Source: Sphingomonas sp. (GTDB lineage: Bacteria > Pseudomonadota > Alphaproteobacteria > Sphingomonadales > Sphingomonadaceae). Taken from it: a stretch of DNA of 64,000 nt. The stretch is from assembly GCA_013001055.1 (NCBI GenBank), contig JABDNH010000011.1, positions 1-64,000 of the forward strand. The letters run 5' to 3'. The notes beneath the pieces are model-generated. The model was not told the origin of the DNA, ran no database searches, and saw only the letters and a program-made list of their open reading frames with translations. Below, in pieces: positions 1 to 64,000 of the stretch (positions are counted from its first letter, which is position 1; every line of letters starts with the position of its first letter). A program made the position numbers and the translations under genes.

Positions 1-80
1 ATCACGAACATCCCCGCCACCAAATAGAATATTCCGGTGACGAGATGCTCCGTCTGAGTGTTGGCGAACAGCATCGACAT
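1..80 (-). CDS. Small membrane protein, N-terminal fragment (cut by window edge)
   Basis: On the minus strand an ATG overlaps the nrdA stop codon (TGATG), and an open frame of 26 codons runs to the window edge. The peptide starts MSMLFANTQTEHLVTG and continues into a hydrophobic stretch that looks like a first membrane helix. The overlap suggests translational coupling to nrdA. From general knowledge, a short uncharacterised gene often sits between nrdA and nrdB in sphingomonads, so nrdB may follow outside the window. The product family cannot be named from so short a fragment. Confidence 0.5.
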   Translation of the reverse strand, partial: MSMLFANTQTEHLVTGIFYLVAGMFV

Positions 81-1945
81 CACTGACACGCCAGGCATTC
101 GTCGTAGTCGGTCACCTCGGCATGAATTTCCTTCATGTCGATCGTGTTGTCGGCTTCCACGCCCCCCGCGAAGCCGGCGCGCTGCACCGACTTGCTGCGG
201 AGATAGTAGAGCGACTTGATGCCGAGCTCCCAAGCGCGGAAGTGGAGCATCAGGAGATCCCATTTGTCGACGTCGGCGGGGATGAAGAGGTTGAGGCTCT
301 GCGCCTGGTCGATCATCGGGGCGCGGTCGCCCGCCAATTCGAGCAGCCAACGCTGGTCGATCTCGAAGCTGGTCTTGAAGGTCGCCTTTTCCTCGCCCGA
401 CAGGAAGTCGAGATGCTGGACCGAGCCGCCTTTCTCGAGGATCGAATTCCAGACCTGGTCGCTATTCTTCGATTTCTCCTCGAGCAGTGCTTCGAGATAG
501 GGGTTCTTGACGATGAAGCTGCCCGAGAGCGTCTTGTGGGTGTAGATGTTCGCCGGGATCGGCTCGATGCAGGCCGAGGCACCGCCGCAGATGATGCTGA
601 TCGACGCGGTCGGCGCAATCGCCATCTTGCAGCTGAAGCGCTCCATCGCGCCCATGTCGGCGGCATCGGGGCAGGGGCCGCGTTCCTTGGCAAGCATCAT
701 CGAGGCTTCGTCGACCTGCGCGCGGATATGCTTGAACATCTTGTTGTTCCACGATTTCGCCATCGCGCCTTCGAAGGGAAGGCCGCGATCCTGCAGGAAG
801 CTGTGGAAGCCCATGACGCCAAGGCCGACCGAGCGTTCGCGCTCGGCGCTATATTTGGCGCGCGCCATTTCGTCGGGAGCGCGCGCGATATAATCGCTGA
901 GCACGTTGTCGAGGAAGCGCATGACGTCCTCGATGAAGCGCTTGTCCTGGCTCCATTCGTCCCACTTGACGAGGTTCAATGACGATAGGCAGCAGACCGC
1001 GGTGCGATCGGCGCCCAAGTGGTCGCGGCCCGTGGGCAGGGTGATTTCCGAGCACAGGTTGGAGGTCGAGACCTTGAGGCCCAAATCGCGATGATGCTTG
1101 GGCATATTGTCGTTCACCGTGTCGGCAAAGACGATGTAGGGCTCGCCCGTCGCCAGGCGGGTTTCCACCAGCTTCTGGAACAGGTTGCGAGCCTTGACCG
1201 TGCCGCGCACTTCACCGGTCTTGGGCGACTTCAGGTCGAAATCGGCATCGTCGCGCACGGCCTCCATGAACGCGTCGGTGACGAGCACGCCGTGGTGCAG
1301 GTTCAGCGCCTTGCGGTTGAAGTCGCCCGAGGGTTTGCGGATTTCGAGGAACTCCTCGATCTCGGGATGGTCGATGTCGAGATAGCAGGCGGCCGAGCCG
1401 CGGCGCAGCGAGCCCTGGCTGATCGCGAGCGTGAGGCTGTCCATTACGCGCACGAAGGGGATGATGCCGCTGGTCTTGCCGTTGAGGCCAACGGGTTCGC
1501 CGATGCCGCGGACCGAGCCCCAATAGGTGCCGATGCCGCCGCCCTTGGAGGCGAGCCAGACATTTTCGTTCCACGTGTTGACGATGCCGTTGAGGCTGTC
1601 GTCGACCGAGTTGAGATAGCAGCTGATGGGCAGGCCGCGGCCCGTACCGCCGTTCGACAGAACGGGCGTGGCGGGCATGAACCAGAGCTTCGAGATATAA
1701 TCGTAGATGCGCTGGGCGTGTGCCTGGTCGTCGGCATATGCATCGGCGACGCGCGCGAAGAGATCCTGCGGGTTTTCGCCGGGGAGCAGGTAGCGGTCGC
1801 GCAGCGTTTCCTTGCCGAACTCGGTCAGCAGGTCATCGCGGCTTTCATCGGTCTTGATGTCGAAGCGGCGCGCATTGACCTTCTTGGATTCCGAAACCTC
1901 GGTGACGTCGTCTGCGGTGACTTCGTTTCCGGTCGAAAGATCCAT
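80..1945 (-). CDS. nrdA: Ribonucleoside-diphosphate reductase, alpha (large) subunit, class Ia type
   Basis: Catalytic subunit that reduces ribonucleotides to deoxyribonucleotides in the cytoplasm, working with the radical-bearing NrdB subunit. The 621 residues contain the expected cysteines: one in PISCYLN (about residue 110), one in NLCSEI, and one in AVCCLSSLNL, plus the redox pair at the extreme C-terminus (ECLACQ). The enzyme is shorter than the roughly 760-residue E. coli NrdA because the N-terminal ATP-cone is missing; the reductase domains begin almost at once. Two NrdR-box-like sites lie about 190-230 bases upstream. A short membrane-protein gene overlaps its stop codon. The start chosen is the only sensible ATG. 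Confidence 0.96.
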   Translation of the reverse strand: MDLSTGNEVTADDVTEVSESKKVNARRFDIKTDESRDDLLTEFGKETLRDRYLLPGENPQDLFARVADAYADDQAHAQRIYDYISKLWFMPATPVLSNGGTGRGLPISCYLNSVDDSLNGIVNTWNENVWLASKGGGIGTYWGSVRGIGEPVGLNGKTSGIIPFVRVMDSLTLAISQGSLRRGSAACYLDIDHPEIEEFLEIRKPSGDFNRKALNLHHGVLVTDAFMEAVRDDADFDLKSPKTGEVRGTVKARNLFQKLVETRLATGEPYIVFADTVNDNMPKHHRDLGLKVSTSNLCSEITLPTGRDHLGADRTAVCCLSSLNLVKWDEWSQDKRFIEDVMRFLDNVLSDYIARAPDEMARAKYSAERERSVGLGVMGFHSFLQDRGLPFEGAMAKSWNNKMFKHIRAQVDEASMMLAKERGPCPDAADMGAMERFSCKMAIAPTASISIICGGASACIEPIPANIYTHKTLSGSFIVKNPYLEALLEEKSKNSDQVWNSILEKGGSVQHLDFLSGEEKATFKTSFEIDQRWLLELAGDRAPMIDQAQSLNLFIPADVDKWDLLMLHFRAWELGIKSLYYLRSKSVQRAGFAGGVEADNTIDMKEIHAEVTDYDECLACQ

Positions 1946-2130
1946 GATGGTGACTCCCCGTCAAAAAGGCGCCGTTTCTGGCGGCGCCGTGTTCATGTTA
2001 TGTTCGAATCGGCTATAACAGCTAATCCCACCCCATTTGAAGCGAAATCGGAGTCAAATCAGGGACTTGTCCCCGATATCCTCGATACCCACAGGCAGAA
2101 CGTTGCCGAAAATGTGATTTTCGGCCTCAA

Positions 2131-2146
2131 CCACTAGGTATTGAGG
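2131..2146 (-). promoter_or_regulatory. Putative NrdR box 1 (proximal to nrdA)
   Basis: CCACTAGGTATTGAGG matches 11 of 16 positions of the NrdR consensus acaCwAtATaTwGtgt, including the outer C-w-A and the T-a-T-w-G core. NrdR is the ATP/dATP-responsive repressor of nrd operons and binds paired boxes. The second box lies 32 bases further upstream, about three helical turns. Confidence 0.55.
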
Positions 2147-2162
2147 TGTCGCCCCGTTCGCA

Positions 2163-2178
2163 ACACCACCTATAGTGC
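2163..2178 (-). promoter_or_regulatory. Putative NrdR box 2 (distal), overlapping a possible -10
   Basis: ACACCACCTATAGTGC matches 12 of 16 positions of the NrdR consensus. On the minus strand the same bases contain TATAGG, a possible -10, with TTGTGT about 19 bases before it. A repressor bound here would block polymerase. Promoter position is inference; the box match is seen in sequence. Confidence 0.55.
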
Positions 2179-2531
2179 CTATCGCTCGCAGCAACACAAG
2201 AGTCTTTTTTGCCACATTAATAAAAAATTACCCTTGATCATGCTGGATTTCGCAGTTGTCCGCGGATTTTGATTTGCAAAAAATTTTCGTTCCAAAACCG
2301 GACCGAAATCGTGTTGCATCGCACCTAAGAGAGAGGCCATCGGCGCAGCTGGAAAAGTGCGTCCTCGATGCAACGCTGCGGCACTTCGGCTTCAAGTCCG
2401 AATTAAATTACCGGGTCCGGGGGATATCGCCCCCAAACGAAGGGCGTTGCAACTGCTGCACTGTGCGATGCCAGTAATCAAATTTCGTGCAGCGTTTCTG
2501 TAACGAGCCGAGTCGGTGGGATCATCCCGAC
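2179..2531. other. Intergenic region upstream of nrdA, no gene recognised
   Basis: The full gap between nrdA and the next gene is about 635 bases. It holds the two NrdR boxes at its nrdA side and a terminator at the other end. The remaining part is AT-richer than its surroundings (for example 2205-2235) and has short open frames on both strands, but none has a convincing ribosome site, family signature or coding-like composition. Confidence 0.6.
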
Positions 2532-2567
2532 AAAAAAGGGGCGTCGGGAACCAGTCGCCGACGCCCC
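2532..2567 (-). terminator. Rho-independent terminator after the DUF3617 lipoprotein pair
   Basis: GGGGCGTCGG at 2538-2547 pairs perfectly with CCGACGCCCC at 2558-2567. Read on the minus strand the stem is followed directly by a run of six T. It lies 14 bases past the stop of the lipoprotein gene ending at 2581. Confidence 0.85.
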
Positions 2568-2580
2568 ATCTTTGCGGCGC

Positions 2581-3093
2581 CTAGCCGTCGGCGCTGTTTT
2601 CGCCTTCAGCGGTACATTCGCCGGTGCGCGTGGCCGTCATCGAGCGCTTCATTGCGTAGTCGCCGGCATATTGGAAAAACGTCTCGGTTTCGACCGTTGC
2701 CGTGACGCTGTCGGCGGTAAAATCGCCGTCGACATTAAGCATGACCGCCTCGCCATCGCGGTTGCAACGCAGCGCCTGGCGCAGCGTGCCGCGGCGCGCA
2801 TAGGGGCTTTCGATACCGCATTGGTCATCACCTTCGGCAAAGGCGTCAGCGGGAAGCGCACCGTCGTCGCCGACGCAGACGCTGGCGTTGGTGACGCTCC
2901 CCACTTCCAGGTCGGTCCGCGCGTCGGCTTCGTCCTTGGTGTCGATCGACGTGACTTCCATCGTTATGTCATACTGACCGGGCGTCAGCGCGTCGGCAGG
3001 CGCGGCGCTTTCCTCGACGGGTGCCTCTTCGCCACCGCTGCCGCAGGCTGCCAAAGCAAGGCTCGACGCCGCGATGATCAAAATTTTCGTCAT
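2581..3093 (-). CDS. DUF3617 family lipoprotein
   Basis: Predicted lipoprotein of 170 residues: MTKILIIAASSLALAACGSG has a charged start, a hydrophobic core and a LAAC lipobox, followed by an acidic linker. The body shows the DUF3617 pattern: a PGQYDITMEV strand near the N-terminus, spaced cysteines, and the closing RTGEC motif near the C-terminus. Function of DUF3617 proteins is unknown; they are abundant in sphingomonads. The start at 3093 is chosen over an in-frame upstream ATG because AGGGGAG lies at the right distance and the signal peptide begins there. It follows another DUF3617 gene in the same direction with a 20-base gap, so the two probably form an operon ended by the terminator at 2532-2567. 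Confidence 0.85.
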   Translation of the reverse strand: MTKILIIAASSLALAACGSGGEEAPVEESAAPADALTPGQYDITMEVTSIDTKDEADARTDLEVGSVTNASVCVGDDGALPADAFAEGDDQCGIESPYARRGTLRQALRCNRDGEAVMLNVDGDFTADSVTATVETETFFQYAGDYAMKRSMTATRTGECTAEGENSADG

Positions 3094-3113
3094 ATTATTC
3101 TCCCCTGGAAATT

Positions 3114-3599
3114 TTAGCGGCACGCGGCCACGCGCTTCGCGCGCTGTGTCCATTGCATCCGCCCGGCGGGCATTTGCGTGCGCATATCGATGGTCATGTC
3201 ATATCCGGCACTGTGATAGGTGCCGTTGATGGTGAGTTCGCTGCGGCTGTCCCCGTTGGCACAGCGCATCAGTCCGCTGATCCTCCCCTCCTTCATGGTC
3301 ATGCGCTCATAGGCGCAGTCGTTGAACGGGCCGCGAAAGAAGGTTTCTTCGGCGTCAGCCAGGTCATCCTTGTCGATACAACTGCGCGAAGGGCGGGCAG
3401 CGCGGCGTTTCATGGCGTCGATCGCGTCGGGATCGAGCCCGGCAAAGTCGACAATCCTGACCTCGCCCGAGCCTTCGTAAATGCCGGGAAGCATCGTCAT
3501 CGCGCCGCTCATGTCGACATCCTGGTCGCCGGCCGCAGGCGCGGGAATCATGTCGCAGCCCGCCAGCGCGAGGCCGGCGGTCACCATCATCAGGCGCAT
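3114..3599 (-). CDS. DUF3617 family lipoprotein
   Basis: Predicted lipoprotein of 161 residues starting MRLMMVTAGLALAGCDMIPA, with an LAGC lipobox. The rest has the DUF3617 layout: a PGIYEGSGEVRIVDF strand, a cysteine in SRSCIDKDD, further cysteines in FNDCAYE and LMRCANGD, a repeated beta pattern (INGTYHSAGYDMTIDMRT) and a last cysteine next to the C-terminal end. The longer in-frame start is rejected because GGGGAGGG lies eight bases before 3599 and the signal peptide begins there. It is the first gene of a two-gene DUF3617 operon and is transcribed away from the JmjC gene at 3693. Function unknown. Confidence 0.82.
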   Translation of the reverse strand: MRLMMVTAGLALAGCDMIPAPAAGDQDVDMSGAMTMLPGIYEGSGEVRIVDFAGLDPDAIDAMKRRAARPSRSCIDKDDLADAEETFFRGPFNDCAYERMTMKEGRISGLMRCANGDSRSELTINGTYHSAGYDMTIDMRTQMPAGRMQWTQRAKRVAACR

Positions 3600-3692
3600 G
3601 ACTTTATCCCTCCCCATAAGCGGCGAGACTGCGCAAGATTTTCGCCAATGACAAGCTTTGAAGCGCAACAAAGCCCCTGCTAGAGGGGGCAG

Positions 3693-4886
3693 GTGAATTA
3701 CGCCGACGCCTTGAACCTGTTTGAAGCGCTAACCGCGCCGATCGAAAGCGATCTTTTCATGAGCGAGATCGTCGGCAAGCGCCCGGTCGCGGTGCTGGGT
3801 AGCGGTGATGACGCGCAGGTGCGGCGATTGCGGCTGATCGGCGATGACCCCAAGGCGACCATCCTCGATTCCTATCGCGCCCATGCGACCGAACTGACCT
3901 GCCATATCGCCGAGCCCAAGGTGCCGCCGCCCGAACCGCGCGAAGTTTCGGGACCCGAAGAATTTGCCGGGCTGGTGAAAGAATTTCACGCCGCCGATTA
4001 TACCGTGCGAATTCCGCAGGCGAGCCAGCTGTCGCCCGAACTGGCGCAATTCATTCGCGCGCTCGAATTTCTCTTTTCGGGCATGGCCGACACGGTCGTC
4101 TTCTGGTCGGGGCAGGGGGCCGAGGCGCCCGTGCATGACGATGAATATGATGTCATCGCCATCCAGTTGCTCGGCCAGAAGAAATGGTATGTGAGCCGCG
4201 AGGAAGCGAGCCTCAGAAATCCTTGGCGGATCGGGACACCGGTGCCCGAGATCGGGCGCAAGAGCGAGATCGATGTCGAGCCGGGCGACATGCTCTATCT
4301 GCCGCGCGGGACGGTTCACACCGTCTCGACGCCGAGCGAGGAGAGCATTCATTTGTCGATTGCGTTCAACCCGGTAACGGTGCGCGATGCGATGCAAGCG
4401 TGCCTCGATTATCTGTCCGACGAAGAGCGAAGCTTGCGCGAAAATGCGAGCGGGCGCGGCGACGCGGTGGCGTGCGGCGATACGTTGGCGCCGCTCGAAG
4501 ATCGTGTGCGCGCCGGGCTCGACAAGCTAGCCCAAGCGGCCAAGTCGGACGACTTTATTCGCATTGCGATGCGCTATCGACAGTCGCGGCTGATCGGCAA
4601 CATGCCCAAGCTCGAAAAGGGCGCGCCGGTCCCGGTGGGGCCTGACAGCACGGTGCGCCACGCGCCAACCGCAGTGGCGGCGCTCCTGGTCAATGGCGAG
4701 CATGTCGATTTCGCCCAGCCGGGCGAGCATATCCTCGTCAATGCGGCGGTCGAAGAGAGCCTCTCATTTATTGCCGATCATCCGCGTTTTCGCGTCGGCG
4801 ATATTCCCGGCCCGGTCGATGACCCGGTGCGCGTGGCGCTGGTGCAGCGCTTGCTGGCGAGCGGTTTTCTCGAACCCGACGCCTAG
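3693..4886 (+). CDS. Cupin/JmjC-domain protein, probable 2-oxoglutarate Fe(II) oxygenase
   Basis: A 397-residue protein with a JmjC-like double-stranded beta-helix at about residues 120-225. The metal triad is visible: H148 and D150 in APVHDDEYD and H209 in GTVHTV, following PGDMLYLPR. The C-terminal half resembles the winged-helix/dimerisation part of the cupin_4 (RoxA/YcfD-like) group, whose known members hydroxylate ribosomal proteins. The substrate here is not known. Translation starts at GTG, close behind AGAGGGGG. The gene is divergent from the DUF3617 pair and its stop overlaps that of the HNH gene by four bases (CTAG). Confidence 0.72.
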   Translation: MNYADALNLFEALTAPIESDLFMSEIVGKRPVAVLGSGDDAQVRRLRLIGDDPKATILDSYRAHATELTCHIAEPKVPPPEPREVSGPEEFAGLVKEFHAADYTVRIPQASQLSPELAQFIRALEFLFSGMADTVVFWSGQGAEAPVHDDEYDVIAIQLLGQKKWYVSREEASLRNPWRIGTPVPEIGRKSEIDVEPGDMLYLPRGTVHTVSTPSEESIHLSIAFNPVTVRDAMQACLDYLSDEERSLRENASGRGDAVACGDTLAPLEDRVRAGLDKLAQAAKSDDFIRIAMRYRQSRLIGNMPKLEKGAPVPVGPDSTVRHAPTAVAALLVNGEHVDFAQPGEHILVNAAVEESLSFIADHPRFRVGDIPGPVDDPVRVALVQRLLASGFLEPDA

Positions 4887-5152
4887 CACTTGCGCCGCGT
4901 CGGGGCGTGGAAGTCGGGCGGCTTGTTTGCAATCCAGTCGAGGAAACGGATCATCTCGGGATGATCGGCAATCGCGATGCGGTCACCGCCCAGGTTGGCA
5001 AGCTGGCGGTTGGTGAAAGTGGCGTGCAGCGTGCGGTGGCAGATCGGGTGGAGCGCGACGGTCATGCGCCCGCCGCGCGACTTGGGCACGGGATGATGCT
5101 GCTCGACCTTGTGACCGAGCGCGCGTTGGCATAGCCAGCAGCTGTTGCTCAG
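4883..5152 (-). CDS. Small HNH-family protein, probably starting at a CTG codon
   Basis: The 89-residue product has an HNH endonuclease-like core: a CWLC knuckle, EQHHPVPKSRGG, and a second half with LHPICHRTLH, then a conserved-looking tail KPPDFHAPTRR. Such small HNH proteins are common in sphingomonads; their target is unknown. No ATG, GTG or TTG lies in a suitable place: the frame continues upstream into low-quality sequence that overlaps the DUF3617 gene. A CTG at 5152-5150 overlaps the TGA of that gene (CTGA), mimicking the common ATGA coupling, and places the CxxC near residue 5, as expected. There is no clear ribosome site of its own, so it may depend on re-initiation. The core call is firm; the start is inference. 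Confidence 0.7.
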   Translation of the reverse strand: MSNSCWLCQRALGHKVEQHHPVPKSRGGRMTVALHPICHRTLHATFTNRQLANLGGDRIAIADHPEMIRFLDWIANKPPDFHAPTRRKC

Positions 5153-5604
5153 CCCGTGCAGGCGCCGGTGCGCTTGCCCGACGATTGAGCAGTCATGGTG
5201 ATGTTGCCCATAGGGGTGTTCATGACCATGCGGTTCTCGCTCTGGAAGGTCGTGGCGGTGTAGGTGCCGCTCATTTCCATCTGCATGCTGCCCTGCGGCG
5301 TGTTGCAGACCGCGGTAGCGTCGAGCCTTCCGCCACTCATGTTGAAGTCCGTATACTGGCACTGGCCATCAGTCTGATCGAACATGGCCTGCGGATTGTC
5401 GTCAATCTCCGCCTGCGTCATGCAATAGCTGTGCGTGTGGAGCTGGCCTTTCATCATATCGGCCATACCCGCCGGCAGTCCTTGACCTTCCACCGCGACG
5501 ATCTGTGAAGTTGCTTCCCATTGACCGGCCTGGATGTCACCCGTCGCCGACGCGCCAAGCATGCCTGCACTCATGATCATCGGGATTGTCGCTAGAAATT
5601 TCAT
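5149..5604 (-). CDS. DUF3617 family secreted protein
   Basis: A 151-residue protein with signal peptide MKFLATIPMIMSAGMLGASA and no lipobox, so probably free in the periplasm. It is a textbook DUF3617 layout: IQAGQWEATSQIV strand, CMTQAEIDDNP with the first cysteine, QCQYTDFNMSGG, a TAVC cysteine, a repeated methionine-rich strand region, and the terminal KRTGAC motif. Four cysteines probably form two disulfides. The HNH gene begins within its stop codon. It is divergent from the amidohydrolase at 5743. Function unknown. Confidence 0.88.
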   Translation of the reverse strand: MKFLATIPMIMSAGMLGASATGDIQAGQWEATSQIVAVEGQGLPAGMADMMKGQLHTHSYCMTQAEIDDNPQAMFDQTDGQCQYTDFNMSGGRLDATAVCNTPQGSMQMEMSGTYTATTFQSENRMVMNTPMGNITMTAQSSGKRTGACTG

Positions 5605-5742
5605 AAGCTGTTTCCTCTACGCATGAAGCCCAGCCAAGCTAGCAAGCCCCGCGCCTTGCGCAAGTCGTTGCAGCGTGGTCGTTGACGGTGCGAACTGTCG
5701 ATTGGCCGAATTTTTGGACGCGCAGGCGAGGAGCGCGTTAGT

Positions 5743-7002
5743 GTGGCGATCATGATCAGCTTGCTCCTTGCCGCCATCAGCATGGCCCCGCCCGAAGGCG
5801 TCATTCCCGACGTCACCATCTATGAAGACGTACAGGTCTGGGAGGATGGCGGCTTTTCGCAGCGCAATCTCATCGTGTCAGGAGGGCGGATCTTGTCGAG
5901 TGTGCCCGAGGGTGCCGCGGTGACGCGGGTGGCGCTCGAAGGTCGCGATATCGTTCCCGCCATGGCCAATGCGCATACGCACCTCACCAATGCCAGCGAG
6001 GAACAGAGCTGGGCCTATCTCAAAGAGGGTGTCTATTATGCGTGGAACCCCAATCTTATCCAGATTCCCGACTGGCACGCCTTCATGGCACGTCCCGATA
6101 CCTATGAAGTGAAGACAAGCTGGGGCGGGATGACCGAGCCGGGCGGGCATCCCGAAAAGCTCTACACCGTCAATTTGCGCGAATGGGTCTATACCGACCG
6201 CGCCGAGGACAGTTTCCTTGGCGATGCCTTCCATTACGGGCGCACCGAAGAGGAGATCGTCGCCGCGCTCGACCTGCTGACGGCGCAGAATGCCGACTTC
6301 GTGAAGATGCTGCTGGTGTTCAGCGAGGACTATGCCGAGCGGCGCAACGATCCCGCATATTACGGTAGCAAGGCGCTCAATCCCGAGAATGTGCCCTTCC
6401 TTGTCGCCGAGGCGAAGAAGCGCGGGCTGCCTTCTTATTTTCATGTCGAGAGCAACTTCGACCTGGGTGTGGCGGCGCGCGCGGGGGCGCAATTTGCCGG
6501 GCACCTGCCGGGCTATGCATCGGGCAACAGGCTGGCGGATTACGCAATTACGCTGCCGACCTTGTCGGCAATGCAGGCGGCGGACATGGCGGCGGTGCCG
6601 ACCTACGCGCTGGCGCGCTACGGCTATGACGCGGCGGAGGAAGCGGGCACGCTCGATCCGGCGGCGCGCGATGCCCATTACGCCGTGCAGGCGGCCAATT
6701 TGCGGCTATTACAGGATGGCGGCGTCGCGCTGTTGACCGGCACCGATGCGGCCTTCCATGTGCGCGACGAGCTGGGTCACTGGGTGGCGATTGGCGGGGT
6801 GACGATGGCCGAGGGGCTGGAAGCGGCCTTCACCACCGCGCGCCGCCTGTTCCCCGAACGGCGTATCCAGTGCTTCTATGCCGGGTGCGAGGCGGACTTT
6901 CTCGTGCTGACGCAGAACCCGCTCGAGGGGGTCGAGGCGCTGTCCGCGATCGAACTGCGGATAAAGGGGGGCGCGCTGGTCGAGGCGCGAGCCGACGACT
7001 AG
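5743..7002 (+). CDS. Amidohydrolase-superfamily protein, probably exported
   Basis: A 419-residue metal-dependent hydrolase. The N-terminal hydrophobic stretch MAIMISLLLAAISMA suggests a signal peptide or anchor. The metal-binding landmarks of the superfamily are present: NAHTHL (HxH, about residue 77), FVKMLL with a possible bridging lysine, FHVES, AGHLPG, and TGTDA carrying the catalytic aspartate, then a final LTQNPLEG and an IKGGALVE strand closing the composite beta-sandwich. The substrate cannot be read from sequence; related secreted enzymes include imidazolonepropionase- and prolidase-like hydrolases. The start is GTG at 5743, with GAGGAG about nine bases ahead; ATG at 5752 is the alternative. 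Its stop overlaps the next DUF3617 gene by four bases. Confidence 0.82.
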   Translation: MAIMISLLLAAISMAPPEGVIPDVTIYEDVQVWEDGGFSQRNLIVSGGRILSSVPEGAAVTRVALEGRDIVPAMANAHTHLTNASEEQSWAYLKEGVYYAWNPNLIQIPDWHAFMARPDTYEVKTSWGGMTEPGGHPEKLYTVNLREWVYTDRAEDSFLGDAFHYGRTEEEIVAALDLLTAQNADFVKMLLVFSEDYAERRNDPAYYGSKALNPENVPFLVAEAKKRGLPSYFHVESNFDLGVAARAGAQFAGHLPGYASGNRLADYAITLPTLSAMQAADMAAVPTYALARYGYDAAEEAGTLDPAARDAHYAVQAANLRLLQDGGVALLTGTDAAFHVRDELGHWVAIGGVTMAEGLEAAFTTARRLFPERRIQCFYAGCEADFLVLTQNPLEGVEALSAIELRIKGGALVEARADD

Positions 7003-7493
7003 CAATCTCCGGTGCGGCGTCCTTCCTGGACCGCGATCACGCTGATCTGCGGGCGGCCGGGCGCCCCGCGGATGCTCGCGCTGCCTTCCATCGTGACCAC
7101 CATGCGATAATAGTCGGCGGTCTGATCGACCGTGACGCGCAGCCGCGGCTCAAAATCTTCGGCGCCCGGGACGTTCGTGCAGCGACCGGAACTCGTGACC
7201 TGTGCTGGCGTCCATTCGAACGTATCGAGCGTGCAGTCCGCGCGCACGCGCTTGGTAATGTCGTCCTGCTGCCAATCGCGATCGAGAAACATGGGTTCGC
7301 CGCAGCGACTTTCCGATTGCTCCAGCCGCTTGAATTCATCGGGCAACTGATCGCCTGCAAGATAGCGGCCCCCAACCGACAGGCTCGTCACCTTGGTAGA
7401 AATCTCCCAAATTCCGAGCTGGGGCGTGTTGTCGGGGTTATCGGCCGCACATGCCGCTAGCGGAGCCGCCAGGAGAAGGGCAGCGCGTTTCAT
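6999..7493 (-). CDS. DUF3617 family lipoprotein
   Basis: A 164-residue lipoprotein starting MKRAALLLAAPLAACAADN, with an LAAC lipobox. The body shows LGIWEISTKVTSL, a cysteine in SRCGEP, others in ADCTLD and GRCTNVPG, and the closing GRRTGDC typical for DUF3617. Its ATG overlaps the stop of the upstream M20 amidohydrolase gene (ATGA), so the two are translationally coupled. The longer open frame upstream of 7493 only shadows the amidohydrolase. It is the fourth DUF3617 gene within 5 kb. Function unknown. Confidence 0.83.
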   Translation of the reverse strand: MKRAALLLAAPLAACAADNPDNTPQLGIWEISTKVTSLSVGGRYLAGDQLPDEFKRLEQSESRCGEPMFLDRDWQQDDITKRVRADCTLDTFEWTPAQVTSSGRCTNVPGAEDFEPRLRVTVDQTADYYRMVVTMEGSASIRGAPGRPQISVIAVQEGRRTGDC

Positions 7494-8827
7494 TCTTCTC
7501 TTGCCGTCGGTGCAAGCAAGTCGAGCACCATCAGGGTCATCGCTTCGGTTCCCAGCGTAATGGATTCGCGTGGTTCGACACGGAAAAAGGGCGAGTGATG
7601 CGCGGGGATGGGCGGGCCGCCGGCCTGCGCGGCATTCCATACGTCGCGCGGTGTCCCGCCGACGCGGATGTATAGGCCCGGCACGTCGGTGTTGGGCGCC
7701 ACGAAATAGGCGAAGTCCTCGGCCCCCATGCCGTCGCGGTCGGGCTCGGTCTCCAGCATGTCGTCACCGAAATGATCGCGGAACCGCTCGGTGATTCGCG
7801 CCGCGAGTGCGGGGTCATTCATCGTGACAGGGGTGGATTCAAAGCCGACGCGGACATCGGGCAGCTTGTCTTCGGGGAGGCCATTGGCACGGCCCACATT
7901 TTCGGCGATGCGCCTGATCCCGGAGAGCAATTTTTCGCGCACCGCATTGTCGTTCGACCGCACCGTCAGCTGCAGCTCGGCCTTGTCCGAGATGATGTTG
8001 TGCTTGAACCCCGAATGGAATGCACCGACCGTCACGACCCCGGGCTCGAGCGGTGAGATTTCGCGGCTTACCAAAGTCTGCAAGGCCATCACGATCTGCG
8101 CACCGATGACGATGGGATCCTTGCCCTTGTGCGGCGAAGCGCCGTGCGAGCCTTCGCCGTGAATGGTGATGTCGACCGAATCCGAGGACGACGCGAACAG
8201 TCCCGGGACGACGCTGATCTGTCCGACCGGATCGTTTGCAGTGACATGGAAGGCGATGGCGTAATCGGGTTTGGGAAAGCGCTCGTAGAGGCCATCCTTC
8301 ATCATGGCAGGCGCACCGCTGATCCGCTCTTCGGCGGGCTGCGCGATGAAGACTACGGTGCCGGCCCATTTATCCGGATGGCGGGCCAGCATCGTCGCGG
8401 TGCCGATGAGCGAGGTGATATGCGTGTCGTGCCCGCACGCGTGCATGACCGGCTTTTCGACACCGTCGATATCGATCTGGCGCGCGGTGGAAGCATAGTC
8501 GAGGCCGCTATCTTCGGCGACGGGCAGACCATCCATGTCGGCGCGCACGAGAATGGTCGGGCCATCGCCATTGCGCATCACACCGACGACACCGGTCTGG
8601 CCGACGCGCTCGGTAACCTCCGCCCCAAGCGCACGAAGCTGCGCGGCGATAATGCCCGCAGTTCGCGTTTCGCGGAATGAAAGTTCGGGGTTCTGGTGGA
8701 AGTCGAGGAACATCGCTTCGAGGCTGTCATCATAATGCTGCGCGATTTCCGCTTCGAGCGGGCGCATCTGCGCGCTGGCAGGCGCGGCGAGCGCAATGGC
8801 CGCGGCAAGCGTGGCAAATTTCATCAT
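7490..8827 (-). CDS. Secreted M20-family amidohydrolase (peptidase M20D type)
   Basis: A 445-residue zinc hydrolase of the M20D group (hippuricase/IAA-amino acid hydrolase-like). It begins with a signal peptide ending in APASAQ, so it acts in the periplasm. Conserved motifs: LVRADMDGLPV, the metal cysteine/histidine motif HACGHDTH, QPAEE with the general-base glutamate, HGEGSHGASPHKGKDP of the dimerisation lid, MGAEDFAYF, and HHSPFF at the C-terminus. It probably releases an amino acid from an N-acyl conjugate; the substrate is not known. The start at 8827 is set by AGGGGA seven bases ahead. A DUF3617 gene is coupled at its stop codon. It is divergent from uvrB. Confidence 0.9.
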   Translation of the reverse strand: MMKFATLAAAIALAAPASAQMRPLEAEIAQHYDDSLEAMFLDFHQNPELSFRETRTAGIIAAQLRALGAEVTERVGQTGVVGVMRNGDGPTILVRADMDGLPVAEDSGLDYASTARQIDIDGVEKPVMHACGHDTHITSLIGTATMLARHPDKWAGTVVFIAQPAEERISGAPAMMKDGLYERFPKPDYAIAFHVTANDPVGQISVVPGLFASSSDSVDITIHGEGSHGASPHKGKDPIVIGAQIVMALQTLVSREISPLEPGVVTVGAFHSGFKHNIISDKAELQLTVRSNDNAVREKLLSGIRRIAENVGRANGLPEDKLPDVRVGFESTPVTMNDPALAARITERFRDHFGDDMLETEPDRDGMGAEDFAYFVAPNTDVPGLYIRVGGTPRDVWNAAQAGGPPIPAHHSPFFRVEPRESITLGTEAMTLMVLDLLAPTAREE

Positions 8828-8892
8828 GACTTTTCCCCTGTTTGGCATGCCCGATATTGTTTCGCGGCCCATTCCTGACCATATCCACGCTC

Positions 8893-11088
8893 ATGGCAAT
8901 TCAAATCCGCACATCGCTGGAAGAACCGGATACTGGCCAATCCTTCGTCCCGCATCGGCCCGAGCGGCCGGAAAAGGCCGACGGCGGCAGGAAGTTTGTG
9001 CTCAAGGCGGATTACGAACCGGCGGGCGACCAGCCGGCTGCGATCAAGGAGCTGGTCGAGGGAATCCGCGAGGAGGGCGAGCAGAGCCAGGTGCTGCTGG
9101 GTGTTACCGGTTCGGGCAAGACCTTCACGATGGCCAAGGTCATCGAAACGCTGCAGCGCCCGGCGCTGGTGCTTGCTCCCAACAAGATCCTCGCGGCGCA
9201 GCTATACGGGGAATTCAAGGCATTCTTCCCCGAAAATGCGGTCGAATATTTCGTCAGCTATTACGATTACTACCAACCCGAGGCCTATGTGCCGCGCACC
9301 GATACCTACATCGAGAAGGAAAGCTCGGTGAACGAGGCGATCGACCGGATGCGGCATTCGGCGACGCGCTCGCTGCTGGAGCGCGATGACGTGATCATCG
9401 TCGCTTCGGTCAGCTGTCTTTACGGTATCGGGTCGGTCGAAACCTATTCGGCGATGACCTTCATGCTCAAGAAGGACCAGACCGTCGACCAGCGCGAAAT
9501 CATCCGCAAGCTGGTGGCGCTCCAATACAAGCGCAACGACACCAATTTCGTGCGCGGTTCCTTCCGTGTACGCGGCGACAATCTCGAGATTTTCCCGTCG
9601 CATTATGAAGACATGGCATGGCGCGTGAGCTTCTTTGGCGACGATATCGAGGAAATTCTCGAATTCGATCCGCTGACCGGCAAGCCCGGCGCCAAGCTCG
9701 ACAAAGTGAAGATCTACGCGAACAGCCACTATGTGACGCCGGGACCGACACTGAAGCAGGCGAGCGAGGCGATCCGGCATGAACTCGCGGAACGGCTCAA
9801 GGAGCTCGAGGCCGAGGGCAAACTGCTCGAGCGCCAACGGCTGGAACAGCGCACCAATTTCGATCTCGAGATGATCGCGGCGACGGGTAGCTGCGCGGGC
9901 ATCGAGAATTATTCGCGCTTCCTCACCGGACGCCTGCCGGGCGAACCGCCGCCCACCTTGTTCGAATATCTGCCCGAAAACGCGCTGCTGTTCGTCGATG
10001 AAAGCCATCAGACCGTACCCCAGATCAGCGCGATGGCGCGGGGCGACCACCGGCGCAAGATTACGCTGGCCGAACATGGATTCCGCCTGCCAAGCTGCAT
10101 CGACAACCGTCCGCTACGCTTCAACGAATGGGATGCGATGCGCCCGCAATCGATGTTCGTGTCGGCAACGCCGGGACCGTGGGAGATGGAAGAGACGGGC
10201 GGCGTCTTTTCCGAGCAGGTTATTCGACCCACCGGCCTCATCGACCCGCCGGTCGAAATCAAGCCGGTCGAGGACCAGGTCGACGATCTGGTCAACGAGG
10301 TGCGCAAGGTGACCAAGGCTGGCTATCGCACGCTGGTCACGACGCTGACCAAGCGGATGGCCGAGGATCTCACCGAATATATGCACGAACAGGGCATCAA
10401 GGTGCGCTATATGCATTCGGACGTGGAAACGTTGGAGCGTATCGAACTGATCCGTGACCTTCGCGTCGGTGTTTATGATGTGCTGGTGGGGATCAACCTG
10501 CTGCGCGAAGGACTCGACATTCCCGAATGCGGGCTGGTCGCGATCCTCGATGCCGACAAGGAAGGCTTCCTGCGCAGCGAAACTTCGCTGATCCAGACGA
10601 TCGGCCGTGCGGCGCGTAACGTCGATGGGCGCGTCATCCTTTACGCCGACCGTGTGACGGGCTCGATGGAACGCGCGCTCAACGAAACGCAGCGGCGCCG
10701 CGAAAAGCAGCTTGCCTACAATGAAGAGCATGGCATCACGCCCGCATCGACGCGCCGCGAAATCGCCGATCTGTTGAAGGATGTGAAGGAAGCCACCGCG
10801 GCTGGCGTCGAACACCAGACACCCGACACCCCGCCGCTCGCCGGGCACAATCTGCGCGCCTACATCGGCGAGCTCGAGGAAAAGATGCGCAAGGCTGCCG
10901 CCGATCTGGAGTTCGAGGAGGCCGCGCGGCTGCGCGATGAAATCCGCAAGCTCGAGGATGACGAACTGGGCATCCCCGACGGCGCGAAGACCGCGCCGGT
11001 GGTCGGTTTTTCGAGCGCGGGCAAGCCGGGCACGCGCAAGACCCGTTATGGCAAGACGCGCTACAAGAAGATGGGCGGACGGCCGTAG
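8893..11088 (+). CDS. uvrB: UvrABC system protein B
   Basis: Nucleotide excision repair helicase that verifies damage after UvrA loading and recruits UvrC. The 731-residue protein carries Walker A GVTGSGKT, the beta-hairpin segment [12 protein letters not shown], the FVDESH box, SATPGPWE, motif V-VI (REGLDIPE and QTIGRAARN), and a C-terminal UVR motif that includes [14 protein letters not shown] for UvrC contact. The start [12 protein letters not shown] at 8893 is preferred over the upstream in-frame ATG because the extra residues fall in the promoter region. A basic tail ([15 protein letters not shown]) follows the UVR motif. I did not find a GTTC-N7-GTTC LexA site just upstream. Confidence 0.97.
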
Positions 11089-11137
11089 GGCTTTGGCCCA
11101 GCTTCAAAGCGCATCCGCCGTTCTCTAGGACCGCGAA

Positions 11138-11689
11138 ATGATGGATTTCCTCTCGCTTGCCGCCGCATTCGTGTCACCGGAAATGGCCACGTGTCGCACG
11201 ATCGTAGATTTTGCCGAGGCCGCCGAGCATCGGCGGTGGCAGGTCATCAATGACGGGGTGATGGGCGGGCTGTCCCAAGGAGAGCTTTTCACGCGTGAGG
11301 ATCGACTTGTCTTTGCCGGGACGATCAACACCAATGGTGGCGGGTTCTCGTCCATCAGGCGCCGTGTCGGCGATGGCTTGTTCGACGGCGCGACGACGCT
11401 GCGGGTAACCATGCTGGGAGACGCCCGATCCTACCAATTGTCGTTGCGAAGCGATGTGACGTGGCGAGGTCGTTCGGTTGCTTATCGGGCCACCTTGCGT
11501 CCGCAAGATCAAGGCGATGATTGGAGCGTGGCGACGGTGTCGCTAAGCCGCTTGCAACCCTCCGTATTCGGCCAGCGCGTGCGTGCGCCCAGCTTCGATC
11601 CTACCCGTACACAAAGCATTGGTTTCATCATTGCCGACGGGCAGGATGGCCCGTTCGACCTGTCGATCCGCAAGATCGAAGTCTGCTGA
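11138..11689 (+). CDS. CIA30 family protein (NADH:ubiquinone oxidoreductase assembly factor-like)
   Basis: A 183-residue protein with the CIA30/NDUFAF1-like fold: an N-terminal strand region with VINDGVMGGLSQG, then FAGTINTNGGGFSSIRRR, a sheet with SYQLSLRSD, and a closing GFIIADGQDGPFDLSIRKI. The family is named after a mitochondrial complex I assembly factor, but the bacterial members are uncharacterised and often linked to cell envelope or metabolism. The first 20 residues are moderately hydrophobic; a signal peptide is possible but not clear. It lies 49 bases after uvrB in the same direction. Confidence 0.75.
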   Translation: MMDFLSLAAAFVSPEMATCRTIVDFAEAAEHRRWQVINDGVMGGLSQGELFTREDRLVFAGTINTNGGGFSSIRRRVGDGLFDGATTLRVTMLGDARSYQLSLRSDVTWRGRSVAYRATLRPQDQGDDWSVATVSLSRLQPSVFGQRVRAPSFDPTRTQSIGFIIADGQDGPFDLSIRKIEVC

Positions 11690-11779
11690 AGACGCCGGCC
11701 GCATCGTAAACGCACCTGCAATGGGAACTGATCGGACGCGTAAGCATTTCATATCCAAACGCTTTTACGGATTTGGATC

Positions 11780-11923
11780 ATGAAGACTTTTGCTTATGGT
11801 GCCTTGGCGGTGATCGCCGTGATCGGCCTTGAATTTGGTCCTGGACTGGTGGCGCACGCCAATGCCGATGTGCCCAAAGGCGCGGTCGTAGTTGAATATG
11901 CCGACATGGGATCGGTCGATTAG
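11780..11923 (+). CDS. Small secreted peptide, hypothetical (47 residues)
   Basis: An ATG at 11780 opens a 47-codon frame ending in TAG. The product begins MKTFAYGALAVIAVIGLEFG, with a basic residue and hydrophobic core like a signal peptide or anchor, followed by a possible AHA-N cleavage site and a short polar tail. A weak ribosome site (GGATTTGGA) lies just ahead. It sits alone between the CIA30 and PH-domain genes. No family is recognised. Composition is coding-like, but the short length leaves real doubt. Confidence 0.4.
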   Translation: MKTFAYGALAVIAVIGLEFGPGLVAHANADVPKGAVVVEYADMGSVD

Positions 11924-11972
11924 GTCGCGGGACCACTATAGAAAATTGACACTTTAGGAGTAGGGTGGAGCC

Positions 11973-12569
11973 ATGAACCGGCTCGGCCCTGACCCCTTGC
12001 TGCCCTTGCTTCAGAAGGAGCTTGCCATTGGCGAGCGCCTGCGCTGGCACGGGCGCCCGCGCGAGGGCGCGATCAAATGGGCTGCGTTCGGTATCTGGCT
12101 GTTCGCCATCCCCTGGACCGCCTTCGCGTTATTCTGGACCTTCATGGCGTGGAGCGGCGTCGACAGCATGGGCGGCGAAGGCGCGGGCGGCCTCCTCAAA
12201 TATGCGTTCCCGCTGTTCGGCGTGCCCTTCATCCTGGTCGGCCTGGCGATGTTGGTGGGACCGATCCTCGGCCTCTTTACGTCGACCGAGCGGATCCATG
12301 GCATCACCGACCGGCGCATCATCACCTTGACCAGGGGCAAGGGCGATTTCGTACGAGTGAAATCATTGCAGGCGCGGCATATCGGACCGATCGAACGCTG
12401 GGAGGGAAAGCAGGGGCGCGGCAAGATTACGGTCGAGACGCACAGCACGACAGACAGCGACGGCGACCGCCGCACCAAAACGGTCAATCTCATTGGCATC
12501 GATGACGTGAAGCGCGTGGACGAGCTGGTTCGCGAGCTAAGTCGGCAATCAGACGCAGATACCGCTTGA
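11973..12569 (+). CDS. Bacterial PH-domain membrane protein
   Basis: A 198-residue inner membrane protein. After a basic N-terminus with RWHGRPREG come two membrane helices (about residues 35-60 and 72-100), then a PH-like domain with HGITDRRIITLTRGKGDFVRV and a strand-rich end (NLIGIDDVKRVDELVREL). Such bPH proteins (YdbS-like or DUF304 relatives) are of unknown function. A ribosome site GGAGTAGGGTGG is close before the ATG. It stands upstream of a lipoprotein gene with an 79-base gap. Confidence 0.7.
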   Translation: MNRLGPDPLLPLLQKELAIGERLRWHGRPREGAIKWAAFGIWLFAIPWTAFALFWTFMAWSGVDSMGGEGAGGLLKYAFPLFGVPFILVGLAMLVGPILGLFTSTERIHGITDRRIITLTRGKGDFVRVKSLQARHIGPIERWEGKQGRGKITVETHSTTDSDGDRRTKTVNLIGIDDVKRVDELVRELSRQSDADTA

Positions 12570-12648
12570 ACTTATGCGGCGCCGCGTCATGATTGGCGCC
12601 AGAAGCCAGGGGGCTTTAGCTCGTATCAAACCGGGGAACCAATCCAAC

Positions 12649-13137
12649 ATGAAGAATATGCTTTTTGCCGCTACCGCGGCGCTATCGCTTGTTGCCTGCT
12701 CAAGCTCCAACAATGTTGTCATGGTGCCCAACACCAGCGAATACAGCGCTTCGGCGGTCGCGCTCGAATATGACGGTGGCACCGTGGAGGTCGAAGAAGG
12801 CAAGGTCGCGCTTCTCGAGAAATATCTTCGCAATCACCTGTTCGATGATGGCTCGGCGTTCGCTGAGGGCATGAACGGTCTGACGATCAAATTCGGGTTT
12901 ATCGGCTACGAAGAAGGAAGCCAGGCAGCGCGCTATCTGGCCGGTCCGATCGCCGGTGGTGCCAAGATGGTCATCGTCGCTGAATTCTTCGATGCCGAGG
13001 GCAACAGTCTCTCCAAGATCCAATCCGAAGGCACTGTCTCGGGCGGTTTCTTCGGCGGGGACAGCGACAGCGCCATCAATGGCGCGGCCAAGAAGATCGC
13101 CAGCTACGCGAAGGACAATTTTGCCGACGGCGAATAA
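12649..13137 (+). CDS. DUF4410-like lipoprotein
   Basis: A 162-residue lipoprotein starting MKNMLFAATAALSLVACSSS, with an LVAC lipobox. The C-terminal half has the pattern of DUF4410 and related outer membrane lipoproteins: GSQAARYLAGPIAGGAKMVIV, a hydrophobic strand, EFFDAEGNSLSKIQ, and a glycine-rich turn GGFFGGDSD before a last helix. The start at 12649 is set by the signal peptide and GGGGAA upstream; the longer frame is rejected. A strong terminator follows 18 bases after the stop. Function unknown. Confidence 0.72.
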   Translation: MKNMLFAATAALSLVACSSSNNVVMVPNTSEYSASAVALEYDGGTVEVEEGKVALLEKYLRNHLFDDGSAFAEGMNGLTIKFGFIGYEEGSQAARYLAGPIAGGAKMVIVAEFFDAEGNSLSKIQSEGTVSGGFFGGDSDSAINGAAKKIASYAKDNFADGE

Positions 13138-13154
13138 TCGCGTCTACAATAACG

Positions 13155-13187
13155 AAAGGGCCGGGCAGCAATGCGCCGGCCCTTTTT
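13155..13187 (+). terminator. Rho-independent terminator after the DUF4410-like gene
   Basis: AAAGGGCCGG at 13155-13164 pairs with CCGGCCCTTT at 13175-13184, and the stem is followed by a T-rich run on the plus strand. It separates two convergent genes. On the minus strand the T-run is weak, so it mainly serves the plus-strand gene. Confidence 0.85.
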
Positions 13188-13746
13188 ATTTGTCTTCCGT
13201 TACCGCTGCGGCGAGCTGGCCCAACGTCCATTCATTGGCGCGGGTGAAGAATGCGATCATCTTTTCCCAGCCAAGCGCGTCGCGATACCCGATACCCCAG
13301 CTGGTGATGCGGGTGCGGTCGGGACCAAGCGCCTCGAATTCGATGACATTATACAGCTGGTCTTGCGCTGCCCGCACTTCGGGCGTCAGCCAGTCGGCCT
13401 CCACCGCAGACAGGTCAGCCTGTAAGGTAAGTAGGCGCCTGGGTACGTAGTTGACGATACGGACTTCCACGGTGCCCGGGTCGCCAATCGTGGCGCTCGG
13501 ATCATAATGCGAGCGCATTGAGCCGCCTGCCCTCAAGTCGACTTCGATCCTGGGTGCCATCCAGCGCGAGGCGCCGTCGGACGTCGTATAAAGCGACCAG
13601 GCGCTGGCAAGATCGGTATCGAGGACGATCGTCTGCTGGAGGAAGACCTGATCACCGTCGCCCTCGACGATCGCGCTTGACGGGGCAGGCTGGGCCATGG
13701 CCAGCGACGACCAGAACAGTACAGCGAGGGCGAGGATGCCGCGCAT
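13186..13746 (-). CDS. Secreted SRPBCC (START/AHSA1-like) domain protein
   Basis: A 186-residue protein with signal peptide MRGILALAVLFWSSLAMAQP. The mature part matches the SRPBCC/AHSA1 layout: a strand (FLQQTIVLDTDLASAWSLYTT), the short helix DGASRWMAP, the sheet with IEVDLRAGGSM, and a long C-terminal helix after GWEKMIAFF. The fold forms a hydrophobic ligand cavity; the ligand is unknown. Export of such a domain is somewhat unusual. Its ATG overlaps the stop of the upstream DUF1761 gene (TGATG), so the two are coupled. Confidence 0.78.
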   Translation of the reverse strand: MRGILALAVLFWSSLAMAQPAPSSAIVEGDGDQVFLQQTIVLDTDLASAWSLYTTSDGASRWMAPRIEVDLRAGGSMRSHYDPSATIGDPGTVEVRIVNYVPRRLLTLQADLSAVEADWLTPEVRAAQDQLYNVIEFEALGPDRTRITSWGIGYRDALGWEKMIAFFTRANEWTLGQLAAAVTEDK

Positions 13747-14144
13747 CAGTTAAACGCGCCGATGATGGCACCGAAGATGGTGAATTGTAGCGTGTGGTAG
13801 CCGCCGTTGATCAGCCACAGGCCAAGCGGACGTCCTTCGAACAGATAGGAAATTCCGAAACTCGCGGCGACCCAGAACAAGCCGGCAACCAGCCCGTACA
13901 TGGCCCCGGTCGCAACATCGACTTCATTACCGAGAAATGCTGCAAACGCGATGACGGCGACTAGGTTGAGCACGAATGCCAGGCCATAGACCTTGGGCAT
14001 CATGCTCTTGCTTTCCTCGATCATCTGTTCGGTGATGCCGACATGCGCCATCCATTTTTTCCCGAACAACGGGCCGTACCAGATGCCGCCGAGCACGAAA
14101 GCCGATACCGCTGCCACGATGATAGCGATCCAATTGAGTTCCAT
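13746..14144 (-). CDS. DUF1761 membrane protein
   Basis: A 132-residue inner membrane protein with four predicted helices. It starts MELNWIAIIVAAVSAFVLGG followed by IWYGPLFGKKWM, the motif that marks DUF1761. The second half has a glycine-rich pair of helices ending in TLQFTIFGAIIGAF. Function unknown. It is the first gene of a two-gene unit with the SRPBCC protein. About 250 bases separate it from the next plus-strand gene, and I see no further gene in that gap. Confidence 0.8.
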   Translation of the reverse strand: MELNWIAIIVAAVSAFVLGGIWYGPLFGKKWMAHVGITEQMIEESKSMMPKVYGLAFVLNLVAVIAFAAFLGNEVDVATGAMYGLVAGLFWVAASFGISYLFEGRPLGLWLINGGYHTLQFTIFGAIIGAFN

Positions 14145-14401
14145 GATAACCTCCCCATTTTCTGTATGAAGCCGATACCCTTTCCTTTGGGTGCATCAGC
14201 AGGTCGAGATGACTACGCAGCACACAGATGTGTTGGCGATCGAGGCGGCGTTGGTGCTTTTCTCCAAGGACAGCTCCTAGGCGGCTTCAACAATCTTGCG
14301 GCCCGATTCATGGTTCATGACGCGAGCGTACCGTTATGTCGAACGTTCAATCAAGGGCATTGGCTTGAAGAGCGGCATAAATTGGCGCAGCCTTTCCAGC
14401 C

Positions 14402-14731
14402 ATGTGGTGGTTTGCGCTATTTCTCGTGCAAGACGTCGGCCCGGTCGACCCTGACCGCCCGCGTCCATGCCCCGAAGCGCAAGAGGGCGAGGTGCTCGTG
14501 TGCGGCGATCCGCCGCCATCGCCTTATCGCCTGGCACCTGAATTACGGCGACCCATGCCGATCAATCGGCGCGGAGATTACACCGTCATCCGCGAGCGCA
14601 TGCGCTGGATCGAAGGCGATCCGATGGACTATATGGGCTACTGCAGCCCGGTCGGCCCCAATGGCTGGCAGGGCTGCATGTTCGAGGAATGGAAGCGCCA
14701 GCGCCAGAACCAGAAAGGCATGGCCTACTGA
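14402..14731 (+). CDS. Small cysteine-containing exported protein
   Basis: A 109-residue protein with a short hydrophobic start MWWFALFLVQDV and four cysteines. The cysteine pattern RPCPEA, LVCGD, GYCSPVGP, and WQGCMFEEW parallels that of the protein encoded at 58142-58546 on the other strand (DPCPRA, VVCRR, PKCSAVGP, AQGCLQQEI). The two are therefore paralogues, each probably with two disulfides in the periplasm. No known domain is recognised. Convergent with the next gene at a 14-base distance. Confidence 0.65.
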   Translation: MWWFALFLVQDVGPVDPDRPRPCPEAQEGEVLVCGDPPPSPYRLAPELRRPMPINRRGDYTVIRERMRWIEGDPMDYMGYCSPVGPNGWQGCMFEEWKRQRQNQKGMAY

Positions 14732-14745
14732 TCCGTCGCTCGTGA

Positions 14746-15198
14746 TTATCTCAGGACACCAGCCTGATGCTGCCTGCGTGCATATAGAAGCAGTGCCGCG
14801 GCGATGATGATGACGACGATGGGCATGATTGCAAACATGCCTTCCGACAGCACCTCCGGCTTCGCGTCGTTGAGGAACATGTCGTAGCCAAGGCTTATAA
14901 GCGCGCCGAGCAATGAAACCGCGAAGGCGTGGACGGCGTAACGGCTGCGCATCAACAGCAGGATGCTGCCCAGCAATGCGCCCCAGACGCCGAGGCTCCA
15001 GCCGATATCCGGGAGGAGCGGGAAGCTGTCGATATAAGCGATGGTTTCCTCGACCGGCAGTGGAAGCGCGGAAAGATAGTCCACGTTGTGCGTCCGCGTC
15101 ATGATGTAATCGAATGCGCCGTAGGCGCTCCAGAGCAGGGACAGGCCGCCCACGATCCATAAATGCGTCGGCGTCTTGACGGTCATGTCATGCAGCAT
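14746..15198 (-). CDS. Four-helix membrane protein, tandem paralogue 2
   Basis: A 150-residue inner membrane protein with four predicted helices. Landmarks are THLWIVGGLSLLWSAYGAFDY, a loop with IDSFPLLPDIGW, GVWGALLGSILLLMRSRYA, and a C-terminal helix ending AGVLR. It is clearly related to the next gene at 15224-15670, which has the same landmarks and the same GVLR end, so the two arose by tandem duplication. The start at 15198 is set by AAGGGGAA ahead of the ATG; longer frames are rejected. Function unknown. Confidence 0.78.
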   Translation of the reverse strand: MLHDMTVKTPTHLWIVGGLSLLWSAYGAFDYIMTRTHNVDYLSALPLPVEETIAYIDSFPLLPDIGWSLGVWGALLGSILLLMRSRYAVHAFAVSLLGALISLGYDMFLNDAKPEVLSEGMFAIMPIVVIIIAAALLLYARRQHQAGVLR

Positions 15199-15223
15199 CG
15201 ATATTCCCCTTGTGTTGGCGAGT

Positions 15224-15670
15224 TCAACGCAGCACGCCGCGCTTTGCCATTGCACGGCTGTAAAAATAGAGGCCAACCGTCACCACGACGATTACGATCG
15301 AAAAGACGATCATTCCCGGGCCCTGCAATTCCTCGGGCGTTGTGACGAAGAGGAATTGGGCGATCGACGTGCCGATCAGACCGACGATCGAAATAAGGAA
15401 AGCGGTGGTGGCATGGCGGCTGCGAAACAGCAGCATCAGCGAGCCGATGAAGGCGCCCCACGTGCCCAGTGCCCAGAAGCCATGGGCCCAGAAGGGAAAA
15501 CTTTCGATCCAGCCGACCATGACCTCATAGCTGGCGCCCGACATTTCCAGATAGTCGCGGTTGCGCAGCTGGCTCATCGTGTAGTCGATGGCTCCGCCCG
15601 CATTGAAGATGAGCGTGACGATGCCCACCACCCAGAGGTGCCACGGCGTTCTGGACGTCTGTTCGATCAT
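15224..15670 (-). CDS. Four-helix membrane protein, tandem paralogue 1
   Basis: A 148-residue inner membrane protein starting MIEQTSRTPWHLWVVGIVTL. It shares with its downstream neighbour the PWHLWVVG/THLWIVGG start, the GAIDYTMSQ/GAFDYIMTR motif at the end of helix 1, IESFPFW in the first loop, GTWGAFIGSLMLLFRSRHA in helix 2-3, and the GVLR end. The gap between the two is 25 bases, so they are co-transcribed. No family name or function is known to me. Confidence 0.78.
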   Translation of the reverse strand: MIEQTSRTPWHLWVVGIVTLIFNAGGAIDYTMSQLRNRDYLEMSGASYEVMVGWIESFPFWAHGFWALGTWGAFIGSLMLLFRSRHATTAFLISIVGLIGTSIAQFLFVTTPEELQGPGMIVFSIVIVVVTVGLYFYSRAMAKRGVLR

Positions 15671-15829
15671 GATTATCCCCCTCCCTGAGAATGGACGGGA
15701 GACTATGTCGTCTACCCGCCATTAGGCAAGCGGCTTGTCGTCGCACGTGTAGCGCGCGCACTTTATGACATAACGGCGACCGATAGGTTGGCAGCTTCAC
15801 ATATGCGCCGAAGGGCCTAAATAGGAGGC

Positions 15830-16414
15830 ATGAAACATATCCTCCTGACTACCGCCGCCCTTCTTGCCGTCTCCGCCTGTGCACGGGTCGAGCCGATCGA
15901 CACGAACGAGATTGAGGAGGTCGAGCCTCTCGCGGTCGAAAACATCATCGACGATGCGGCCGCGATTGCGGGGATAAACGAAGACTTCGGGTGGAGTATC
16001 GACGGCCAGCGCGCAACTTATGGGCCGCCCGACGATGACCAGTTGCTGGCGCTCGAATGCCGCAACGGTTCGCTCGACGTGGCGCGCTTTGCTCAGGGCA
16101 CGGAGGGCGCGGGGACGTTGACCTTCGGCGCCGGTGCCGCGCTGGCGTCGGTCGCTGTCGCAGCGGGCGGCGCCTCGTTTGGTGGGGATCGCTATGCAGC
16201 CACGCTGGCGCCTGGCGACATTGGCGATGACATGGTCGAAGTCTTTGCCGATGGCACGCCGATCAATGTCACGATGACGGGTACCGCACCGCTTGTCGTC
16301 CAGAGTGACGCGGCAGTCGGGCGGCTCGTTGCCGATTGCCTCGGTCGGGAGCGGCCTGCCGACACGAATGCCCCAGCGAATGAGGCAACGACGTCCGGCA
16401 ACAGCGTGGACTAG
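15830..16414 (+). CDS. Hypothetical lipoprotein
   Basis: A 194-residue protein with lipoprotein signal MKHILLTTAALLAVSACARV. After an acidic linker, the domain begins at about residue 55 (WSIDGQRATYGPP) and includes a LALECRNGSLDVARF segment and a final cysteine in VADCLGRE, likely a disulfide pair. The end is a low-complexity polar tail. No family is recognised. It shares four bases with the stop of the DUF389 gene. Confidence 0.65.
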   Translation: MKHILLTTAALLAVSACARVEPIDTNEIEEVEPLAVENIIDDAAAIAGINEDFGWSIDGQRATYGPPDDDQLLALECRNGSLDVARFAQGTEGAGTLTFGAGAALASVAVAAGGASFGGDRYAATLAPGDIGDDMVEVFADGTPINVTMTGTAPLVVQSDAAVGRLVADCLGRERPADTNAPANEATTSGNSVD

Positions 16415-17955
16415 TTTTCCAGCGTCATCCAGGTGACACGGATCGTGCTGCCGTCATCTTCCGTCGTCCCCACGTTTTCGGTGCCAGCGGCCGCCAAAGC
16501 GGCGCGGGCCCGCTCGAGTTGTTCGGATGGGCCGGTCAGCGTGACGCCGTTGTCGCGGCGGGCGGCTGCCCACGCCGCCAGCCCCAGGGCGTCGGCATCG
16601 AGGACGCCTTCGTCATTCCAGCCGATGGACGGGATCGGGCCGAGCGGCGGCACCACCTGAATATCCCAGTCTGGGGCGGTCACGGCGACACGGCGTTCGA
16701 GTTCGCGGTAGGCGCCAAGCGACGCGCCATCGATCACGCGCGCACGCGCAATGGCGCGGCGATTGTCGCGATCGATCATGATCTCCTCTTCGCCGCGTCC
16801 CGTGACCAGCGACAGATCCCGCCGCAGACCAATGATGCGTTGCTCGGCCGCTTCGGCAGCTTCGCGATTGCGCGCTGCAGAAAGCTGCTCGGCCTGCGCG
16901 TCGGCAGCGTTGGCGACGATCAACTGGTTCAATGTCAGGTCGACGGGCTCGCCAATCGACGCTGATACCCGCTCTTCGACCAGACGCTCTGCATTGGCGC
17001 TAAATCGCGGCGTGTTGACGACTGCAGTCACCGAAATCGGTTCTGTCGACATGTCCACATTAAACTCGGCGAGATAGCCGCCTACATTGCGAAACTCGCT
17101 TATGATGCTGTTGCGCGCCAGCGTGGTCGTGCGGGTCTCACGGGCAATGCCGAGAAGCGAGATCGTCAGCGGGACGGCGAGCAGGATGAGGACGATTAGG
17201 ATGCCGACCGATTGCCATCGACTGCGCTTCTTCGACAGGTTGGTTCGAAATCCGTAAAGGCGCGCCATCGCGGCAGCACCTGCCGTGATCGTCACAAGGT
17301 TGGTAATGAACAGCATTAACGCGCCGCCAAAAACAGGCCAGTTCATGGTGGCGAGCCCGAAGCCGATGACGGCCAGAGGAGGCATCAGGGCAACCGCGAT
17401 GGCGACACCGACGATCGTGCCGCCGCGCCCGCGTATCATGGCATAAGCACCGGCCAGCGCCGAGAATAGCGCCACGCCCAGGTCAAGCAGGCTGGGCCTG
17501 GTGCGTCCGGCGATTTCGGCGGTGATGGTCTGGATCGGGCTCATCCAGGTGATGAGAGCGGATATGAGGATCGCCGCGATCACACCCACAAACAATGTCT
17601 TGCCGCTTTCGCGCAGCCATTTGACGTCCCAAATGGCGAGGGCGAAGCCGGCACCGATGATCGGGCCCATCAGAGGCGACAACAACATCGCGCCGATGAC
17701 GACAGCGGTCGACGGGATGATCAGGCCGAGCACCGCAATTCCCGCCGACATGCTGGTCATGAAGACATAGCGGCCGACCAGCGCGCATTCTTCCTTGGTC
17801 CGACGGATGACGTCGAGCTGGTCGACCGTGGCAACAAAGGTTCGGCGCCACCATTGGCGCGCGGCGGCGAACAGTTTCAACGTGTCGCGATCGCGGATAC
17901 GCGGCTTTGCCGGATCGGTCGCGGCCCGTTCGACCCTGGGTGCATCAGCGCTCAT
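16411..17955 (-). CDS. DUF389 family membrane protein
   Basis: A 514-residue inner membrane protein. The core from about residue 60 to 260 has six helices with the DUF389 motifs IIPSTAVVIGAMLLSPLMGP and VALMPPLAVIGFGL. A basic segment and a last helix (ILIVLILLAVPLTISLLG) lead to a large C-terminal soluble part of about 220 residues, with a pair of repeated alpha-beta units. The family (TIGR00341 and relatives) is of unknown function. The N-terminal 50 residues are basic and probably cytoplasmic. It is transcribed alone. Confidence 0.85.
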   Translation of the reverse strand: MSADAPRVERAATDPAKPRIRDRDTLKLFAAARQWWRRTFVATVDQLDVIRRTKEECALVGRYVFMTSMSAGIAVLGLIIPSTAVVIGAMLLSPLMGPIIGAGFALAIWDVKWLRESGKTLFVGVIAAILISALITWMSPIQTITAEIAGRTRPSLLDLGVALFSALAGAYAMIRGRGGTIVGVAIAVALMPPLAVIGFGLATMNWPVFGGALMLFITNLVTITAGAAAMARLYGFRTNLSKKRSRWQSVGILIVLILLAVPLTISLLGIARETRTTTLARNSIISEFRNVGGYLAEFNVDMSTEPISVTAVVNTPRFSANAERLVEERVSASIGEPVDLTLNQLIVANAADAQAEQLSAARNREAAEAAEQRIIGLRRDLSLVTGRGEEEIMIDRDNRRAIARARVIDGASLGAYRELERRVAVTAPDWDIQVVPPLGPIPSIGWNDEGVLDADALGLAAWAAARRDNGVTLTGPSEQLERARAALAAAGTENVGTTEDDGSTIRVTWMTLEN

Positions 17956-17983
17956 AATACGCTTCTAGCCCAGCTTCTGGCGC

Positions 17984-18020
17984 AAAAAAATAGGGGCGAT
18001 GCACCGAAATGCATCGCCCC
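17984..18020 (-). terminator. Rho-independent terminator after the autotransporter gene
   Basis: GGGGCGATGCA at 17993-18003 pairs perfectly with TGCATCGCCCC at 18010-18020, with a six-base loop. On the minus strand it is followed by a run of T (17984-17990). It lies 30 bases past the stop at 18051. Confidence 0.9.
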
Positions 18021-18050
18021 CCGAATGCCATTCCCATGAGGGAAAGCTGG

Positions 18051-19898
18051 TTAGAAGCCGATCGAAAGCGAGAGTGCGGCGCTCGATTCCTCGCCGTTAT
18101 TCTTACTGATGGTTGTCGAAAGCGAAGCGTCGACATGAATCGCGCTCGACAGGCCGGCGGTCAGTCCGACGGCAAGACGGCCATAGGGGTCGCCATCGTC
18201 GCCCTCGACCATCCAGCTGTTGACGATGCCGGGGCTCGACGTTTGCGAGAAGGTGAAGTCACGATCGTCGCTGTTCAGTTCGGCTTCGATGCCGATCATG
18301 CCGTGTGGGCGCAGGATCGCTTCGCCCAAGCCGGCATCGCCGCGAATCTCGAGGCCCAACAGGCCGCGGGTCGAGCTGTAGCTGATATCGTCGACGATCA
18401 GGTTGAGCGCCGGATCGCCGCTTTCGGTGTAGCCGTCGACATCGACACGGGCATGATCGATCGCTGCGACCGGTCCGACGCGCACGCCGCCCGTGCCGAA
18501 CAGGTAGCCGACCTTGGCGCCGGCGACGATGTGATCGCCGTCGGTTTGCGCGGTGCGGCCGAGGCTTTCGACGATGCCGGCGCGCATCAGGTCATGATCC
18601 GCGCTCCCCATGCCGCCATAAGCCTGGAGGAACACAGGGCCGAGCGAATAGACGCCGTAAATGCCGCCCGAAATGCTCGTCAGTTCGGCTTCCGCACCGC
18701 TCGGGCCGGTATATTCGCTGTCGGGCATGCCGTAGCGACCCATGAGGCCGATCTTGCCGGTGCCGAAGCCATATTCGAGACCGCCGCCAACACCGAACCC
18801 CTGAATCTTGAGCGGGTCGGTATCCATCGTCATTTCGCGCGACGTCGAAAAAGCATCACCGCCTACCCAGAACGTGAGGCCGTCGGCGGTTTCGCCGTCA
18901 CGCGGGCTGGGTGTGTCCATGCGGTTTTTCATGGCAAGCCCGAGGCTACGGGCGTCGGCCATCGCCAGTTCGGACGATGCCGACAGCGTCAGCGGTGCGC
19001 TCAATTGCGCCGCGACATATTCGCCGAACACTGCGAAGCCGGCAGACGTCAGGTGCAGCTGGTCGAAATAGAACACATACTGGCTGGCGAGTTGCTGATC
19101 GATGACGCAGCTGGTGTCGGCGGGGCAGGCCTCGCCGATAAAGCCGAATTCGGACAAGTTGGCGTTCACGTTGGCGCCCACCAGCCCGATGTCGAGCGCA
19201 TGAACCATGACGCCCTGACTGGCCAGGGTTCCGAGGTAGGACAGCGTCGCCGCGTTGTAGGCCGCCGAGAAGGCCGAGCGCACGGCGGTGCCGCCGACAA
19301 GATCGCTTTCGGGCAACGTGCCGCTATCGCCGTAGAGCCAACTGATGTTGCGCGCGCCGGCATTGACCAGCGCCCCTACACCGGCGTTGGCGGCTGCGGC
19401 CGATGCCTGCGCTTCGACCGCGGCACCGGCGACCGTGCCACCGTTGAGCTGATAAAAGCGCGCATCGTTACCGCCGATGTTGATGGCGACGAGGTCATTG
19501 GGACCAAAGGTACCCGAGCCGGTCGGGAAGACGCCCCCGCCGCCCGAAAGGAAGATGCCGACTTCGCTGGGGAAGCCCGGAATGCCGCCACTAGTCGGGG
19601 GCAAGCCGCCCGAGTTGGTGTTGCCGCCGACAGCGCGCGCGCCGCCGATGGCATAATTGTCCACCGGCACATCGAGCAGAGCCGAGAGCGTGTCGATATA
19701 GTTGGAGCCGCCCGAGAAGCGGCCAGTAGTGTAGGCGCCCGTCGTGATCGGATCGACCCCGATCAGTTCGAACAGGTTGCCGTCGTCGGCATAGCTGTCG
19801 CCAAATGCGATGACGCGATCGACGCGCTGGGCCTGTGCTGGCGTTGCGGCAATCGCGGCGGCCGCGATGATCGTGGTGGCAAGAAGCTTGGTCTTCAT
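18051..19898 (-). CDS. GDSL/SGNH-esterase autotransporter
   Basis: A 615-residue type Va autotransporter with an esterase passenger. The signal peptide MKTKLLATTIIAAAAIAATP ends at AQA. The passenger (about 25-320) has SGNH block I (VIAFGDSYADDGN), an asparagine block (INIGGNDARF), and the catalytic DQLHLTSAG block near residue 300. The last 270 residues form a beta-barrel with alternating strands, ending in LSLSIGF with the C-terminal aromatic residue recognised by BamA. Relatives include EstA of Pseudomonas, an outer-membrane lipase. A ribosome site GAGGTGA precedes the ATG, and a strong terminator follows. Confidence 0.88.
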   Translation of the reverse strand: MKTKLLATTIIAAAAIAATPAQAQRVDRVIAFGDSYADDGNLFELIGVDPITTGAYTTGRFSGGSNYIDTLSALLDVPVDNYAIGGARAVGGNTNSGGLPPTSGGIPGFPSEVGIFLSGGGGVFPTGSGTFGPNDLVAINIGGNDARFYQLNGGTVAGAAVEAQASAAAANAGVGALVNAGARNISWLYGDSGTLPESDLVGGTAVRSAFSAAYNAATLSYLGTLASQGVMVHALDIGLVGANVNANLSEFGFIGEACPADTSCVIDQQLASQYVFYFDQLHLTSAGFAVFGEYVAAQLSAPLTLSASSELAMADARSLGLAMKNRMDTPSPRDGETADGLTFWVGGDAFSTSREMTMDTDPLKIQGFGVGGGLEYGFGTGKIGLMGRYGMPDSEYTGPSGAEAELTSISGGIYGVYSLGPVFLQAYGGMGSADHDLMRAGIVESLGRTAQTDGDHIVAGAKVGYLFGTGGVRVGPVAAIDHARVDVDGYTESGDPALNLIVDDISYSSTRGLLGLEIRGDAGLGEAILRPHGMIGIEAELNSDDRDFTFSQTSSPGIVNSWMVEGDDGDPYGRLAVGLTAGLSSAIHVDASLSTTISKNNGEESSAALSLSIGF

Positions 19899-19995
19899 GA
19901 AAGGTCACCTCTCCTGGAGGGGCGTTGTCGCCCTCTAAATGATGCCAATTCTTTTAGCTGACCGTGACAGCAACACAAGTGACGCGAAAGCCACA

Positions 19996-20013
19996 ACTGA
20001 CTATAGAGTCAGT
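19996..20013. promoter_or_regulatory. 18-bp palindrome, candidate operator
   Basis: ACTGACT (19996-20002) and AGTCAGT (20007-20013) form a perfect inverted repeat around ATAG. It lies 20 bases before the start of the gene at 20034 and within the divergent region shared with the autotransporter gene. It could bind a dimeric regulator; no family is suggested by the sequence. Confidence 0.35.
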
Positions 20014-20033
20014 AGGCTTGACGGGAGGTACGC

Positions 20034-20660
20034 ATGGCGGCGGACGAATGGTATCGGCAGACCGAATGGACCGAGGAAGGCGCGGCGCTGTTCGAGGAGA
20101 AGATTGCGCGTGCGCGTAGCCAGAAGGCGCAATATCTCACACTTCAGGCATATCACCTCCTCGACGCGCGGCCCGATGTCTCGCTTAAATTGCTCGATCG
20201 TGCCGACGCGGCCGATCAGGCGGGCGATGGGTTCGAACAGGCCCGGATCAATACGTTTCGGGCCGAGGCTAACTTGCGTCTCGGCCAGATCGAAGACGTA
20301 TTGGCGGCCTACAAAAGGGCCATGAAGCGGCAAGACGGCAGCGGCGTGATCTATACATCGGCGGCGCTCGATTACGCGTTTATCGTAAGCTATTTCGAGA
20401 TAGCGGAAGAATATCGTCACGCGCTGCAAATTCTCGAGCAATTCGAAGGCAGTCCGATCGGGCAGACCAATGCGCAGGCGTGGGGTGCCCATGCGCTGAT
20501 ACTCGGCGATCAGGGAGACGCCGCCGCCAAGCCGCTGGCGCGAGATGCGCTTGCTCATCGGGGCGATGATCGGGAAGTGTTGCGCCAGTTACCTCCGCAG
20601 GCCGGCGGCATCCAAATGGCGAATTTCGTGGACCGGCTCGAAGCAATCGCAACTGGATAA
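20034..20660 (+). CDS. Helical-repeat (TPR-like) protein, hypothetical
   Basis: A 208-residue soluble protein with no signal peptide. It is almost all alpha-helical, with TPR-like pairs: YLTLQAYHLLD, VSLKLLDRADAADQAG, RINTFRAEANLRLGQIEDV, and AEEYRHALQILEQF. A GGGAGG ribosome site precedes the ATG. It is followed after 69 bases by the endolysin/holin pair on the same strand, with a palindrome in the gap. A role in protein-protein contact is likely, but the partner is not visible. Confidence 0.6.
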   Translation: MAADEWYRQTEWTEEGAALFEEKIARARSQKAQYLTLQAYHLLDARPDVSLKLLDRADAADQAGDGFEQARINTFRAEANLRLGQIEDVLAAYKRAMKRQDGSGVIYTSAALDYAFIVSYFEIAEEYRHALQILEQFEGSPIGQTNAQAWGAHALILGDQGDAAAKPLARDALAHRGDDREVLRQLPPQAGGIQMANFVDRLEAIATG

Positions 20661-20676
20661 AACACCTGTCCTACAC

Positions 20677-20693
20677 ATAACCAAATAGGTTAT
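20677..20693. promoter_or_regulatory. 17-bp palindrome upstream of the lysis cassette
   Basis: ATAACC and GGTTAT are inverted around AAATA. The element ends 37 bases before the endolysin start and lies in an AT-rich stretch, as a promoter operator would. The binding protein is unknown. Confidence 0.35.
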
Positions 20694-20729
20694 CAGCATC
20701 CCGACTCGGGAAGATGATCGGAGGCGGAG

Positions 20730-21314
20730 ATGCGTGAGATGGGTGACGAGGCGAGCGGAAAAGCACTTGCCGACGGGCTAATTGAGGCGGTCATCGAGCG
20801 AGAAGGTGGCTTCGTCGATCATCCCGACGATCGCGGTGGGCCAACACGGTTCGGCATCACGCGGACGGTGGCGCGCCAGCATGGCTTCACTGGCGATATG
20901 AATGCGTTTCCGCGTGAAGAAGCCGTCGCGATCTACCGGCGCCTTTTCTGGTTGCGTCCAAAATTCAACGAGGTGGCCAGGCGCCTCCCGCGAATAGCGG
21001 CGGAACTGTTCGATACCGGCGTCAATATGGGGCCGGCCGTCGCTACCGGCTTCCTCCAGCGCGCGCTGACCGCGCTCAATCGACAGGGCAAGGACTATCC
21101 GGACCTAGTGCCGGACGGAAGAATCGGCCCTCTGACGCTGGCGGCCCTCGATGCATATCTGGAGGTGCGCGGCGATAGCGGCGGCGAAACGGTGCTGCTG
21201 CGCGCGCTCGAGGCGCTGCAGGGTGAGCGCTACCTGAAACTCGCTGAACAGCGCCCCGCCAATGAGAGCTTCTTGTACGGCTGGCTGGCGAACCGCATCG
21301 GCCAGCTCGGCTGA
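20730..21314 (+). CDS. GH108 peptidoglycan hydrolase (endolysin, GTA type)
   Basis: A 194-residue glycoside hydrolase family 108 muramidase. The catalytic segment EREGGFVDHPDDRGG, with E25 as the likely catalytic acid, is followed by PTRFGIT. A C-terminal peptidoglycan-binding part includes LVPDGRIGPLTLAALDAYL. There is no signal peptide, so release would depend on the holin encoded next. In Rhodobacter capsulatus the gene transfer agent uses a GH108 endolysin next to a small holin, away from the capsid cluster; this pair has the same order. It could also be a prophage remnant. No other phage genes are seen nearby. Confidence 0.85.
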   Translation: MREMGDEASGKALADGLIEAVIEREGGFVDHPDDRGGPTRFGITRTVARQHGFTGDMNAFPREEAVAIYRRLFWLRPKFNEVARRLPRIAAELFDTGVNMGPAVATGFLQRALTALNRQGKDYPDLVPDGRIGPLTLAALDAYLEVRGDSGGETVLLRALEALQGERYLKLAEQRPANESFLYGWLANRIGQLG

Positions 21315-21339
21315 GCCCCCCAATAACAGGAGATACGAT

Positions 21340-21753
21340 ATGAGCATCATCGATACCATCATCGGCCCGGTGGCCAAGATCATCGACAAGATCATTCCTG
21401 ACAAGGAGGCCCGCGACCGCGCCAAGCTGGAACTGCTGCGCTTGCAGGGCGAACAGGAGTTGAAGGAGTTGGAAGTCTCGATCAGCGCGATCGTCACCGA
21501 GGCACAATCGAACGATCCGTGGACCAGTCGCGCGCGGCCAAGCTTCATGTACGTCATGTACACGCTGATCCTGTTTGCCATTCCCATGGGGATCGTCAGC
21601 GTCTTCAGTCCCGAAACCGCGACCGGAATTTCGTCCGGCATGACAGCCTATTTGCGCGGCATCCCCGAAAGCCTCTATGCCCTCTTTGGAACGGGCTATC
21701 TCGGCTACACCGCTGCGCGTACCTACGGGAAGGTGAAGGGCGTCGAACGATGA
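21340..21753 (+). CDS. Holin of 3TM family (GTA/phage type)
   Basis: A 137-residue protein with an amphipathic, charged first half (PDKEARDRAKLELLRLQGEQ) and two strong membrane helices (FMYVMYTLILFAIPMGIVSV and a second near residues 110-130). This matches the GTA_holin_3TM group. It would make membrane lesions that let the neighbouring endolysin reach the cell wall. The start at 21340 is set by AGGAGAT ahead of the ATG, rather than an earlier in-frame ATG inside the endolysin gene. Its stop overlaps the start of an esterase gene (ATGA). Confidence 0.82.
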   Translation: MSIIDTIIGPVAKIIDKIIPDKEARDRAKLELLRLQGEQELKELEVSISAIVTEAQSNDPWTSRARPSFMYVMYTLILFAIPMGIVSVFSPETATGISSGMTAYLRGIPESLYALFGTGYLGYTAARTYGKVKGVER

Positions 21754-22658
21754 CACGAATGATGCGGCTCAAACGGCAGGCACAGCGCCGCGCGCGCCGC
21801 ATCGGTATCGCGGGCGAAAAGATGCTGTCCAACCTCGAGCGGATCGGGGTCAGCCCGGCGAATTTGCTCGATGCGGGCAGCCGGCTGGTCGGCGATCCGT
21901 CGCGACATCTTGCGCATGGGGTCGCCTACGGCCCCGACGCGCGCCAGCGGCTCGACATCTGGGCGCCGAAGGACGGAAGCGGGCCGTGGCCGGTCGTGGT
22001 CTTCTTCTACGGCGGCGGTTGGGTGACAGGGCATCGCAGCGAGTTTGCTTTTGTCGCGCGGGCGCTTGCGACCAGGGGTTACCTTGTCGTGATGCCCGAC
22101 TATCGCCTTGCACCCACCTCGCGCTTTCCCGATTTCGTCGAAGATGGCGCTGATGTGCTCAAGTGGGTGGAAAAGGACATCCACCTCTACGGCGGCGATA
22201 CCGAGCGGCTGGCGATTGGCGGGCATAGTGCGGGCGGGCATCTGGCGGCGCTGCTCCTGCTCGATCCGCGCTATCTGGATGCGGCCAGCGTATCGCCGCG
22301 GCTGCTGAAGGCGGGCGTGCTCCTTTCTGCGCCGTTAGATTTTTACCCTTTTTCGGACCCGCGCCCGATTGCGGCCCTGGGGGCCTGGCCCAGTCCCGAG
22401 GAAACCCAACCGATCACCTTTGCGCGCAGGGATGCCCCGCCAATCTTCATCGGGCATGGCAAGAGCGACATCGTCGTGCGCGCGCGCAACAGCCAGCGAA
22501 TGGCGCGCGCAATCGAGGCGAAAGGCGGCGCGGTGGAGCTCAAGATTTATGAGGGTGCCGGTCACAGCGACCCGATCAAGGCGTTCAGCCCGATCTTTCG
22601 AAAGCGAATGACGTTGCTGGATGATGTGACAGAGTTTCTGGCGCGGCGGTTGGGCTAG
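21750..22658 (+). CDS. Alpha/beta hydrolase (HSL/carboxylesterase type)
   Basis: A 302-residue esterase-like hydrolase. The oxyanion motif is FFYGGGWVTG (a YGGG form of HGGG), the nucleophile is in GGHSAGG, the acid aspartate in GKSDIV, and the histidine in GAGHSDP. There is no signal peptide; the N-terminus is strongly basic (RLKRQAQRRARR). Its ATG overlaps the holin stop, so it is coupled to the lysis genes although no functional link is known. The substrate is unknown; the family includes esterases acting on short acyl chains. Confidence 0.82.
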   Translation: MTRMMRLKRQAQRRARRIGIAGEKMLSNLERIGVSPANLLDAGSRLVGDPSRHLAHGVAYGPDARQRLDIWAPKDGSGPWPVVVFFYGGGWVTGHRSEFAFVARALATRGYLVVMPDYRLAPTSRFPDFVEDGADVLKWVEKDIHLYGGDTERLAIGGHSAGGHLAALLLLDPRYLDAASVSPRLLKAGVLLSAPLDFYPFSDPRPIAALGAWPSPEETQPITFARRDAPPIFIGHGKSDIVVRARNSQRMARAIEAKGGAVELKIYEGAGHSDPIKAFSPIFRKRMTLLDDVTEFLARRLG

Positions 22659-22744
22659 GTCGAATAGCCACGCTCTTCCAATGCCTCGGCCAGCGCGGCG
22701 ATGCGCTTCGTGTTTGCACTGGAAGAATTTCCCCTTTTCGCCAT
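22655..22744 (-). CDS. Possible 29-residue protein, doubtful
   Basis: The 230-base gap before hslV holds a minus-strand frame of 29 codons starting with ATG at 22744. The product starts MAKRGNSSS, and the helical end ALAEALEERGYST looks protein-like; a GGGA element lies eight bases ahead. A competing plus-strand frame of 43 codons (22701-22832, starting MRFVFALEEF) overlaps it and also looks protein-like. Only one can be expected to be real, and both may be chance. Confidence 0.25.
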   Translation of the reverse strand: MAKRGNSSSANTKRIAALAEALEERGYST

Positions 22745-22889
22745 CGATATGTTCCCGGATATCAAGCGCGTGACAGCACGCGAGGGGTTGGTCTTCAGGG
22801 AGTCTGAGCTTCCCTTTGATTGGCCGGCCTAATCGTAGGCCATCGCGCTTCACTTGCACGGCGCGTGGGCGCTCCCCACATTCCCCGCC

Positions 22890-23423
22890 ATGGAACAATA
22901 TCATGGAACGACGATCCTCGGCGTGAAGCGCGAGGGCAAGACGGTGATCGCGGGCGATGGACAAGTCTCGCTCGGCAACACGGTCATCAAACCCAATGCC
23001 ACCAAGGTTCGCCGCCTTGGCTCAGAAGGCAAGGTGATTGGCGGCTTTGCCGGTGCCACCGCGGATGCCTTCACCCTGTTCGAGCGGCTGGAAAAGAAGC
23101 TCGAGGCGCATAATGGCAAATTGCTGCGCGCAGCGGTCGAGCTCGCCAAGGATTGGCGCACCGACAAATATCTTCGCAACCTCGAGGCGATGATGATCGT
23201 CGCCGATGCGGATACGTTGCTGGTGATCACCGGCAATGGCGATGTGCTTGAGCCTGAAGGCGGGATCACCGCGATCGGTTCGGGCGGGAATTTTGCCCTG
23301 AGCGCGGCACGCGCGCTCGCCGACTATGAGCAGGACGCGGAGAAATTGGCGCGCAGGGCGATGGGAGTCGCCGCCGATATCTGCGTTTTCACCAACGGCA
23401 ATCTTACGGTGGAAAGCGTATGA
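22890..23423 (+). CDS. hslV: ATP-dependent protease subunit HslV (ClpQ)
   Basis: Proteasome-like peptidase of the HslVU complex. The six-residue propeptide MEQYHG is removed to expose the catalytic T7 of [10 protein letters not shown]. The 177-residue length, the [11 protein letters not shown] strand and the [15 protein letters not shown] helix are typical. The start at 22890 follows from the propeptide. A possible heat-shock promoter (CTTGCA, 17 bases, CCACAT) ends only nine bases before the ATG. Its stop overlaps the hslU start (ATGA). Confidence 0.97.
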
Positions 23424-24748
23424 ACCAACCATTCCAAATCGTCGAAGAAAATGCCGAACCGCTGACGCCTCGCGCGATCGTGGCGGCGCTGGATGAACAT
23501 ATTATTGGTCAGAAGGACGCCAAGAAGGCCGTCGCGGTTGCCTTGCGCAATCGCTGGCGCCGGCAGCAATTGAGCGACGAGCTCAAGGCCGAGGTGACGC
23601 CCAAGAACATTCTCATGATCGGGCCGACGGGGTGCGGCAAGACCGAGATCAGTCGGCGCTTGGCCAAGCTTGCCGATGCGCCCTTCGTGAAGGTCGAGGC
23701 GACCAAGTTCACCGAGGTCGGCTATGTCGGCCGCGATGTCGAACAGATTGCCCGCGACCTGGTCGAGGACGCGGTGCGCCTCGAGCGCGACCGCCGCCGT
23801 GAAGCGGTGAAGGAAGCTGCGCAGGACGCGGCGATCGAAACATTGCTCGATGCGCTGGTCGGCAAGGGCGCCTCCGAAGCGACGCGGCAGAGTTTCCTCA
23901 AGCGACTCGACGAAGGCTCGCTCGACGAGACCGAGGTCGAGATCGAGGTTTCGGATGCCCCGCAAATGCCGTTCGACATGGGCGGCAATGGCCAGATGGG
24001 GATGATCAACCTGTCGGACATGATGTCCAAGCTTTCGGGTCAAATGCCCAAGAAAAAGCGCAAGCTCAAAGTGAAGGCTGCATTCGAGCGCTTGGTCGAG
24101 GAAGAAGCCGACAAGCGCCTCGACATGGACGACGTGAACCAGACGGCGTTGGAAAATGCCGAGAGCAACGGAATCGTGTTCCTCGATGAAATCGACAAGA
24201 TCGCGGTGAGTGATGTGCGCGGCGGCTCGGTGAGCCGCGAGGGCGTACAGCGTGACCTCCTGCCGCTGATCGAAGGCACGACGGTGGCGACGAAATACGG
24301 GCCGCTCAAGACCGATCATATCCTCTTCATCGCCTCGGGCGCCTTCCACGTCGCCAAGCCTTCGGACATGCTGCCTGAATTGCAGGGCCGCCTGCCGATC
24401 CGGGTCGAACTCCGCGCGCTGACCAAGGAAGACTTCGAGGCGATCCTCAAGGACACGCGCGCTTCGCTGACCGAACAGTATCGCGCGCTGCTGGCGACCG
24501 AGGATGTCACCATCGACTTCACCGATGATGCCATCGCCAAGCTTGCCGAGATCGCTGCCGACGTGAACGAGACAGTCGAAAATATTGGCGCACGGCGACT
24601 GCAGACGGTGATGGAAAAATTGCTTGAGGAAGTAAGCTTCACTGCCGAGGAGAAGAAGGGGCAGACGATCACGATCGATGACGACTTCGTCGCCGAACAA
24701 CTCGCCGAGATTGCAGGCGACACCGACCTCAGCCGTTACGTTCTTTAG
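23420..24748 (+). CDS. hslU: ATP-dependent protease ATPase subunit HslU (ClpY)
   Basis: AAA+ unfoldase that feeds substrates to HslV. The 442-residue protein has Walker [10 protein letters not shown], the GYVGRDVEQ pore loop, an intermediate I-domain of about 130 residues rich in charged helices, Walker B FLDEIDK, the sensor region FIASGAFHV, and the C-terminal RYVL end that inserts into HslV. Translationally coupled to hslV. Its stop overlaps that of the next minus-strand gene by four bases. Confidence 0.97.
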
Positions 24749-25449
24749 GGCGCCCCGGGATCGCGATATCGCCAGGGCAGTCCCACTGAGAAGGGGCTCC
24801 ACAGGCTGGTTTCGACGCCTGCGATCCTGAGTCGTTCTGCGACCCATTGATTACAGGTCTGCACGAGATTGAACGGGCCCTTGCCTTCGTAAAAGGCGTC
24901 AGAGCCGAAATAGCCGTCGACACCGAGCCGCTGTGCGCTGCCGTTTTCCTGTAACGCAAAGGTTTCGCGCGCGGCGGCGAATAGACGGCGATACTGGGCC
25001 TTGGTGAGACGAAGTTCCGCGGCGGTCCATGCGTGCGGCCGCGTCACCCACTGCACGTGCATGACCCGGTCGCCGCTGACCATGGAATCAAGGGCCACTC
25101 CGGGTTTGAGATCAGCCCAGTCCTTGGCGGTGGTGTAGATGCCCCTGTCGCCGGCCCCAATCATGACCCAGCCCGCATCGTACCAGCGCGGGTCGGCGAT
25201 GTCGGTTGGCTGGAACAGCGGGCGCCATTCCACGCCCGCGGCCTCGACCGGGAAGACGATATCGAGGTGCACGCCATTATCGGCAAGATAGATGGTGACG
25301 CCCTCTTCGGGCTCTTCCCAAGCCGTGTTGACCGGAATGACGCTGCCTAGCGCGGCCAGGCCGATGAAGCTGGCAAGCGGGATCAGGATGATCGCGGCCA
25401 GGATCCTGGCGACCTGACTGATGCGGGACTGCTTTTTGCGGCGAGGCAT
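24745..25449 (-). CDS. DUF2459 (TIGR02117) family protein
   Basis: A 234-residue protein with a basic N-terminus and one membrane helix (about residues 15-38). The rest is periplasmic, with family landmarks [32 protein letters not shown], and [14 protein letters not shown]. The conserved histidine and cysteine suggest a cysteine-hydrolase-like site, but function is unknown. It lies between hslU and tRNA-Pro. Confidence 0.8.
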
Positions 25450-25578
25450 GGGTCCGCTTTTTCAGAAGAAGCCGACGATTGAAAGCGTCGTGCGACGAAG
25501 AGCATCATCCGGTGGCGACCAATTTCCCGAGCAGCCGCAAATCGTCCACCGGACGATTATTCTTTAGGCTGCATGGAA

Positions 25579-25658
<80 letters not shown>

Positions 25659-25827
25659 ACCGGCCGCGAACTTGTTTCGGTGTCGCGGCGAGGGCGCTCC
25701 CTAGCGCCGTCGGCGAGGCAGTGCAACATTCTTGGCAGGGTCTTGATCAGATGATAGGGGGCTCCCACGTCTTTGCCGGGGGAAGGTACGCCAACCCGGC
25801 ATGCCTCCGAGAGAATAGAGCTTCACG

Positions 25828-26157
25828 ATGAATCAACCTGCTTTCCTGATGGCCGCTGCCGCTTCGACCGGTGCCGGTGGCTTCCTTGTACAGATCATGC
25901 CGCTCGTGCTGATCTTCATCATCTTCTGGTTCCTGCTGATCCGTCCGCAGCAAAAGCGGATGAAGGAGCACCAGACCATGGTCGCCAACGTGAAGAAGGG
26001 TGACCGCGTGGTTACCGGCGGCGGCCTGCTGGGCAAGGTCAGCAAGGTCACCGACGACGAGGTCGAGATCGAACTGGCCCAAGGCATCAAGGTCAAGGCA
26101 GTCAAATCGACGCTGCAGACCGTCATCGATCCCAAGGCGAAAGCGGCGAACGACTAA
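25828..26157 (+). CDS. yajC: Preprotein translocase subunit YajC
   Basis: A 109-residue Sec accessory protein with one N-terminal membrane helix (VQIMPLVLIFIIFWFLLIRP) followed by the YajC motif PQQKRMKEHQ and a small cytoplasmic beta domain (GDRVVTGGGLLGKV). It forms a complex with SecD and SecF. The stop codon overlaps the secD start (TAATG). Confidence 0.96.
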   Translation: MNQPAFLMAAAASTGAGGFLVQIMPLVLIFIIFWFLLIRPQQKRMKEHQTMVANVKKGDRVVTGGGLLGKVSKVTDDEVEIELAQGIKVKAVKSTLQTVIDPKAKAAND

Positions 26158-27749
26158 TGCTCGATTTTCCCCGTTGGAAGGTGATCTTCATCTGGTTGAT
26201 CATTTTCGCAGGCGTCTTCCTGTCGATTCCCAGCCTGATGAATGAAGAGCAGCGCGCGGCCTACTGGCCCGAGCCGCTGCCGCAATCGACCATCAGCCTC
26301 GGGCTCGACCTTGCCGGTGGTTCCTACCTCCTGCTTGAAGCGGACGCTGCCGATGCCGAGGTGCAGCGCCTCCAGCGGATGGAAGACCTTGTCCAGACGA
26401 CGATGCGCCAGAACGAGCGCATCCGGATCGGCGACGTGTCGACCGCGGGCGGTCGCGTTTCCTTCATGGTGCGCGATGCTACCCGCGTGGATGCCGCGGT
26501 CGAACGGCTGCGCGCCGAAACCGCGCCTGTCGCCCTGACCGGCCAGCGCAACTGGAACATCACGGTCGAGGATTCGACTCGGGTGGTCGCCACACCGACC
26601 GAAAGCGGCGCCCGGGCCGAGCTGGAGGAAGCGATGACCGTCGCGCGCGATGTCGTGCGCCGCCGTATCGATCCCTCGGGCACCAAGGAAATCACGGTGC
26701 GCACGCAGGGCGATAACCGCGTGCTCGTGCAGGTGCCGGGCATCGAAGATCCCGAAGCGCTGAAAGAATTGATTGGGCAAACCGCCCGTCTCGAATTCAA
26801 GCTTGTCGACCTCGACGCCGATCCGACGTTGACCGCGCAGGGCCGTGCCTCGCCGGGCAGCGAAGTGTTGCCCTTTGCCGACGGTACCGGAAATATCGCG
26901 GTCCAGCGCCGCGTCATGGTTTCGGGCGAAAATGTCGTGCGCGCTCAGCAGGCGTTCGACCAGGACAATAATGCCGTCGTGTCGATCACCTTCGATACGC
27001 AAGGCGCGCGCCGCTTTGGCCGGGTCACGCAGGAAAACGTCAACAAGCCCTTCGCCATCATCCTCGACGGCCAGGTGCTCTCGGCACCCAATATCAACGA
27101 ACCGATCCTTGGCGGGCAGGCGCAGATTTCGGGCGGTTTTACCGTCGATAGCGCCAACCAGCTGGCGATCGCGCTGTCATCGGGCAAGCTCCCTGTGAAG
27201 CTGAACGTTGTCGAGGAACGCACAGTCTCGGGCGACCTTGGCGCCGATTCGATCGACAAGGGCATGAAGGCCTCGGCGCTCGCCGTCGTGCTCGTGCTGC
27301 TCTACATGCTGATCACTTATGGCCGTTTCGGCGTCTATGCGAACATGGCGCTGCTCATCAACGCCTTCATGATCCTGTCGGTCATGGCGATATTCAACGC
27401 AACGCTGACGCTTCCCGGCATTGCCGGTTTCATTCTCACCATCGGTGCAGCGGTCGACGCAAACGTACTCATCAACGAACGCATCCGCGAGGAATTGCGG
27501 CGCGGGCGCAAGATCAGGGACGCGGTCGAGCATGGCTACAAGGAAGCCTCGACAGCGATTTTCGACGCCAACATCACCAATACCATCGCTGCGGCGCTGA
27601 TGTTCTACTTCGGCTCGGGACCGATTCGGGGTTTCGCGGTCGTGCTGCTCATCGGCATCATCACCTCGGTCTGGACCGCGGTGACCTTCACCCGGATGAT
27701 GGTCACGCTCTGGCTCAACAAGTCGCGCCCCAAGGCGCTCAACATTTAA
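26157..27749 (+). CDS. secD: Protein translocase subunit SecD
   Basis: A 530-residue RND-like membrane protein that uses the proton gradient to help pull preproteins through SecYEG. It has one N-terminal helix, the GLDLAGGSYLLLE motif, a large periplasmic P1 domain, the AQISGGFT strand, and five C-terminal helices including GAAVDANVLINERIREELR, which carries the family's D-x-N motif. Translationally coupled to yajC; secF follows after 12 bases. Confidence 0.97.
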   Translation: MLDFPRWKVIFIWLIIFAGVFLSIPSLMNEEQRAAYWPEPLPQSTISLGLDLAGGSYLLLEADAADAEVQRLQRMEDLVQTTMRQNERIRIGDVSTAGGRVSFMVRDATRVDAAVERLRAETAPVALTGQRNWNITVEDSTRVVATPTESGARAELEEAMTVARDVVRRRIDPSGTKEITVRTQGDNRVLVQVPGIEDPEALKELIGQTARLEFKLVDLDADPTLTAQGRASPGSEVLPFADGTGNIAVQRRVMVSGENVVRAQQAFDQDNNAVVSITFDTQGARRFGRVTQENVNKPFAIILDGQVLSAPNINEPILGGQAQISGGFTVDSANQLAIALSSGKLPVKLNVVEERTVSGDLGADSIDKGMKASALAVVLVLLYMLITYGRFGVYANMALLINAFMILSVMAIFNATLTLPGIAGFILTIGAAVDANVLINERIREELRRGRKIRDAVEHGYKEASTAIFDANITNTIAAALMFYFGSGPIRGFAVVLLIGIITSVWTAVTFTRMMVTLWLNKSRPKALNI

Positions 27750-27761
27750 GGGTCAGGAACG

Positions 27762-28736
27762 ATGAAACTTCTCAAACTCGTCCCGGACAATACGAACATC
27801 GACTTCATGCGTCTTCGCAAGATCGCGATTGTCGTCACCATGGCGCTGGCGATTGCGGGCTTCGTCATTACGGGCGTTCGCGGATTGAACCTCGGCATCG
27901 ATTTTGTCGGTGGCCAGGTGGTGGTCGCCGAATTCACCGAACCGGTGCCGATCGAGGACCTGCGCGCCAACGTGGCGACGTTGCAGGCGGGCGCAGCTTC
28001 GATCCAGGAATTCGGCGACGATCAGACCTACCAGATCCGCCTACCCAAGCCCGAAGGCTCGGTGAACGACGGGTCGGCCAACGAAGTCGTCACCGAGCTT
28101 CGCGGCATGCTGACAAGCGAATATCCGGGGGTGGAAGTAGGCGCGGCGCAATCGGTATCGGGCAATGTCAGCGAAGAGCTGGCGCGTGACGGCGCCTTGT
28201 CGCTGATCTTCGCCATGATGGGCATCGCCGCCTACATCTGGATCCGCTTCGAATGGCAGTTCGGCGTGGGCGCGTTGGCGACGCTGTTCCACGATATCGG
28301 ACTGCTGCTCGCCTTTTTCTCGATCACGCGGCTGGAGGTCGATCTCAATATCGTCGCGGCCTTCCTGACGGTGGTGGGCTATACACTCAACGATACGGTC
28401 GTAATCTATGACCGAATTCGCGAGAATCTGCGCAAATTCCGCAAGATGGGGATCGTCCCGCTAATCAACCTCAGCCTCAACGAGACGCTGTCGCGCACCA
28501 TCACGACCTCGGTCGCATTGCTGCTGGCGATCGGCGCGCTGTTGGTGCTCGGCCCTGAAGTGATTTTCGGCCTGACGATCGCGATCTTCCTGGGGCTGTT
28601 CATCGGCACCTATTCGTCGATCTACATCTCGGCGCCGCTACTGGTGTTCCTCGGCGTCACGCCGGATAGCTTCGTCCATGACGATGACGACAAGGAAAAG
28701 CCGCGAGGGCCGCAGACCGAAGCCATCGGCGGTTAA
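27762..28736 (+). CDS. secF: Protein translocase subunit SecF
   Basis: A 324-residue partner of SecD with six helices. The first is followed by LGIDFVGGQVVV, and the last five include the VVGYTLNDTVVIYDRIREN motif that mirrors the SecD D-x-N region. The C-terminal 20 residues are charged and cytoplasmic. It closes the yajC-secD-secF operon; bamD follows after 73 bases. Confidence 0.97.
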   Translation: MKLLKLVPDNTNIDFMRLRKIAIVVTMALAIAGFVITGVRGLNLGIDFVGGQVVVAEFTEPVPIEDLRANVATLQAGAASIQEFGDDQTYQIRLPKPEGSVNDGSANEVVTELRGMLTSEYPGVEVGAAQSVSGNVSEELARDGALSLIFAMMGIAAYIWIRFEWQFGVGALATLFHDIGLLLAFFSITRLEVDLNIVAAFLTVVGYTLNDTVVIYDRIRENLRKFRKMGIVPLINLSLNETLSRTITTSVALLLAIGALLVLGPEVIFGLTIAIFLGLFIGTYSSIYISAPLLVFLGVTPDSFVHDDDDKEKPRGPQTEAIGG

Positions 28737-28809
28737 TGCGAGCCGTTTAGTAGGACGACTGGCCGTTTGCGTGCTTGGCGAGGGCCTTCGCGCTGGCTAA
28801 GGAGAGATC

Positions 28810-29577
28810 ATGTTGAAAAAGACCGCCCTTTTCGCCCTGCCCGTCATCCTCGGCCTTTCGGCCTGTGGCGGCGGCGGCGCTCGCGTCGATACCGAATATG
28901 TCGCCCGCGACGTCGGTACGCTTTATTCGCTCGCAAAGAGCCGCGCCGATCGGGGCGACTGGAAGGATGCCGCGCTGCTCTTCCTCGAAGTGGAACGCCA
29001 GCATCCCTATTCGATCTGGGCCCGCCGCGCGCAGCTGATGGGCGCTTTTTCACATTACATGGACAAGAACTATATCGAAGCGACGGGTGCGGCCCAGCGC
29101 TTCCTGACGGTGCATCCGGGTAACAAGGACGCGCCTTATGCAACCTATCTGATCGCAATGTCCTATTACCAGCAGATCGAGGACATCCAGCGCGACCAGC
29201 GGATTTCGGAGCAGGCGCGCGATGCCTTCAACACACTGGTGCGCCGCCATCCCAATACGCCTTACGCCGCCGATGCGCGGTTGAAGCTGGATCTCATCAA
29301 CGATCACCTTGCCGGCAAGGAGATGGAGATCGGACGCTTTTATCAGGACCAGCGCCAATGGTTGCCTGCGACGATGCGGTTCCGCCGCGTGATCGACAAC
29401 TACCAGACGACTAGCCATGCGCCCGAAGCGCTGCATCGCCTGGTCGAGAGTTATCTGGCACTCGGTATCCCGGCAGAAGCGCAGAAAGCTGCGGCGGTGC
29501 TCGGCGCCAATTATCCTGATAGCCAGTGGTATGAACGCACTTACCGGCTGATCAACCGGCACGTTCCGCAGAGCTAA
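28810..29577 (+). CDS. bamD: Outer membrane assembly lipoprotein BamD
   Basis: A 255-residue lipoprotein of the BAM complex. Signal peptide MLKKTALFALPVILGLSACG has an LSAC lipobox. The mature part is a chain of TPR-like helix pairs: LYSLAKSRADRGDWKDAALL, VERQHPYSIWARRAQL, HYMDKNYIEATGAAQRFL, and HPNTPYAADARLKLDLI, typical for BamD. It binds BamA and recognises outer-membrane barrel signals. It sits between secF and recN, both in the same direction. Confidence 0.95.
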   Translation: MLKKTALFALPVILGLSACGGGGARVDTEYVARDVGTLYSLAKSRADRGDWKDAALLFLEVERQHPYSIWARRAQLMGAFSHYMDKNYIEATGAAQRFLTVHPGNKDAPYATYLIAMSYYQQIEDIQRDQRISEQARDAFNTLVRRHPNTPYAADARLKLDLINDHLAGKEMEIGRFYQDQRQWLPATMRFRRVIDNYQTTSHAPEALHRLVESYLALGIPAEAQKAAAVLGANYPDSQWYERTYRLINRHVPQS

Positions 29578-29584
29578 AACGCCC

Positions 29585-31233
29585 ATGCTGAGCCGCCTGT
29601 CGATCCGCGACGTGGTGCTGGTCGAGCGGCTCGACCTCAATTTCGATGCAGGCCTGTGTGTGCTCACCGGGGAGACCGGGGCGGGCAAGTCGATACTTCT
29701 CGATGCGCTTGGGCTGGCGCTGGGCGCGCGCGCCGATAGCCGGCTGGTGCGTGCCGGTGCCGATCAGGCGCAGGCAGTGGCCGAGATCGAAGTGCCTGCC
29801 GGGCACAAGGCGTTGGCGTTGCTCGACGAACAGGGCATCGAACCCGAACCCGGCGAACCCGTCTTGCTGACGCGCACGGTAAAGGCGGACGGCGGCAGCC
29901 GGGCGCGGGCTTGCGGGGCGAGCATCGCTGCGGGCGCCTTGCGCGATGTCGGCGCGGCGCTGGTCGAAATCCATGGCCAGCATGACGAACGCGGGTTGCT
30001 CGATGCCAGGGGGCACCGGGCGATGATCGACGCCTTTGGCAAGATCGATACGGCTTCCGTTTCCGCTGCATGGGAGGCATTGTCGCAAGCCAAGGCACGC
30101 CATGCCAAAGTGAAGGCCGAGGTCGAGGCTGCCGAAGCCGATCGCGAATTTCTCGATCACGCTGTGGCCGAACTGGAAGCGCTGGATCCGCAAGCCGGTG
30201 AAGAAGAGGAACTGGCCACCATGCGCCAGCGTCAGAAGGACGCGGCCAAAGTCGAAGAGGATCTGGAAGAGCTCGACCCGTTGCTGTCGGGTGCCGACGG
30301 CGCGCTCGCGCAGATGCGGCAGGCTGCACGGCGGTTGCAGCGGGTAAGCGAACTGCATCCCTCGCTGGCGGAAGCGCTGGCGGCGACTGATCGCGCCATC
30401 ATCGAAGCCGATAGCGCAGAGGAAAACATCATCGAGGCGCGGCGCGAGCTGATGCACAGCCCCGCCGATCTCGACGCTGCCGAAGAACGGCTATTCGCGA
30501 TCCGCGGTCTTGCCCGCAAGCACCGTGTCGAGGCGGACGCGCTGCCGCAGTTGCTCGTGGACATGCAGCAAAAGCGCGATGCGATCGCCACGGGCGCCGA
30601 GCGGTTGGCGGCGCTCGAGAAGGCGATTTCAGAGTCGCGGGCAACCTATGATGCGGCGGCGCTGAAGGTCAGCGCGGCGCGCAAGGCGGCAGGCGAAAAG
30701 CTGGATGCGCGGGTTGCCGATGAGCTGAAGCCGCTCAAGCTGGATGCTGCGCAGTTCAGGACCGATATCGGCGAGGTCGAGGCGGGGCCGCAGGGACGCG
30801 ACCGCGTCGAATTCACCATCTCGACCAATCCCGGCTCGCCCTTCGGACCGCTCAGCAAGATCGCGTCGGGCGGCGAGTTGTCACGCTTCATTCTGGCGCT
30901 GAAGGTGGCGCTTGCCGAGGTCGGCAGCGCGGGCACGATCATCTTCGACGAGATCGACCGCGGGGTCGGCGGGGCGGTGGCGAGCGCAATCGGCGAAAGG
31001 TTGGCGCGGCTGGCGGGCGAGGCGCAAGTCCTGGTCGTGACCCACTCTCCGCAAGTCGCGGCGCGCGCGGCGCATCATTATCGGATCGAAAAATCGAGCG
31101 ACGGGACGGTCACCCGCACCAGCGTTACCAGGCTGAGCGAGGCGGAACGACGCGAGGAGATTGCGCGTATGCTTTCCGGCAGCGCGATCACCGACGAAGC
31201 CCGCGCGCAGGCAGAAAAACTGATGGAGGCTGC

Positions 31234-31237
<4 letters not shown>
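29585..31237 (+). CDS. recN: DNA repair protein RecN
   Basis: SMC-like ATPase for double-strand break repair, 550 residues. Walker A is GETGAGKS near residue 32, the central part (about 155-370) is a coiled coil of modest length, and the C-terminal head has IASGGELSRFILALKV and the Walker B segment IIFDEIDRGVGG. No clear LexA site is seen ahead of it; only one GTTC half-site lies at the end of bamD. Its stop overlaps the start of a hydrolase gene (ATGA). Confidence 0.97.
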
Positions 31238-34907
<3,670 letters not shown>

Positions 34908-34911
<4 letters not shown>

Positions 34912-35849
34912 TCGCTTTCCCTTGCAAGTCGCTCGTCGACGCGCGTCCGCACGCCATCCGCATAGTCGACGCAAGCCGCCTCGTCGACCAGCGGGGCGCG
35001 GCCGGCAAAGCGGTCTACCATGTCTGAAGCCGAAGGGTGCGGGGTGAGGAGGAAGTTGCAGGGTGCTTCCGCGATGCGGTCAAGCCCGGCGCGATAGGCG
35101 GCGAGATAGGGCGGGTTGTCGCTGAAACGATATTCGTCGCGACTCGCGGGCGAAAGGCTGTCGGCGTAGACGATGCGGTGACAGGTGGCGGCTTCGCACG
35201 CGCCCCAGCGCCAGCTCATCGCACCGGGCGAATGGCCGGGCGTGGCGATGGCGGTAATCTCGATATCGCCAAGGCGGATGACGTCGCCGTCTTCGATAAT
35301 GCGATTGACGCTGACGAGCGCCATGGGCGCGTGCATCCCCGACTGGGGATCGGTTGGGCGCACCACGCCGCTTTGAAAGACCTTGCTGGCCTCGCTCGAG
35401 GCGTAGAGATCGGCGCCGGTGAGCGCTTTCATCTTCGCCATGCCGCCCACATGATCGAAATGTTCGTGGCTGTTCAGAATGATCTTTACGTCATCGAGGT
35501 CGAAACCGAGGCGGCGGATGTTGGCCGCAACGACGCTCGCGCCAGCCTCGGTACCGGTGTCGATGAGGACGTGCCCTTCATCGCCGGTGATCAGGATCGC
35601 GGCGATGCCGCAGGTGCCGACATGATATGTGTTGCCGTGGACCCCCACCGGTGGGGCGGGTTTGTCCCAATCGTCCCAGTCGCTGCAGGTGGCGGCAAAG
35701 GCGGGACCGGCGGTGGCGATCGGGGCGCGGGGGCGGTCCACCTGGCGCGGGGTGGACTGGACCGGGATTTGCGTGACGCAGGCGGTCAAGGCAAGCGCGG
35801 TGGCGACTTGGGCGAGGGCCCTAGCGAACAAAGCTGGCTCCATTGACAT
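34908..35849 (-). CDS. Subclass B3 metallo-beta-lactamase-like lipoprotein
   Basis: A 313-residue MBL-fold hydrolase. Near the N-terminus LALTAC forms a lipobox. The zinc ligands fit subclass B3: H128, H130, D132 and H133 in NSHEHFDHVGG, H206 in TPGHSPG and H271 in TPHPSASD. Other B3 landmarks are the GTCGIAAILI strand and YADSLSPASRDEYRFSD. Chromosomal B3 enzymes are known in Erythrobacteraceae and Sphingomonadaceae, and some hydrolyse carbapenems; activity here is inference. Its start lies within the upstream SDR gene (29-base overlap), and prmA is coupled at its stop. Confidence 0.85.
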
Positions 35850-36528
35850 CGATCACCGCGCCGGTGGCGCTGGGCGGGGCATCGGCGGCAAGCCAGCGGA
35901 TCGTCTCGGCGATTTCCTCGGGGCTCGCGACCTTGCCGAGGGGTATGTCCTTGAGCAATTCGGGGCCGCCGCGGCTGTCGAGATAGTCTTCGGCCATGCC
36001 CGTCATGGTGAAGCCGGGGGTGACCGCGAAGGCCAGAATGTTCTCGCGCGCATAGCCGCGTGCGATCGTCTTCGTCATGGCGACCATGCCGGCCTTGGCG
36101 GCGGCATAGTGCCAGTGCTTGGGGCTATCGCCGCGATAGGCGGCGCGGCTGGCGACGTTGACAATGCGGCCTCCAGCAGGCTCGTGGCTGCGATAGTTGG
36201 CGATGGCGAGGCGGCACAGGTCGGCGCTGGCCTGCAGGTTGACCTGCATCGTCCTGGCCCAGGCGGCGTGCCAGTTTTTATCGCTCGCATTGTCGGCGAC
36301 GGGCTCGAAAATGCCGGCATTGTTGATGAGGACATCGATGCGCTCGTCGAGCTGCGCAAAGGCTTGTTCCCACAGGCGGCGCGGCGCGTCCGGATCGGTG
36401 AAATCGGCGGCTATCAGGTCATCACCGCCCTTGGTCGACTGGCCTGCGACCTTGTGCCCTGCGTCTTTAAGCGCCTTGTAGGTGGCAGCGCCGATCCCGC
36501 GGCTCGCGCCGGTAAGAAGAATATGCAT
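35821..36528 (-). CDS. Short-chain dehydrogenase/reductase
   Basis: A 235-residue SDR. The cofactor motif is TGASRGIGAA, followed by NNAGIF, the catalytic serine in VNVASRAAYRG, and the YAAAK pair of tyrosine and lysine; PGFTMTGM follows the active site. NAD or NADP preference is not clear. The substrate is unknown. It heads a three-gene unit with the B3 lactamase and prmA. A GC-rich imperfect hairpin at 36541-36561 lies just upstream, between this gene and the chemoreceptor. Confidence 0.88.
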   Translation of the reverse strand: MHILLTGASRGIGAATYKALKDAGHKVAGQSTKGGDDLIAADFTDPDAPRRLWEQAFAQLDERIDVLINNAGIFEPVADNASDKNWHAAWARTMQVNLQASADLCRLAIANYRSHEPAGGRIVNVASRAAYRGDSPKHWHYAAAKAGMVAMTKTIARGYARENILAFAVTPGFTMTGMAEDYLDSRGGPELLKDIPLGKVASPEEIAETIRWLAADAPPSATGAVIDVNGASFVR

Positions 36529-36568
36529 GGCGCACTTCTACCCCGCCCTTGCAAGGTGGGGAAGCGGC

Positions 36569-37855
36569 TTAGCTCGCGATGCTGGTGGCAAAGGTGCTGG
36601 AGACGGTGCTGATCTCATCGATTTGGCGGCTGAAGTCGGAGAAATCCTTCTCGACGCCGTCGATATCGTCGACGACCCGTTCGGTGTCGGCGCGGATGGC
36701 GGCGATGGTGCTGCTCATCGAATCGGCGGCCAGCGCGGTTTCATCGACTGCAGCAGTAATGGTGGTCACCGTCTGGGCCTGGCTTTCCATCGCTTGGCGG
36801 ATGCGCTCGGCCGAGGTCTGCACCTCTTCGACCGTCGCCTGGATCGAGGCGTTGCTATCGACCGTCTGCTTGGTCGCCGCGGTGATCGCGGTGATCTTGC
36901 TCGTGATGTCATCGGTTGCCCGCGCCGTCTGGCTGGCAAGCGATTTCACTTCCTGCGCAACGACGGCAAAGCCGCGGCCGGCATCGCCCGCGCGCGCCGC
37001 TTCGATCGTTGCGTTGAGCGCAAGAAGGTTGGTCTGCCCGGCAATGTCGCGGATGAGGCCAAGAATGGATTCGATGGCTTCGACATGGTTCGACAGGTCT
37101 TCGGATACTTGCACGGCTTCCTTGGCCTGACTGCCGGCTCGGCTGGCGACATCGGCGGCGCCTTCGACTTCGGAACGTGCATCTTCGATGGCGCGGATCA
37201 GGCCGGCGGCGGTCTGGGCGGCTTCGCGCATGGCGACCGCGCTCTGTTCGGCAGCAGCGGCGACTTCGCTCGTTTTGCCCAACATGCCGCGGGCGCTGTC
37301 CGAGGACTGGTTGGCGCGGCCAAGCAGGTTCTTGGCGCGGCCCGAAGCCTCGTCCGACAGGCGCTGCATTTCGCCCTGGAACTGGCGCCCCTTGCCGCTG
37401 CGGCTTTCCTGCTCTTCCCTCGCTTCGCACACGGCGACCTGCGCGAGCATGACATCGGTGGAATATAGCGCCTTGCGGACGACGGCATCGACCAGCTTGG
37501 CGCGCAGTTCGGGTGCACTGTGATAATGATCGCAAATGCTGTTGATCATGGCGCCGACGGCATCGGCGCGGCGCACCATGAGATGGGGAACGCTTTCTTC
37601 CTCCACGAATAGGCGGCGGCCCAGTTCGGCGACATTGTCGATCCAGTCTTCGCCGAAGCTCTGGCCGTATTCCCCGCGGGCGCGTTCGGCGCTGCTCTTG
37701 CCGAAATGCCCTTCGATCGTGGCTTCGATCAACTCGCCCGCTTCGGCCCACAACAGCGCGCGAGCCTGCTCGAAGTGATCGTCCGCACCATAAGCTTGCA
37801 TGCGGCTGGCGACCTGTTCCGCACTGAGCGGTTTCACAACATTTTCCTTGCCCAT
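36569..37855 (-). CDS. Soluble methyl-accepting chemoreceptor with globin-like sensor domain
   Basis: A 428-residue cytoplasmic receptor without membrane helices. The N-terminal 150 residues are all-helical and resemble the sensor-globin fold ([35 protein letters not shown]); I cannot assign the proximal heme histidine with certainty. The signalling part is a long coiled coil with the hairpin tip [20 protein letters not shown] and [15 protein letters not shown]. The start at 37855 is set by TTGGGGAAG ahead of the ATG. No che genes are nearby, so its partner lies elsewhere. Confidence 0.8.
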
Positions 37856-38016
37856 CAGAACTTCCCCAAGTGATCCTTGGCTCCTCATTGCCGAAAATTG
37901 GTTAAGAGGCGGTTAGGACGCCCGGCTTTCGGGCGTATTGAAGGGGCAAATGCTTGCCCTCTATGGCTGCACCGCCTAGGGGCAATAGCCAGTAATTCGG
38001 GCGAAGAGGAATAGGT

Positions 38017-38412
38017 ATGAGTTCGGGCGCTGAACGGCCGCTATCACCACATCTGGGCGTGTACACGTGGGGACCGCACATGCTGGTCTCGATCCTCCAT
38101 CGCGTAACGGGCGGGGCCATCACCGTGGCCGGTCTCGCGATCCTGACCTGGTGGTTGCTGGCGCTTGCGGGCAGCGATGCTGCCTACGAGACCTTCCAAT
38201 TCGCTATCACGCATTGGGTCGGCAGGATCCTGTTGCTCGGCCTGACCTGGGCGTTCTGGCAGCATCTCTTTTCGGGTCTGCGCCACCTCGTCCTCGACAT
38301 CGGTGCGGGATACGAGCTTACCACCAACAAGTTCTGGTCGATCATGACGATCGTTGCATCGCTGCTGGCGACCGCAGGCACCGCGCTGCTTTTTGTCGGA
38401 GGCGCACTATGA
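38017..38412 (+). CDS. sdhC: Succinate dehydrogenase, cytochrome b556 subunit
   Basis: A 131-residue membrane anchor of complex II with three helices. SdhC signatures are RPLSPHLGVYTWGPHM, SILHRVTGGAI with the quinone/heme-side residues, and HLFSGLRHLVLDIG with a likely heme-ligand histidine. Its stop overlaps the sdhD start (ATGA). Confidence 0.95.
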   Translation: MSSGAERPLSPHLGVYTWGPHMLVSILHRVTGGAITVAGLAILTWWLLALAGSDAAYETFQFAITHWVGRILLLGLTWAFWQHLFSGLRHLVLDIGAGYELTTNKFWSIMTIVASLLATAGTALLFVGGAL

Positions 38413-38798
38413 GCCGGGGGAAAAGCGCAACGCCGCTCGCCAAGGTGCGCGGGCTGGGTTCGGCCGGTGAGGGTGGTGAACATTGGCTCCACGAGCGGTT
38501 CACCAGCGTGGCACTGGTGCTGCTGTCCGTCTGGTTGATCGCCAGCCTCGCCATGCTGCCCGATCTGACCCAGGCGACAATGCGCGAATGGCTGGCCGGG
38601 CCGTTGGGCGCGGTCCCGATGGCGCTTTTTGTCATCACCGCTTTCAGTCACGGCATCGATGGTCTCAAGGTCGTCGTCGACGATTATGTCGATGGCGAAG
38701 GCAGCCGCATCGGTTGGCACTTCTTCTTAAACATGGTCGGTATCGCGGGGGCCTCGCTGGCTCTCTTCGCGCTGGCCAAACTCGCATTCGGAGCCTGA
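38409..38798 (+). CDS. sdhD: Succinate dehydrogenase, hydrophobic membrane anchor subunit
   Basis: A 129-residue three-helix membrane subunit that completes the anchor for SdhAB. The N-terminal segment [20 protein letters not shown] and the helix end [16 protein letters not shown] are typical of alphaproteobacterial SdhD. The ATG at 38409 overlaps the sdhC stop; a longer frame upstream only shadows sdhC. sdhA follows after seven bases. Confidence 0.94.
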
Positions 38799-38805
38799 TT
38801 CTTCC

Positions 38806-40605
38806 ATGTCCGATTACAAGATCATCGATCATCTCTATGACGTCGTCGTTGTCGGCGCGGGCGGCTCCGGCCTTCGTGCCACGATGGGCGCGGCGGAAAA
38901 AGGCCTCAAGACCGCTTGCGTGACCAAGGTCTTCCCGACCCGTTCGCACACCGTAGCGGCGCAGGGTGGTATTGCCGCTTCGCTCGGCAATATGGGTCCT
39001 GATCACTGGACCTGGCACATGTACGACACCGTCAAGGGATCCGATTGGCTGGGCGACCAGGACGCGATTGAATATCTGTGCCGCGAGGCGCCGGCGGCTG
39101 TGTACGAGCTTGAGCATGCGGGCATGCCCTTCAGCCGCACCGACGAGGGCGAGATCTACCAGCGTGCCTTTGGCGGCATGACGCAGAATATGGGCGAAGG
39201 CCCGGCAGCGCAGCGCACGTGCGCCGCTGCCGATCGTACCGGCCATGCGATGCTTCATACGCTCTACCAGCAGAGCCTCAAGTACGACGCCGACTTCTTT
39301 ATCGAATATTTCGCGCTCGACCTGATCATGGAAGATGGCGAATGCCGTGGTATCGTGGCGATGTGCCTCGACGATGGTTCGATTCATCGCTTCCGTGCGC
39401 AGGCCGTGGTGCTGGCGACCGGCGGTTATGGCCGCGCCTACTATTCGGCGACGTCGGCGCATACCTGTACGGGCGATGGCGGCGGCATGGTGCTGCGCGC
39501 GGGCCTGCCGCTGCAGGACATGGAGTTCGTCCAGTTCCACCCGACGGGCATTTACGGCGCGGGTGTGCTGATCACCGAAGGCGCACGCGGCGAGGGCGGC
39601 TATCTCACCAACTCCGAAGGCGAGCGCTTCATGGAGCGTTATGCGCCGTCCGCCAAGGATCTTGCGTCGCGCGATGTCGTATCGCGCTCGATGGCGATGG
39701 AAATCCGCGAAGGGCGCGGGGTAGGTGACGAGAAGGATCATATCTTCCTTCACCTCGATCACATCGATCCCAAGATCCTGGCCGAGCGCCTGCCGGGCAT
39801 TACCGAAACCGCGAAGATCTTCGCCGGTGTCGACCTGACGCGCGGGCCGATTCCAGTCGTGCCGACGGTGCACTACAACATGGGCGGTATCCCGACCAAC
39901 TATCACGGCGAAGTGGTGACGCTGAAGGATGGCAATCCCGATTCGGTCGTGCCCGGCCTGTTCGCGGTGGGCGAAGCCGCCTGCGTCAGCGTGCACGGTG
40001 CAAACCGCCTCGGCTCGAACAGCCTTATCGACCTCGTTGTCTTCGGCCGCGCGGCAGGACATCGTCTTGCCGAGGTCGTCGAGCCAAACGGTGCACAGCG
40101 CAATCTAAAGGAAGGCGCTACCGATCTTGCGATCGAACGCCTCGATCACTTCCGTAATGCCAAGGGCGGCAAGCCTACCGCTGAAATCCGCCTCGACATG
40201 CAGAAGACGATGCAGGCCGACTGCGCCGTCTTCCGGACTGAGGAAACGCTGGCCGAAGGGGCCAAGAAGGTCGATGCGATCTGGCACTCCATGGCCGATG
40301 TCGGTGTTACCGATCGCAGCCTCATATGGAACTCGGACCTGATCGAGACGCTAGAGCTCGACAATCTCCTGAGCCAGGCCAAGGCAACGATTGATCTTGC
40401 CGCCAACCGCAAGGAGAGCCGCGGCGCACACATGCACGAGGATTATCCCGATCGCGACGATGCGAACTGGATGAAGCACTCGCTGATCTGGGTCGACGGC
40501 TGGGGCGGCAAGGGCGGTGCCTCACGCATCGATTATCGCCCGGTCCACAGCTACACGCTGACCGACGACGTCCAATATATCGAGCCCAAGAAGCGGGTAT
40601 ATTAA
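38806..40605 (+). CDS. sdhA: Succinate dehydrogenase flavoprotein subunit
   Basis: The 599-residue catalytic subunit that oxidises succinate to fumarate. The FAD site starts [12 protein letters not shown], the covalent flavin histidine lies in [10 protein letters not shown], and active-site residues are in [17 protein letters not shown] and [15 protein letters not shown]. The C-terminus ends with the diagnostic [20 protein letters not shown] strong terminator follows within 30 bases, and the next gene is creD rather than sdhB. Confidence 0.97.
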
Positions 40606-40632
40606 GCTCTTTTCACAGGCAAAAAAAACCGG

Positions 40633-40664
40633 CGGGCGTTCCGAGCAATCGGGGCGCCCGTTTT
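40633..40664 (+). terminator. Rho-independent terminator after sdhA
   Basis: GGGCGTTCCGA (40634-40644) pairs along its whole length with TCGGGGCGCCC (40649-40659), counting two G-T pairs, around a GCAA loop. A short T-run follows. It ends the sdhCDA transcript. Confidence 0.8.
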
Positions 40665-40769
40665 GATGTGTCGCGCAGCCCGACTTGACGACCAACCGTT
40701 TGTTTCTGTAGACGAGTCGTTGAAACGAGGCTTTTTTACGACTAGCTGATTGCGGAAAGGAACGGGGTC

Positions 40770-42161
40770 ATGGCTTGGCCAGGTGGTACTGGAGGGCGCA
40801 CGCCTGGAGGCAAGCTCGGGATTACAATCCTCATCGGCCTATTGCTTGCCATTCCACTCTTTACCGTCTGGGCACTTGTATATGACCGCCAGAGCCAGTC
40901 GGAGACCGCACAGGCCTCGATCACCGATGGCTGGGGCGACGAGCAGGTTCTTTCGGGACCGCTTCTTATCGTCCCCTACACCGATGTGATCGAGGAGCAG
41001 ATCCAAGAGAACGGTGTGACGAGGACGGTTCGCCGCTCGGTGCGCAGCCACCTGACCCTCTCGCCTGAATTGGCGGAGGTCGAAACGACGCTCGACCCAA
41101 ATCGGCGCAAGCGGTCGATCTATGAAGCGATCGTCTACGAGACCGCGATCGAGGGACAATCAAGATTTGTACTGGTCGACGACTTCGAACGGTATGATAT
41201 TACCCCGGATCAAGTGGACTGGGATGAGGCGCAATTGCAGTTCGGCATACGCGATCCGCGCGGGCTTACGGGCAATCCAACCGTCACGATCGGCGGTGAG
41301 ACAACCAGCCTCAAGCCGGGTCGCGGTACCGGGGGTGGGCAGGGCTTCTTTGCCTATATCGACGCTTCCCAAATTCTCGAAGGTCCCTTGGTCGCCAGCT
41401 ACAGCTATACGCTGCGCGGCGCCGAAAGGATGGCGTTGCTGGCCGATGCAGGGTCCACCCGCTGGACGGTGCGCTCGAGCTGGCCGCACCCCAGCTTCAC
41501 TGGCGCGTTCCTGCCAAACGATCCGGACATCAGCGATCGAGGATTCTCGGCGACATACGAGATCGGCAACCTCGCTTTGGGTCGCACCTTGATGACCGAG
41601 GGCGAAAAGAAGCCCGACCTCGATGCAGCAATCTTGGCTACCGGAAACGCCATGGTGCGCGAGGGAATTGCAGCCCACGCACAGGCGGCCGTGGTCAACC
41701 TGATCGATCCGGTCGACCTCTATTCGCGCGTCGATCGTGCTGCCAAGTACGGCTTCCTCCACATTGGATTCACCTTTCTTGCGCTGCTGATGTTCGACGT
41801 TGTCGGAGGCAAGCGGATCAGTGCGGTTGCCTACCTCCTTGTCGGAGCGGCGCTGGTGCTGTTCTTCGTGCTGCTCCTGGCCTTTGCCGAAGTGATCGGG
41901 TTCGCCGCGGCCTACCTACTGGCGTCCGCGGCAATCGCGGGATTGGTGACGCTTTATACCAAGGCGGTGTTGAGGGGATGGAGACCGGCATTAATCGTCG
42001 GCGGGTTGCTGGCGGCCCTCTATGCAGCGCTCTATGTCCTGCTCGGGCTGGAAAATCTGAGCCTGTTGATCGGATCGCTGATGCTGTTCGCTGCGCTTGC
42101 CGCGGTGATGTACGCGACCCGGAATCTCGATTGGGGCCACGCCGACCCGGCCCCGGAATAG
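40770..42161 (+). CDS. creD: CreD-like inner membrane protein
   Basis: A 463-residue membrane protein. One N-terminal helix (ITILIGLLLAIPLFTVWALV) is followed by a large periplasmic part with the family motifs DGWGDEQVLSGPLLIVPY and SSWPHPSFTGAFLP, then VDLYSRVDRAAKYGFLHIGF leading into about six C-terminal helices. CreD in E. coli belongs to the CreBC regulon and affects envelope stress and colicin or beta-lactam sensitivity; creB and creC are not seen here. Confidence 0.9.
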   Translation: MAWPGGTGGRTPGGKLGITILIGLLLAIPLFTVWALVYDRQSQSETAQASITDGWGDEQVLSGPLLIVPYTDVIEEQIQENGVTRTVRRSVRSHLTLSPELAEVETTLDPNRRKRSIYEAIVYETAIEGQSRFVLVDDFERYDITPDQVDWDEAQLQFGIRDPRGLTGNPTVTIGGETTSLKPGRGTGGGQGFFAYIDASQILEGPLVASYSYTLRGAERMALLADAGSTRWTVRSSWPHPSFTGAFLPNDPDISDRGFSATYEIGNLALGRTLMTEGEKKPDLDAAILATGNAMVREGIAAHAQAAVVNLIDPVDLYSRVDRAAKYGFLHIGFTFLALLMFDVVGGKRISAVAYLLVGAALVLFFVLLLAFAEVIGFAAAYLLASAAIAGLVTLYTKAVLRGWRPALIVGGLLAALYAALYVLLGLENLSLLIGSLMLFAALAAVMYATRNLDWGHADPAPE

Positions 42162-42210
42162 GCCCAAGAAATACCTAGATAAGGACATGGGGAGCGGCTA
42201 CCCATTTCGC

Positions 42211-43086
42211 ATGTCCGACAAGCACAAACCATCCGATCCGGTCTTTGCCTCGTCAAAGTCCGACGCCACCGCCGCCAGCCATGTCACGTCCTCGCCGCAA
42301 ACCGAAAGCGAAGCCTACAAGCTCGCCTTCCAGGATCACGAGTTCCTGCTGCGCGACGATCTTCGGCCCGTGCGTTTCCAGCTCGAGCTATTGAAGCCCG
42401 AACTGTTGATGAACGAGGCGAAAATCAGATCCCTGTTCGTCATGTATGGCAGCGCGCGCGTTCCCGAACCGGCCAAGGCGCAGGAATTGCTCGAAAAGGC
42501 CGAGACCGAGTATGAGCGCAAGGTCGCCGAGCGGCTGGCCGCCAAGTCGAAATATTATGACGAGGCCCGCAAGTTGGCGCGCATCGCAAGCACCTATCCA
42601 ATCGACGAAGATGGCTGGCGCCATTTCGTGGTGACGTCAGGTGGTGGACCAAGCTTCATGGAAGCGGCCAATCGCGGTGCCCATGACGAAGGCAAGGAAT
42701 CGATCGGGCTCAACATCGTGCTGCCGCACGAACAGCTGCCGAACACCTTTATCACTCCGGAGCTGAGTTTCCAGTTCCACTATTTCGCGCTGCGCAAGAT
42801 GCACTTCCTGATGCGCGCGCGCGCGGTCGCGGTTTTCCCGGGCGGGTTCGGCACGTTCGATGAACTTTTCGAACTGCTGACCCTCGTCCAGACCGGCAAG
42901 GTTCGCCCCATGCCCATCCTGCTGTTCGGCAAGGAAGAATTCTGGGACCGCGTCGTTGATCTCGATGCACTGGCGCTGGAAGGGACGATTTCAAGGCACG
43001 ATCTCGATCTCATCACCTGGTGCGAGACGGCCGAGGAGGCCTGGGCAAAAGTCTGCGAGGTCTACGAGGTAGACGACCACTACTAG
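42211..43086 (+). CDS. LOG-family (TIGR00730-like) Rossmann-fold protein
   Basis: A 291-residue member of the LOG/lysine-decarboxylase-like group. The signature VTSGGGPSFMEAANRGA is followed by PHEQLPN and the defining PGGFGTFDELFELLTLVQTGK. LOG enzymes release cytokinin-like nucleobases from nucleotides; the bacterial role is often nucleotide pool clean-up. The N-terminal 100 residues (RDDLRPVRFQLELLKPE) mark the longer alphaproteobacterial form. The start at 42211 (MSDKHKPSDP) fits the family; an ATG at 42187 is the alternative, and its ribosome site is too close. Confidence 0.85.
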   Translation: MSDKHKPSDPVFASSKSDATAASHVTSSPQTESEAYKLAFQDHEFLLRDDLRPVRFQLELLKPELLMNEAKIRSLFVMYGSARVPEPAKAQELLEKAETEYERKVAERLAAKSKYYDEARKLARIASTYPIDEDGWRHFVVTSGGGPSFMEAANRGAHDEGKESIGLNIVLPHEQLPNTFITPELSFQFHYFALRKMHFLMRARAVAVFPGGFGTFDELFELLTLVQTGKVRPMPILLFGKEEFWDRVVDLDALALEGTISRHDLDLITWCETAEEAWAKVCEVYEVDDHY

Positions 43087-43090
43087 TCGG

Positions 43091-43570
43091 TCAGCCGCGC
43101 TTGCCCTTGCCGATGGCCGCTTCGCGCTCGGCGATCGCGGCCTTGGCGAATTGTTCGGGGCCTACGTCTATCGCCGCGGCGATGGCGTCCCACTCGAGAT
43201 CATCTTCGTGCTGGAAGCGGATGCAGCTCTTGCCCATGTCCAGCTTCTTGCCGGCCTTCTCATGGGCATCGAGCAGCGCCTGTTTGCGTTGCTCGTTCAT
43301 ATAGGCGCACATGATGTAGAGCCCGATATGCTTCTTCTGCGCGGCAAGCGCGGCGAACATTAGCGGCTTCTTGTTGTAGGTAGGCCCCGAAATTGAAAGT
43401 GGGACCTCCCATGTCGGGAAGCCCCACGTCATGTTTTCGTCATAGCCATCGGGGACCAGGCCCCGCATTTTGTCGACCAGCACGCGAAATGTCTCGCGAC
43501 GCTTATCGTCCACGCTATCGATATAAGCGGCGACGCTCGGTGAGTTCCGATCGCCCGCCGACTGCATCAT
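43091..43570 (-). CDS. DUF1801 (YdhG-like) protein
   Basis: A 159-residue small soluble protein. It has the DUF1801 layout: VAAYIDSVDDKRRETFRVL, DENMTWGFPTW, the strand PLMFAALAAQKKHIGLYIM, and a C-terminal helical region with KSCIRFQHEDDLEWDAIAA. Function unknown. The start overlaps the stop of the cytochrome c gene (ATGA), so it is coupled to it. Confidence 0.85.
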   Translation of the reverse strand: MMQSAGDRNSPSVAAYIDSVDDKRRETFRVLVDKMRGLVPDGYDENMTWGFPTWEVPLSISGPTYNKKPLMFAALAAQKKHIGLYIMCAYMNEQRKQALLDAHEKAGKKLDMGKSCIRFQHEDDLEWDAIAAAIDVGPEQFAKAAIAEREAAIGKGKRG

Positions 43571-44259
43571 TGCCCCTCGGGGACGTCCACGCCGCCGGCA
43601 TCGCCGGTGCCCTCGACCTCGTCTTCGCTGAGCTCGACATTGGTATCTTCGGCCGTCTGGGCCTCACCGTCGGCAGCGGCATCTTCGGCTTCGGCCTCAT
43701 CCTCGCTCACTGGCGGCGGCGGGGGCGGGATCGCGATGCCCGAGCCCATCTGGTTCATGTAGAGCATGATGTCGGCGCGATCCTGTGGGTCAGGCAGGCC
43801 GGCAAAGCTCATCTTGGTGCCGGGCGCGAAGTTCGAAGGCTTCTTGAGCCACTCGCTCATATTGTCCCAGTCCCAGTTGCCGCCCTTGCCGGCGAGCGCA
43901 TCCGAATAGCTGTATCCGGCATGACCGGCGATCGGGTTGCCCATCGTGTTGTAAAGGCCTGGACCGATTCCGTTGGTACCGCCCTGGTTGATCGCATGGC
44001 AGGCCTGGCACTTGGCGAACTGCGATTCGCCGCGCGTAGCGTCGCCCTGCGCCAGATAGAAGGCGATCGGCTGTTCGGCTTCCGCAGTGGCATCCGGGAC
44101 GGACGCATCTGCGACATAAGACGGGCAATAGCCGTCGCCCGCCGTGCAGCTGTCGAAATCGTCGTCATGGAAGATCTCGCCGGTAAAAAGAGCGGCACCA
44201 AGAGCGATGATGCCGGCAAAAAGTGCCCAGCCGGCGATGGTGTTTTTGCGGTCGTCCAT
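43567..44259 (-). CDS. Membrane-anchored cytochrome c
   Basis: A 230-residue class I cytochrome c. An uncleaved N-terminal helix (TIAGWALFAGIIALGAALFT) anchors it. The heme site is KCQACH at about residue 85, with the distal methionine in GTKMSFAGL. After the domain comes a proline stretch (IPPPPPPV) and an acidic tail. The layout resembles CycM, which carries electrons from bc1 to the terminal oxidase. Two additional cysteines (SCTAGDGYC) lie between anchor and domain and may form a disulfide. Confidence 0.9.
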   Translation of the reverse strand: MDDRKNTIAGWALFAGIIALGAALFTGEIFHDDDFDSCTAGDGYCPSYVADASVPDATAEAEQPIAFYLAQGDATRGESQFAKCQACHAINQGGTNGIGPGLYNTMGNPIAGHAGYSYSDALAGKGGNWDWDNMSEWLKKPSNFAPGTKMSFAGLPDPQDRADIMLYMNQMGSGIAIPPPPPPVSEDEAEAEDAAADGEAQTAEDTNVELSEDEVEGTGDAGGVDVPEGQ

Positions 44260-44313
44260 GAATCCCCGTCCGTAAAATGCGTTGCCGCCCTTTAGGGCGA
44301 TGGGTTGAAAGGT

Positions 44314-45333
44314 TCAAGCGATGAGCGCAGCTTCTCGTTCCAAGGCACGCCAAGCCTCTATAGCCTTGACGTAAAGCGTAGGTAGCCCTGCCGCGTCGAG
44401 ATGGGAGATCGGCTGCCACCAGCCTTCCATCTCGTCGGGGGGCGTAGCGCGCGATTCAAGGCGCAGCGTGAGCGCGAAATGGGTGAAGACGTGGCGCACC
44501 GCGAGCGATCCAGCTTGCACCGGCGGGCCGTCCTGCCAGTCGCTACCGGGAAGCGCGGCCATGCCGCCGAGTAGCCCTTTGCCAGGGCGGCGCACCAGGA
44601 AGATTGCCTCGTCCTGCTCGATGATCCACGCGGTGCCGTGCCGTTCGGGCCTGTCCTTTTTGGCGGGTTTGGGCGGATATGCTTCGGGCGTGCCCGAGGC
44701 GTGGGCCTTGCAGACAGCAGCCAGCGGGCATTGGTCGCAGCGCGGAGCCTTGGGACGGCAGATGGTGGCGCCGAGGTCCATGAGCGCCTGCGCGATATCG
44801 CCCGCGTGGCCGTCAGCGAAAAGATCGGCGGCAAGCGCGCGGATTTTCGGCCGGACGTTTTTGATCGGACGAGGGATCGCGTGGAGGCGCGCGACGATGC
44901 GCTCGACATTGGTATCCACGACCGTGGCGGTTTCGCCAAAGGCAATCGAGGCGATGGCGGCGGCTGTGTAATCCCCGATGCCGGGGAGCGCACGCAGCCT
45001 TGCTTCCGTATTCGGGAAGCCGCCCAGCGCAGCGACTTGTTTAGCGCAGAGGTGGAGATTGCGGGCGCGGGCGTAATAGCCAAGCCCTGCCCACTCGGCG
45101 AGCACCTCTTCCAATGGTGCAGCGGCGAGATCGTCGACCGTGGGCCAACGCTCGAGAAAGCGCCAGTAGCGCGGAGTCACCGTGGCGACGGTCGTCTGTT
45201 GCAGCATGATCTCGCTCAGCCACACCTTGTAGGGATCGGGTGTCTTGTCGCTTCCGGGCGGCGTACGCCACGGCAGATCCCTCGCCGTTCGACGATAATG
45301 ATCGAGCAGTCGGGGAATCGCGGTAGCAGGCAC
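44314..45333 (-). CDS. mutY: Adenine DNA glycosylase MutY
   Basis: Removes adenine mispaired with 8-oxoguanine. The 339-residue protein has SEIMLQQTTVATV with the catalytic region, the helix-hairpin-helix LPGIGDYTAAAI, the catalytic aspartate in VVDTNVERI, and a 4Fe-4S site CRPKAPRCDQCPLAAVC (C-x6-C-x2-C-x5-C). The C-terminal 110 residues form the MutT-like 8-oxoG recognition domain. Translation starts at GTG (45333): the open frame upstream has no family similarity and overlaps dciA. It is divergent from dciA with 27 bases between starts. Confidence 0.95.
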   Translation of the reverse strand: MPATAIPRLLDHYRRTARDLPWRTPPGSDKTPDPYKVWLSEIMLQQTTVATVTPRYWRFLERWPTVDDLAAAPLEEVLAEWAGLGYYARARNLHLCAKQVAALGGFPNTEARLRALPGIGDYTAAAIASIAFGETATVVDTNVERIVARLHAIPRPIKNVRPKIRALAADLFADGHAGDIAQALMDLGATICRPKAPRCDQCPLAAVCKAHASGTPEAYPPKPAKKDRPERHGTAWIIEQDEAIFLVRRPGKGLLGGMAALPGSDWQDGPPVQAGSLAVRHVFTHFALTLRLESRATPPDEMEGWWQPISHLDAAGLPTLYVKAIEAWRALEREAALIA

Positions 45334-45360
45334 GCCCCTGCTATGGCATGAGGGCCGCCT

Positions 45361-45939
45361 ATGGCAAAGACGCCCTATCGTCCCGGCTCGCGCAAGAACC
45401 ACGATCCAGACAAGCGGATCGGGAAGGTGCGGCGTGCGGGCGACCTTGTCGGCAAGATTGGCGGCGCCAGCTTCAAACGCTTCGGCTTCGTTCAGGGCGC
45501 GATCGTGCATCGCTGGCCTGAAATCGTCGGCGAGAATTATGCCAAGGTGAGCGTGCCCGAATCGATCAAGTTCCCGCAAGGACGCAGGACTGGCGGAACG
45601 CTGACCCTGCTGGTCGAGGGCGCACATGCGCCGCTCATGCAGCATATGGCGCCGCTGATCATCGACAAGGTCAACGCTTTTTTCGGGCACGGTGCGATCG
45701 CCAAGCTGGTCTATCGGCAAGGCCGCGTCCCCAAGCCCGAAAAGCGCGTCGAGCGCCCCGGCCCCAAGCCGGTGCCCAAGGAGCTGGGCGAGGGGCTTCG
45801 CGAGGTGGCCGATCCCGAACTTCGCGCCGTGCTTGAATCGCTGGCCGGTGCTATCGAAGGCTCGCAAGGCGGGCCCGTCATCCCTAAGGTCGGCAAATTG
45901 ACCGACCCCATTACCAAACGGAGCGAAAATGATTCGTGA
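45361..45939 (+). CDS. DUF721 domain protein (DciA-like)
   Basis: A 192-residue protein with the DUF721 domain at about 30-125: SFKRFGFVQGAIVHRWPEIVG and GTLTLLVEGAHAPLMQHMAP. DciA proteins act as loaders of the replicative helicase in bacteria without DnaC. The C-terminal extension is polar and probably unfolded. The basic N-terminus (KTPYRPGSRKNHD) is typical for sphingomonads. The DsbA-like gene starts within its last codons (11-base overlap). Confidence 0.8.
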   Translation: MAKTPYRPGSRKNHDPDKRIGKVRRAGDLVGKIGGASFKRFGFVQGAIVHRWPEIVGENYAKVSVPESIKFPQGRRTGGTLTLLVEGAHAPLMQHMAPLIIDKVNAFFGHGAIAKLVYRQGRVPKPEKRVERPGPKPVPKELGEGLREVADPELRAVLESLAGAIEGSQGGPVIPKVGKLTDPITKRSENDS

Positions 45940-46690
45940 AGCAATTCTGAGCGCCAGCGTGCTGGCACTGGCAGCCTGCGGCGGCGCGGAAAATGGCGGC
46001 GAGATTGCCGGCCCTGACGAACCCATCGAAGCGGTGGAAGCGCCCGAAGGATCGACTTGGAGCGAGGTCGTCACCAAGACCGATGCCGGTGGCTATCTGA
46101 TGGGCAACCCCGATGCCCCGGTCAAAATGATCGAATTTTCCAGTCTGACCTGCCCAACCTGCGCGCGTTTCGAAGCCGAAGGCATGCCGGTCTTGAAGGA
46201 AAAATATATCGATAGTGGCCGCGTGAGTCTTGAATATCGCAACTTCGTTCGCGATCCGCTGGACATCACGGCAGCGATCATCGCGCGTTGCGGCAGCGAT
46301 GCCAGTTTCTTCCCGCTGACCGAAGCACTGTTTGCAAACCAGCAGCAGTGGGCGAGCCAGGGCATGCAGAACCTGCAGGCGCAGGCGGCGCAGATCGAGC
46401 AGCTTGCGCCGGATCAGCGCTTCAACGCGATTGCCGAGGCCGCGGGCCTCAAGACGTTCGCGGCGCAGCGCGGCCTACCTACGGCGCAGACCGAAGCCTG
46501 TCTTTCGGATCCGGCAAACGCGACGATGCTGACCACGATGCAGACCGAATCCTCGCAGGATTTCGACGTCAGCGGGACGCCGACCTTCATCATCAACGGA
46601 TCGAAGGTGCAGAACGCGGCCGTCTGGGCGCAGCTTGAACCGGTGCTGGCCATCGCGGTCGGCGAACCGCTGCCCGAAGATAGCGAATGA
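45929..46690 (+). CDS. DsbA-like thiol oxidoreductase, lipoprotein (CPTC)
   Basis: A 253-residue thioredoxin-fold protein of the DsbA/thioredoxin_4 group. The signal MIREAILSASVLALAACGG has an LAAC lipobox, so it is anchored in the membrane. The redox site is SSLTCPTCARFE and the cis-proline loop SGTPTFII. An inserted helical domain lies between them. It probably forms disulfides in exported proteins, with DsbB (59118-59621) as a possible electron acceptor. The next gene is its paralogue and is coupled (ATGA). Confidence 0.88.
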   Translation: MIREAILSASVLALAACGGAENGGEIAGPDEPIEAVEAPEGSTWSEVVTKTDAGGYLMGNPDAPVKMIEFSSLTCPTCARFEAEGMPVLKEKYIDSGRVSLEYRNFVRDPLDITAAIIARCGSDASFFPLTEALFANQQQWASQGMQNLQAQAAQIEQLAPDQRFNAIAEAAGLKTFAAQRGLPTAQTEACLSDPANATMLTTMQTESSQDFDVSGTPTFIINGSKVQNAAVWAQLEPVLAIAVGEPLPEDSE

Positions 46691-47358
46691 TCCGGCTGCT
46701 CTTGGCGCTGGCGGCGGCGATGCTCGTCGCCGCGCCCTCCTTCGCGCAGGATGGTACCTGGTCGCAGACGCGCGCCGTCACCGATGCAAGCGGCTATGCA
46801 ATGGGCAACCCGCAAGCGCCGGTGCACCTGGTTGAATATGTGTCGATCACTTGCCCGCACTGCGCGCATTTCATGGCCGAGGCGATGGAGCCGCTGGTCG
46901 CCGACTATGTCGACACCGGAAAAGTCTATTTCGAAATCCGCAATTTCATTCGCGATCCCGCCGATCTTGCGGGCGCGATGATGGCGCGGTGCAGTGGCAC
47001 GGAAGGTTTCTTCAGCATGACCGACACGCTGCTTGCCAACCAGCAAAGCTGGCTTGGCGCGCTGCAGGCAAAACCGGCCAACGAATTGAACACGCTGCTC
47101 CAGACCGAAGGGCTTGAGGGCATTGTCACGGTATCGGGAATGGCAGCGTTGGCCGAAGCTGAAGGGCTCGATCCCGCCACCCGCGTGCAATGCCTTTCGG
47201 GCCAGCCGCATGTCGATCAGCTGATCAACATGACGCAGGTTGCACGCCAGGAGCACGGCGTTCGCGGTACGCCGTCATTTCTGGTGAATGACGTCTTGGT
47301 TAGCGCCCATGACTGGGCTAGCCTCAAACCCTTGTTGGATGCCGCATCAGCTGAGTAG
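46687..47358 (+). CDS. DsbA-like thiol oxidoreductase, soluble (CPHC)
   Basis: A 223-residue paralogue of the preceding protein. It has a cleavable signal peptide ending in PSFAQD, the active site SITCPHCAHFM (CPHC as in E. coli DsbA), and RGTPSFLV as the cis-proline loop. Shared segments with the upstream protein include GYAMGNPQAPVHLVEY and NFIRDPADLAGAMMARC. It overlaps the upstream stop by four bases. smc follows after 24 bases. Confidence 0.9.
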   Translation: MIRLLLALAAAMLVAAPSFAQDGTWSQTRAVTDASGYAMGNPQAPVHLVEYVSITCPHCAHFMAEAMEPLVADYVDTGKVYFEIRNFIRDPADLAGAMMARCSGTEGFFSMTDTLLANQQSWLGALQAKPANELNTLLQTEGLEGIVTVSGMAALAEAEGLDPATRVQCLSGQPHVDQLINMTQVARQEHGVRGTPSFLVNDVLVSAHDWASLKPLLDAASAE

Positions 47359-47382
47359 CGATTCGCGGCGGGGGAGAATGGC

Positions 47383-50300
47383 TTGCAGTTTCGCCGCCTG
47401 AAACTCAGCGGCTTCAAGAGCTTCGTCGAACCGGCCGAATTGCGTATCGAGCCGGGGCTTACCGGGGTCGTGGGCCCCAATGGCTGTGGCAAATCCAACC
47501 TGCTCGAAGCAATCCGCTGGGTAATGGGCGAAGGCTCGCCCAAATCCCTGCGCGGCGGCGGCATGGAAGACGTGATCTTCGCGGGCACCGAAACACGCCC
47601 TGCACGAGATTTCGCCGAAGTGTCGCTGCTGATCGAGCGCGACCGGGAAGCGGGCGAAGAAGCGGGCGAGAACGAAGTCACTCGACGGATAGAACGCGGC
47701 GCAGGGTCGGCCTACCGCATGAACGGGCGCGATGTTCGCGCCAAGGACGTCAGCCTGCTTTTTGCCGATGCGGCAACGGGTGCGCATAGCCCTGCGCTCG
47801 TCAGCCAGGGCAAGATCGGGCAGGTCATTTCGGCCAAGCCGCAACAGCGCCGCCAGATGCTCGAAGAAGCAGCCGGAATCGCGGGTCTCCATCGCCGCCG
47901 TAAGGATGCCGAACAGAAACTCCGCCAGGCGGAAACCAATCTGGAACGGCTGGATCATCTGCTTGGCGAACAGGCGGCGCGCGCTGCGGCATTGAAACGG
48001 CAGGCGCGCGCAGCCGAGCGCTATCGCAAGCTGTCCGAAGAGATAAAGGTCGCCGAAGCGCGCCTTCTCGTATCGCAGTGGCAGGATGCCGAACGCATGG
48101 CCAAGGCAGCGCGCGAAGAAGCGGAGAAGGCCAAGGGGCGCACGAGCGAACTCAGCGATGCCCGGACCAGAGCACAAGAGGCCCAGGTCATGGCCGCCAA
48201 GGCATTGGCAACGGCGCGCGACGATACCGTGAATGCGCGCTCTGCCGGCCAGGAAATGGCCCACCGCTTGGCGACCGCGCGCGCCGAGCATGACGCGACC
48301 AGGCGGCGGATCGACGAGCTTGACGCGGCCTACGCGGCATTGGCCGCGGAGACTGCGCGCGAAGAGTCGCTCAAGGAGGATGCTGCCAAGGCGATCGCGG
48401 CGCTTGGTGGCGAACGCGAACGGCTGGAGAAGCGGATCGAGGCCAGCGAGGCCTCCGCGGGCGAGATGGCCGAAGCCCTCGGCGCGGCCGAGAGCAAGGC
48501 GAGCGATGCGGAAGCGGCGCTAGCGGCGTTGGTGGCGCGCGATGCGGCGATGCGGGCCGAGCGGCGTGTCGCCGATGCGGCGTTGGAGAGCGCGGAGGCG
48601 CAGCTGGCGCGTATCACGGCCGATCTTCAACGCATTGACGAGCTGGCGGGGGACCTTGGCGACGGGGGCGAGGAACAGGCTCAGCTGAAGACGGCCGAGA
48701 AAGCTGGGGCGGACGCCGAAAATGAAGCCAAGGCGGCCGAGGCCGCGATGGCGCGCGCCGAGCGCGAGCGTCTGGCGGCAGTCGAGGCGCGCGACGAAGC
48801 GCAAAGCGCGCTGGCGGCGGCCAAGGCAGAACTGGCGGCAGCAAATAGCGAACTCGAGGCCTTGTCACGCGCGCTCGATCAGGGTGGCAAGGGCGCCATT
48901 GCGGGTCTCAAGGCCGCGCCGGGGTTCGAGCAGGCGCTGGCCGCGGCGCTGGGCGACGACATCGAAGCCGAAATTGGCGGTGACGGGCCGCGGCGCTGGG
49001 ACATGCCGACCAGCGGAGACGATCCCAAGCTGCCCGAGGGTACGATGCCGCTCGCCGCGCGGGTGCAAGCGCCCGCCGAGTTGAAGCGTCGCCTTGCGAT
49101 GGTTGGCGTGGCCGACCGCGACACGGGGCAAAAGCTCGCCGCGGGCCAGCGGATCGTGACGCGCGACGGTACGATGCGGCGCTGGGACGGCTTTACCGTG
49201 CGCGGTGCGGGCGCTGCCGCGGCTGAGCGGCTGATACGAATCAATCGCAAGGATGCGCTGGGGCGTGAGCTGCCGGGTCTTGAAAAGGCCGTGGCGGCGG
49301 CCGAGACGGCGTTGACCGCAGCTTCGGGCGATGTGGAAGCGCAGCGTCGTGCGGGCGAAGAAGCGCGTAGCGCGCTTGCGGAGGCCGAGAGAAAGGGCCG
49401 CGAGGCAGGCCGCCAGGCCGATGCCGCACGCGTGGCGATCGAGCGATTGGCGAGCCGCCGCGAAACGATCGACCAGCGTCGCGACGAGCTCAAGCCACTC
49501 TTGAAGACCGCGAAGGAAGCGGTGGCAGAGGCCGATGAGGCGATGAAGAAATTGCCCGACAGCGCCAAATTGGAAGCTGAGCTTGACGAGGCACGGACTG
49601 CGGCCAACGCGGCTGGGCAGGCCGTGGCCGAACAACGCGCCGCAGCGGCGACCCGCCAACGCGAATTGCAGGCGGCGCGGGAACGTCATGCCGCCGCGGG
49701 TAAGGAAATGGCAGACTGGCGCGCGCGTGCGCGAGATGCCGAGAAGCGTCTGGAAGAGACTGCCGAACGTGCGGAGCGGCAGGCACAAGAGCGCGCCGCG
49801 CTGCGCGAAAAGCCGGCCCAATTGCGCGACGCCATTGCCAGGCTGGAGGCCGAAAGCGGTGAGGGCGATGCGGCGATTGCGAAGGCTGCGGCGATCGAGG
49901 AGCAGGCGCGCGAGGCGTTGACCAGGGCCGAAACGGTCCTTGCCGACGCCGCTGAAGCCTTTGCCTCCGCGCGCGAGCGGCGTGCTGCCGCGCTGGCGCG
50001 GGCGGAAGCGGCAGAAGAACGGCGCGGCGATGTGTCGCGGCACTGCCAGGAACGGTTCGACCGTGCGCCGGGCGCGCTTCCTGCACTCTTCGATTTTTCT
50101 GCAGATGACCTGAAAGATGTCCGGGCGGAGAAAGCCGACCACGACCGACTGGTCGCGGATCGCGAACGGATCGGGCCGGTCAACCTCGTCGCCGAGCAGG
50201 AATTGAAGGAGCTGGAGGAAAACCAGCTCGCCAATGCCGAAGAGCGCGACGAGCTCGGCGAAGCGATCAGTCGCTTGCGCGGTTCGATCGGCCATCTCAA

Positions 50301-50796
50301 TCGCGAAGGCCGCGTTCGGCTGCTGGCCGCTTTCGAGCAGGTCAACGATCATTTCAAATCGCTTTTCACCACGCTGTTCGGCGGTGGGCAGGCACATCTG
50401 GAACTGGTCGACAGCGACGATCCGCTGGAAGCAGGTCTCGAAATCATGGCGCAACCGCCGGGCAAGAAGCTCGCCGCGCTCACCCTGCTTTCGGGCGGCG
50501 AACAGGCACTGACCGCGGTGGCGCTGATTTTTGCGCTGTTCCTGACCAACCCTGCACCGATCTGCGTGCTCGACGAAGTCGATGCACCGCTCGACGATGC
50601 CAATGTGGAGCGCTTCTGCGACCTGCTCGACCGCATGAACAAGGAAACCGACACGCGCTTCATGATCGTCACGCACAATGCAGTGACGATGAGCCGCATG
50701 GATCGGCTCTACGGCGTGACCATGATCGAGAAGGGCGTCAGCCGCCTCGTTTCGGTCGACCTTGGCGGCGCGGAGGAATTGATCGCCGCCGAGTGA
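47383..50796 (+). CDS. smc: Chromosome segregation protein SMC
   Basis: An 1137-residue condensin ATPase. The N-terminal head has Walker A GPNGCGKSN; two long coiled-coil arms surround a hinge at about residues 500-640; the C-terminal head has the signature LSGGEQALTAVALIF and Walker B ICVLDEVDAPLDD. The start is TTG at 47383, with GGGGGAG seven bases ahead; no in-frame ATG fits. The length and domain order are normal. It is the last gene of the dciA-dsbA-dsbA-smc run. Confidence 0.96.
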   Translation: MQFRRLKLSGFKSFVEPAELRIEPGLTGVVGPNGCGKSNLLEAIRWVMGEGSPKSLRGGGMEDVIFAGTETRPARDFAEVSLLIERDREAGEEAGENEVTRRIERGAGSAYRMNGRDVRAKDVSLLFADAATGAHSPALVSQGKIGQVISAKPQQRRQMLEEAAGIAGLHRRRKDAEQKLRQAETNLERLDHLLGEQAARAAALKRQARAAERYRKLSEEIKVAEARLLVSQWQDAERMAKAAREEAEKAKGRTSELSDARTRAQEAQVMAAKALATARDDTVNARSAGQEMAHRLATARAEHDATRRRIDELDAAYAALAAETAREESLKEDAAKAIAALGGERERLEKRIEASEASAGEMAEALGAAESKASDAEAALAALVARDAAMRAERRVADAALESAEAQLARITADLQRIDELAGDLGDGGEEQAQLKTAEKAGADAENEAKAAEAAMARAERERLAAVEARDEAQSALAAAKAELAAANSELEALSRALDQGGKGAIAGLKAAPGFEQALAAALGDDIEAEIGGDGPRRWDMPTSGDDPKLPEGTMPLAARVQAPAELKRRLAMVGVADRDTGQKLAAGQRIVTRDGTMRRWDGFTVRGAGAAAAERLIRINRKDALGRELPGLEKAVAAAETALTAASGDVEAQRRAGEEARSALAEAERKGREAGRQADAARVAIERLASRRETIDQRRDELKPLLKTAKEAVAEADEAMKKLPDSAKLEAELDEARTAANAAGQAVAEQRAAAATRQRELQAARERHAAAGKEMADWRARARDAEKRLEETAERAERQAQERAALREKPAQLRDAIARLEAESGEGDAAIAKAAAIEEQAREALTRAETVLADAAEAFASARERRAAALARAEAAEERRGDVSRHCQERFDRAPGALPALFDFSADDLKDVRAEKADHDRLVADRERIGPVNLVAEQELKELEENQLANAEERDELGEAISRLRGSIGHLNREGRVRLLAAFEQVNDHFKSLFTTLFGGGQAHLELVDSDDPLEAGLEIMAQPPGKKLAALTLLSGGEQALTAVALIFALFLTNPAPICVLDEVDAPLDDANVERFCDLLDRMNKETDTRFMIVTHNAVTMSRMDRLYGVTMIEKGVSRLVSVDLGGAEELIAAE

Positions 50797-50801
50797 CCAA
50801 A

Positions 50802-50818
50802 AATAGCATTTTGCTATT
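50802..50818. promoter_or_regulatory. 17-bp palindrome next to the Fur box
   Basis: AATAGCA and TGCTATT form a perfect inverted repeat around TTT, just after the smc stop and abutting the Fur box. No T-run follows, so it is not a typical terminator. It may be a second operator for the TonB receptor gene or a weak 3' hairpin of the smc mRNA. Confidence 0.35.
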
Positions 50819-50837
50819 GCGAATGATTTTCATTAAC
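50819..50837 (+). promoter_or_regulatory. Fur box upstream of the siderophore receptor
   Basis: GCGAATGATTTTCATTAAC matches 14 of 19 positions of the classical Fur box, including both AATGAT/TCATT arms. It ends 34 bases before the receptor start. Fur with Fe(II) would repress the gene when iron is plentiful. Confidence 0.75.
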
Positions 50838-50871
50838 GGTAGCGACGCTCCCAACACGCAAGGGAGTAATC

Positions 50872-53016
50872 ATGAGTCGTACCGCTGGCCTGCTGGCCGC
50901 CTCCGCCATTTTCGTCACTGCGCCTGCGCTTGCGAGCGATGCTGGCGATACTGGCTTCGTTGATGGAGAGCCGGGCGACCCGATTATCGTTACCGGCGTG
51001 CGCGACGGTTACGGAACCGATCGCACCAGCACGGCCACCAAGACCGACAGCGACCTCAACGACGTTCCCCAGGCCGTCAGCATCATCACAGCCGAGCAGA
51101 TCAACGACCAGGCGCTGCGGTCGATCAGCGATATCATCCGCTTTGTGCCAGGCGTAACGGCAAGCTCGGGAGAGGGGCACCGCGACCAGCTGGCCATCCG
51201 CGGCCAGTACACCACCGCAGACTTCTTCTCGGACGGGCTTCGCGACGACGTGCAGCATTATCGCGGTCTCTACAATGTCGAGCGGGTCGAAGTGCTCAAG
51301 GGCCCCAACGCGCTGATTTTCGGCCGCGGCGGCGGCGGCGGTATCGTCAATCGCGTTATCAAGCGTCCATTCGACACCGTTGCCGTTTCCGGCGCCGTGT
51401 CGATCGACAATGAAGGTGCAGGCTTCATCGAGATCGACGCCAACAGCCCGATCGGCCGGGACATGTCGGGCCGTCTTACGGGGACTTACGAACGGTTCGA
51501 CAATTTTCGCGACATCGAGGGCGAGCGTGTCGGCGTCAATCCGACGCTGGCGTTCCAGATCTCGCCTGATACCAGGCTCGATATCGGATATGAATTTGCC
51601 GAGGACCAGCGTGACGTGGATCGCGGCCTGCCCAGTGCATTCGATGGCACGATTGCCGACCCCGCCCGCGCGGTCGAGGGTTTCGACAAAACCTTCTTCG
51701 GCGTCCGCGGCGTCAACCACACCGAGCTGACCAAGCATGTTTTCGATGCCAAGCTGGGCCACGACTTCAGCGACACGTTCAGCTTCACGTCCAAACTGTT
51801 GTGGGGCGACTATGACAAGCTCTACCGCAACGCTCTTCCGACCAGCCCCGTCACCGACATTGACGGCACCCCCAGCGTCCAGATCGAAAGTTATGAGGAT
51901 GTCACGCTGCGCCGCAATTTCTTGTGGCAGAACGATCTCGTCGCGCAGTTCGCGCACGGCAGCGTTAGTCACAGGCTGCTCGTAGGCGTGGATTTTGCCG
52001 ACCAGGGGACCGATGCAGCGCGCCTTCGCGGCTTTTTCGACACGCTGCCGCCCGAGGATACGCAGACGAGCGGTCGCAAGACCTTCGTGTCGTTGGCCGA
52101 CCCGCTCACGATTGCGCCGATCACTTTTCGCGGCGGATCGGGTGAGCGCGCGGCGCGCAGCGACGTCGAGAATTTGGGCATTTACATCCAGGACCAGATC
52201 GCAGTTGGCGAACATGTCGAAATCATCGCCGGCCTGCGCCATGACTGGCTAGACATCCGAGTGCAGGACTTTATCGGCGATACCGATCTAAGCCGCTCGG
52301 ACGAATTGCTGAGCCCGCGAGTTGGCGTGGTCGTAAAGCCGACAAAGGACGTGAGCCTGTGGGCAAGCTGGGCGCGTAGCTACCTGCCGCAATCGGGCGA
52401 CCAGTTTAACAGCCTGTCACCGACCACCGCCGCGCTCGAGCCGGAAAAGTTCACCAATCAGGAGATCGGGATCAAGTATCGCGCGTTCGATACGCTCGAC
52501 ATCACGCTGGCGGCCTACCGGCTCGATCGCGAAAACACGCGCGCGCTCGACCCGCTTTCGGCGGACGTCGTACTGACAGGCGCGCAGCGTTCGGAAGGCA
52601 TCGAACTGGAAGTCCAAGGCAAGGTCGGCGCGTTGTCAATCACCGGTGGTCTGGCGTGGCAGAATGCCGAGATCACCGAGGACACAACCTCGGCTCCGGC
52701 AGGACGCGCGCTTCCCTTCGTGCCCGATTTCCAGGCGTCGCTGTGGGGGCGCTATGACATCAGCGACGAATTGGGGATCGGCCTCGGCGTCAGCCACCAG
52801 TCGGACATCTTCGCCAGCATCTCGAACGCAGTGGTGGTCGACGGGTTCACCCGCGTCGATGCGGCGGCATTTTACGATGTCAGCGACTTCGTCGCGCTGC
52901 AGATCAACGTCGACAACCTCTTCGATGAGAACGCAATCGCGCTCGCCTACAACGACAATAATCTCTATCCGATCGCGCCGCGTACGGTACGTGGAACGCT
53001 GCGCTTCGCCTTCTAG
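50872..53016 (+). CDS. TonB-dependent siderophore receptor
   Basis: A 714-residue outer membrane receptor. After the signal peptide comes a TonB box-like segment DPIIVTGVRDGYG, the plug domain (PQAVSIITAEQI, ERVEVLKGPNALIFGRGGGGGIVNR), and a 22-strand barrel ending in RGTLRFAF with the C-terminal phenylalanine. The plug motifs place it in the FhuE/FpvA/Fiu siderophore group; the ligand cannot be read from sequence. Control by Fur is supported by the box at 50819-50837. No siderophore synthesis genes are nearby, so it may take up foreign siderophores. Confidence 0.92.
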   Translation: MSRTAGLLAASAIFVTAPALASDAGDTGFVDGEPGDPIIVTGVRDGYGTDRTSTATKTDSDLNDVPQAVSIITAEQINDQALRSISDIIRFVPGVTASSGEGHRDQLAIRGQYTTADFFSDGLRDDVQHYRGLYNVERVEVLKGPNALIFGRGGGGGIVNRVIKRPFDTVAVSGAVSIDNEGAGFIEIDANSPIGRDMSGRLTGTYERFDNFRDIEGERVGVNPTLAFQISPDTRLDIGYEFAEDQRDVDRGLPSAFDGTIADPARAVEGFDKTFFGVRGVNHTELTKHVFDAKLGHDFSDTFSFTSKLLWGDYDKLYRNALPTSPVTDIDGTPSVQIESYEDVTLRRNFLWQNDLVAQFAHGSVSHRLLVGVDFADQGTDAARLRGFFDTLPPEDTQTSGRKTFVSLADPLTIAPITFRGGSGERAARSDVENLGIYIQDQIAVGEHVEIIAGLRHDWLDIRVQDFIGDTDLSRSDELLSPRVGVVVKPTKDVSLWASWARSYLPQSGDQFNSLSPTTAALEPEKFTNQEIGIKYRAFDTLDITLAAYRLDRENTRALDPLSADVVLTGAQRSEGIELEVQGKVGALSITGGLAWQNAEITEDTTSAPAGRALPFVPDFQASLWGRYDISDELGIGLGVSHQSDIFASISNAVVVDGFTRVDAAAFYDVSDFVALQINVDNLFDENAIALAYNDNNLYPIAPRTVRGTLRFAF

Positions 53017-54452
53017 GCGGCAAGCGCGGCGGCGCGATCGGCGGCGCGCTTGAGGTCGTCGATGAACCGTGCCCGCTGTTCGGTGCGGGCGGCTTTATCG
53101 GGGAGGCGCAAGAGATAACTCGGGTGGATGGTGACCATGCCGGTTCCGCCGCCCGGAAGTGCCAATTCCTCGCCGCGTACCTTGCTGATCGTTACCGTCT
53201 TTCCGGTGATCGAGCGGGCTGCGGTGGCGCCAAGTGCCAGCGTCAGCCCCGGCTGGACGAGTTCGCGCTCGGCCTCCACCCACCAACGATAATGTTCAAT
53301 GTCACCGGTGGTCGGCTTGGCATGAATGCGCTTCTTGCCGCGCTGGACAAATTTGAATCGCTTGACGGCGTTGGTGACGTACAAGTTACTGCGCTCGATA
53401 CCGGCGCGTTCGAGCATGTCGTCAAGCAGCTGGCCGGCGGGACCGACAAAAGGCCGCCCGGCCGTGTCCTCTTCATCGCCCGGCTGTTCGCCCACCAGCA
53501 TCAGCTTGGCATTGCGATTGCCCTCGCCGAAGACAAGCTGCGTACCGCTATTGGAAGGGTCGGCGCCGTGGCGTTCGCGCGCAAGCCTTGCCAGCTCTTC
53601 CCATGACGAAACGGGGGCAGTGGAAAAAAGCGGGCTTTCCTGTGCGCGGCTGGTTTCAATCATTGCGGCCTCGCGCGCCTGCGCGGTGGCGAGCAATTCC
53701 CCGATCGCTTCGGTTTCCGGCATGTTTTTCCAGTATTTCTTCGGCATCTCGGCGGTCATCGCCTTCACCTTCACGCGAGCCGGATTGAAAATAGACTTGT
53801 AATAGGTCTTCCACGTCTCCTCGACCGGATCACCGCCCGGCGCGTCCGCCTTCGTCGCGCCCGGACTTTCGCTGAGCGTCTCGCCATCCCAGTGGATGCA
53901 CAGTTGCGGCGTCAGGATCGACCAGCGCATATTGTTGAAGCGCCGCATGAAGAAGCCGGCTTCGCGGCGCACGATGTGGTTATCGGGTTCGAACCAGGCG
54001 ACCATGCGTTCGCCGTTACCATCGTCCATTTCACGGAAGCGCACAAAAGCGTGCATCTTGTGCGCGTCGCGGCGCACTTCCTTTTCCATCCTGCGGAGAC
54101 GATCGAGCAGCGGATCGGCGCGATCCTCCATCGCGCGGCGGTTGCGACGCAGCTTCCACAGCATTGCGTAGAGCAAGCCGAAGCGCTCGGGATCGCGGTG
54201 GCAGACCACCGTTTTGGCCAGCCCGATAAATGCATTGGGCACGGAAAATCCGCCCCCCGATGGCTCGGGAGGCGGCTGCGAACCAAATAGTTCGTCGGTT
54301 TGCCCCTCGACCGTCCAGATAACGGCTTCGGGCGGAACGCCTGCCTCGACGAGGCCGCGGGCAGCGTCGCGCCATCCGTCGAAATCATCCTGCCGTTCGA
54401 GCGCGACGCGATGGATATCGATCTGCGGCCCGTCGGGCAGGATACGCGTCAT
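53013..54452 (-). CDS. udgX: UdgX family uracil-DNA binding protein with N-terminal DUF4130 domain
   Basis: A 479-residue two-domain protein. The first 260 residues match the DUF4130/TIGR03915 partner domain (MHAFVRFRE, RREAGFFMRRFNNMRWSIL, VEETWKTYYKSIFNPAR). The second, from about 275, is a family 4-like uracil glycosylase of UdgX type (TIGR03914): GEQPGDEEDTAGRPFVGPAG at 321-340, the extra loop KKRIHAKP with H377, and TIHPSYLLR at 441-449. In Mycobacterium smegmatis UdgX the corresponding histidine forms a covalent bond with DNA after uracil removal. The ATG overlaps the hemerythrin stop (TAATG). Probably under LexA control through the site at 56253. Confidence 0.92.
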   Translation of the reverse strand: MTRILPDGPQIDIHRVALERQDDFDGWRDAARGLVEAGVPPEAVIWTVEGQTDELFGSQPPPEPSGGGFSVPNAFIGLAKTVVCHRDPERFGLLYAMLWKLRRNRRAMEDRADPLLDRLRRMEKEVRRDAHKMHAFVRFREMDDGNGERMVAWFEPDNHIVRREAGFFMRRFNNMRWSILTPQLCIHWDGETLSESPGATKADAPGGDPVEETWKTYYKSIFNPARVKVKAMTAEMPKKYWKNMPETEAIGELLATAQAREAAMIETSRAQESPLFSTAPVSSWEELARLARERHGADPSNSGTQLVFGEGNRNAKLMLVGEQPGDEEDTAGRPFVGPAGQLLDDMLERAGIERSNLYVTNAVKRFKFVQRGKKRIHAKPTTGDIEHYRWWVEAERELVQPGLTLALGATAARSITGKTVTISKVRGEELALPGGGTGMVTIHPSYLLRLPDKAARTEQRARFIDDLKRAADRAAALAA

Positions 54453-54937
54453 TACTCGCGGTTATCTTCCATATCGACGCCTTCGAGCGCACGCTGATAT
54501 TCTTTGGGCTTGCGCTCCTTGAACTTCTTGGCGAGTTCGGCTTCCTTTTCCTCGGTCAGCCCTTCTTCGGCGGCCGGGAACATGTCCTGCTCCTCTTCAT
54601 CGATATGATGCAAATAGTCGTGCTTGAGCTTCTTGAATTTTTGCATCCATTGCGGCGAGCTGGGGTCCATGTCGGCAATCTCGGCCATCAGCTCGTCAAG
54701 CTCATGGTGCTCGGCAACCGAATGCTGGCCATCGTGGCGCAGTTCCGGTTTCGCAAGCATCGTCGAATAGAGCGTTTCCTCTTCCGCTGCAGCATGAGCG
54801 GTGACCTCCGTGCGGAAATTCTCGAATAGCTGCTTGCGTTCTTCGCTGGCGCCGGTGGTGACTTCGATGCGATTTAAAAGCTCGCGGTGCTTGTCGTGAT
54901 CACGCTCGAGCTGGGTAAAAATGGTCGTCTTTGTCAT
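54452..54937 (-). CDS. Hemerythrin HHE-domain protein
   Basis: A 161-residue cytoplasmic four-helix protein. Iron-binding positions are visible: LERDHDKHREL, EVTAHAAAEEETLY, VAEHHELDELM and HDYLHHIDEEEQDMF. Such proteins bind a di-iron centre that senses or stores O2 or NO, or protects Fe-S proteins. The C-terminal 35 residues are very charged (EEKEAELAKKFKERKPKEY). It lies between the radical SAM and UdgX genes, with a one-base overlap to udgX, and is probably co-expressed with them. Confidence 0.88.
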   Translation of the reverse strand: MTKTTIFTQLERDHDKHRELLNRIEVTTGASEERKQLFENFRTEVTAHAAAEEETLYSTMLAKPELRHDGQHSVAEHHELDELMAEIADMDPSSPQWMQKFKKLKHDYLHHIDEEEQDMFPAAEEGLTEEKEAELAKKFKERKPKEYQRALEGVDMEDNRE

Positions 54938-54987
54938 CGATCTTCCTCGCTATAGTTTTGCAACCAACGGAAAACGGCCATGATTGT

Positions 54988-56250
54988 TCAGCTCGTTGCG
55001 ATGGAGCGCGGAGTGAACAGGTCAAGTTGCGAAGGCGCGGGGATGAGCATGGACTTTAGGTCAGCCCGGTCGGTGAGCAGGGTGGGACGCCAATCGGCGG
55101 CGGTGATGAAAGACCTGACTTTTTTCAAACTGACAGTAAGGCGCGCCACGTCATCGAGGCGCAGTGACCGATGTCGCCGTGACGAGAGGATACGGCCCAC
55201 CGCCTTTGTGCCGAGCCCCGGCACGCGGAGCAGTTGCTCGCGCGTCGCCCGATTGACATCGACCGGGAAATGCTCGCGAAACTTGAGCGCCCAGGCGAGT
55301 TTGGGATCGATATCGAGCGGCAACATACCCTTATCGTCAGTGGCCGAGACTACCTCGTCCGGCGTAAAGCCGTAAAAGCGCATCAGCCAATCCGACTGGT
55401 AGAGCCGGTGTTCGCGCATCAGCGGCGGGCGCTGCAGCGGCAAAACGGCACTCGGTTCGGGAATGGGTGAAAAGGCGCTGTAATAGACGCGGCGCAGGCC
55501 AAACCGATCATACAGCCCCTTGGCGCGCGACACGATCGTGCCATCGTTTGCATCGTCGGCGCCAACGATCATCTGTGTCGACTGCCCACCCGGCGCAAAA
55601 CGCGGCGCCGAGCGATATTTCTTGCGCGCGTCCTTGTTGTCGAGGATCGCGAGCTTGGTTTCGCCCATCGCGCCCTCGATCCGCTTGTCGTCCTTTTCGG
55701 GCGCGAGTCGCTGGAGTCCAGCGCGTGTCGGCAGTTCCACATTGATCGACACGCGATCGGCGTGAAGCCCCGCCTGATGAACCAGCTCGGCATCGGCGTC
55801 GGGAATCGTCTTGAGATGGATGTAGCCGCGAAAATCGTGATCCTCGCGCAAGCTGCGCGCGACTTCGACGAGTTGCTCCATCGTGTAGTTGCTCGAGCCG
55901 ATTATACCGGATGAAAGGAACAGTCCTTCGATATAGTTGCGCTTGTAGAAATCGAGCGTCAGCTGGACGACCTCTTCGGTCGTGAAGCGGGCGCGGCGCA
56001 CGTTGCTGCTCTTGCGGTTGATGCAATAATGACAATCGAAAATGCAGCTGTTGGTCAGCAGGATCTTCAGCAAACTGATGCATCGCCCATCGGGAGCATA
56101 GGCATGACAGATGCCCATGCCTTCGGTGGAGCCCATCCCCTTGCCGCCGCGGCTGTCGCGTTTGGACGAGCCCGATGACGCGCACGAGGCATCGTACTTC
56201 GCAGCGTCGGCGAGAATCGCGAGCTTCTGACGGGTATCCAAGCGAGCCAT
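54988..56250 (-). CDS. Putative DNA modification/repair radical SAM protein (TIGR03916 type)
   Basis: A 420-residue radical SAM protein of the group known to co-occur with UdgX. The cluster motif is CIFDCHYC (C69, C73, C76). Family landmarks are YDASCASSGS near residue 20, GICHAYAPDGRCISLLKI just before the cluster, and RVSINVELPT later. A C-terminal helix-hairpin-helix (VNRATREQLLRVPGLGTKAV) suggests DNA binding. The reaction is unknown; relation to spore photoproduct lyase has been suggested. The start MARLDTRQKL at 56250 fits the family and lies just after a LexA box. The hemerythrin gene follows after 50 bases. Confidence 0.9.
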   Translation of the reverse strand: MARLDTRQKLAILADAAKYDASCASSGSSKRDSRGGKGMGSTEGMGICHAYAPDGRCISLLKILLTNSCIFDCHYCINRKSSNVRRARFTTEEVVQLTLDFYKRNYIEGLFLSSGIIGSSNYTMEQLVEVARSLREDHDFRGYIHLKTIPDADAELVHQAGLHADRVSINVELPTRAGLQRLAPEKDDKRIEGAMGETKLAILDNKDARKKYRSAPRFAPGGQSTQMIVGADDANDGTIVSRAKGLYDRFGLRRVYYSAFSPIPEPSAVLPLQRPPLMREHRLYQSDWLMRFYGFTPDEVVSATDDKGMLPLDIDPKLAWALKFREHFPVDVNRATREQLLRVPGLGTKAVGRILSSRRHRSLRLDDVARLTVSLKKVRSFITAADWRPTLLTDRADLKSMLIPAPSQLDLFTPRSIATS

Positions 56251-56252
56251 TT

Positions 56253-56267
56253 GTTCACCATACGTTC
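56253..56267 (-). promoter_or_regulatory. LexA (SOS) box, GTTC-N7-GTTC
   Basis: The plus strand reads GTTCACCATACGTTC, an exact match to the alphaproteobacterial LexA operator GTTC-N7-GTTC. It ends two bases before the start codon of the radical SAM gene. A bound repressor there would block transcription of the rSAM-hemerythrin-udgX operon until DNA damage inactivates LexA. Confidence 0.78.
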
Positions 56268-56387
56268 TTTGCTGTGCAGATAAAAGTGCAATGCCCGACA
56301 CAACAGCAAAAAACTGCCGGTCGATTGGCGTCTTGCCTTTGCCTGCCCAGCCAGTAGCTTCGCCGCGACTTTGACAGGGAGATCCTC

Positions 56388-58133
56388 ATGCGCCTTTCGC
56401 TTCTCGCCGCCGCTTCAATGCTTGCCATCGCGACGCCCGCTTTCGCCACGCCGCAGGAAGATTTCGAGGATCTCACCGATCGCTACTGGGAATATGTGAA
56501 GCAGGAAAACCCGACGCTGGCGTCATCGGTCGGCGACAAGCGTTTTGACGACAAGCTTTGGGATACCAGCCTCGCCGCGATGGATCGACAGGCGGCGCGG
56601 GCACAGGCCTTTCTCGAAGAGTTGAATGCGATCCCGACGGACGAACTGGACGCCGATACGCAGGTTGCCAAGGCGATCCTGATGCGCAGCCTGTCGGAGA
56701 CGGTCGAAGCCAACAGTTACGGGCAACGCCTGATGCTTTTCACCAATCGCGGCGGCTGGCACCAGTCGATTGCGGGTCTCGGCCGTAATCTCGTGTTCGA
56801 AAGCGCGCAGGACTATGAGAACTACCTGGCGCGGCTCGCGGCATATCCCAAACTCAATGACGATGCGATTGCCGTGTCGCGCATGGCGGTTGAAGGCGGC
56901 TACACCTTGCCCTGCGTTGCGCTCGACAATTTCGAAGAATCGATTACAGGCGTGATCCCGGAGGATGCGACGCAGAGCCGCCTCTACGAACCCTTCCGCC
57001 GCGAAGCCCCTGCCAATATCGATTCGGATCAATGGGCCGACCTGCAAGCGCGGGCGCAAGCCTTGATCGATACCGAGCTACGCGCCGCTTATGCGACGCA
57101 TGCCGAATGGTACGTCAACGATTACGAGTGCAGCGATCAGGTCGGCATTTCGAACCAGCCGGGCGGGCGTGAATATTATGATTTCCGCATCCGCCAGATG
57201 ACAACGACGGGCATGTCGGCGGACGAAATTCACGAGCTGGGCCTGTCCGAAGTGGCGCGCATTCGCGCCGAAATGGAACAGGTCGCGGCCAGCGCGGGGT
57301 TCGCCACGCGTGAGGCGTTCATCGCCGATTTGCGAACCAATCCCATCTACTATGCCAAGACGCCAGAAGACCTGATGCAATATGTCGCGCGCGAAGCGAA
57401 GAAGATCGACGGGCTGATGCCCACGCTGTTCGGTTTCCTGCCGCGCCTGCCCTATGGCATTCGCGAGATCCCGGCGGAGATCGCGCCGGGTACGACCACC
57501 GCCTATTATAATCTGGGCAGCCCGGAACTTGGTATTGCGGGGACCTATTACGTCAATACGTCGAAGCTGGACCAGCGCCCGCTGTGGGAAGTGCCTGCGC
57601 TGACCGTGCATGAGGGCGTGCCGGGCCATCACCACCAAATCGCGATCCAGCAAGAACTGGATATGCCCGAATGGCGCAAGAACGGCTCATTCTTCACCGC
57701 TTTCGTAGAGGGCTGGGGGCTCTATTCGGAGCGGCTCGGGATCGAGATGGGGCTCTATGACACGCCCGCCAAGGATATGGGCCGCCTGAGCTACGAAATG
57801 TGGCGCGCGGCGCGGCTGGTGGTCGATACGGGGTTGCACAGCAAAGGCTGGTCCAAGCAACAGGCGATCGATTTCATGCTCGACAATACAGCGCTCAGTC
57901 CCGCCAATATCGAGGCTGAAGTCAATCGTTACATTTCATGGCCGGGCCAGGCGCTCGCCTACAAGATCGGCGAACTGAAAATCCGCGAGCTGCGCACCCG
58001 CGCGGGCGAGATGCTGGGCGACGATTTCGATCTGCGCGAATTTCACGACGTGGTGCTGGGACAGGGCAGTGTCCCGCTCGACGTGCTCGAAATGCAGGTA
58101 ATGGCCTGGGTTGAATCCAAGCAAGGCGAATAG
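56388..58133 (+). CDS. DUF885 family (M3-like) exported metallopeptidase
   Basis: A 581-residue protein with a signal peptide ending in TPAFAT. The defining motif VHEGVPGHHHQIAIQQE supplies zinc-site residues, as in DUF885 proteins, and is followed by FFTAFVEGWGLYSERLG, also conserved. The family is distantly related to M3/M32 peptidases. It probably hydrolyses peptides in the periplasm; substrate unknown. It is divergent from the radical SAM gene and shares the 137-base region with the LexA box. Confidence 0.9.
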   Translation: MRLSLLAAASMLAIATPAFATPQEDFEDLTDRYWEYVKQENPTLASSVGDKRFDDKLWDTSLAAMDRQAARAQAFLEELNAIPTDELDADTQVAKAILMRSLSETVEANSYGQRLMLFTNRGGWHQSIAGLGRNLVFESAQDYENYLARLAAYPKLNDDAIAVSRMAVEGGYTLPCVALDNFEESITGVIPEDATQSRLYEPFRREAPANIDSDQWADLQARAQALIDTELRAAYATHAEWYVNDYECSDQVGISNQPGGREYYDFRIRQMTTTGMSADEIHELGLSEVARIRAEMEQVAASAGFATREAFIADLRTNPIYYAKTPEDLMQYVAREAKKIDGLMPTLFGFLPRLPYGIREIPAEIAPGTTTAYYNLGSPELGIAGTYYVNTSKLDQRPLWEVPALTVHEGVPGHHHQIAIQQELDMPEWRKNGSFFTAFVEGWGLYSERLGIEMGLYDTPAKDMGRLSYEMWRAARLVVDTGLHSKGWSKQQAIDFMLDNTALSPANIEAEVNRYISWPGQALAYKIGELKIRELRTRAGEMLGDDFDLREFHDVVLGQGSVPLDVLEMQVMAWVESKQGE

Positions 58134-58141
58134 GCTAACGC

Positions 58142-58546
58142 CTACTGCTCGGGCGCGGTCTCGTCTTCCTCAAGCGCCTCGCGGCGCGCGGTCGCTTCGT
58201 CGATTTCCTGCTGCAGGCAACCTTGGGCGGCAGCCGGGCCGACCGCGCTGCATTTCGGGATTCCGGTCACGTTTTCGCGTTCCAAATACTGGACGCGCGC
58301 GGCCCAGCTTTGGCGCGCCGGATCGGTGGCGGGCGGCGATGCGCGGAATTCCTGCGGAATGCGATACCGGTCCTCTTCCGGTCGACGGCGGCAGACGACG
58401 ACTTCGTCTTCGCTGGCGCGCGGGCACGGGTCGTCGCCGTATACGACGACCTCGAGCTGCTGGCTTTGCGCCGAAGCGGGCGTGACGAACGCGAAAATCG
58501 CGACCGCAGGAGCGCCAAGCGCCAATACCAATTTCGACATCGTCAT
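58142..58546 (-). CDS. Small cysteine-containing exported protein (paralogue of 14402-14731)
   Basis: A 134-residue protein with a signal peptide ending ASAQ. Four cysteines occur as DPCPRASEDEVVVCRR and PKCSAVGPAAAQGCLQQ, the same pattern and spacing as in the protein at 14402-14731. The C-terminal tail is acidic. No known domain is recognised; a disulfide-linked periplasmic protein is likely. Confidence 0.68.
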   Translation of the reverse strand: MTMSKLVLALGAPAVAIFAFVTPASAQSQQLEVVVYGDDPCPRASEDEVVVCRRRPEEDRYRIPQEFRASPPATDPARQSWAARVQYLERENVTGIPKCSAVGPAAAQGCLQQEIDEATARREALEEDETAPEQ

Positions 58547-58584
58547 TCCTTTCGTGACGCTAGGCCAGGGACGCGCCCTGATAG

Positions 58585-59121
58585 CTAAATTCGTTTGGAC
58601 AGCGCAATCGCTGCCTTGCAGCCGAGCCGGATCGCACCGGTCAGAACCGGGTAGGCGATGGCATCTTCGCTGCCATGTTCGCGCGCCGTATCGCGGTGTG
58701 CCAGTTCCTCTTCGCGGAACTGTGCGATATCCGCGCTGAGTTCAGGGTCGCTGTCGCCCAGCTGCTTTAATTGTTCGGCATAATGGAGGTCGATCTCGGT
58801 TTCGACCGCATCGGTGCAGGCCATCGCGGCCTTCGGGCCGATCAGTGCGGTGGCCGCGCCAAGCGCGAAGCCGGCCACGTCCCAAAATGGCTGCAACGCC
58901 GTAGGGCGCACGCCGCGCTGAGCGATGAGCTCGTTGAAGCGGGCGAGGTGGCGTTCTTCCTGCGCGGCCATCTTGGCGATTTCATGCGCCGCAGGCCCGC
59001 GATCGCCCAATACGGCAAGCTGGCCCGCGTAAATTCGGGTCGCTCCATATTCGCCTGCCTGATCGACGCGGATCATCGCTTCCACGTCGGGTTTCTCGTC
59101 GCCGGGTTGCCACGCGCTCAT
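58585..59121 (-). CDS. coq7: 3-demethoxyubiquinol 3-hydroxylase (COQ7 family)
   Basis: Di-iron monooxygenase for a late step of ubiquinone synthesis, 178 residues. Iron ligands are in VDQAGEYGATRIY, AAQEERHLARF, ETEIDLHY and FREEELAHRDTA. The length is typical of the bacterial enzyme. The start at 59121 overlaps the dsbB stop (ATGA). Confidence 0.93.
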   Translation of the reverse strand: MSAWQPGDEKPDVEAMIRVDQAGEYGATRIYAGQLAVLGDRGPAAHEIAKMAAQEERHLARFNELIAQRGVRPTALQPFWDVAGFALGAATALIGPKAAMACTDAVETEIDLHYAEQLKQLGDSDPELSADIAQFREEELAHRDTAREHGSEDAIAYPVLTGAIRLGCKAAIALSKRI

Positions 59122-59621
59122 CGCGATCCTTTCTTCACGCCGATCAGGATCAATAGCGCCCCGATCAGCGAAATGGTTGCATTCCATGCGGCCAATGACA
59201 GTCCCATGAACGACCAGGGGATCTGGTCGCAGCGCACGATCGGCGCGGCCATGATCTCGGCCAACAGGTCATCGGGATTGGTGGTACCGCCGCCGACAGC
59301 GGTAGAGCAACCGGTAATGCCTTCCCACCAGCCCTGTTCGACACCCGCATGGAAGACGCCAATGGCGCCCGATGCAGCAATCGCCAGCGCGGCGAGGATG
59401 ACAAACAGCGTGCGCGCCTTGGGCACAATGAAGGCGAAGAGGGCGAAGCCGATCGCCACGGCATGGGGCCACCGCTGCCAGATGCACATTTCGCAAGGGT
59501 ATAGCCCGCCGACGAACTGCGAAAAAAGCGCGCCGCCCAGCAATGCGGCCGGAACCAGCAAGGCGAGCGCGCGGGCGCCCCCGGGGCTGAAGAGCCCTCT
59601 TGGCTCAGGCGTGGCGAGCAT
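59118..59621 (-). CDS. dsbB: Disulfide bond formation protein DsbB
   Basis: A 167-residue inner membrane quinone reductase that reoxidises DsbA. It has four helices, the first cysteine pair in YPCEMCIWQRWPH, and the second pair split between GITGCST and IVRCDQIPW. Coupled to both neighbours: its ATG overlaps the peptidase stop (TAATG) and its stop overlaps the coq7 start. Two DsbA-like proteins are encoded at 45.9-47.4 kb. Confidence 0.93.
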   Translation of the reverse strand: MLATPEPRGLFSPGGARALALLVPAALLGGALFSQFVGGLYPCEMCIWQRWPHAVAIGFALFAFIVPKARTLFVILAALAIAASGAIGVFHAGVEQGWWEGITGCSTAVGGGTTNPDDLLAEIMAAPIVRCDQIPWSFMGLSLAAWNATISLIGALLILIGVKKGSR

Positions 59622-60967
59622 TAATTCCCGCCGCCTGCCACCCTGGTGCCGCGCGTCAGTGAGGCGACACGGTTTAGCGTCTTTACCGCGTAATGGAGCT
59701 GATAATCCTCAACGCCCGCTTCCTCGAGCTCTTCGGCCTTTGCGGAGTATCGCGGATCGCGCTTGTCGCCATCATCCTCGAGCACTTCATCCTCCACGCC
59801 CTTCTGCGCCACGAGATGGCGGCGAAGATCGGCTTCGCGAAGCCGCGGGCGACTGAAGTAATCGGGGTCGGTCAGCTGGGGCACGATGATGTCGGGCTCA
59901 ATCCCGCCAGCCTGCACCGACTTGCCCGAGGGCGTGTAATAACGCGCAGTGGTGAGGCGCAGCGCGCTTTCGGGGCCGGTCTGGATGACGGTCTGCACGC
60001 TGCCTTTCCCGAAACTGCGTTCGCCCATGACGACAGCGCGGCGATGATCTTGCAAGGCGCCGGCGACAATTTCAGAAGCGGAAGCCGAGCCGGCATCGAT
60101 TAGGACGATCAACGGACGGCCGTCGGTGAGATCGCCGCGGGTCGCGTAGAATCGCTCGATGTCGCGCTTGTCACGGCCACGTTCGGAGACGATTTCACCC
60201 CGTTCGAGGAATGCGTCCGTAACTTCGATCGCCTGGTCGAGCAGTCCGCCCGGGTTGGAGCGCAGGTCGATCACGTAGCCCGCAGGCTTGCGACCCAGCG
60301 AGCGTTCGATCGAACGGATCGCGTCTTCCACGCCATCACCGGTAGCGGCGCTGAAAGCGTTGATGTTGATGACGCCGATATTGTCGACAATCTCCCATTT
60401 GACGGGCTTGAGCTCGATGACCTCGCGCGTGATCTCGACGTCGAACGGAGCGTCCGCGCCGGGACGGACCACGGTCAGCGTGACCTTGCTGCCGGGTTCG
60501 CCGCGCATCTGTTCGACCGCCTCGTCGAGGCTGAGGCCGAACAGCAGTTGCCCGTCGAGATGGGTGATGAAGTCGCCTGCCTTCATGCCGGCGCGGTCGG
60601 CCGGCGTATCTTCGGTCGGCGTGACGACGACAACAGCGCCGTCCTGCTGGCTGACGGTCAGGCCGAGGCCGCCATAATTGCCGTCGGTCGACAGGCGCAT
60701 GTTGGCGAAATCGGAAGCCTCGACATAGCTGCTGTGCGGATCGAGCGCCGCGAGCATCCCGTCGATGGCACCCTTGATCAGCGTGTGATCGTCGACCTCT
60801 TCAACATAGGATTCGCGCACCCGCTGGAAGACGGCGAGAAAGTTTTCGAGCTCGCGGTAGGTATCGACATCTTGCGCCGCGACCGTCGCGGTGGTCGTCG
60901 GAATGGCTGCCAGCGCGCCGACCACGGCGAGCGGCGGCAGAATACGGGCGAGCGTCTTGTTCTTCAT
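59621..60967 (-). CDS. ctpA: S41 family carboxy-terminal processing peptidase
   Basis: A 448-residue periplasmic serine protease. It has an N-terminal hydrophobic signal, then ALDPHSSYVEASDF, a PDZ domain (about 90-170, GLGLTVSQQDG to AGDFITHLDG), and the catalytic serine in AGSASASEIVAGAL with the lysine in SFGKGSVQT. CtpA cleaves near C-termini and regulates cell-wall hydrolases. The start at 60967 is supported by AAGGG seven bases ahead. An EnvC-like gene lies upstream in the same direction. Confidence 0.93.
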   Translation of the reverse strand: MKNKTLARILPPLAVVGALAAIPTTTATVAAQDVDTYRELENFLAVFQRVRESYVEEVDDHTLIKGAIDGMLAALDPHSSYVEASDFANMRLSTDGNYGGLGLTVSQQDGAVVVVTPTEDTPADRAGMKAGDFITHLDGQLLFGLSLDEAVEQMRGEPGSKVTLTVVRPGADAPFDVEITREVIELKPVKWEIVDNIGVININAFSAATGDGVEDAIRSIERSLGRKPAGYVIDLRSNPGGLLDQAIEVTDAFLERGEIVSERGRDKRDIERFYATRGDLTDGRPLIVLIDAGSASASEIVAGALQDHRRAVVMGERSFGKGSVQTVIQTGPESALRLTTARYYTPSGKSVQAGGIEPDIIVPQLTDPDYFSRPRLREADLRRHLVAQKGVEDEVLEDDGDKRDPRYSAKAEELEEAGVEDYQLHYAVKTLNRVASLTRGTRVAGGGN

Positions 60968-61027
60968 TTGAAGTCCCTTATGCACAGCTTCAGCAGCAAT
61001 CTAACGCGGTTTTGCCTTATCTAACAA

Positions 61028-62161
61028 TTATTTCGATGAACCTGCGATGATTGCCGCCGAACGGGGTGTCCCGCTTTGCCACAGTTCTAGCGTGATCTCA
61101 CCGCGGGCCCGCCCGATCGCCTCGCCAGCGCCAACGTTGCTACCCACCTCAAGCGAAGTCGTCACGCCGGTCAAAAGACTGGCCCAGCCGTCGCCATGGT
61201 CGATGATCAGGACGCCGTCATAGCCGCGAAATGGGCCGGAAAAGGTGACTGTGCCCGCAGCAGGTGAAACCAGCGCCGCGCCGCGCCTGGTCGCAAGGGT
61301 AATCCCGCGGCTCCGGATTCCGCCCTCGCGCAAGGTGGCGAAGCCTTCGCTGACGGCAGCACCGTTGGGCATGCGATAGCCTTGTGGCCCGCGGGGCCGG
61401 TCGGCATCGGCGGTGGTCGGACGGCGTGGGGCAGGGTCGTATTGGGCAAGCGCTCGCGCCTGCACACGGGTCAAGGCGCGCGATTGTGCGGTCTCGCCCA
61501 GTTCGGCAAAATTTTCCGCGACAGCGAGGCTCTGGCGTTCGGCGCTAAAGGCCGCATCGCCAAGTGCCTGCGCATTGGCAAGCGCTTCGGCTTCCTGCTC
61601 GGCAAATTGCGCCCGCGCGGCATCGCGGCGTTGGCGCCGGTTGGCGATGGTCGCCTGCTGCTTCTCCGCCTCGTCGGCCAGCGCCCGCGTTCTTGCGACA
61701 TCGGCCTCGATGGCAGCGCTGCGGCGCTCGATTTCGGGGAGGCTGGCGTCGATCAGCATCTGGACGCGTACCAGTTCGTCGATCGAACCACTGTCTGCAA
61801 GCGCCAGCAACGGCGGCTGGCGGGCCATGGTGGCGAGACCGGCGAGCAGGAGCGCGATAGGCGCCTTTTCCGCCTCGACGGCGGCTTCGTGCGCGGCGAG
61901 GCGTGTCCGGATCTCTTCGAGCCGCAAGGTTTCCTCGGTCAGCCGCAACTCGTCGGCGGCGATCTCTTCGGCCAACGCAGAACGCCTGGCAGCGAAGGCC
62001 GCCGCCGCGTCGCTTGCAGCTTCGGCCTGGGCGCGTAGCGCGGCGGCGCGTTTCTCCGCAGCACGGGCCTCGGCCTGGGCGGTGGTAAGGCGCTGTGACA
62101 GGTCCTGAGCCCCTGCTGCACCGATCAGAAGCGCAGGAAGAGCGAGCCACCAATATCTCAT
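61028..62161 (-). CDS. EnvC-like murein hydrolase activator with degenerate LytM domain
   Basis: A 377-residue secreted protein with a signal peptide ending in GAAGAQ, about 240 residues of coiled coil and a C-terminal LytM/M23 fold (GITLATRRGAALVSPAAG, VLIIDHGDGWASL, VGAGEAIGRA). The zinc ligands of active M23 enzymes are missing: the usual G-[IV]-D becomes GITLA and the final H-x-H becomes ITLELW. This is the EnvC pattern, in which the domain activates amidases at the septum. The start at 62161 overlaps the rlmH stop. Confidence 0.85.
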   Translation of the reverse strand: MRYWWLALPALLIGAAGAQDLSQRLTTAQAEARAAEKRAAALRAQAEAASDAAAAFAARRSALAEEIAADELRLTEETLRLEEIRTRLAAHEAAVEAEKAPIALLLAGLATMARQPPLLALADSGSIDELVRVQMLIDASLPEIERRSAAIEADVARTRALADEAEKQQATIANRRQRRDAARAQFAEQEAEALANAQALGDAAFSAERQSLAVAENFAELGETAQSRALTRVQARALAQYDPAPRRPTTADADRPRGPQGYRMPNGAAVSEGFATLREGGIRSRGITLATRRGAALVSPAAGTVTFSGPFRGYDGVLIIDHGDGWASLLTGVTTSLEVGSNVGAGEAIGRARGEITLELWQSGTPRSAAIIAGSSK

Positions 62162-62595
62162 CGCGCGCCCTCCCGATGATAAGGGTGGCCGGAGAGAATG
62201 GCGACCGCGCGAAAAAGCTGTTCGGCCAGCATGGCACGGCACATCATGTGCGGCCAGGTTGCGGGGCCGAAGGAGAAGAGCAGGTCGGCGCTGTCGATCA
62301 CGTCTTTGGCATGGCCGTCGGCAGCACCAATCAGGAATCGCGTTTCGCGCACGCCCTCATCGCGCCAACGGCCCAGCAGATTGGCAAACTTGACCGAGCT
62401 CATCGTCTTCCCGCGCTCATCCAGCACGACGGTCCTGGGGACCGCGGCGCCGGTATCGGCAACGGGCATCGAACCGCCTTCATCGGGCAACTCGGTGACC
62501 TTGGTTTTCCATTGAATGCGGCCGAGATAGCGGTCGACCAGATCGGCTTCGGGCGAGCGGCCGATCTTGCCCCGTGCAATGATGTGCAGCTGCAC
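62158..62595 (-). CDS. rlmH: 23S rRNA (pseudouridine-1915-N3) methyltransferase RlmH
   Basis: A 145-residue SPOUT methyltransferase. The start VQLHIIARGKIGRSPE, encoded from GTG at 62595, matches family N-termini. The SAM-binding knot includes VVLDERGKTMSSVKFA, FLIGAADGH and SFGPATWPHMMCRAMLAEQLFRA (in parts), and the C-terminal YHREGAR is diagnostic. The longer frame upstream overlaps rsfS and is rejected. Its stop overlaps the envC-like start. Confidence 0.95.
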   Translation of the reverse strand: MQLHIIARGKIGRSPEADLVDRYLGRIQWKTKVTELPDEGGSMPVADTGAAVPRTVVLDERGKTMSSVKFANLLGRWRDEGVRETRFLIGAADGHAKDVIDSADLLFSFGPATWPHMMCRAMLAEQLFRAVAILSGHPYHREGAR

Positions 62596-62606
62596 GGGGA
62601 AGAGCC

Positions 62607-62999
62607 TTACGCGTTGCCCGGCGGCGTGGTGGCGGCATCGTCCCCGAACGCCCACATGCGTTCGAGATTGTAGAAGCTGCGCACTTCGGGCCGGAACAGG
62701 TGAACGACCACATCACCGGCATCGATCAGCACCCAGTCGGCGACCGGCAGGCCTTCGATGCGGGCGACCAGACCCGTTTCGCGCTTGATCCGCTCGGCCA
62801 GCTTGGTGGCCATCGCGGCGACCTGGCGCGTCGAACGCCCTGACGCAATCACCATGTGATCGGCGATCGAGCTTTTCCCGGACAGCGGGATCGTCACCAC
62901 TTCTTCGGCCTTGTCGTCGTCGAGGCTCTTGAGCACGAGATCGTGCAGCGCTTCGACTTCGGGATCGACGGGCAGGGAAGGTGGGGCGGTATCAGTCAT
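62607..62999 (-). CDS. rsfS: Ribosomal silencing factor RsfS
   Basis: A 130-residue protein that binds ribosomal protein L14 and blocks subunit joining. Family landmarks are KSSIADHMVIASGRSTRQVAA, VARIEGLPVADWVLIDAGDV and VVHLFRPEVRSFYNLERMW. The start MTDTAPPSLP at 62999 is chosen over the longer frame, which has no similarity. It stands between nadD and rlmH, the usual order. Confidence 0.95.
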   Translation of the reverse strand: MTDTAPPSLPVDPEVEALHDLVLKSLDDDKAEEVVTIPLSGKSSIADHMVIASGRSTRQVAAMATKLAERIKRETGLVARIEGLPVADWVLIDAGDVVVHLFRPEVRSFYNLERMWAFGDDAATTPPGNA

Positions 63000-63042
63000 G
63001 GTCTCAAGCTCGGGCAAGGGTCCTCCAATTGGATAAGACGCA

Positions 63043-63645
63043 TCAGCCCGCCGCCTTTTTACGGTAGGCCAGATGCCAGTCAGGGTGAAGCGCGCGCAGG
63101 GCGGTAGCGGATGAATCATCGGGCGGTAGACGCAGGAACGTGATCGCCGGACTTCTCCATTCTGTCCACTCTTTCGCCGTGGCTGCAGGGCGGACGAACC
63201 ACCGCAACCAGCCCATCGCGCGTGCCGTGCGGGCATCGCTCTTATACCCCGGGCGAGTCATGACTGCAATCGGGATGCTCGAAGCGAGGGCGCGCCAGTC
63301 TTTCCACTGATGAAAATTAGCAACACTATCCTCGCCCATCAGCCAGATGAATTCGTGGTGCAAATATCGGCGCTGGATCGCGGATATGGTGTCGACAGTA
63401 TATTTTGTGCCCGCCTGCACCTCGAAATCGGAAACGCTGATCGGCGCGCGCGCCGCCATTTTCTCGGCAGAGGCAAAGCGGGCCGCGTAAGGCGCCATGT
63501 CTTTTTCGGATTTAAGCGGATTTTGCGGACTGACGAGCCACCACACGGCATCGAGGCCGAGCGCTTCCAACGCGGCGAGGCTGGCCTTGCGGTGGCCAAT
63601 ATGCGCCGGATTGAAGCTGCCGCCCAGAAGGCCGATTTTAGCCAT
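63043..63645 (-). CDS. nadD: Nicotinate-nucleotide adenylyltransferase
   Basis: A 200-residue enzyme of NAD synthesis that adenylates nicotinate mononucleotide. The nucleotidyltransferase motif GGSFNPAHIGHRKA is at the start, followed by WWLVSPQNPLK, FIWLMGEDSVANFHQW, and a C-terminal SSATALRAL that stands for the ISSTxIR motif. It heads the nadD-rsfS-rlmH run. Confidence 0.94.
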   Translation of the reverse strand: MAKIGLLGGSFNPAHIGHRKASLAALEALGLDAVWWLVSPQNPLKSEKDMAPYAARFASAEKMAARAPISVSDFEVQAGTKYTVDTISAIQRRYLHHEFIWLMGEDSVANFHQWKDWRALASSIPIAVMTRPGYKSDARTARAMGWLRWFVRPAATAKEWTEWRSPAITFLRLPPDDSSATALRALHPDWHLAYRKKAAG

Positions 63646-63727
63646 GTCGAGCGCGCTAGCACGAAGTTCTTGGCCCGCGCTAGCGCGTCGGTGTATGAGA
63701 CTATTAGGTCACCAATCGGGGGAATGG

Positions 63728-64000
63728 ATGAGCGGCGTCGACGCAGCAGGCGAAATCATCGGAGGCGGACTTGCCGGACGTGCGGTCGAGCACGAGCTGT
63801 CGAGCGATGAGAAGGGCCGTGGTGATCGGCCTTCGAATTGCCTCAACTGCGGTACGCCGCTGGTCGACGACTTTTGCCATCATTGCGGGCAGAAGGCGCA
63901 TATTCACCGCACGCTGGGCGGGTTGCTCCACGACATCGTTCACGGGGTGCTGCACCTGGATGGCAAGTTCTGGAACACGTTGCCCAAGCTGGTGTGGAAG
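63728..64000 (+). CDS. DUF3667 family protein, N-terminal part (cut by window edge)
   Basis: The frame starts with ATG at 63728 and is open for 91 codons to the window edge. A zinc-ribbon pair CLNCGTP and CHHCGQKAHIHR is followed by a helix with LLHDIVHGVLHLDGKFWNT, a pattern typical of DUF3667 membrane proteins in this group. The membrane part would lie outside the window. An overlapping ATG four bases upstream is in another frame. Confidence 0.72.
   Translation, partial: MSGVDAAGEIIGGGLAGRAVEHELSSDEKGRGDRPSNCLNCGTPLVDDFCHHCGQKAHIHRTLGGLLHDIVHGVLHLDGKFWNTLPKLVWK

Follow-up and report, generated by a model that had tools for sequence, protein, structure and literature searches.

The window analysed here is a stretch of 64,000 nucleotides from Sphingomonas sp. 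(contig JABDNH010000011.1, assembly GCA_013001055.1). It contains three consecutive genes on the minus strand (Table 1), encoding a radical SAM protein of family TIGR03916 (rSAM; 571.2 bits, cut-off 343.5), a hemerythrin (hem; Pfam Hemerythrin, 66.5 bits, cut-off 25.3) and a fusion of DUF4130 with UdgX (udgX; 218.5 bits against TIGR03915, cut-off 112.25, and 274.4 against TIGR03914, cut-off 189.95). We take TIGR03916 to be the same family as COG4277. The distance between rSAM and hem is 50 bp, while hem and udgX share a single base (TAATG). Gene order, families, the one-base overlap and an exact GTTC-N7-GTTC ahead of the first ATG had all been proposed in the initial annotation; the coordinates and the scores above family cut-offs bear them out.

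Table 1. Positions of genes, domains and predicted regulatory elements in the window.
Feature	Position	Strand	Details
rSAM, TIGR03916 radical SAM	54988-56250	minus	420 aa from ATG at 56250
hem, hemerythrin (HHE protein)	54452-54937	minus	161 aa
udgX, DUF4130-UdgX fusion protein	53013-54452	minus	479 aa
DUF4130 domain, residues 89-246	53715-54188	minus	Pfam PF13566, 134.5 bits, cut-off 27
UDG domain, UdgX type, residues 308-468	53049-53531	minus	GEQPG, KKRIH with H377, HPSYLLR
LexA box (predicted)	56253-56267	minus	GTTCACCATACGTTC on the plus strand, GAACGTATGGTGAAC on the gene strand; 2 bases ahead of ATG
-10 element TATGGT (predicted)	56257-56262	minus	inside the LexA box
Putative EcfG-type promoter TGAAC-N16-CGTT	54966-54989	minus	GAAC 54986-54989, CGTT 54966-54969; -35 overlaps the rSAM stop

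Read on the gene strand, the box ahead of rSAM is an exact GAAC-N7-GAAC. The window holds four exact GTTC-N7-GTTC sites, where shuffled sequence averages 1.78 and reaches four or more in 10 of 100 cases, and there is no enrichment over the genome as a whole, with 43 sites versus 64 for the reversed pattern. We compared loci across the order, based on 30 loci and 60 fetched regions, five of them re-fetching genomes already present. With five genome-repeating loci dropped, the counts cover 86 genomes, 85 from the window's family and one from another family of the order. Loci here and below are best-scoring matches plus chosen genera, and two genera, one of them the window's own, are over-sampled; the fractions are therefore no estimate for the whole family.

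The box is found in 85 of these 86 genomes, almost always at the same place, and the sole genome without it is the one outside the family. In 84 of 86 genomes it falls no more than 150 bp ahead of the inferred start; the reversed pattern does so in 1 of 86, and the other spacings from N4 to N10 in 0 to 3 of 86. Because its place is conserved in this way, the box is more than a chance occurrence. It is also found at 21 of 24 other alphaproteobacterial loci and at all 19 further ones. In other Proteobacteria (20 loci from same-phylum matches), the E. coli-type LexA box CTGT-N8-ACAG lies ahead of rSAM in 16 cases as an exact match and in 17 with at most one mismatch; the reversed pattern gives 0 exact matches and 2 with one mismatch.

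Within the same genome, the motif is found at or just ahead of the starts of lexA, recA, uvrA, radA and pdeM, as well as of a PA0069-type radical SAM gene and an rmuC-like gene (below cut-off). The operon thus has what is expected of an alphaproteobacterial LexA regulon member, namely a conserved GTTC-N7-GTTC at the promoter in a genome whose own lexA carries the same box. LexA control of the operon is strongly supported by the conservation of this predicted site across genomes. Such SOS control had been called less expected in the initial annotation, but the available sections of an earlier study already describe it for a UDG and COG4277 pair, reported for Alphaproteobacteria and Verrucomicrobia and found in Bacteroidetes (PMC8565304).

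The predicted operator also appears to cover a promoter. Column counts over 81 aligned upstream regions give a TATA-like hexamer at box +5 to +10, a -35-like T.G.C 17 bp upstream and the A of the ATG at box +17; the window's own -35 (TTTTAT, 56280-56285) is poor. Transcription is predicted to begin at the first base of the rSAM ATG, which makes a leaderless mRNA probable. A TATA-rich core exactly at the expected -10 position is also what would be seen if the box were the footprint of the -10 itself, or of a direct-repeat regulator other than LexA. We consider this highly improbable: the GAAC ends, invariant by selection of the sites, nonetheless sit at one position in almost all genomes; in two genera, four genomes with a different layout retain the flipped form GTTC-N7-GTTC at -33/-34; and other Proteobacteria have the palindromic LexA box instead.

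In the rSAM protein, the CX3CX2C motif (C69/C73/C76) and three more cysteines (C23/C48/C57) are invariant in 153 of 153 rows, two of the loci counted being one place. We found no earlier published account of the three additional cysteines. The C-terminal region is HhH-like, below the Pfam cut-off, and a profile search of the PDB gave no useful full-length relative (best E 0.018 over 33 positions, followed by ComEA-like HhH proteins). The gene is present in at least 179 of 297 genomes of the order, in at least 174 of them above cut-off. This spread looks housekeeping-like rather than defence-island-like. Together with the conserved LexA operator and a PADLOC search in which the three proteins matched 0 families, it argues against an anti-phage system acting on uracil-containing or deaminated phage DNA. 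We therefore hold such a role to be very unlikely, even though the available text on UdgX credits the enzyme with high specificity for uracil in DNA (PMC10359453). Comparison with PHROGs gave weak partial matches only.

DUF4130 adjoins rSAM even in loci devoid of UdgX, a layout for which we are aware of no previous published account from our search. For example, the DUF4130 gene next to rSAM ends before any UDG domain at 9 of the 24 class loci outside the family, and likewise at 13 of 42 further loci. This observation moves attention to the rSAM-DUF4130 pair as a repair unit. A profile search of the PDB with DUF4130 returned no solved relative, the best match being a ribosomal protein at E 0.077.

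Mycobacterial UdgX has been shown by others to form a covalent bond to the uracil-derived site. The fusion protein in the window has the hallmarks of this enzyme: in addition to its TIGR03914 score, it carries the GEQPG motif A with Q323 and H377, the histidine of the KRRIH loop, which reads KKRIH here. The residues presumed to bind the cluster are those of family 4, placed by the alignment. All four presumed 4Fe-4S ligands are missing from the window's UdgX, and the cross-linking histidine is kept. The stretch just ahead of the domain match has no CxxC, H365 is replaced by R and C388 by Y. Judged by these residues, the protein appears to have lost the 4Fe-4S cluster that UdgX is described as carrying in the available text (PMC10359453).

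Across 89 UdgX rows, 81 keep all ligands, 7 are without any of the cysteines and one frameshifted row (L136) is counted as odd; another frameshifted row (L039) and the shorter or cut rows were excluded. In a UDG-domain tree built by a quick method from 101 rows, the Fe-S-less label needs four changes, of which two are forced. In a second UDG set, which overlaps the first in some genomes, 3 of 75 proteins were set aside by eye as other UDGs. We also considered a tie between the hemerythrin and the loss of the cluster, and rejected it because hemerythrin-bearing loci (L033, L034 and others) retain the ligands. Our search turned up no published precedent for a UdgX free of Fe-S ligands. A natural enzyme of this kind, in a genus holding both kinds, makes the purpose of the cluster directly testable.

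Apart from this hemerythrin, no protein encoded in the genome matches Pfam Hemerythrin. Residues H14, H48, E52, H72, H77, H111 and E115 are invariant in 23 rows and fit the di-iron ligand pattern, the likely ligands being H14, H48, E52, H72/H77, H111 and E115. The protein was rejected as a member of the PA2171 family (NCBIfam, 61.1 bits, cut-off 190).

The initial annotation had suggested a survey of hemerythrin genes between TIGR03916 and UdgX, and this survey finds the same neighbour in other genomes. Among the 80 best-matching named hemerythrin loci, 32 have hem between rSAM and UdgX, 6 have it directly ahead of UdgX with no rSAM alongside, and 38 have neither gene in the fetched flank. The insertion recurs in several sphingomonad genera, and we found no previous report of it. 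Elsewhere, a gene for a Beta_helix protein, or one without a Pfam match, lies between rSAM and udgX in some loci.

The operon can do without hem, since the gene adjoins rSAM in just 24 of the 86 loci and not in the other 62; none of the class and phylum loci examined outside the window's family has it beside rSAM. A Hem tree gives nine changes of context, seven of them forced, so that a single entry followed by losses is inseparable from many entries. This mobility, the many homologues with neither gene nearby and the other genes occupying the same position would all fit a plain SOS operon in which the hemerythrin is a stress-gene passenger that drifted in and is transcribed by simple read-through, functionally unconnected to rSAM or UdgX. 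We regard this as possible but doubtful. In 3 of the 5 genomes where UdgX lies apart from rSAM, hem is still directly ahead of UdgX, as in the 6 named loci above; and in the window's genus, among the matches listed, a strong Hem match is found in 14 of 20 genomes with rSAM compared to 0 of 6 without.

The initial annotation had further proposed that the hemerythrin guards Fe-S clusters. As the window's UdgX has no cluster ligands left, the hemerythrin cannot guard a cluster there, and this part of the proposal falls; the rSAM clusters are still possible clients. Protection of these oxygen-labile clusters, or the supply of iron to them, would agree with the six invariant cysteines, which leave room for two clusters, and with the position of hem directly downstream of rSAM. 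Nonetheless we find it unlikely as the role of the hemerythrin, given the many loci where rSAM has no hem beside it and the three of five genomes with separated genes in which hem accompanies UdgX rather than rSAM.

With fair support, an EcfG-type promoter, which the initial annotation had not anticipated, seems to lie ahead of hem inside the operon. The site in the window is one base off the consensus GGAAC-N16-CGTT given in the available sections of PMC7083833. After dropping six repeated upstreams, we found GAAC-N16/17-CGTT ahead of hem in 14 of 59 distinct linked upstreams, which include hem beside UdgX without rSAM (shuffle mean 0.21), and in 16 of 41 unlinked ones, which include those of the three UDGs set aside above (shuffle mean 0.2). 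A looser pattern, picked after the sequences were seen, occurs in 40 of the 59 linked upstreams (shuffle mean 1.4), and the strict GGAAC-N16/17-CGTT in 0 of 59.

We also built a PWM from the unlinked hem upstreams and scored it on the linked ones. At the 95% control level, 21 of 59 linked upstreams pass versus 9 of 91 rSAM and 5 of 77 Hem-less UdgX upstreams; at the 99% level, 2 of 59 pass, which is not above the controls (2 of 91 and 1 of 77, respectively). The top PWM site of the window overlaps the one given above but has a spacer of 18 bases, and 1.3% of controls score as high. The TGA in the putative -35 is also the rSAM stop, so that part of the conservation of this -35 is coding. Genome-wide counts of the exact motif are uninformative, with 13 sites versus 43 for the reversed pattern.

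The genome encodes PhyR, with 61% identity over 264 residues to a PhyR-like protein (both with Pfam PhyR domains above cut-off), and a PhyR-like gene lies at most about 3.5 kb from hem in 19 of the 41 unlinked loci. The words hemerythrin, haemerythrin, HHE and glycosylase are absent from the main texts of two sphingomonad studies of general stress (PMC7083833 and PMC6599016), and an internal EcfG-type promoter ahead of hem has no earlier published account that we could find. With such a promoter, hem and udgX may be under dual control, by SOS and by general stress.

Taken together, we lean, with slightly better than even confidence, towards reading the three genes as a two-input, hemerythrin-bearing form of a known type of DNA-damage operon repressed by LexA. 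The repressor would occupy the -10 of a sigma-70 promoter, from which transcription probably begins at the first base of the rSAM ATG, and RecA-driven loss of LexA would release this promoter, as the sites found by comparison suggest. We infer the chemistry and substrate of the operon as follows. The core would be rSAM and DUF4130, carrying out radical chemistry on a damaged or deaminated DNA base. The UdgX half, by analogy with its mycobacterial counterpart, would excise uracil and remain covalently attached to the resulting site, and the attached protein would shield the site or route it to recombination. The hemerythrin would be a general-stress di-iron protein that arrived with its own EcfG-type promoter. 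Through this second route, general stress could switch on hem and udgX with no need for LexA cleavage, and the hemerythrin would most likely handle peroxide, O2/NO or iron during rSAM action.

A more detailed version is put forward tentatively, and we would not call it likely. It describes a two-input uracil-trapping operon in which LexA would govern a leaderless transcript of the whole and EcfG would drive hem-udgX from within the operon. The covalent trap, a cluster-free UdgX, could then be produced and stay active in oxidative or starvation stress even without RecA activation, with the hemerythrin clearing peroxide or holding iron for the rSAM step. The cellular role of UdgX is largely unknown according to the available text of PMC10359453, and wiring to SOS and general stress, if confirmed, would show when UdgX is needed. 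An operator on the -10, a probably leaderless start and a related form under differing LexA motifs would mean that repression is conserved while the DNA words change.

Comparison with known systems places each part of the operon. The hemerythrin is a distant relative, within the HHE family, of the hemerythrin-like protein in PDB entries 6q09, 6tyj and 6u3l (profile E = 1.4e-11), which we take to be a mycobacterial protein with catalase activity. The operon shares with the COG1573-COG4277 SOS operon (PMC8565304) the pair of a UDG and an HhH radical SAM protein under LexA, whereas the available sections describing that operon mention no hemerythrin, EcfG promoter, leaderless layout or Fe-S-free UdgX. 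With Mycobacterium smegmatis UdgX, as covered in the available texts (PMC10359453, PMC10776899; PDB 6ajo and relatives), the window's UdgX shares GEQPG, the R-loop with its histidine and HPS..LR; unlike it, the protein is fused to DUF4130 and has lost the CxxC and the third and fourth ligand positions. DUF4130 is tied to radical SAM proteins and UDGs, and thought to be mutagenesis-related, in the available part of PMC3765255, while in the window it is fused to UdgX and lies behind a predicted LexA box. Finally, the putative promoter ahead of hem resembles in form those of the general stress regulons of Sphingopyxis granuli TFA and Sphingomonas melonis Fr1, where the available sections list DNA-repair genes (ku-ligD, ku) among the general stress targets (PMC7083833, PMC6599016).

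The three clustered minus-strand genes described in the initial annotation are present, with family scores above the curated cut-offs: a radical SAM gene (rSAM, TIGR03916), a hemerythrin gene (hem, encoding Hem) and a gene for a DUF4130-UdgX fusion. The mean GC of the window is about 62%. The helix-hairpin-helix (HhH) motif at the rSAM C-terminus is the exception, scoring 20.5 and 19.5 bits where Pfam requires 27 and 24.

Features and their coordinates (window positions unless a locus or contig is named)
Feature	Position	Strand	Remark
rSAM	54988-56250	minus	
hem	54452-54937	minus	
DUF4130-udgX	53013-54452	minus	
LexA box GTTC-N7-GTTC	56253-56267		before the rSAM ATG
Putative EcfG-type promoter TGAAC-N16-CGTT	54966-54989		before hem
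TonB-receptor-like gene	50872-53016	plus	named by eye; convergent with udgX, ends overlapping by four bases (53013-53016)
Ribonucleotide reductase alpha gene (nrdA)	80-1945	minus	NCBIfam, 1040 bits
lexA	C8:45780-46433		contig of the window's own genome
Unlinked hemerythrin locus L221	L221 8031-8825		one of 19 with a PhyR-like gene nearby; Pfam check

Exact GTTC-N7-GTTC sites are common in the window's genome (43, compared to 64 for the reversed control pattern), so a single site proves nothing and the proof lies in conservation. Across 86 genomes (91 loci minus 5 repeats; 85 of the window's family and one, L002, of another), a site is found between -120 and +30 relative to the inferred rSAM start in 85, the sole exception being L002, and within 150 bp upstream in 84, compared to only 1 of 86 for the reversed pattern. 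For 70 of the 81 GAAC-type sites, a start codon (ATG, GTG or TTG) follows exactly two bases past the box; in the four genomes L068, L069, L071 and L072, from genera g6 and g10, the box has the opposite orientation and lies at -33 or -34. Outside the window's family, the box is found at 21 of 24 alphaproteobacterial loci (absent from L131, L137 and L142) and at 19 of 19 further loci. At 20 proteobacterial loci outside the class, the E. coli-type box CTGT-N8-ACAG stands before or runs into the rSAM start in 16 cases exactly and in 17 with one mismatch (reversed control: 0 and 2); L320, L332 and L336 have none there. One gene pair thus retains an SOS operator despite a changed LexA motif.

With 81 upstream regions aligned on the box, the conserved columns are T at -18 (72/81), G at -16 (62/81) and C at -14 (60/81), followed by T, A and T at +5 to +7 (80, 80 and 64 of 81). 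We read these columns as a -35/-10 pair with 17 bp spacing, followed by six further bases and then the A of the ATG. Given this arrangement, the rSAM transcript probably starts at the start codon, and LexA bound at the box would cover the -10. The window's own -35 is poor (TTTTAT). At four loci outside the class (L323, L324, L333, L334) the LexA palindrome extends into the chosen rSAM GTG start, which suggests a leaderless start there too.

In the window's genome, the motif lies 18 bp upstream of the lexA start and coincides with or shortly precedes the starts of recA, radA, pdeM and a PA0069-type rSAM gene (NCBIfam names, over cut-offs), as well as of uvrA (a truncated piece) and RmuC (truncated and sub-threshold). 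Outside the window the genome has 39 sites, of which 30 overlap an ORF retained by a crude longest-ORF filter and 9 overlap none. An AT-rich exact site, GTTCATGTTATGTTC, is found at window 1991-2005, about 45 bp ahead of the nrdA start, making SOS control of nrdA possible. GTTCTGTCTTTGTTC and GTTCCACTTTTGTTC, a pair of exact boxes 25 bp apart, lie at 1206-1245 of locus L099 (C8:81805-81844), and an rpsB-like gene (by eye) begins about 200 bp downstream.

The rSAM protein has six invariant Cys in all 153 rows. C69, C73 and C76 are assigned to the usual cluster, and we infer that C23, C48 and C57 could bind a second cluster with an open iron. Similar three-Cys sites occur in other radical SAM enzymes. 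In 9 of the 24 class loci outside the family, where flanks were 1.5 kb and a separate UDG gene could lie farther out, and in 13 of 42 loci L294-L335, the DUF4130 gene beside rSAM carries no UDG domain at its end.

The window's UdgX differs from mycobacterial UdgX at the presumed Fe-S ligands: the CxxC is absent, the His of NAVKH is R and the later Cys is Y. Of 89 UdgX rows (window included), 81 retain CxxC, H and C, 7 are without any Cys (4 of which lost the His too) and one is frameshifted. One more protein with all ligands lost, L311, comes from a second set of 72 UdgX proteins, drawn in part from genomes already in the first. Apart from L243, which is truncated at its start, neither set contains a row with partial Cys loss. 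Every row of the first set save the frameshifted one retains Q323 and H377; in L310, from the second set, A replaces the Q. On the UDG-domain tree the Fe-S-less state needs 4 changes, at least 2 of them forced.

The hem gene is the sole Pfam Hemerythrin match in the window's genome. The position between rSAM and UdgX, singled out by the initial annotation, is not unique to this genome: among the best 80 named Hem loci listed, 32 have this form, 6 lie directly ahead of UdgX in a flank that lacks rSAM, 1 is beside rSAM at a contig end, 3 have a UDG of a different kind nearby and 38 show neither gene in the flank. Linked genera among the matches listed include Sphingomonas, Sphingobium, Novosphingobium, Stakelama and Sphingomicrobium. 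Overall, Hem is beside or near rSAM in 24 of 86 loci. Within the window's genus, a strong Hem match (E < 1e-60) is found in 14 of 20 rSAM-bearing genomes compared to 0 of 6 without rSAM (0.004, hypergeometric formula by hand, uncorrected for kinship), and Hem is inside the operon in 13 of 19 loci inspected. Five genomes of the family have no UdgX at the rSAM locus (L064, cut by a contig end, excluded), and all five have it elsewhere: in four on another contig or far off, and in G217 on the rSAM contig, 5.6 kb downstream. Hem lies directly ahead of this separated UdgX in three.

In L053, L061 and L066 (L054 by spacing), rSAM and udgX are separated by a Beta_helix protein gene (Pfam, L061) that either precedes or follows hem; L053 has an additional gene there without Pfam match. 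The Hem match of G039, G100, G201, G202 and G226 contains one internal stop, suggesting possible decay of the gene in some members of the family. In Henriciella and Hyphomonas (L262, L266, L269), the UDG found near a related hemerythrin is not a UdgX and is encoded on the opposite strand.

Hem may also have its own promoter. The published general stress motif is GGAAC-N16-CGTT, with AAC nearly invariant and a flexible -10 (PMC7083833), or alternatively GGAAC-N17-20-GTT (PMC6599016). Upstream of unlinked Hem genes, i.e. those away from rSAM and UdgX, GGAAC-N16/17-CGTT is found in 15 of 41, compared to 0.07 in dinucleotide shuffles, and in most cases stands about 56 bp ahead of the ATG; a PhyR-like general stress regulator gene lies about 2 kb from the hemerythrin in 19 of 41 loci. 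PhyR is present in the window's genome. Linked upstreams contain GAAC-N16/17-CGTT in 14 of 59 (shuffles 0.21) and the looser [GA]AAC-N15-18-[CG]GTT in 40 of 59 (shuffles 1.4, highest 6). Nonetheless, the looser pattern was picked after the fact, the strict GGAAC form is found in 0 of 59 linked upstreams, and the TGA of the window's -35 doubles as the rSAM stop codon, all of which count against an EcfG-type promoter. L032, the window's sister, keeps both ends of the putative promoter with a changed spacer. With a PWM built only from the unlinked set, 21 of the 59 linked upstreams pass the 95% control level, compared to 9 of 91 upstreams of rSAM and 5 of 77 of UdgX without Hem, which served as controls; at the 99% level the numbers fall to 2 of 59, 2 of 91 and 1 of 77, respectively. 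The linked promoters, if real, are therefore off consensus.

In the literature searched, no paper treated UdgX jointly with either LexA and SOS or radical SAM, and none linked hemerythrin to EcfG and the general stress response. Within these searches and the papers cited here, neither the operon form with hemerythrin nor an EcfG-type promoter before hem nor a UdgX free of Fe-S ligands was seen in print. SOS control, initially regarded as less expected, was already published for the UDG and COG4277 pair (PMC8565304), and DUF4130 had previously been tied to rSAM and UDG (PMC3765255).
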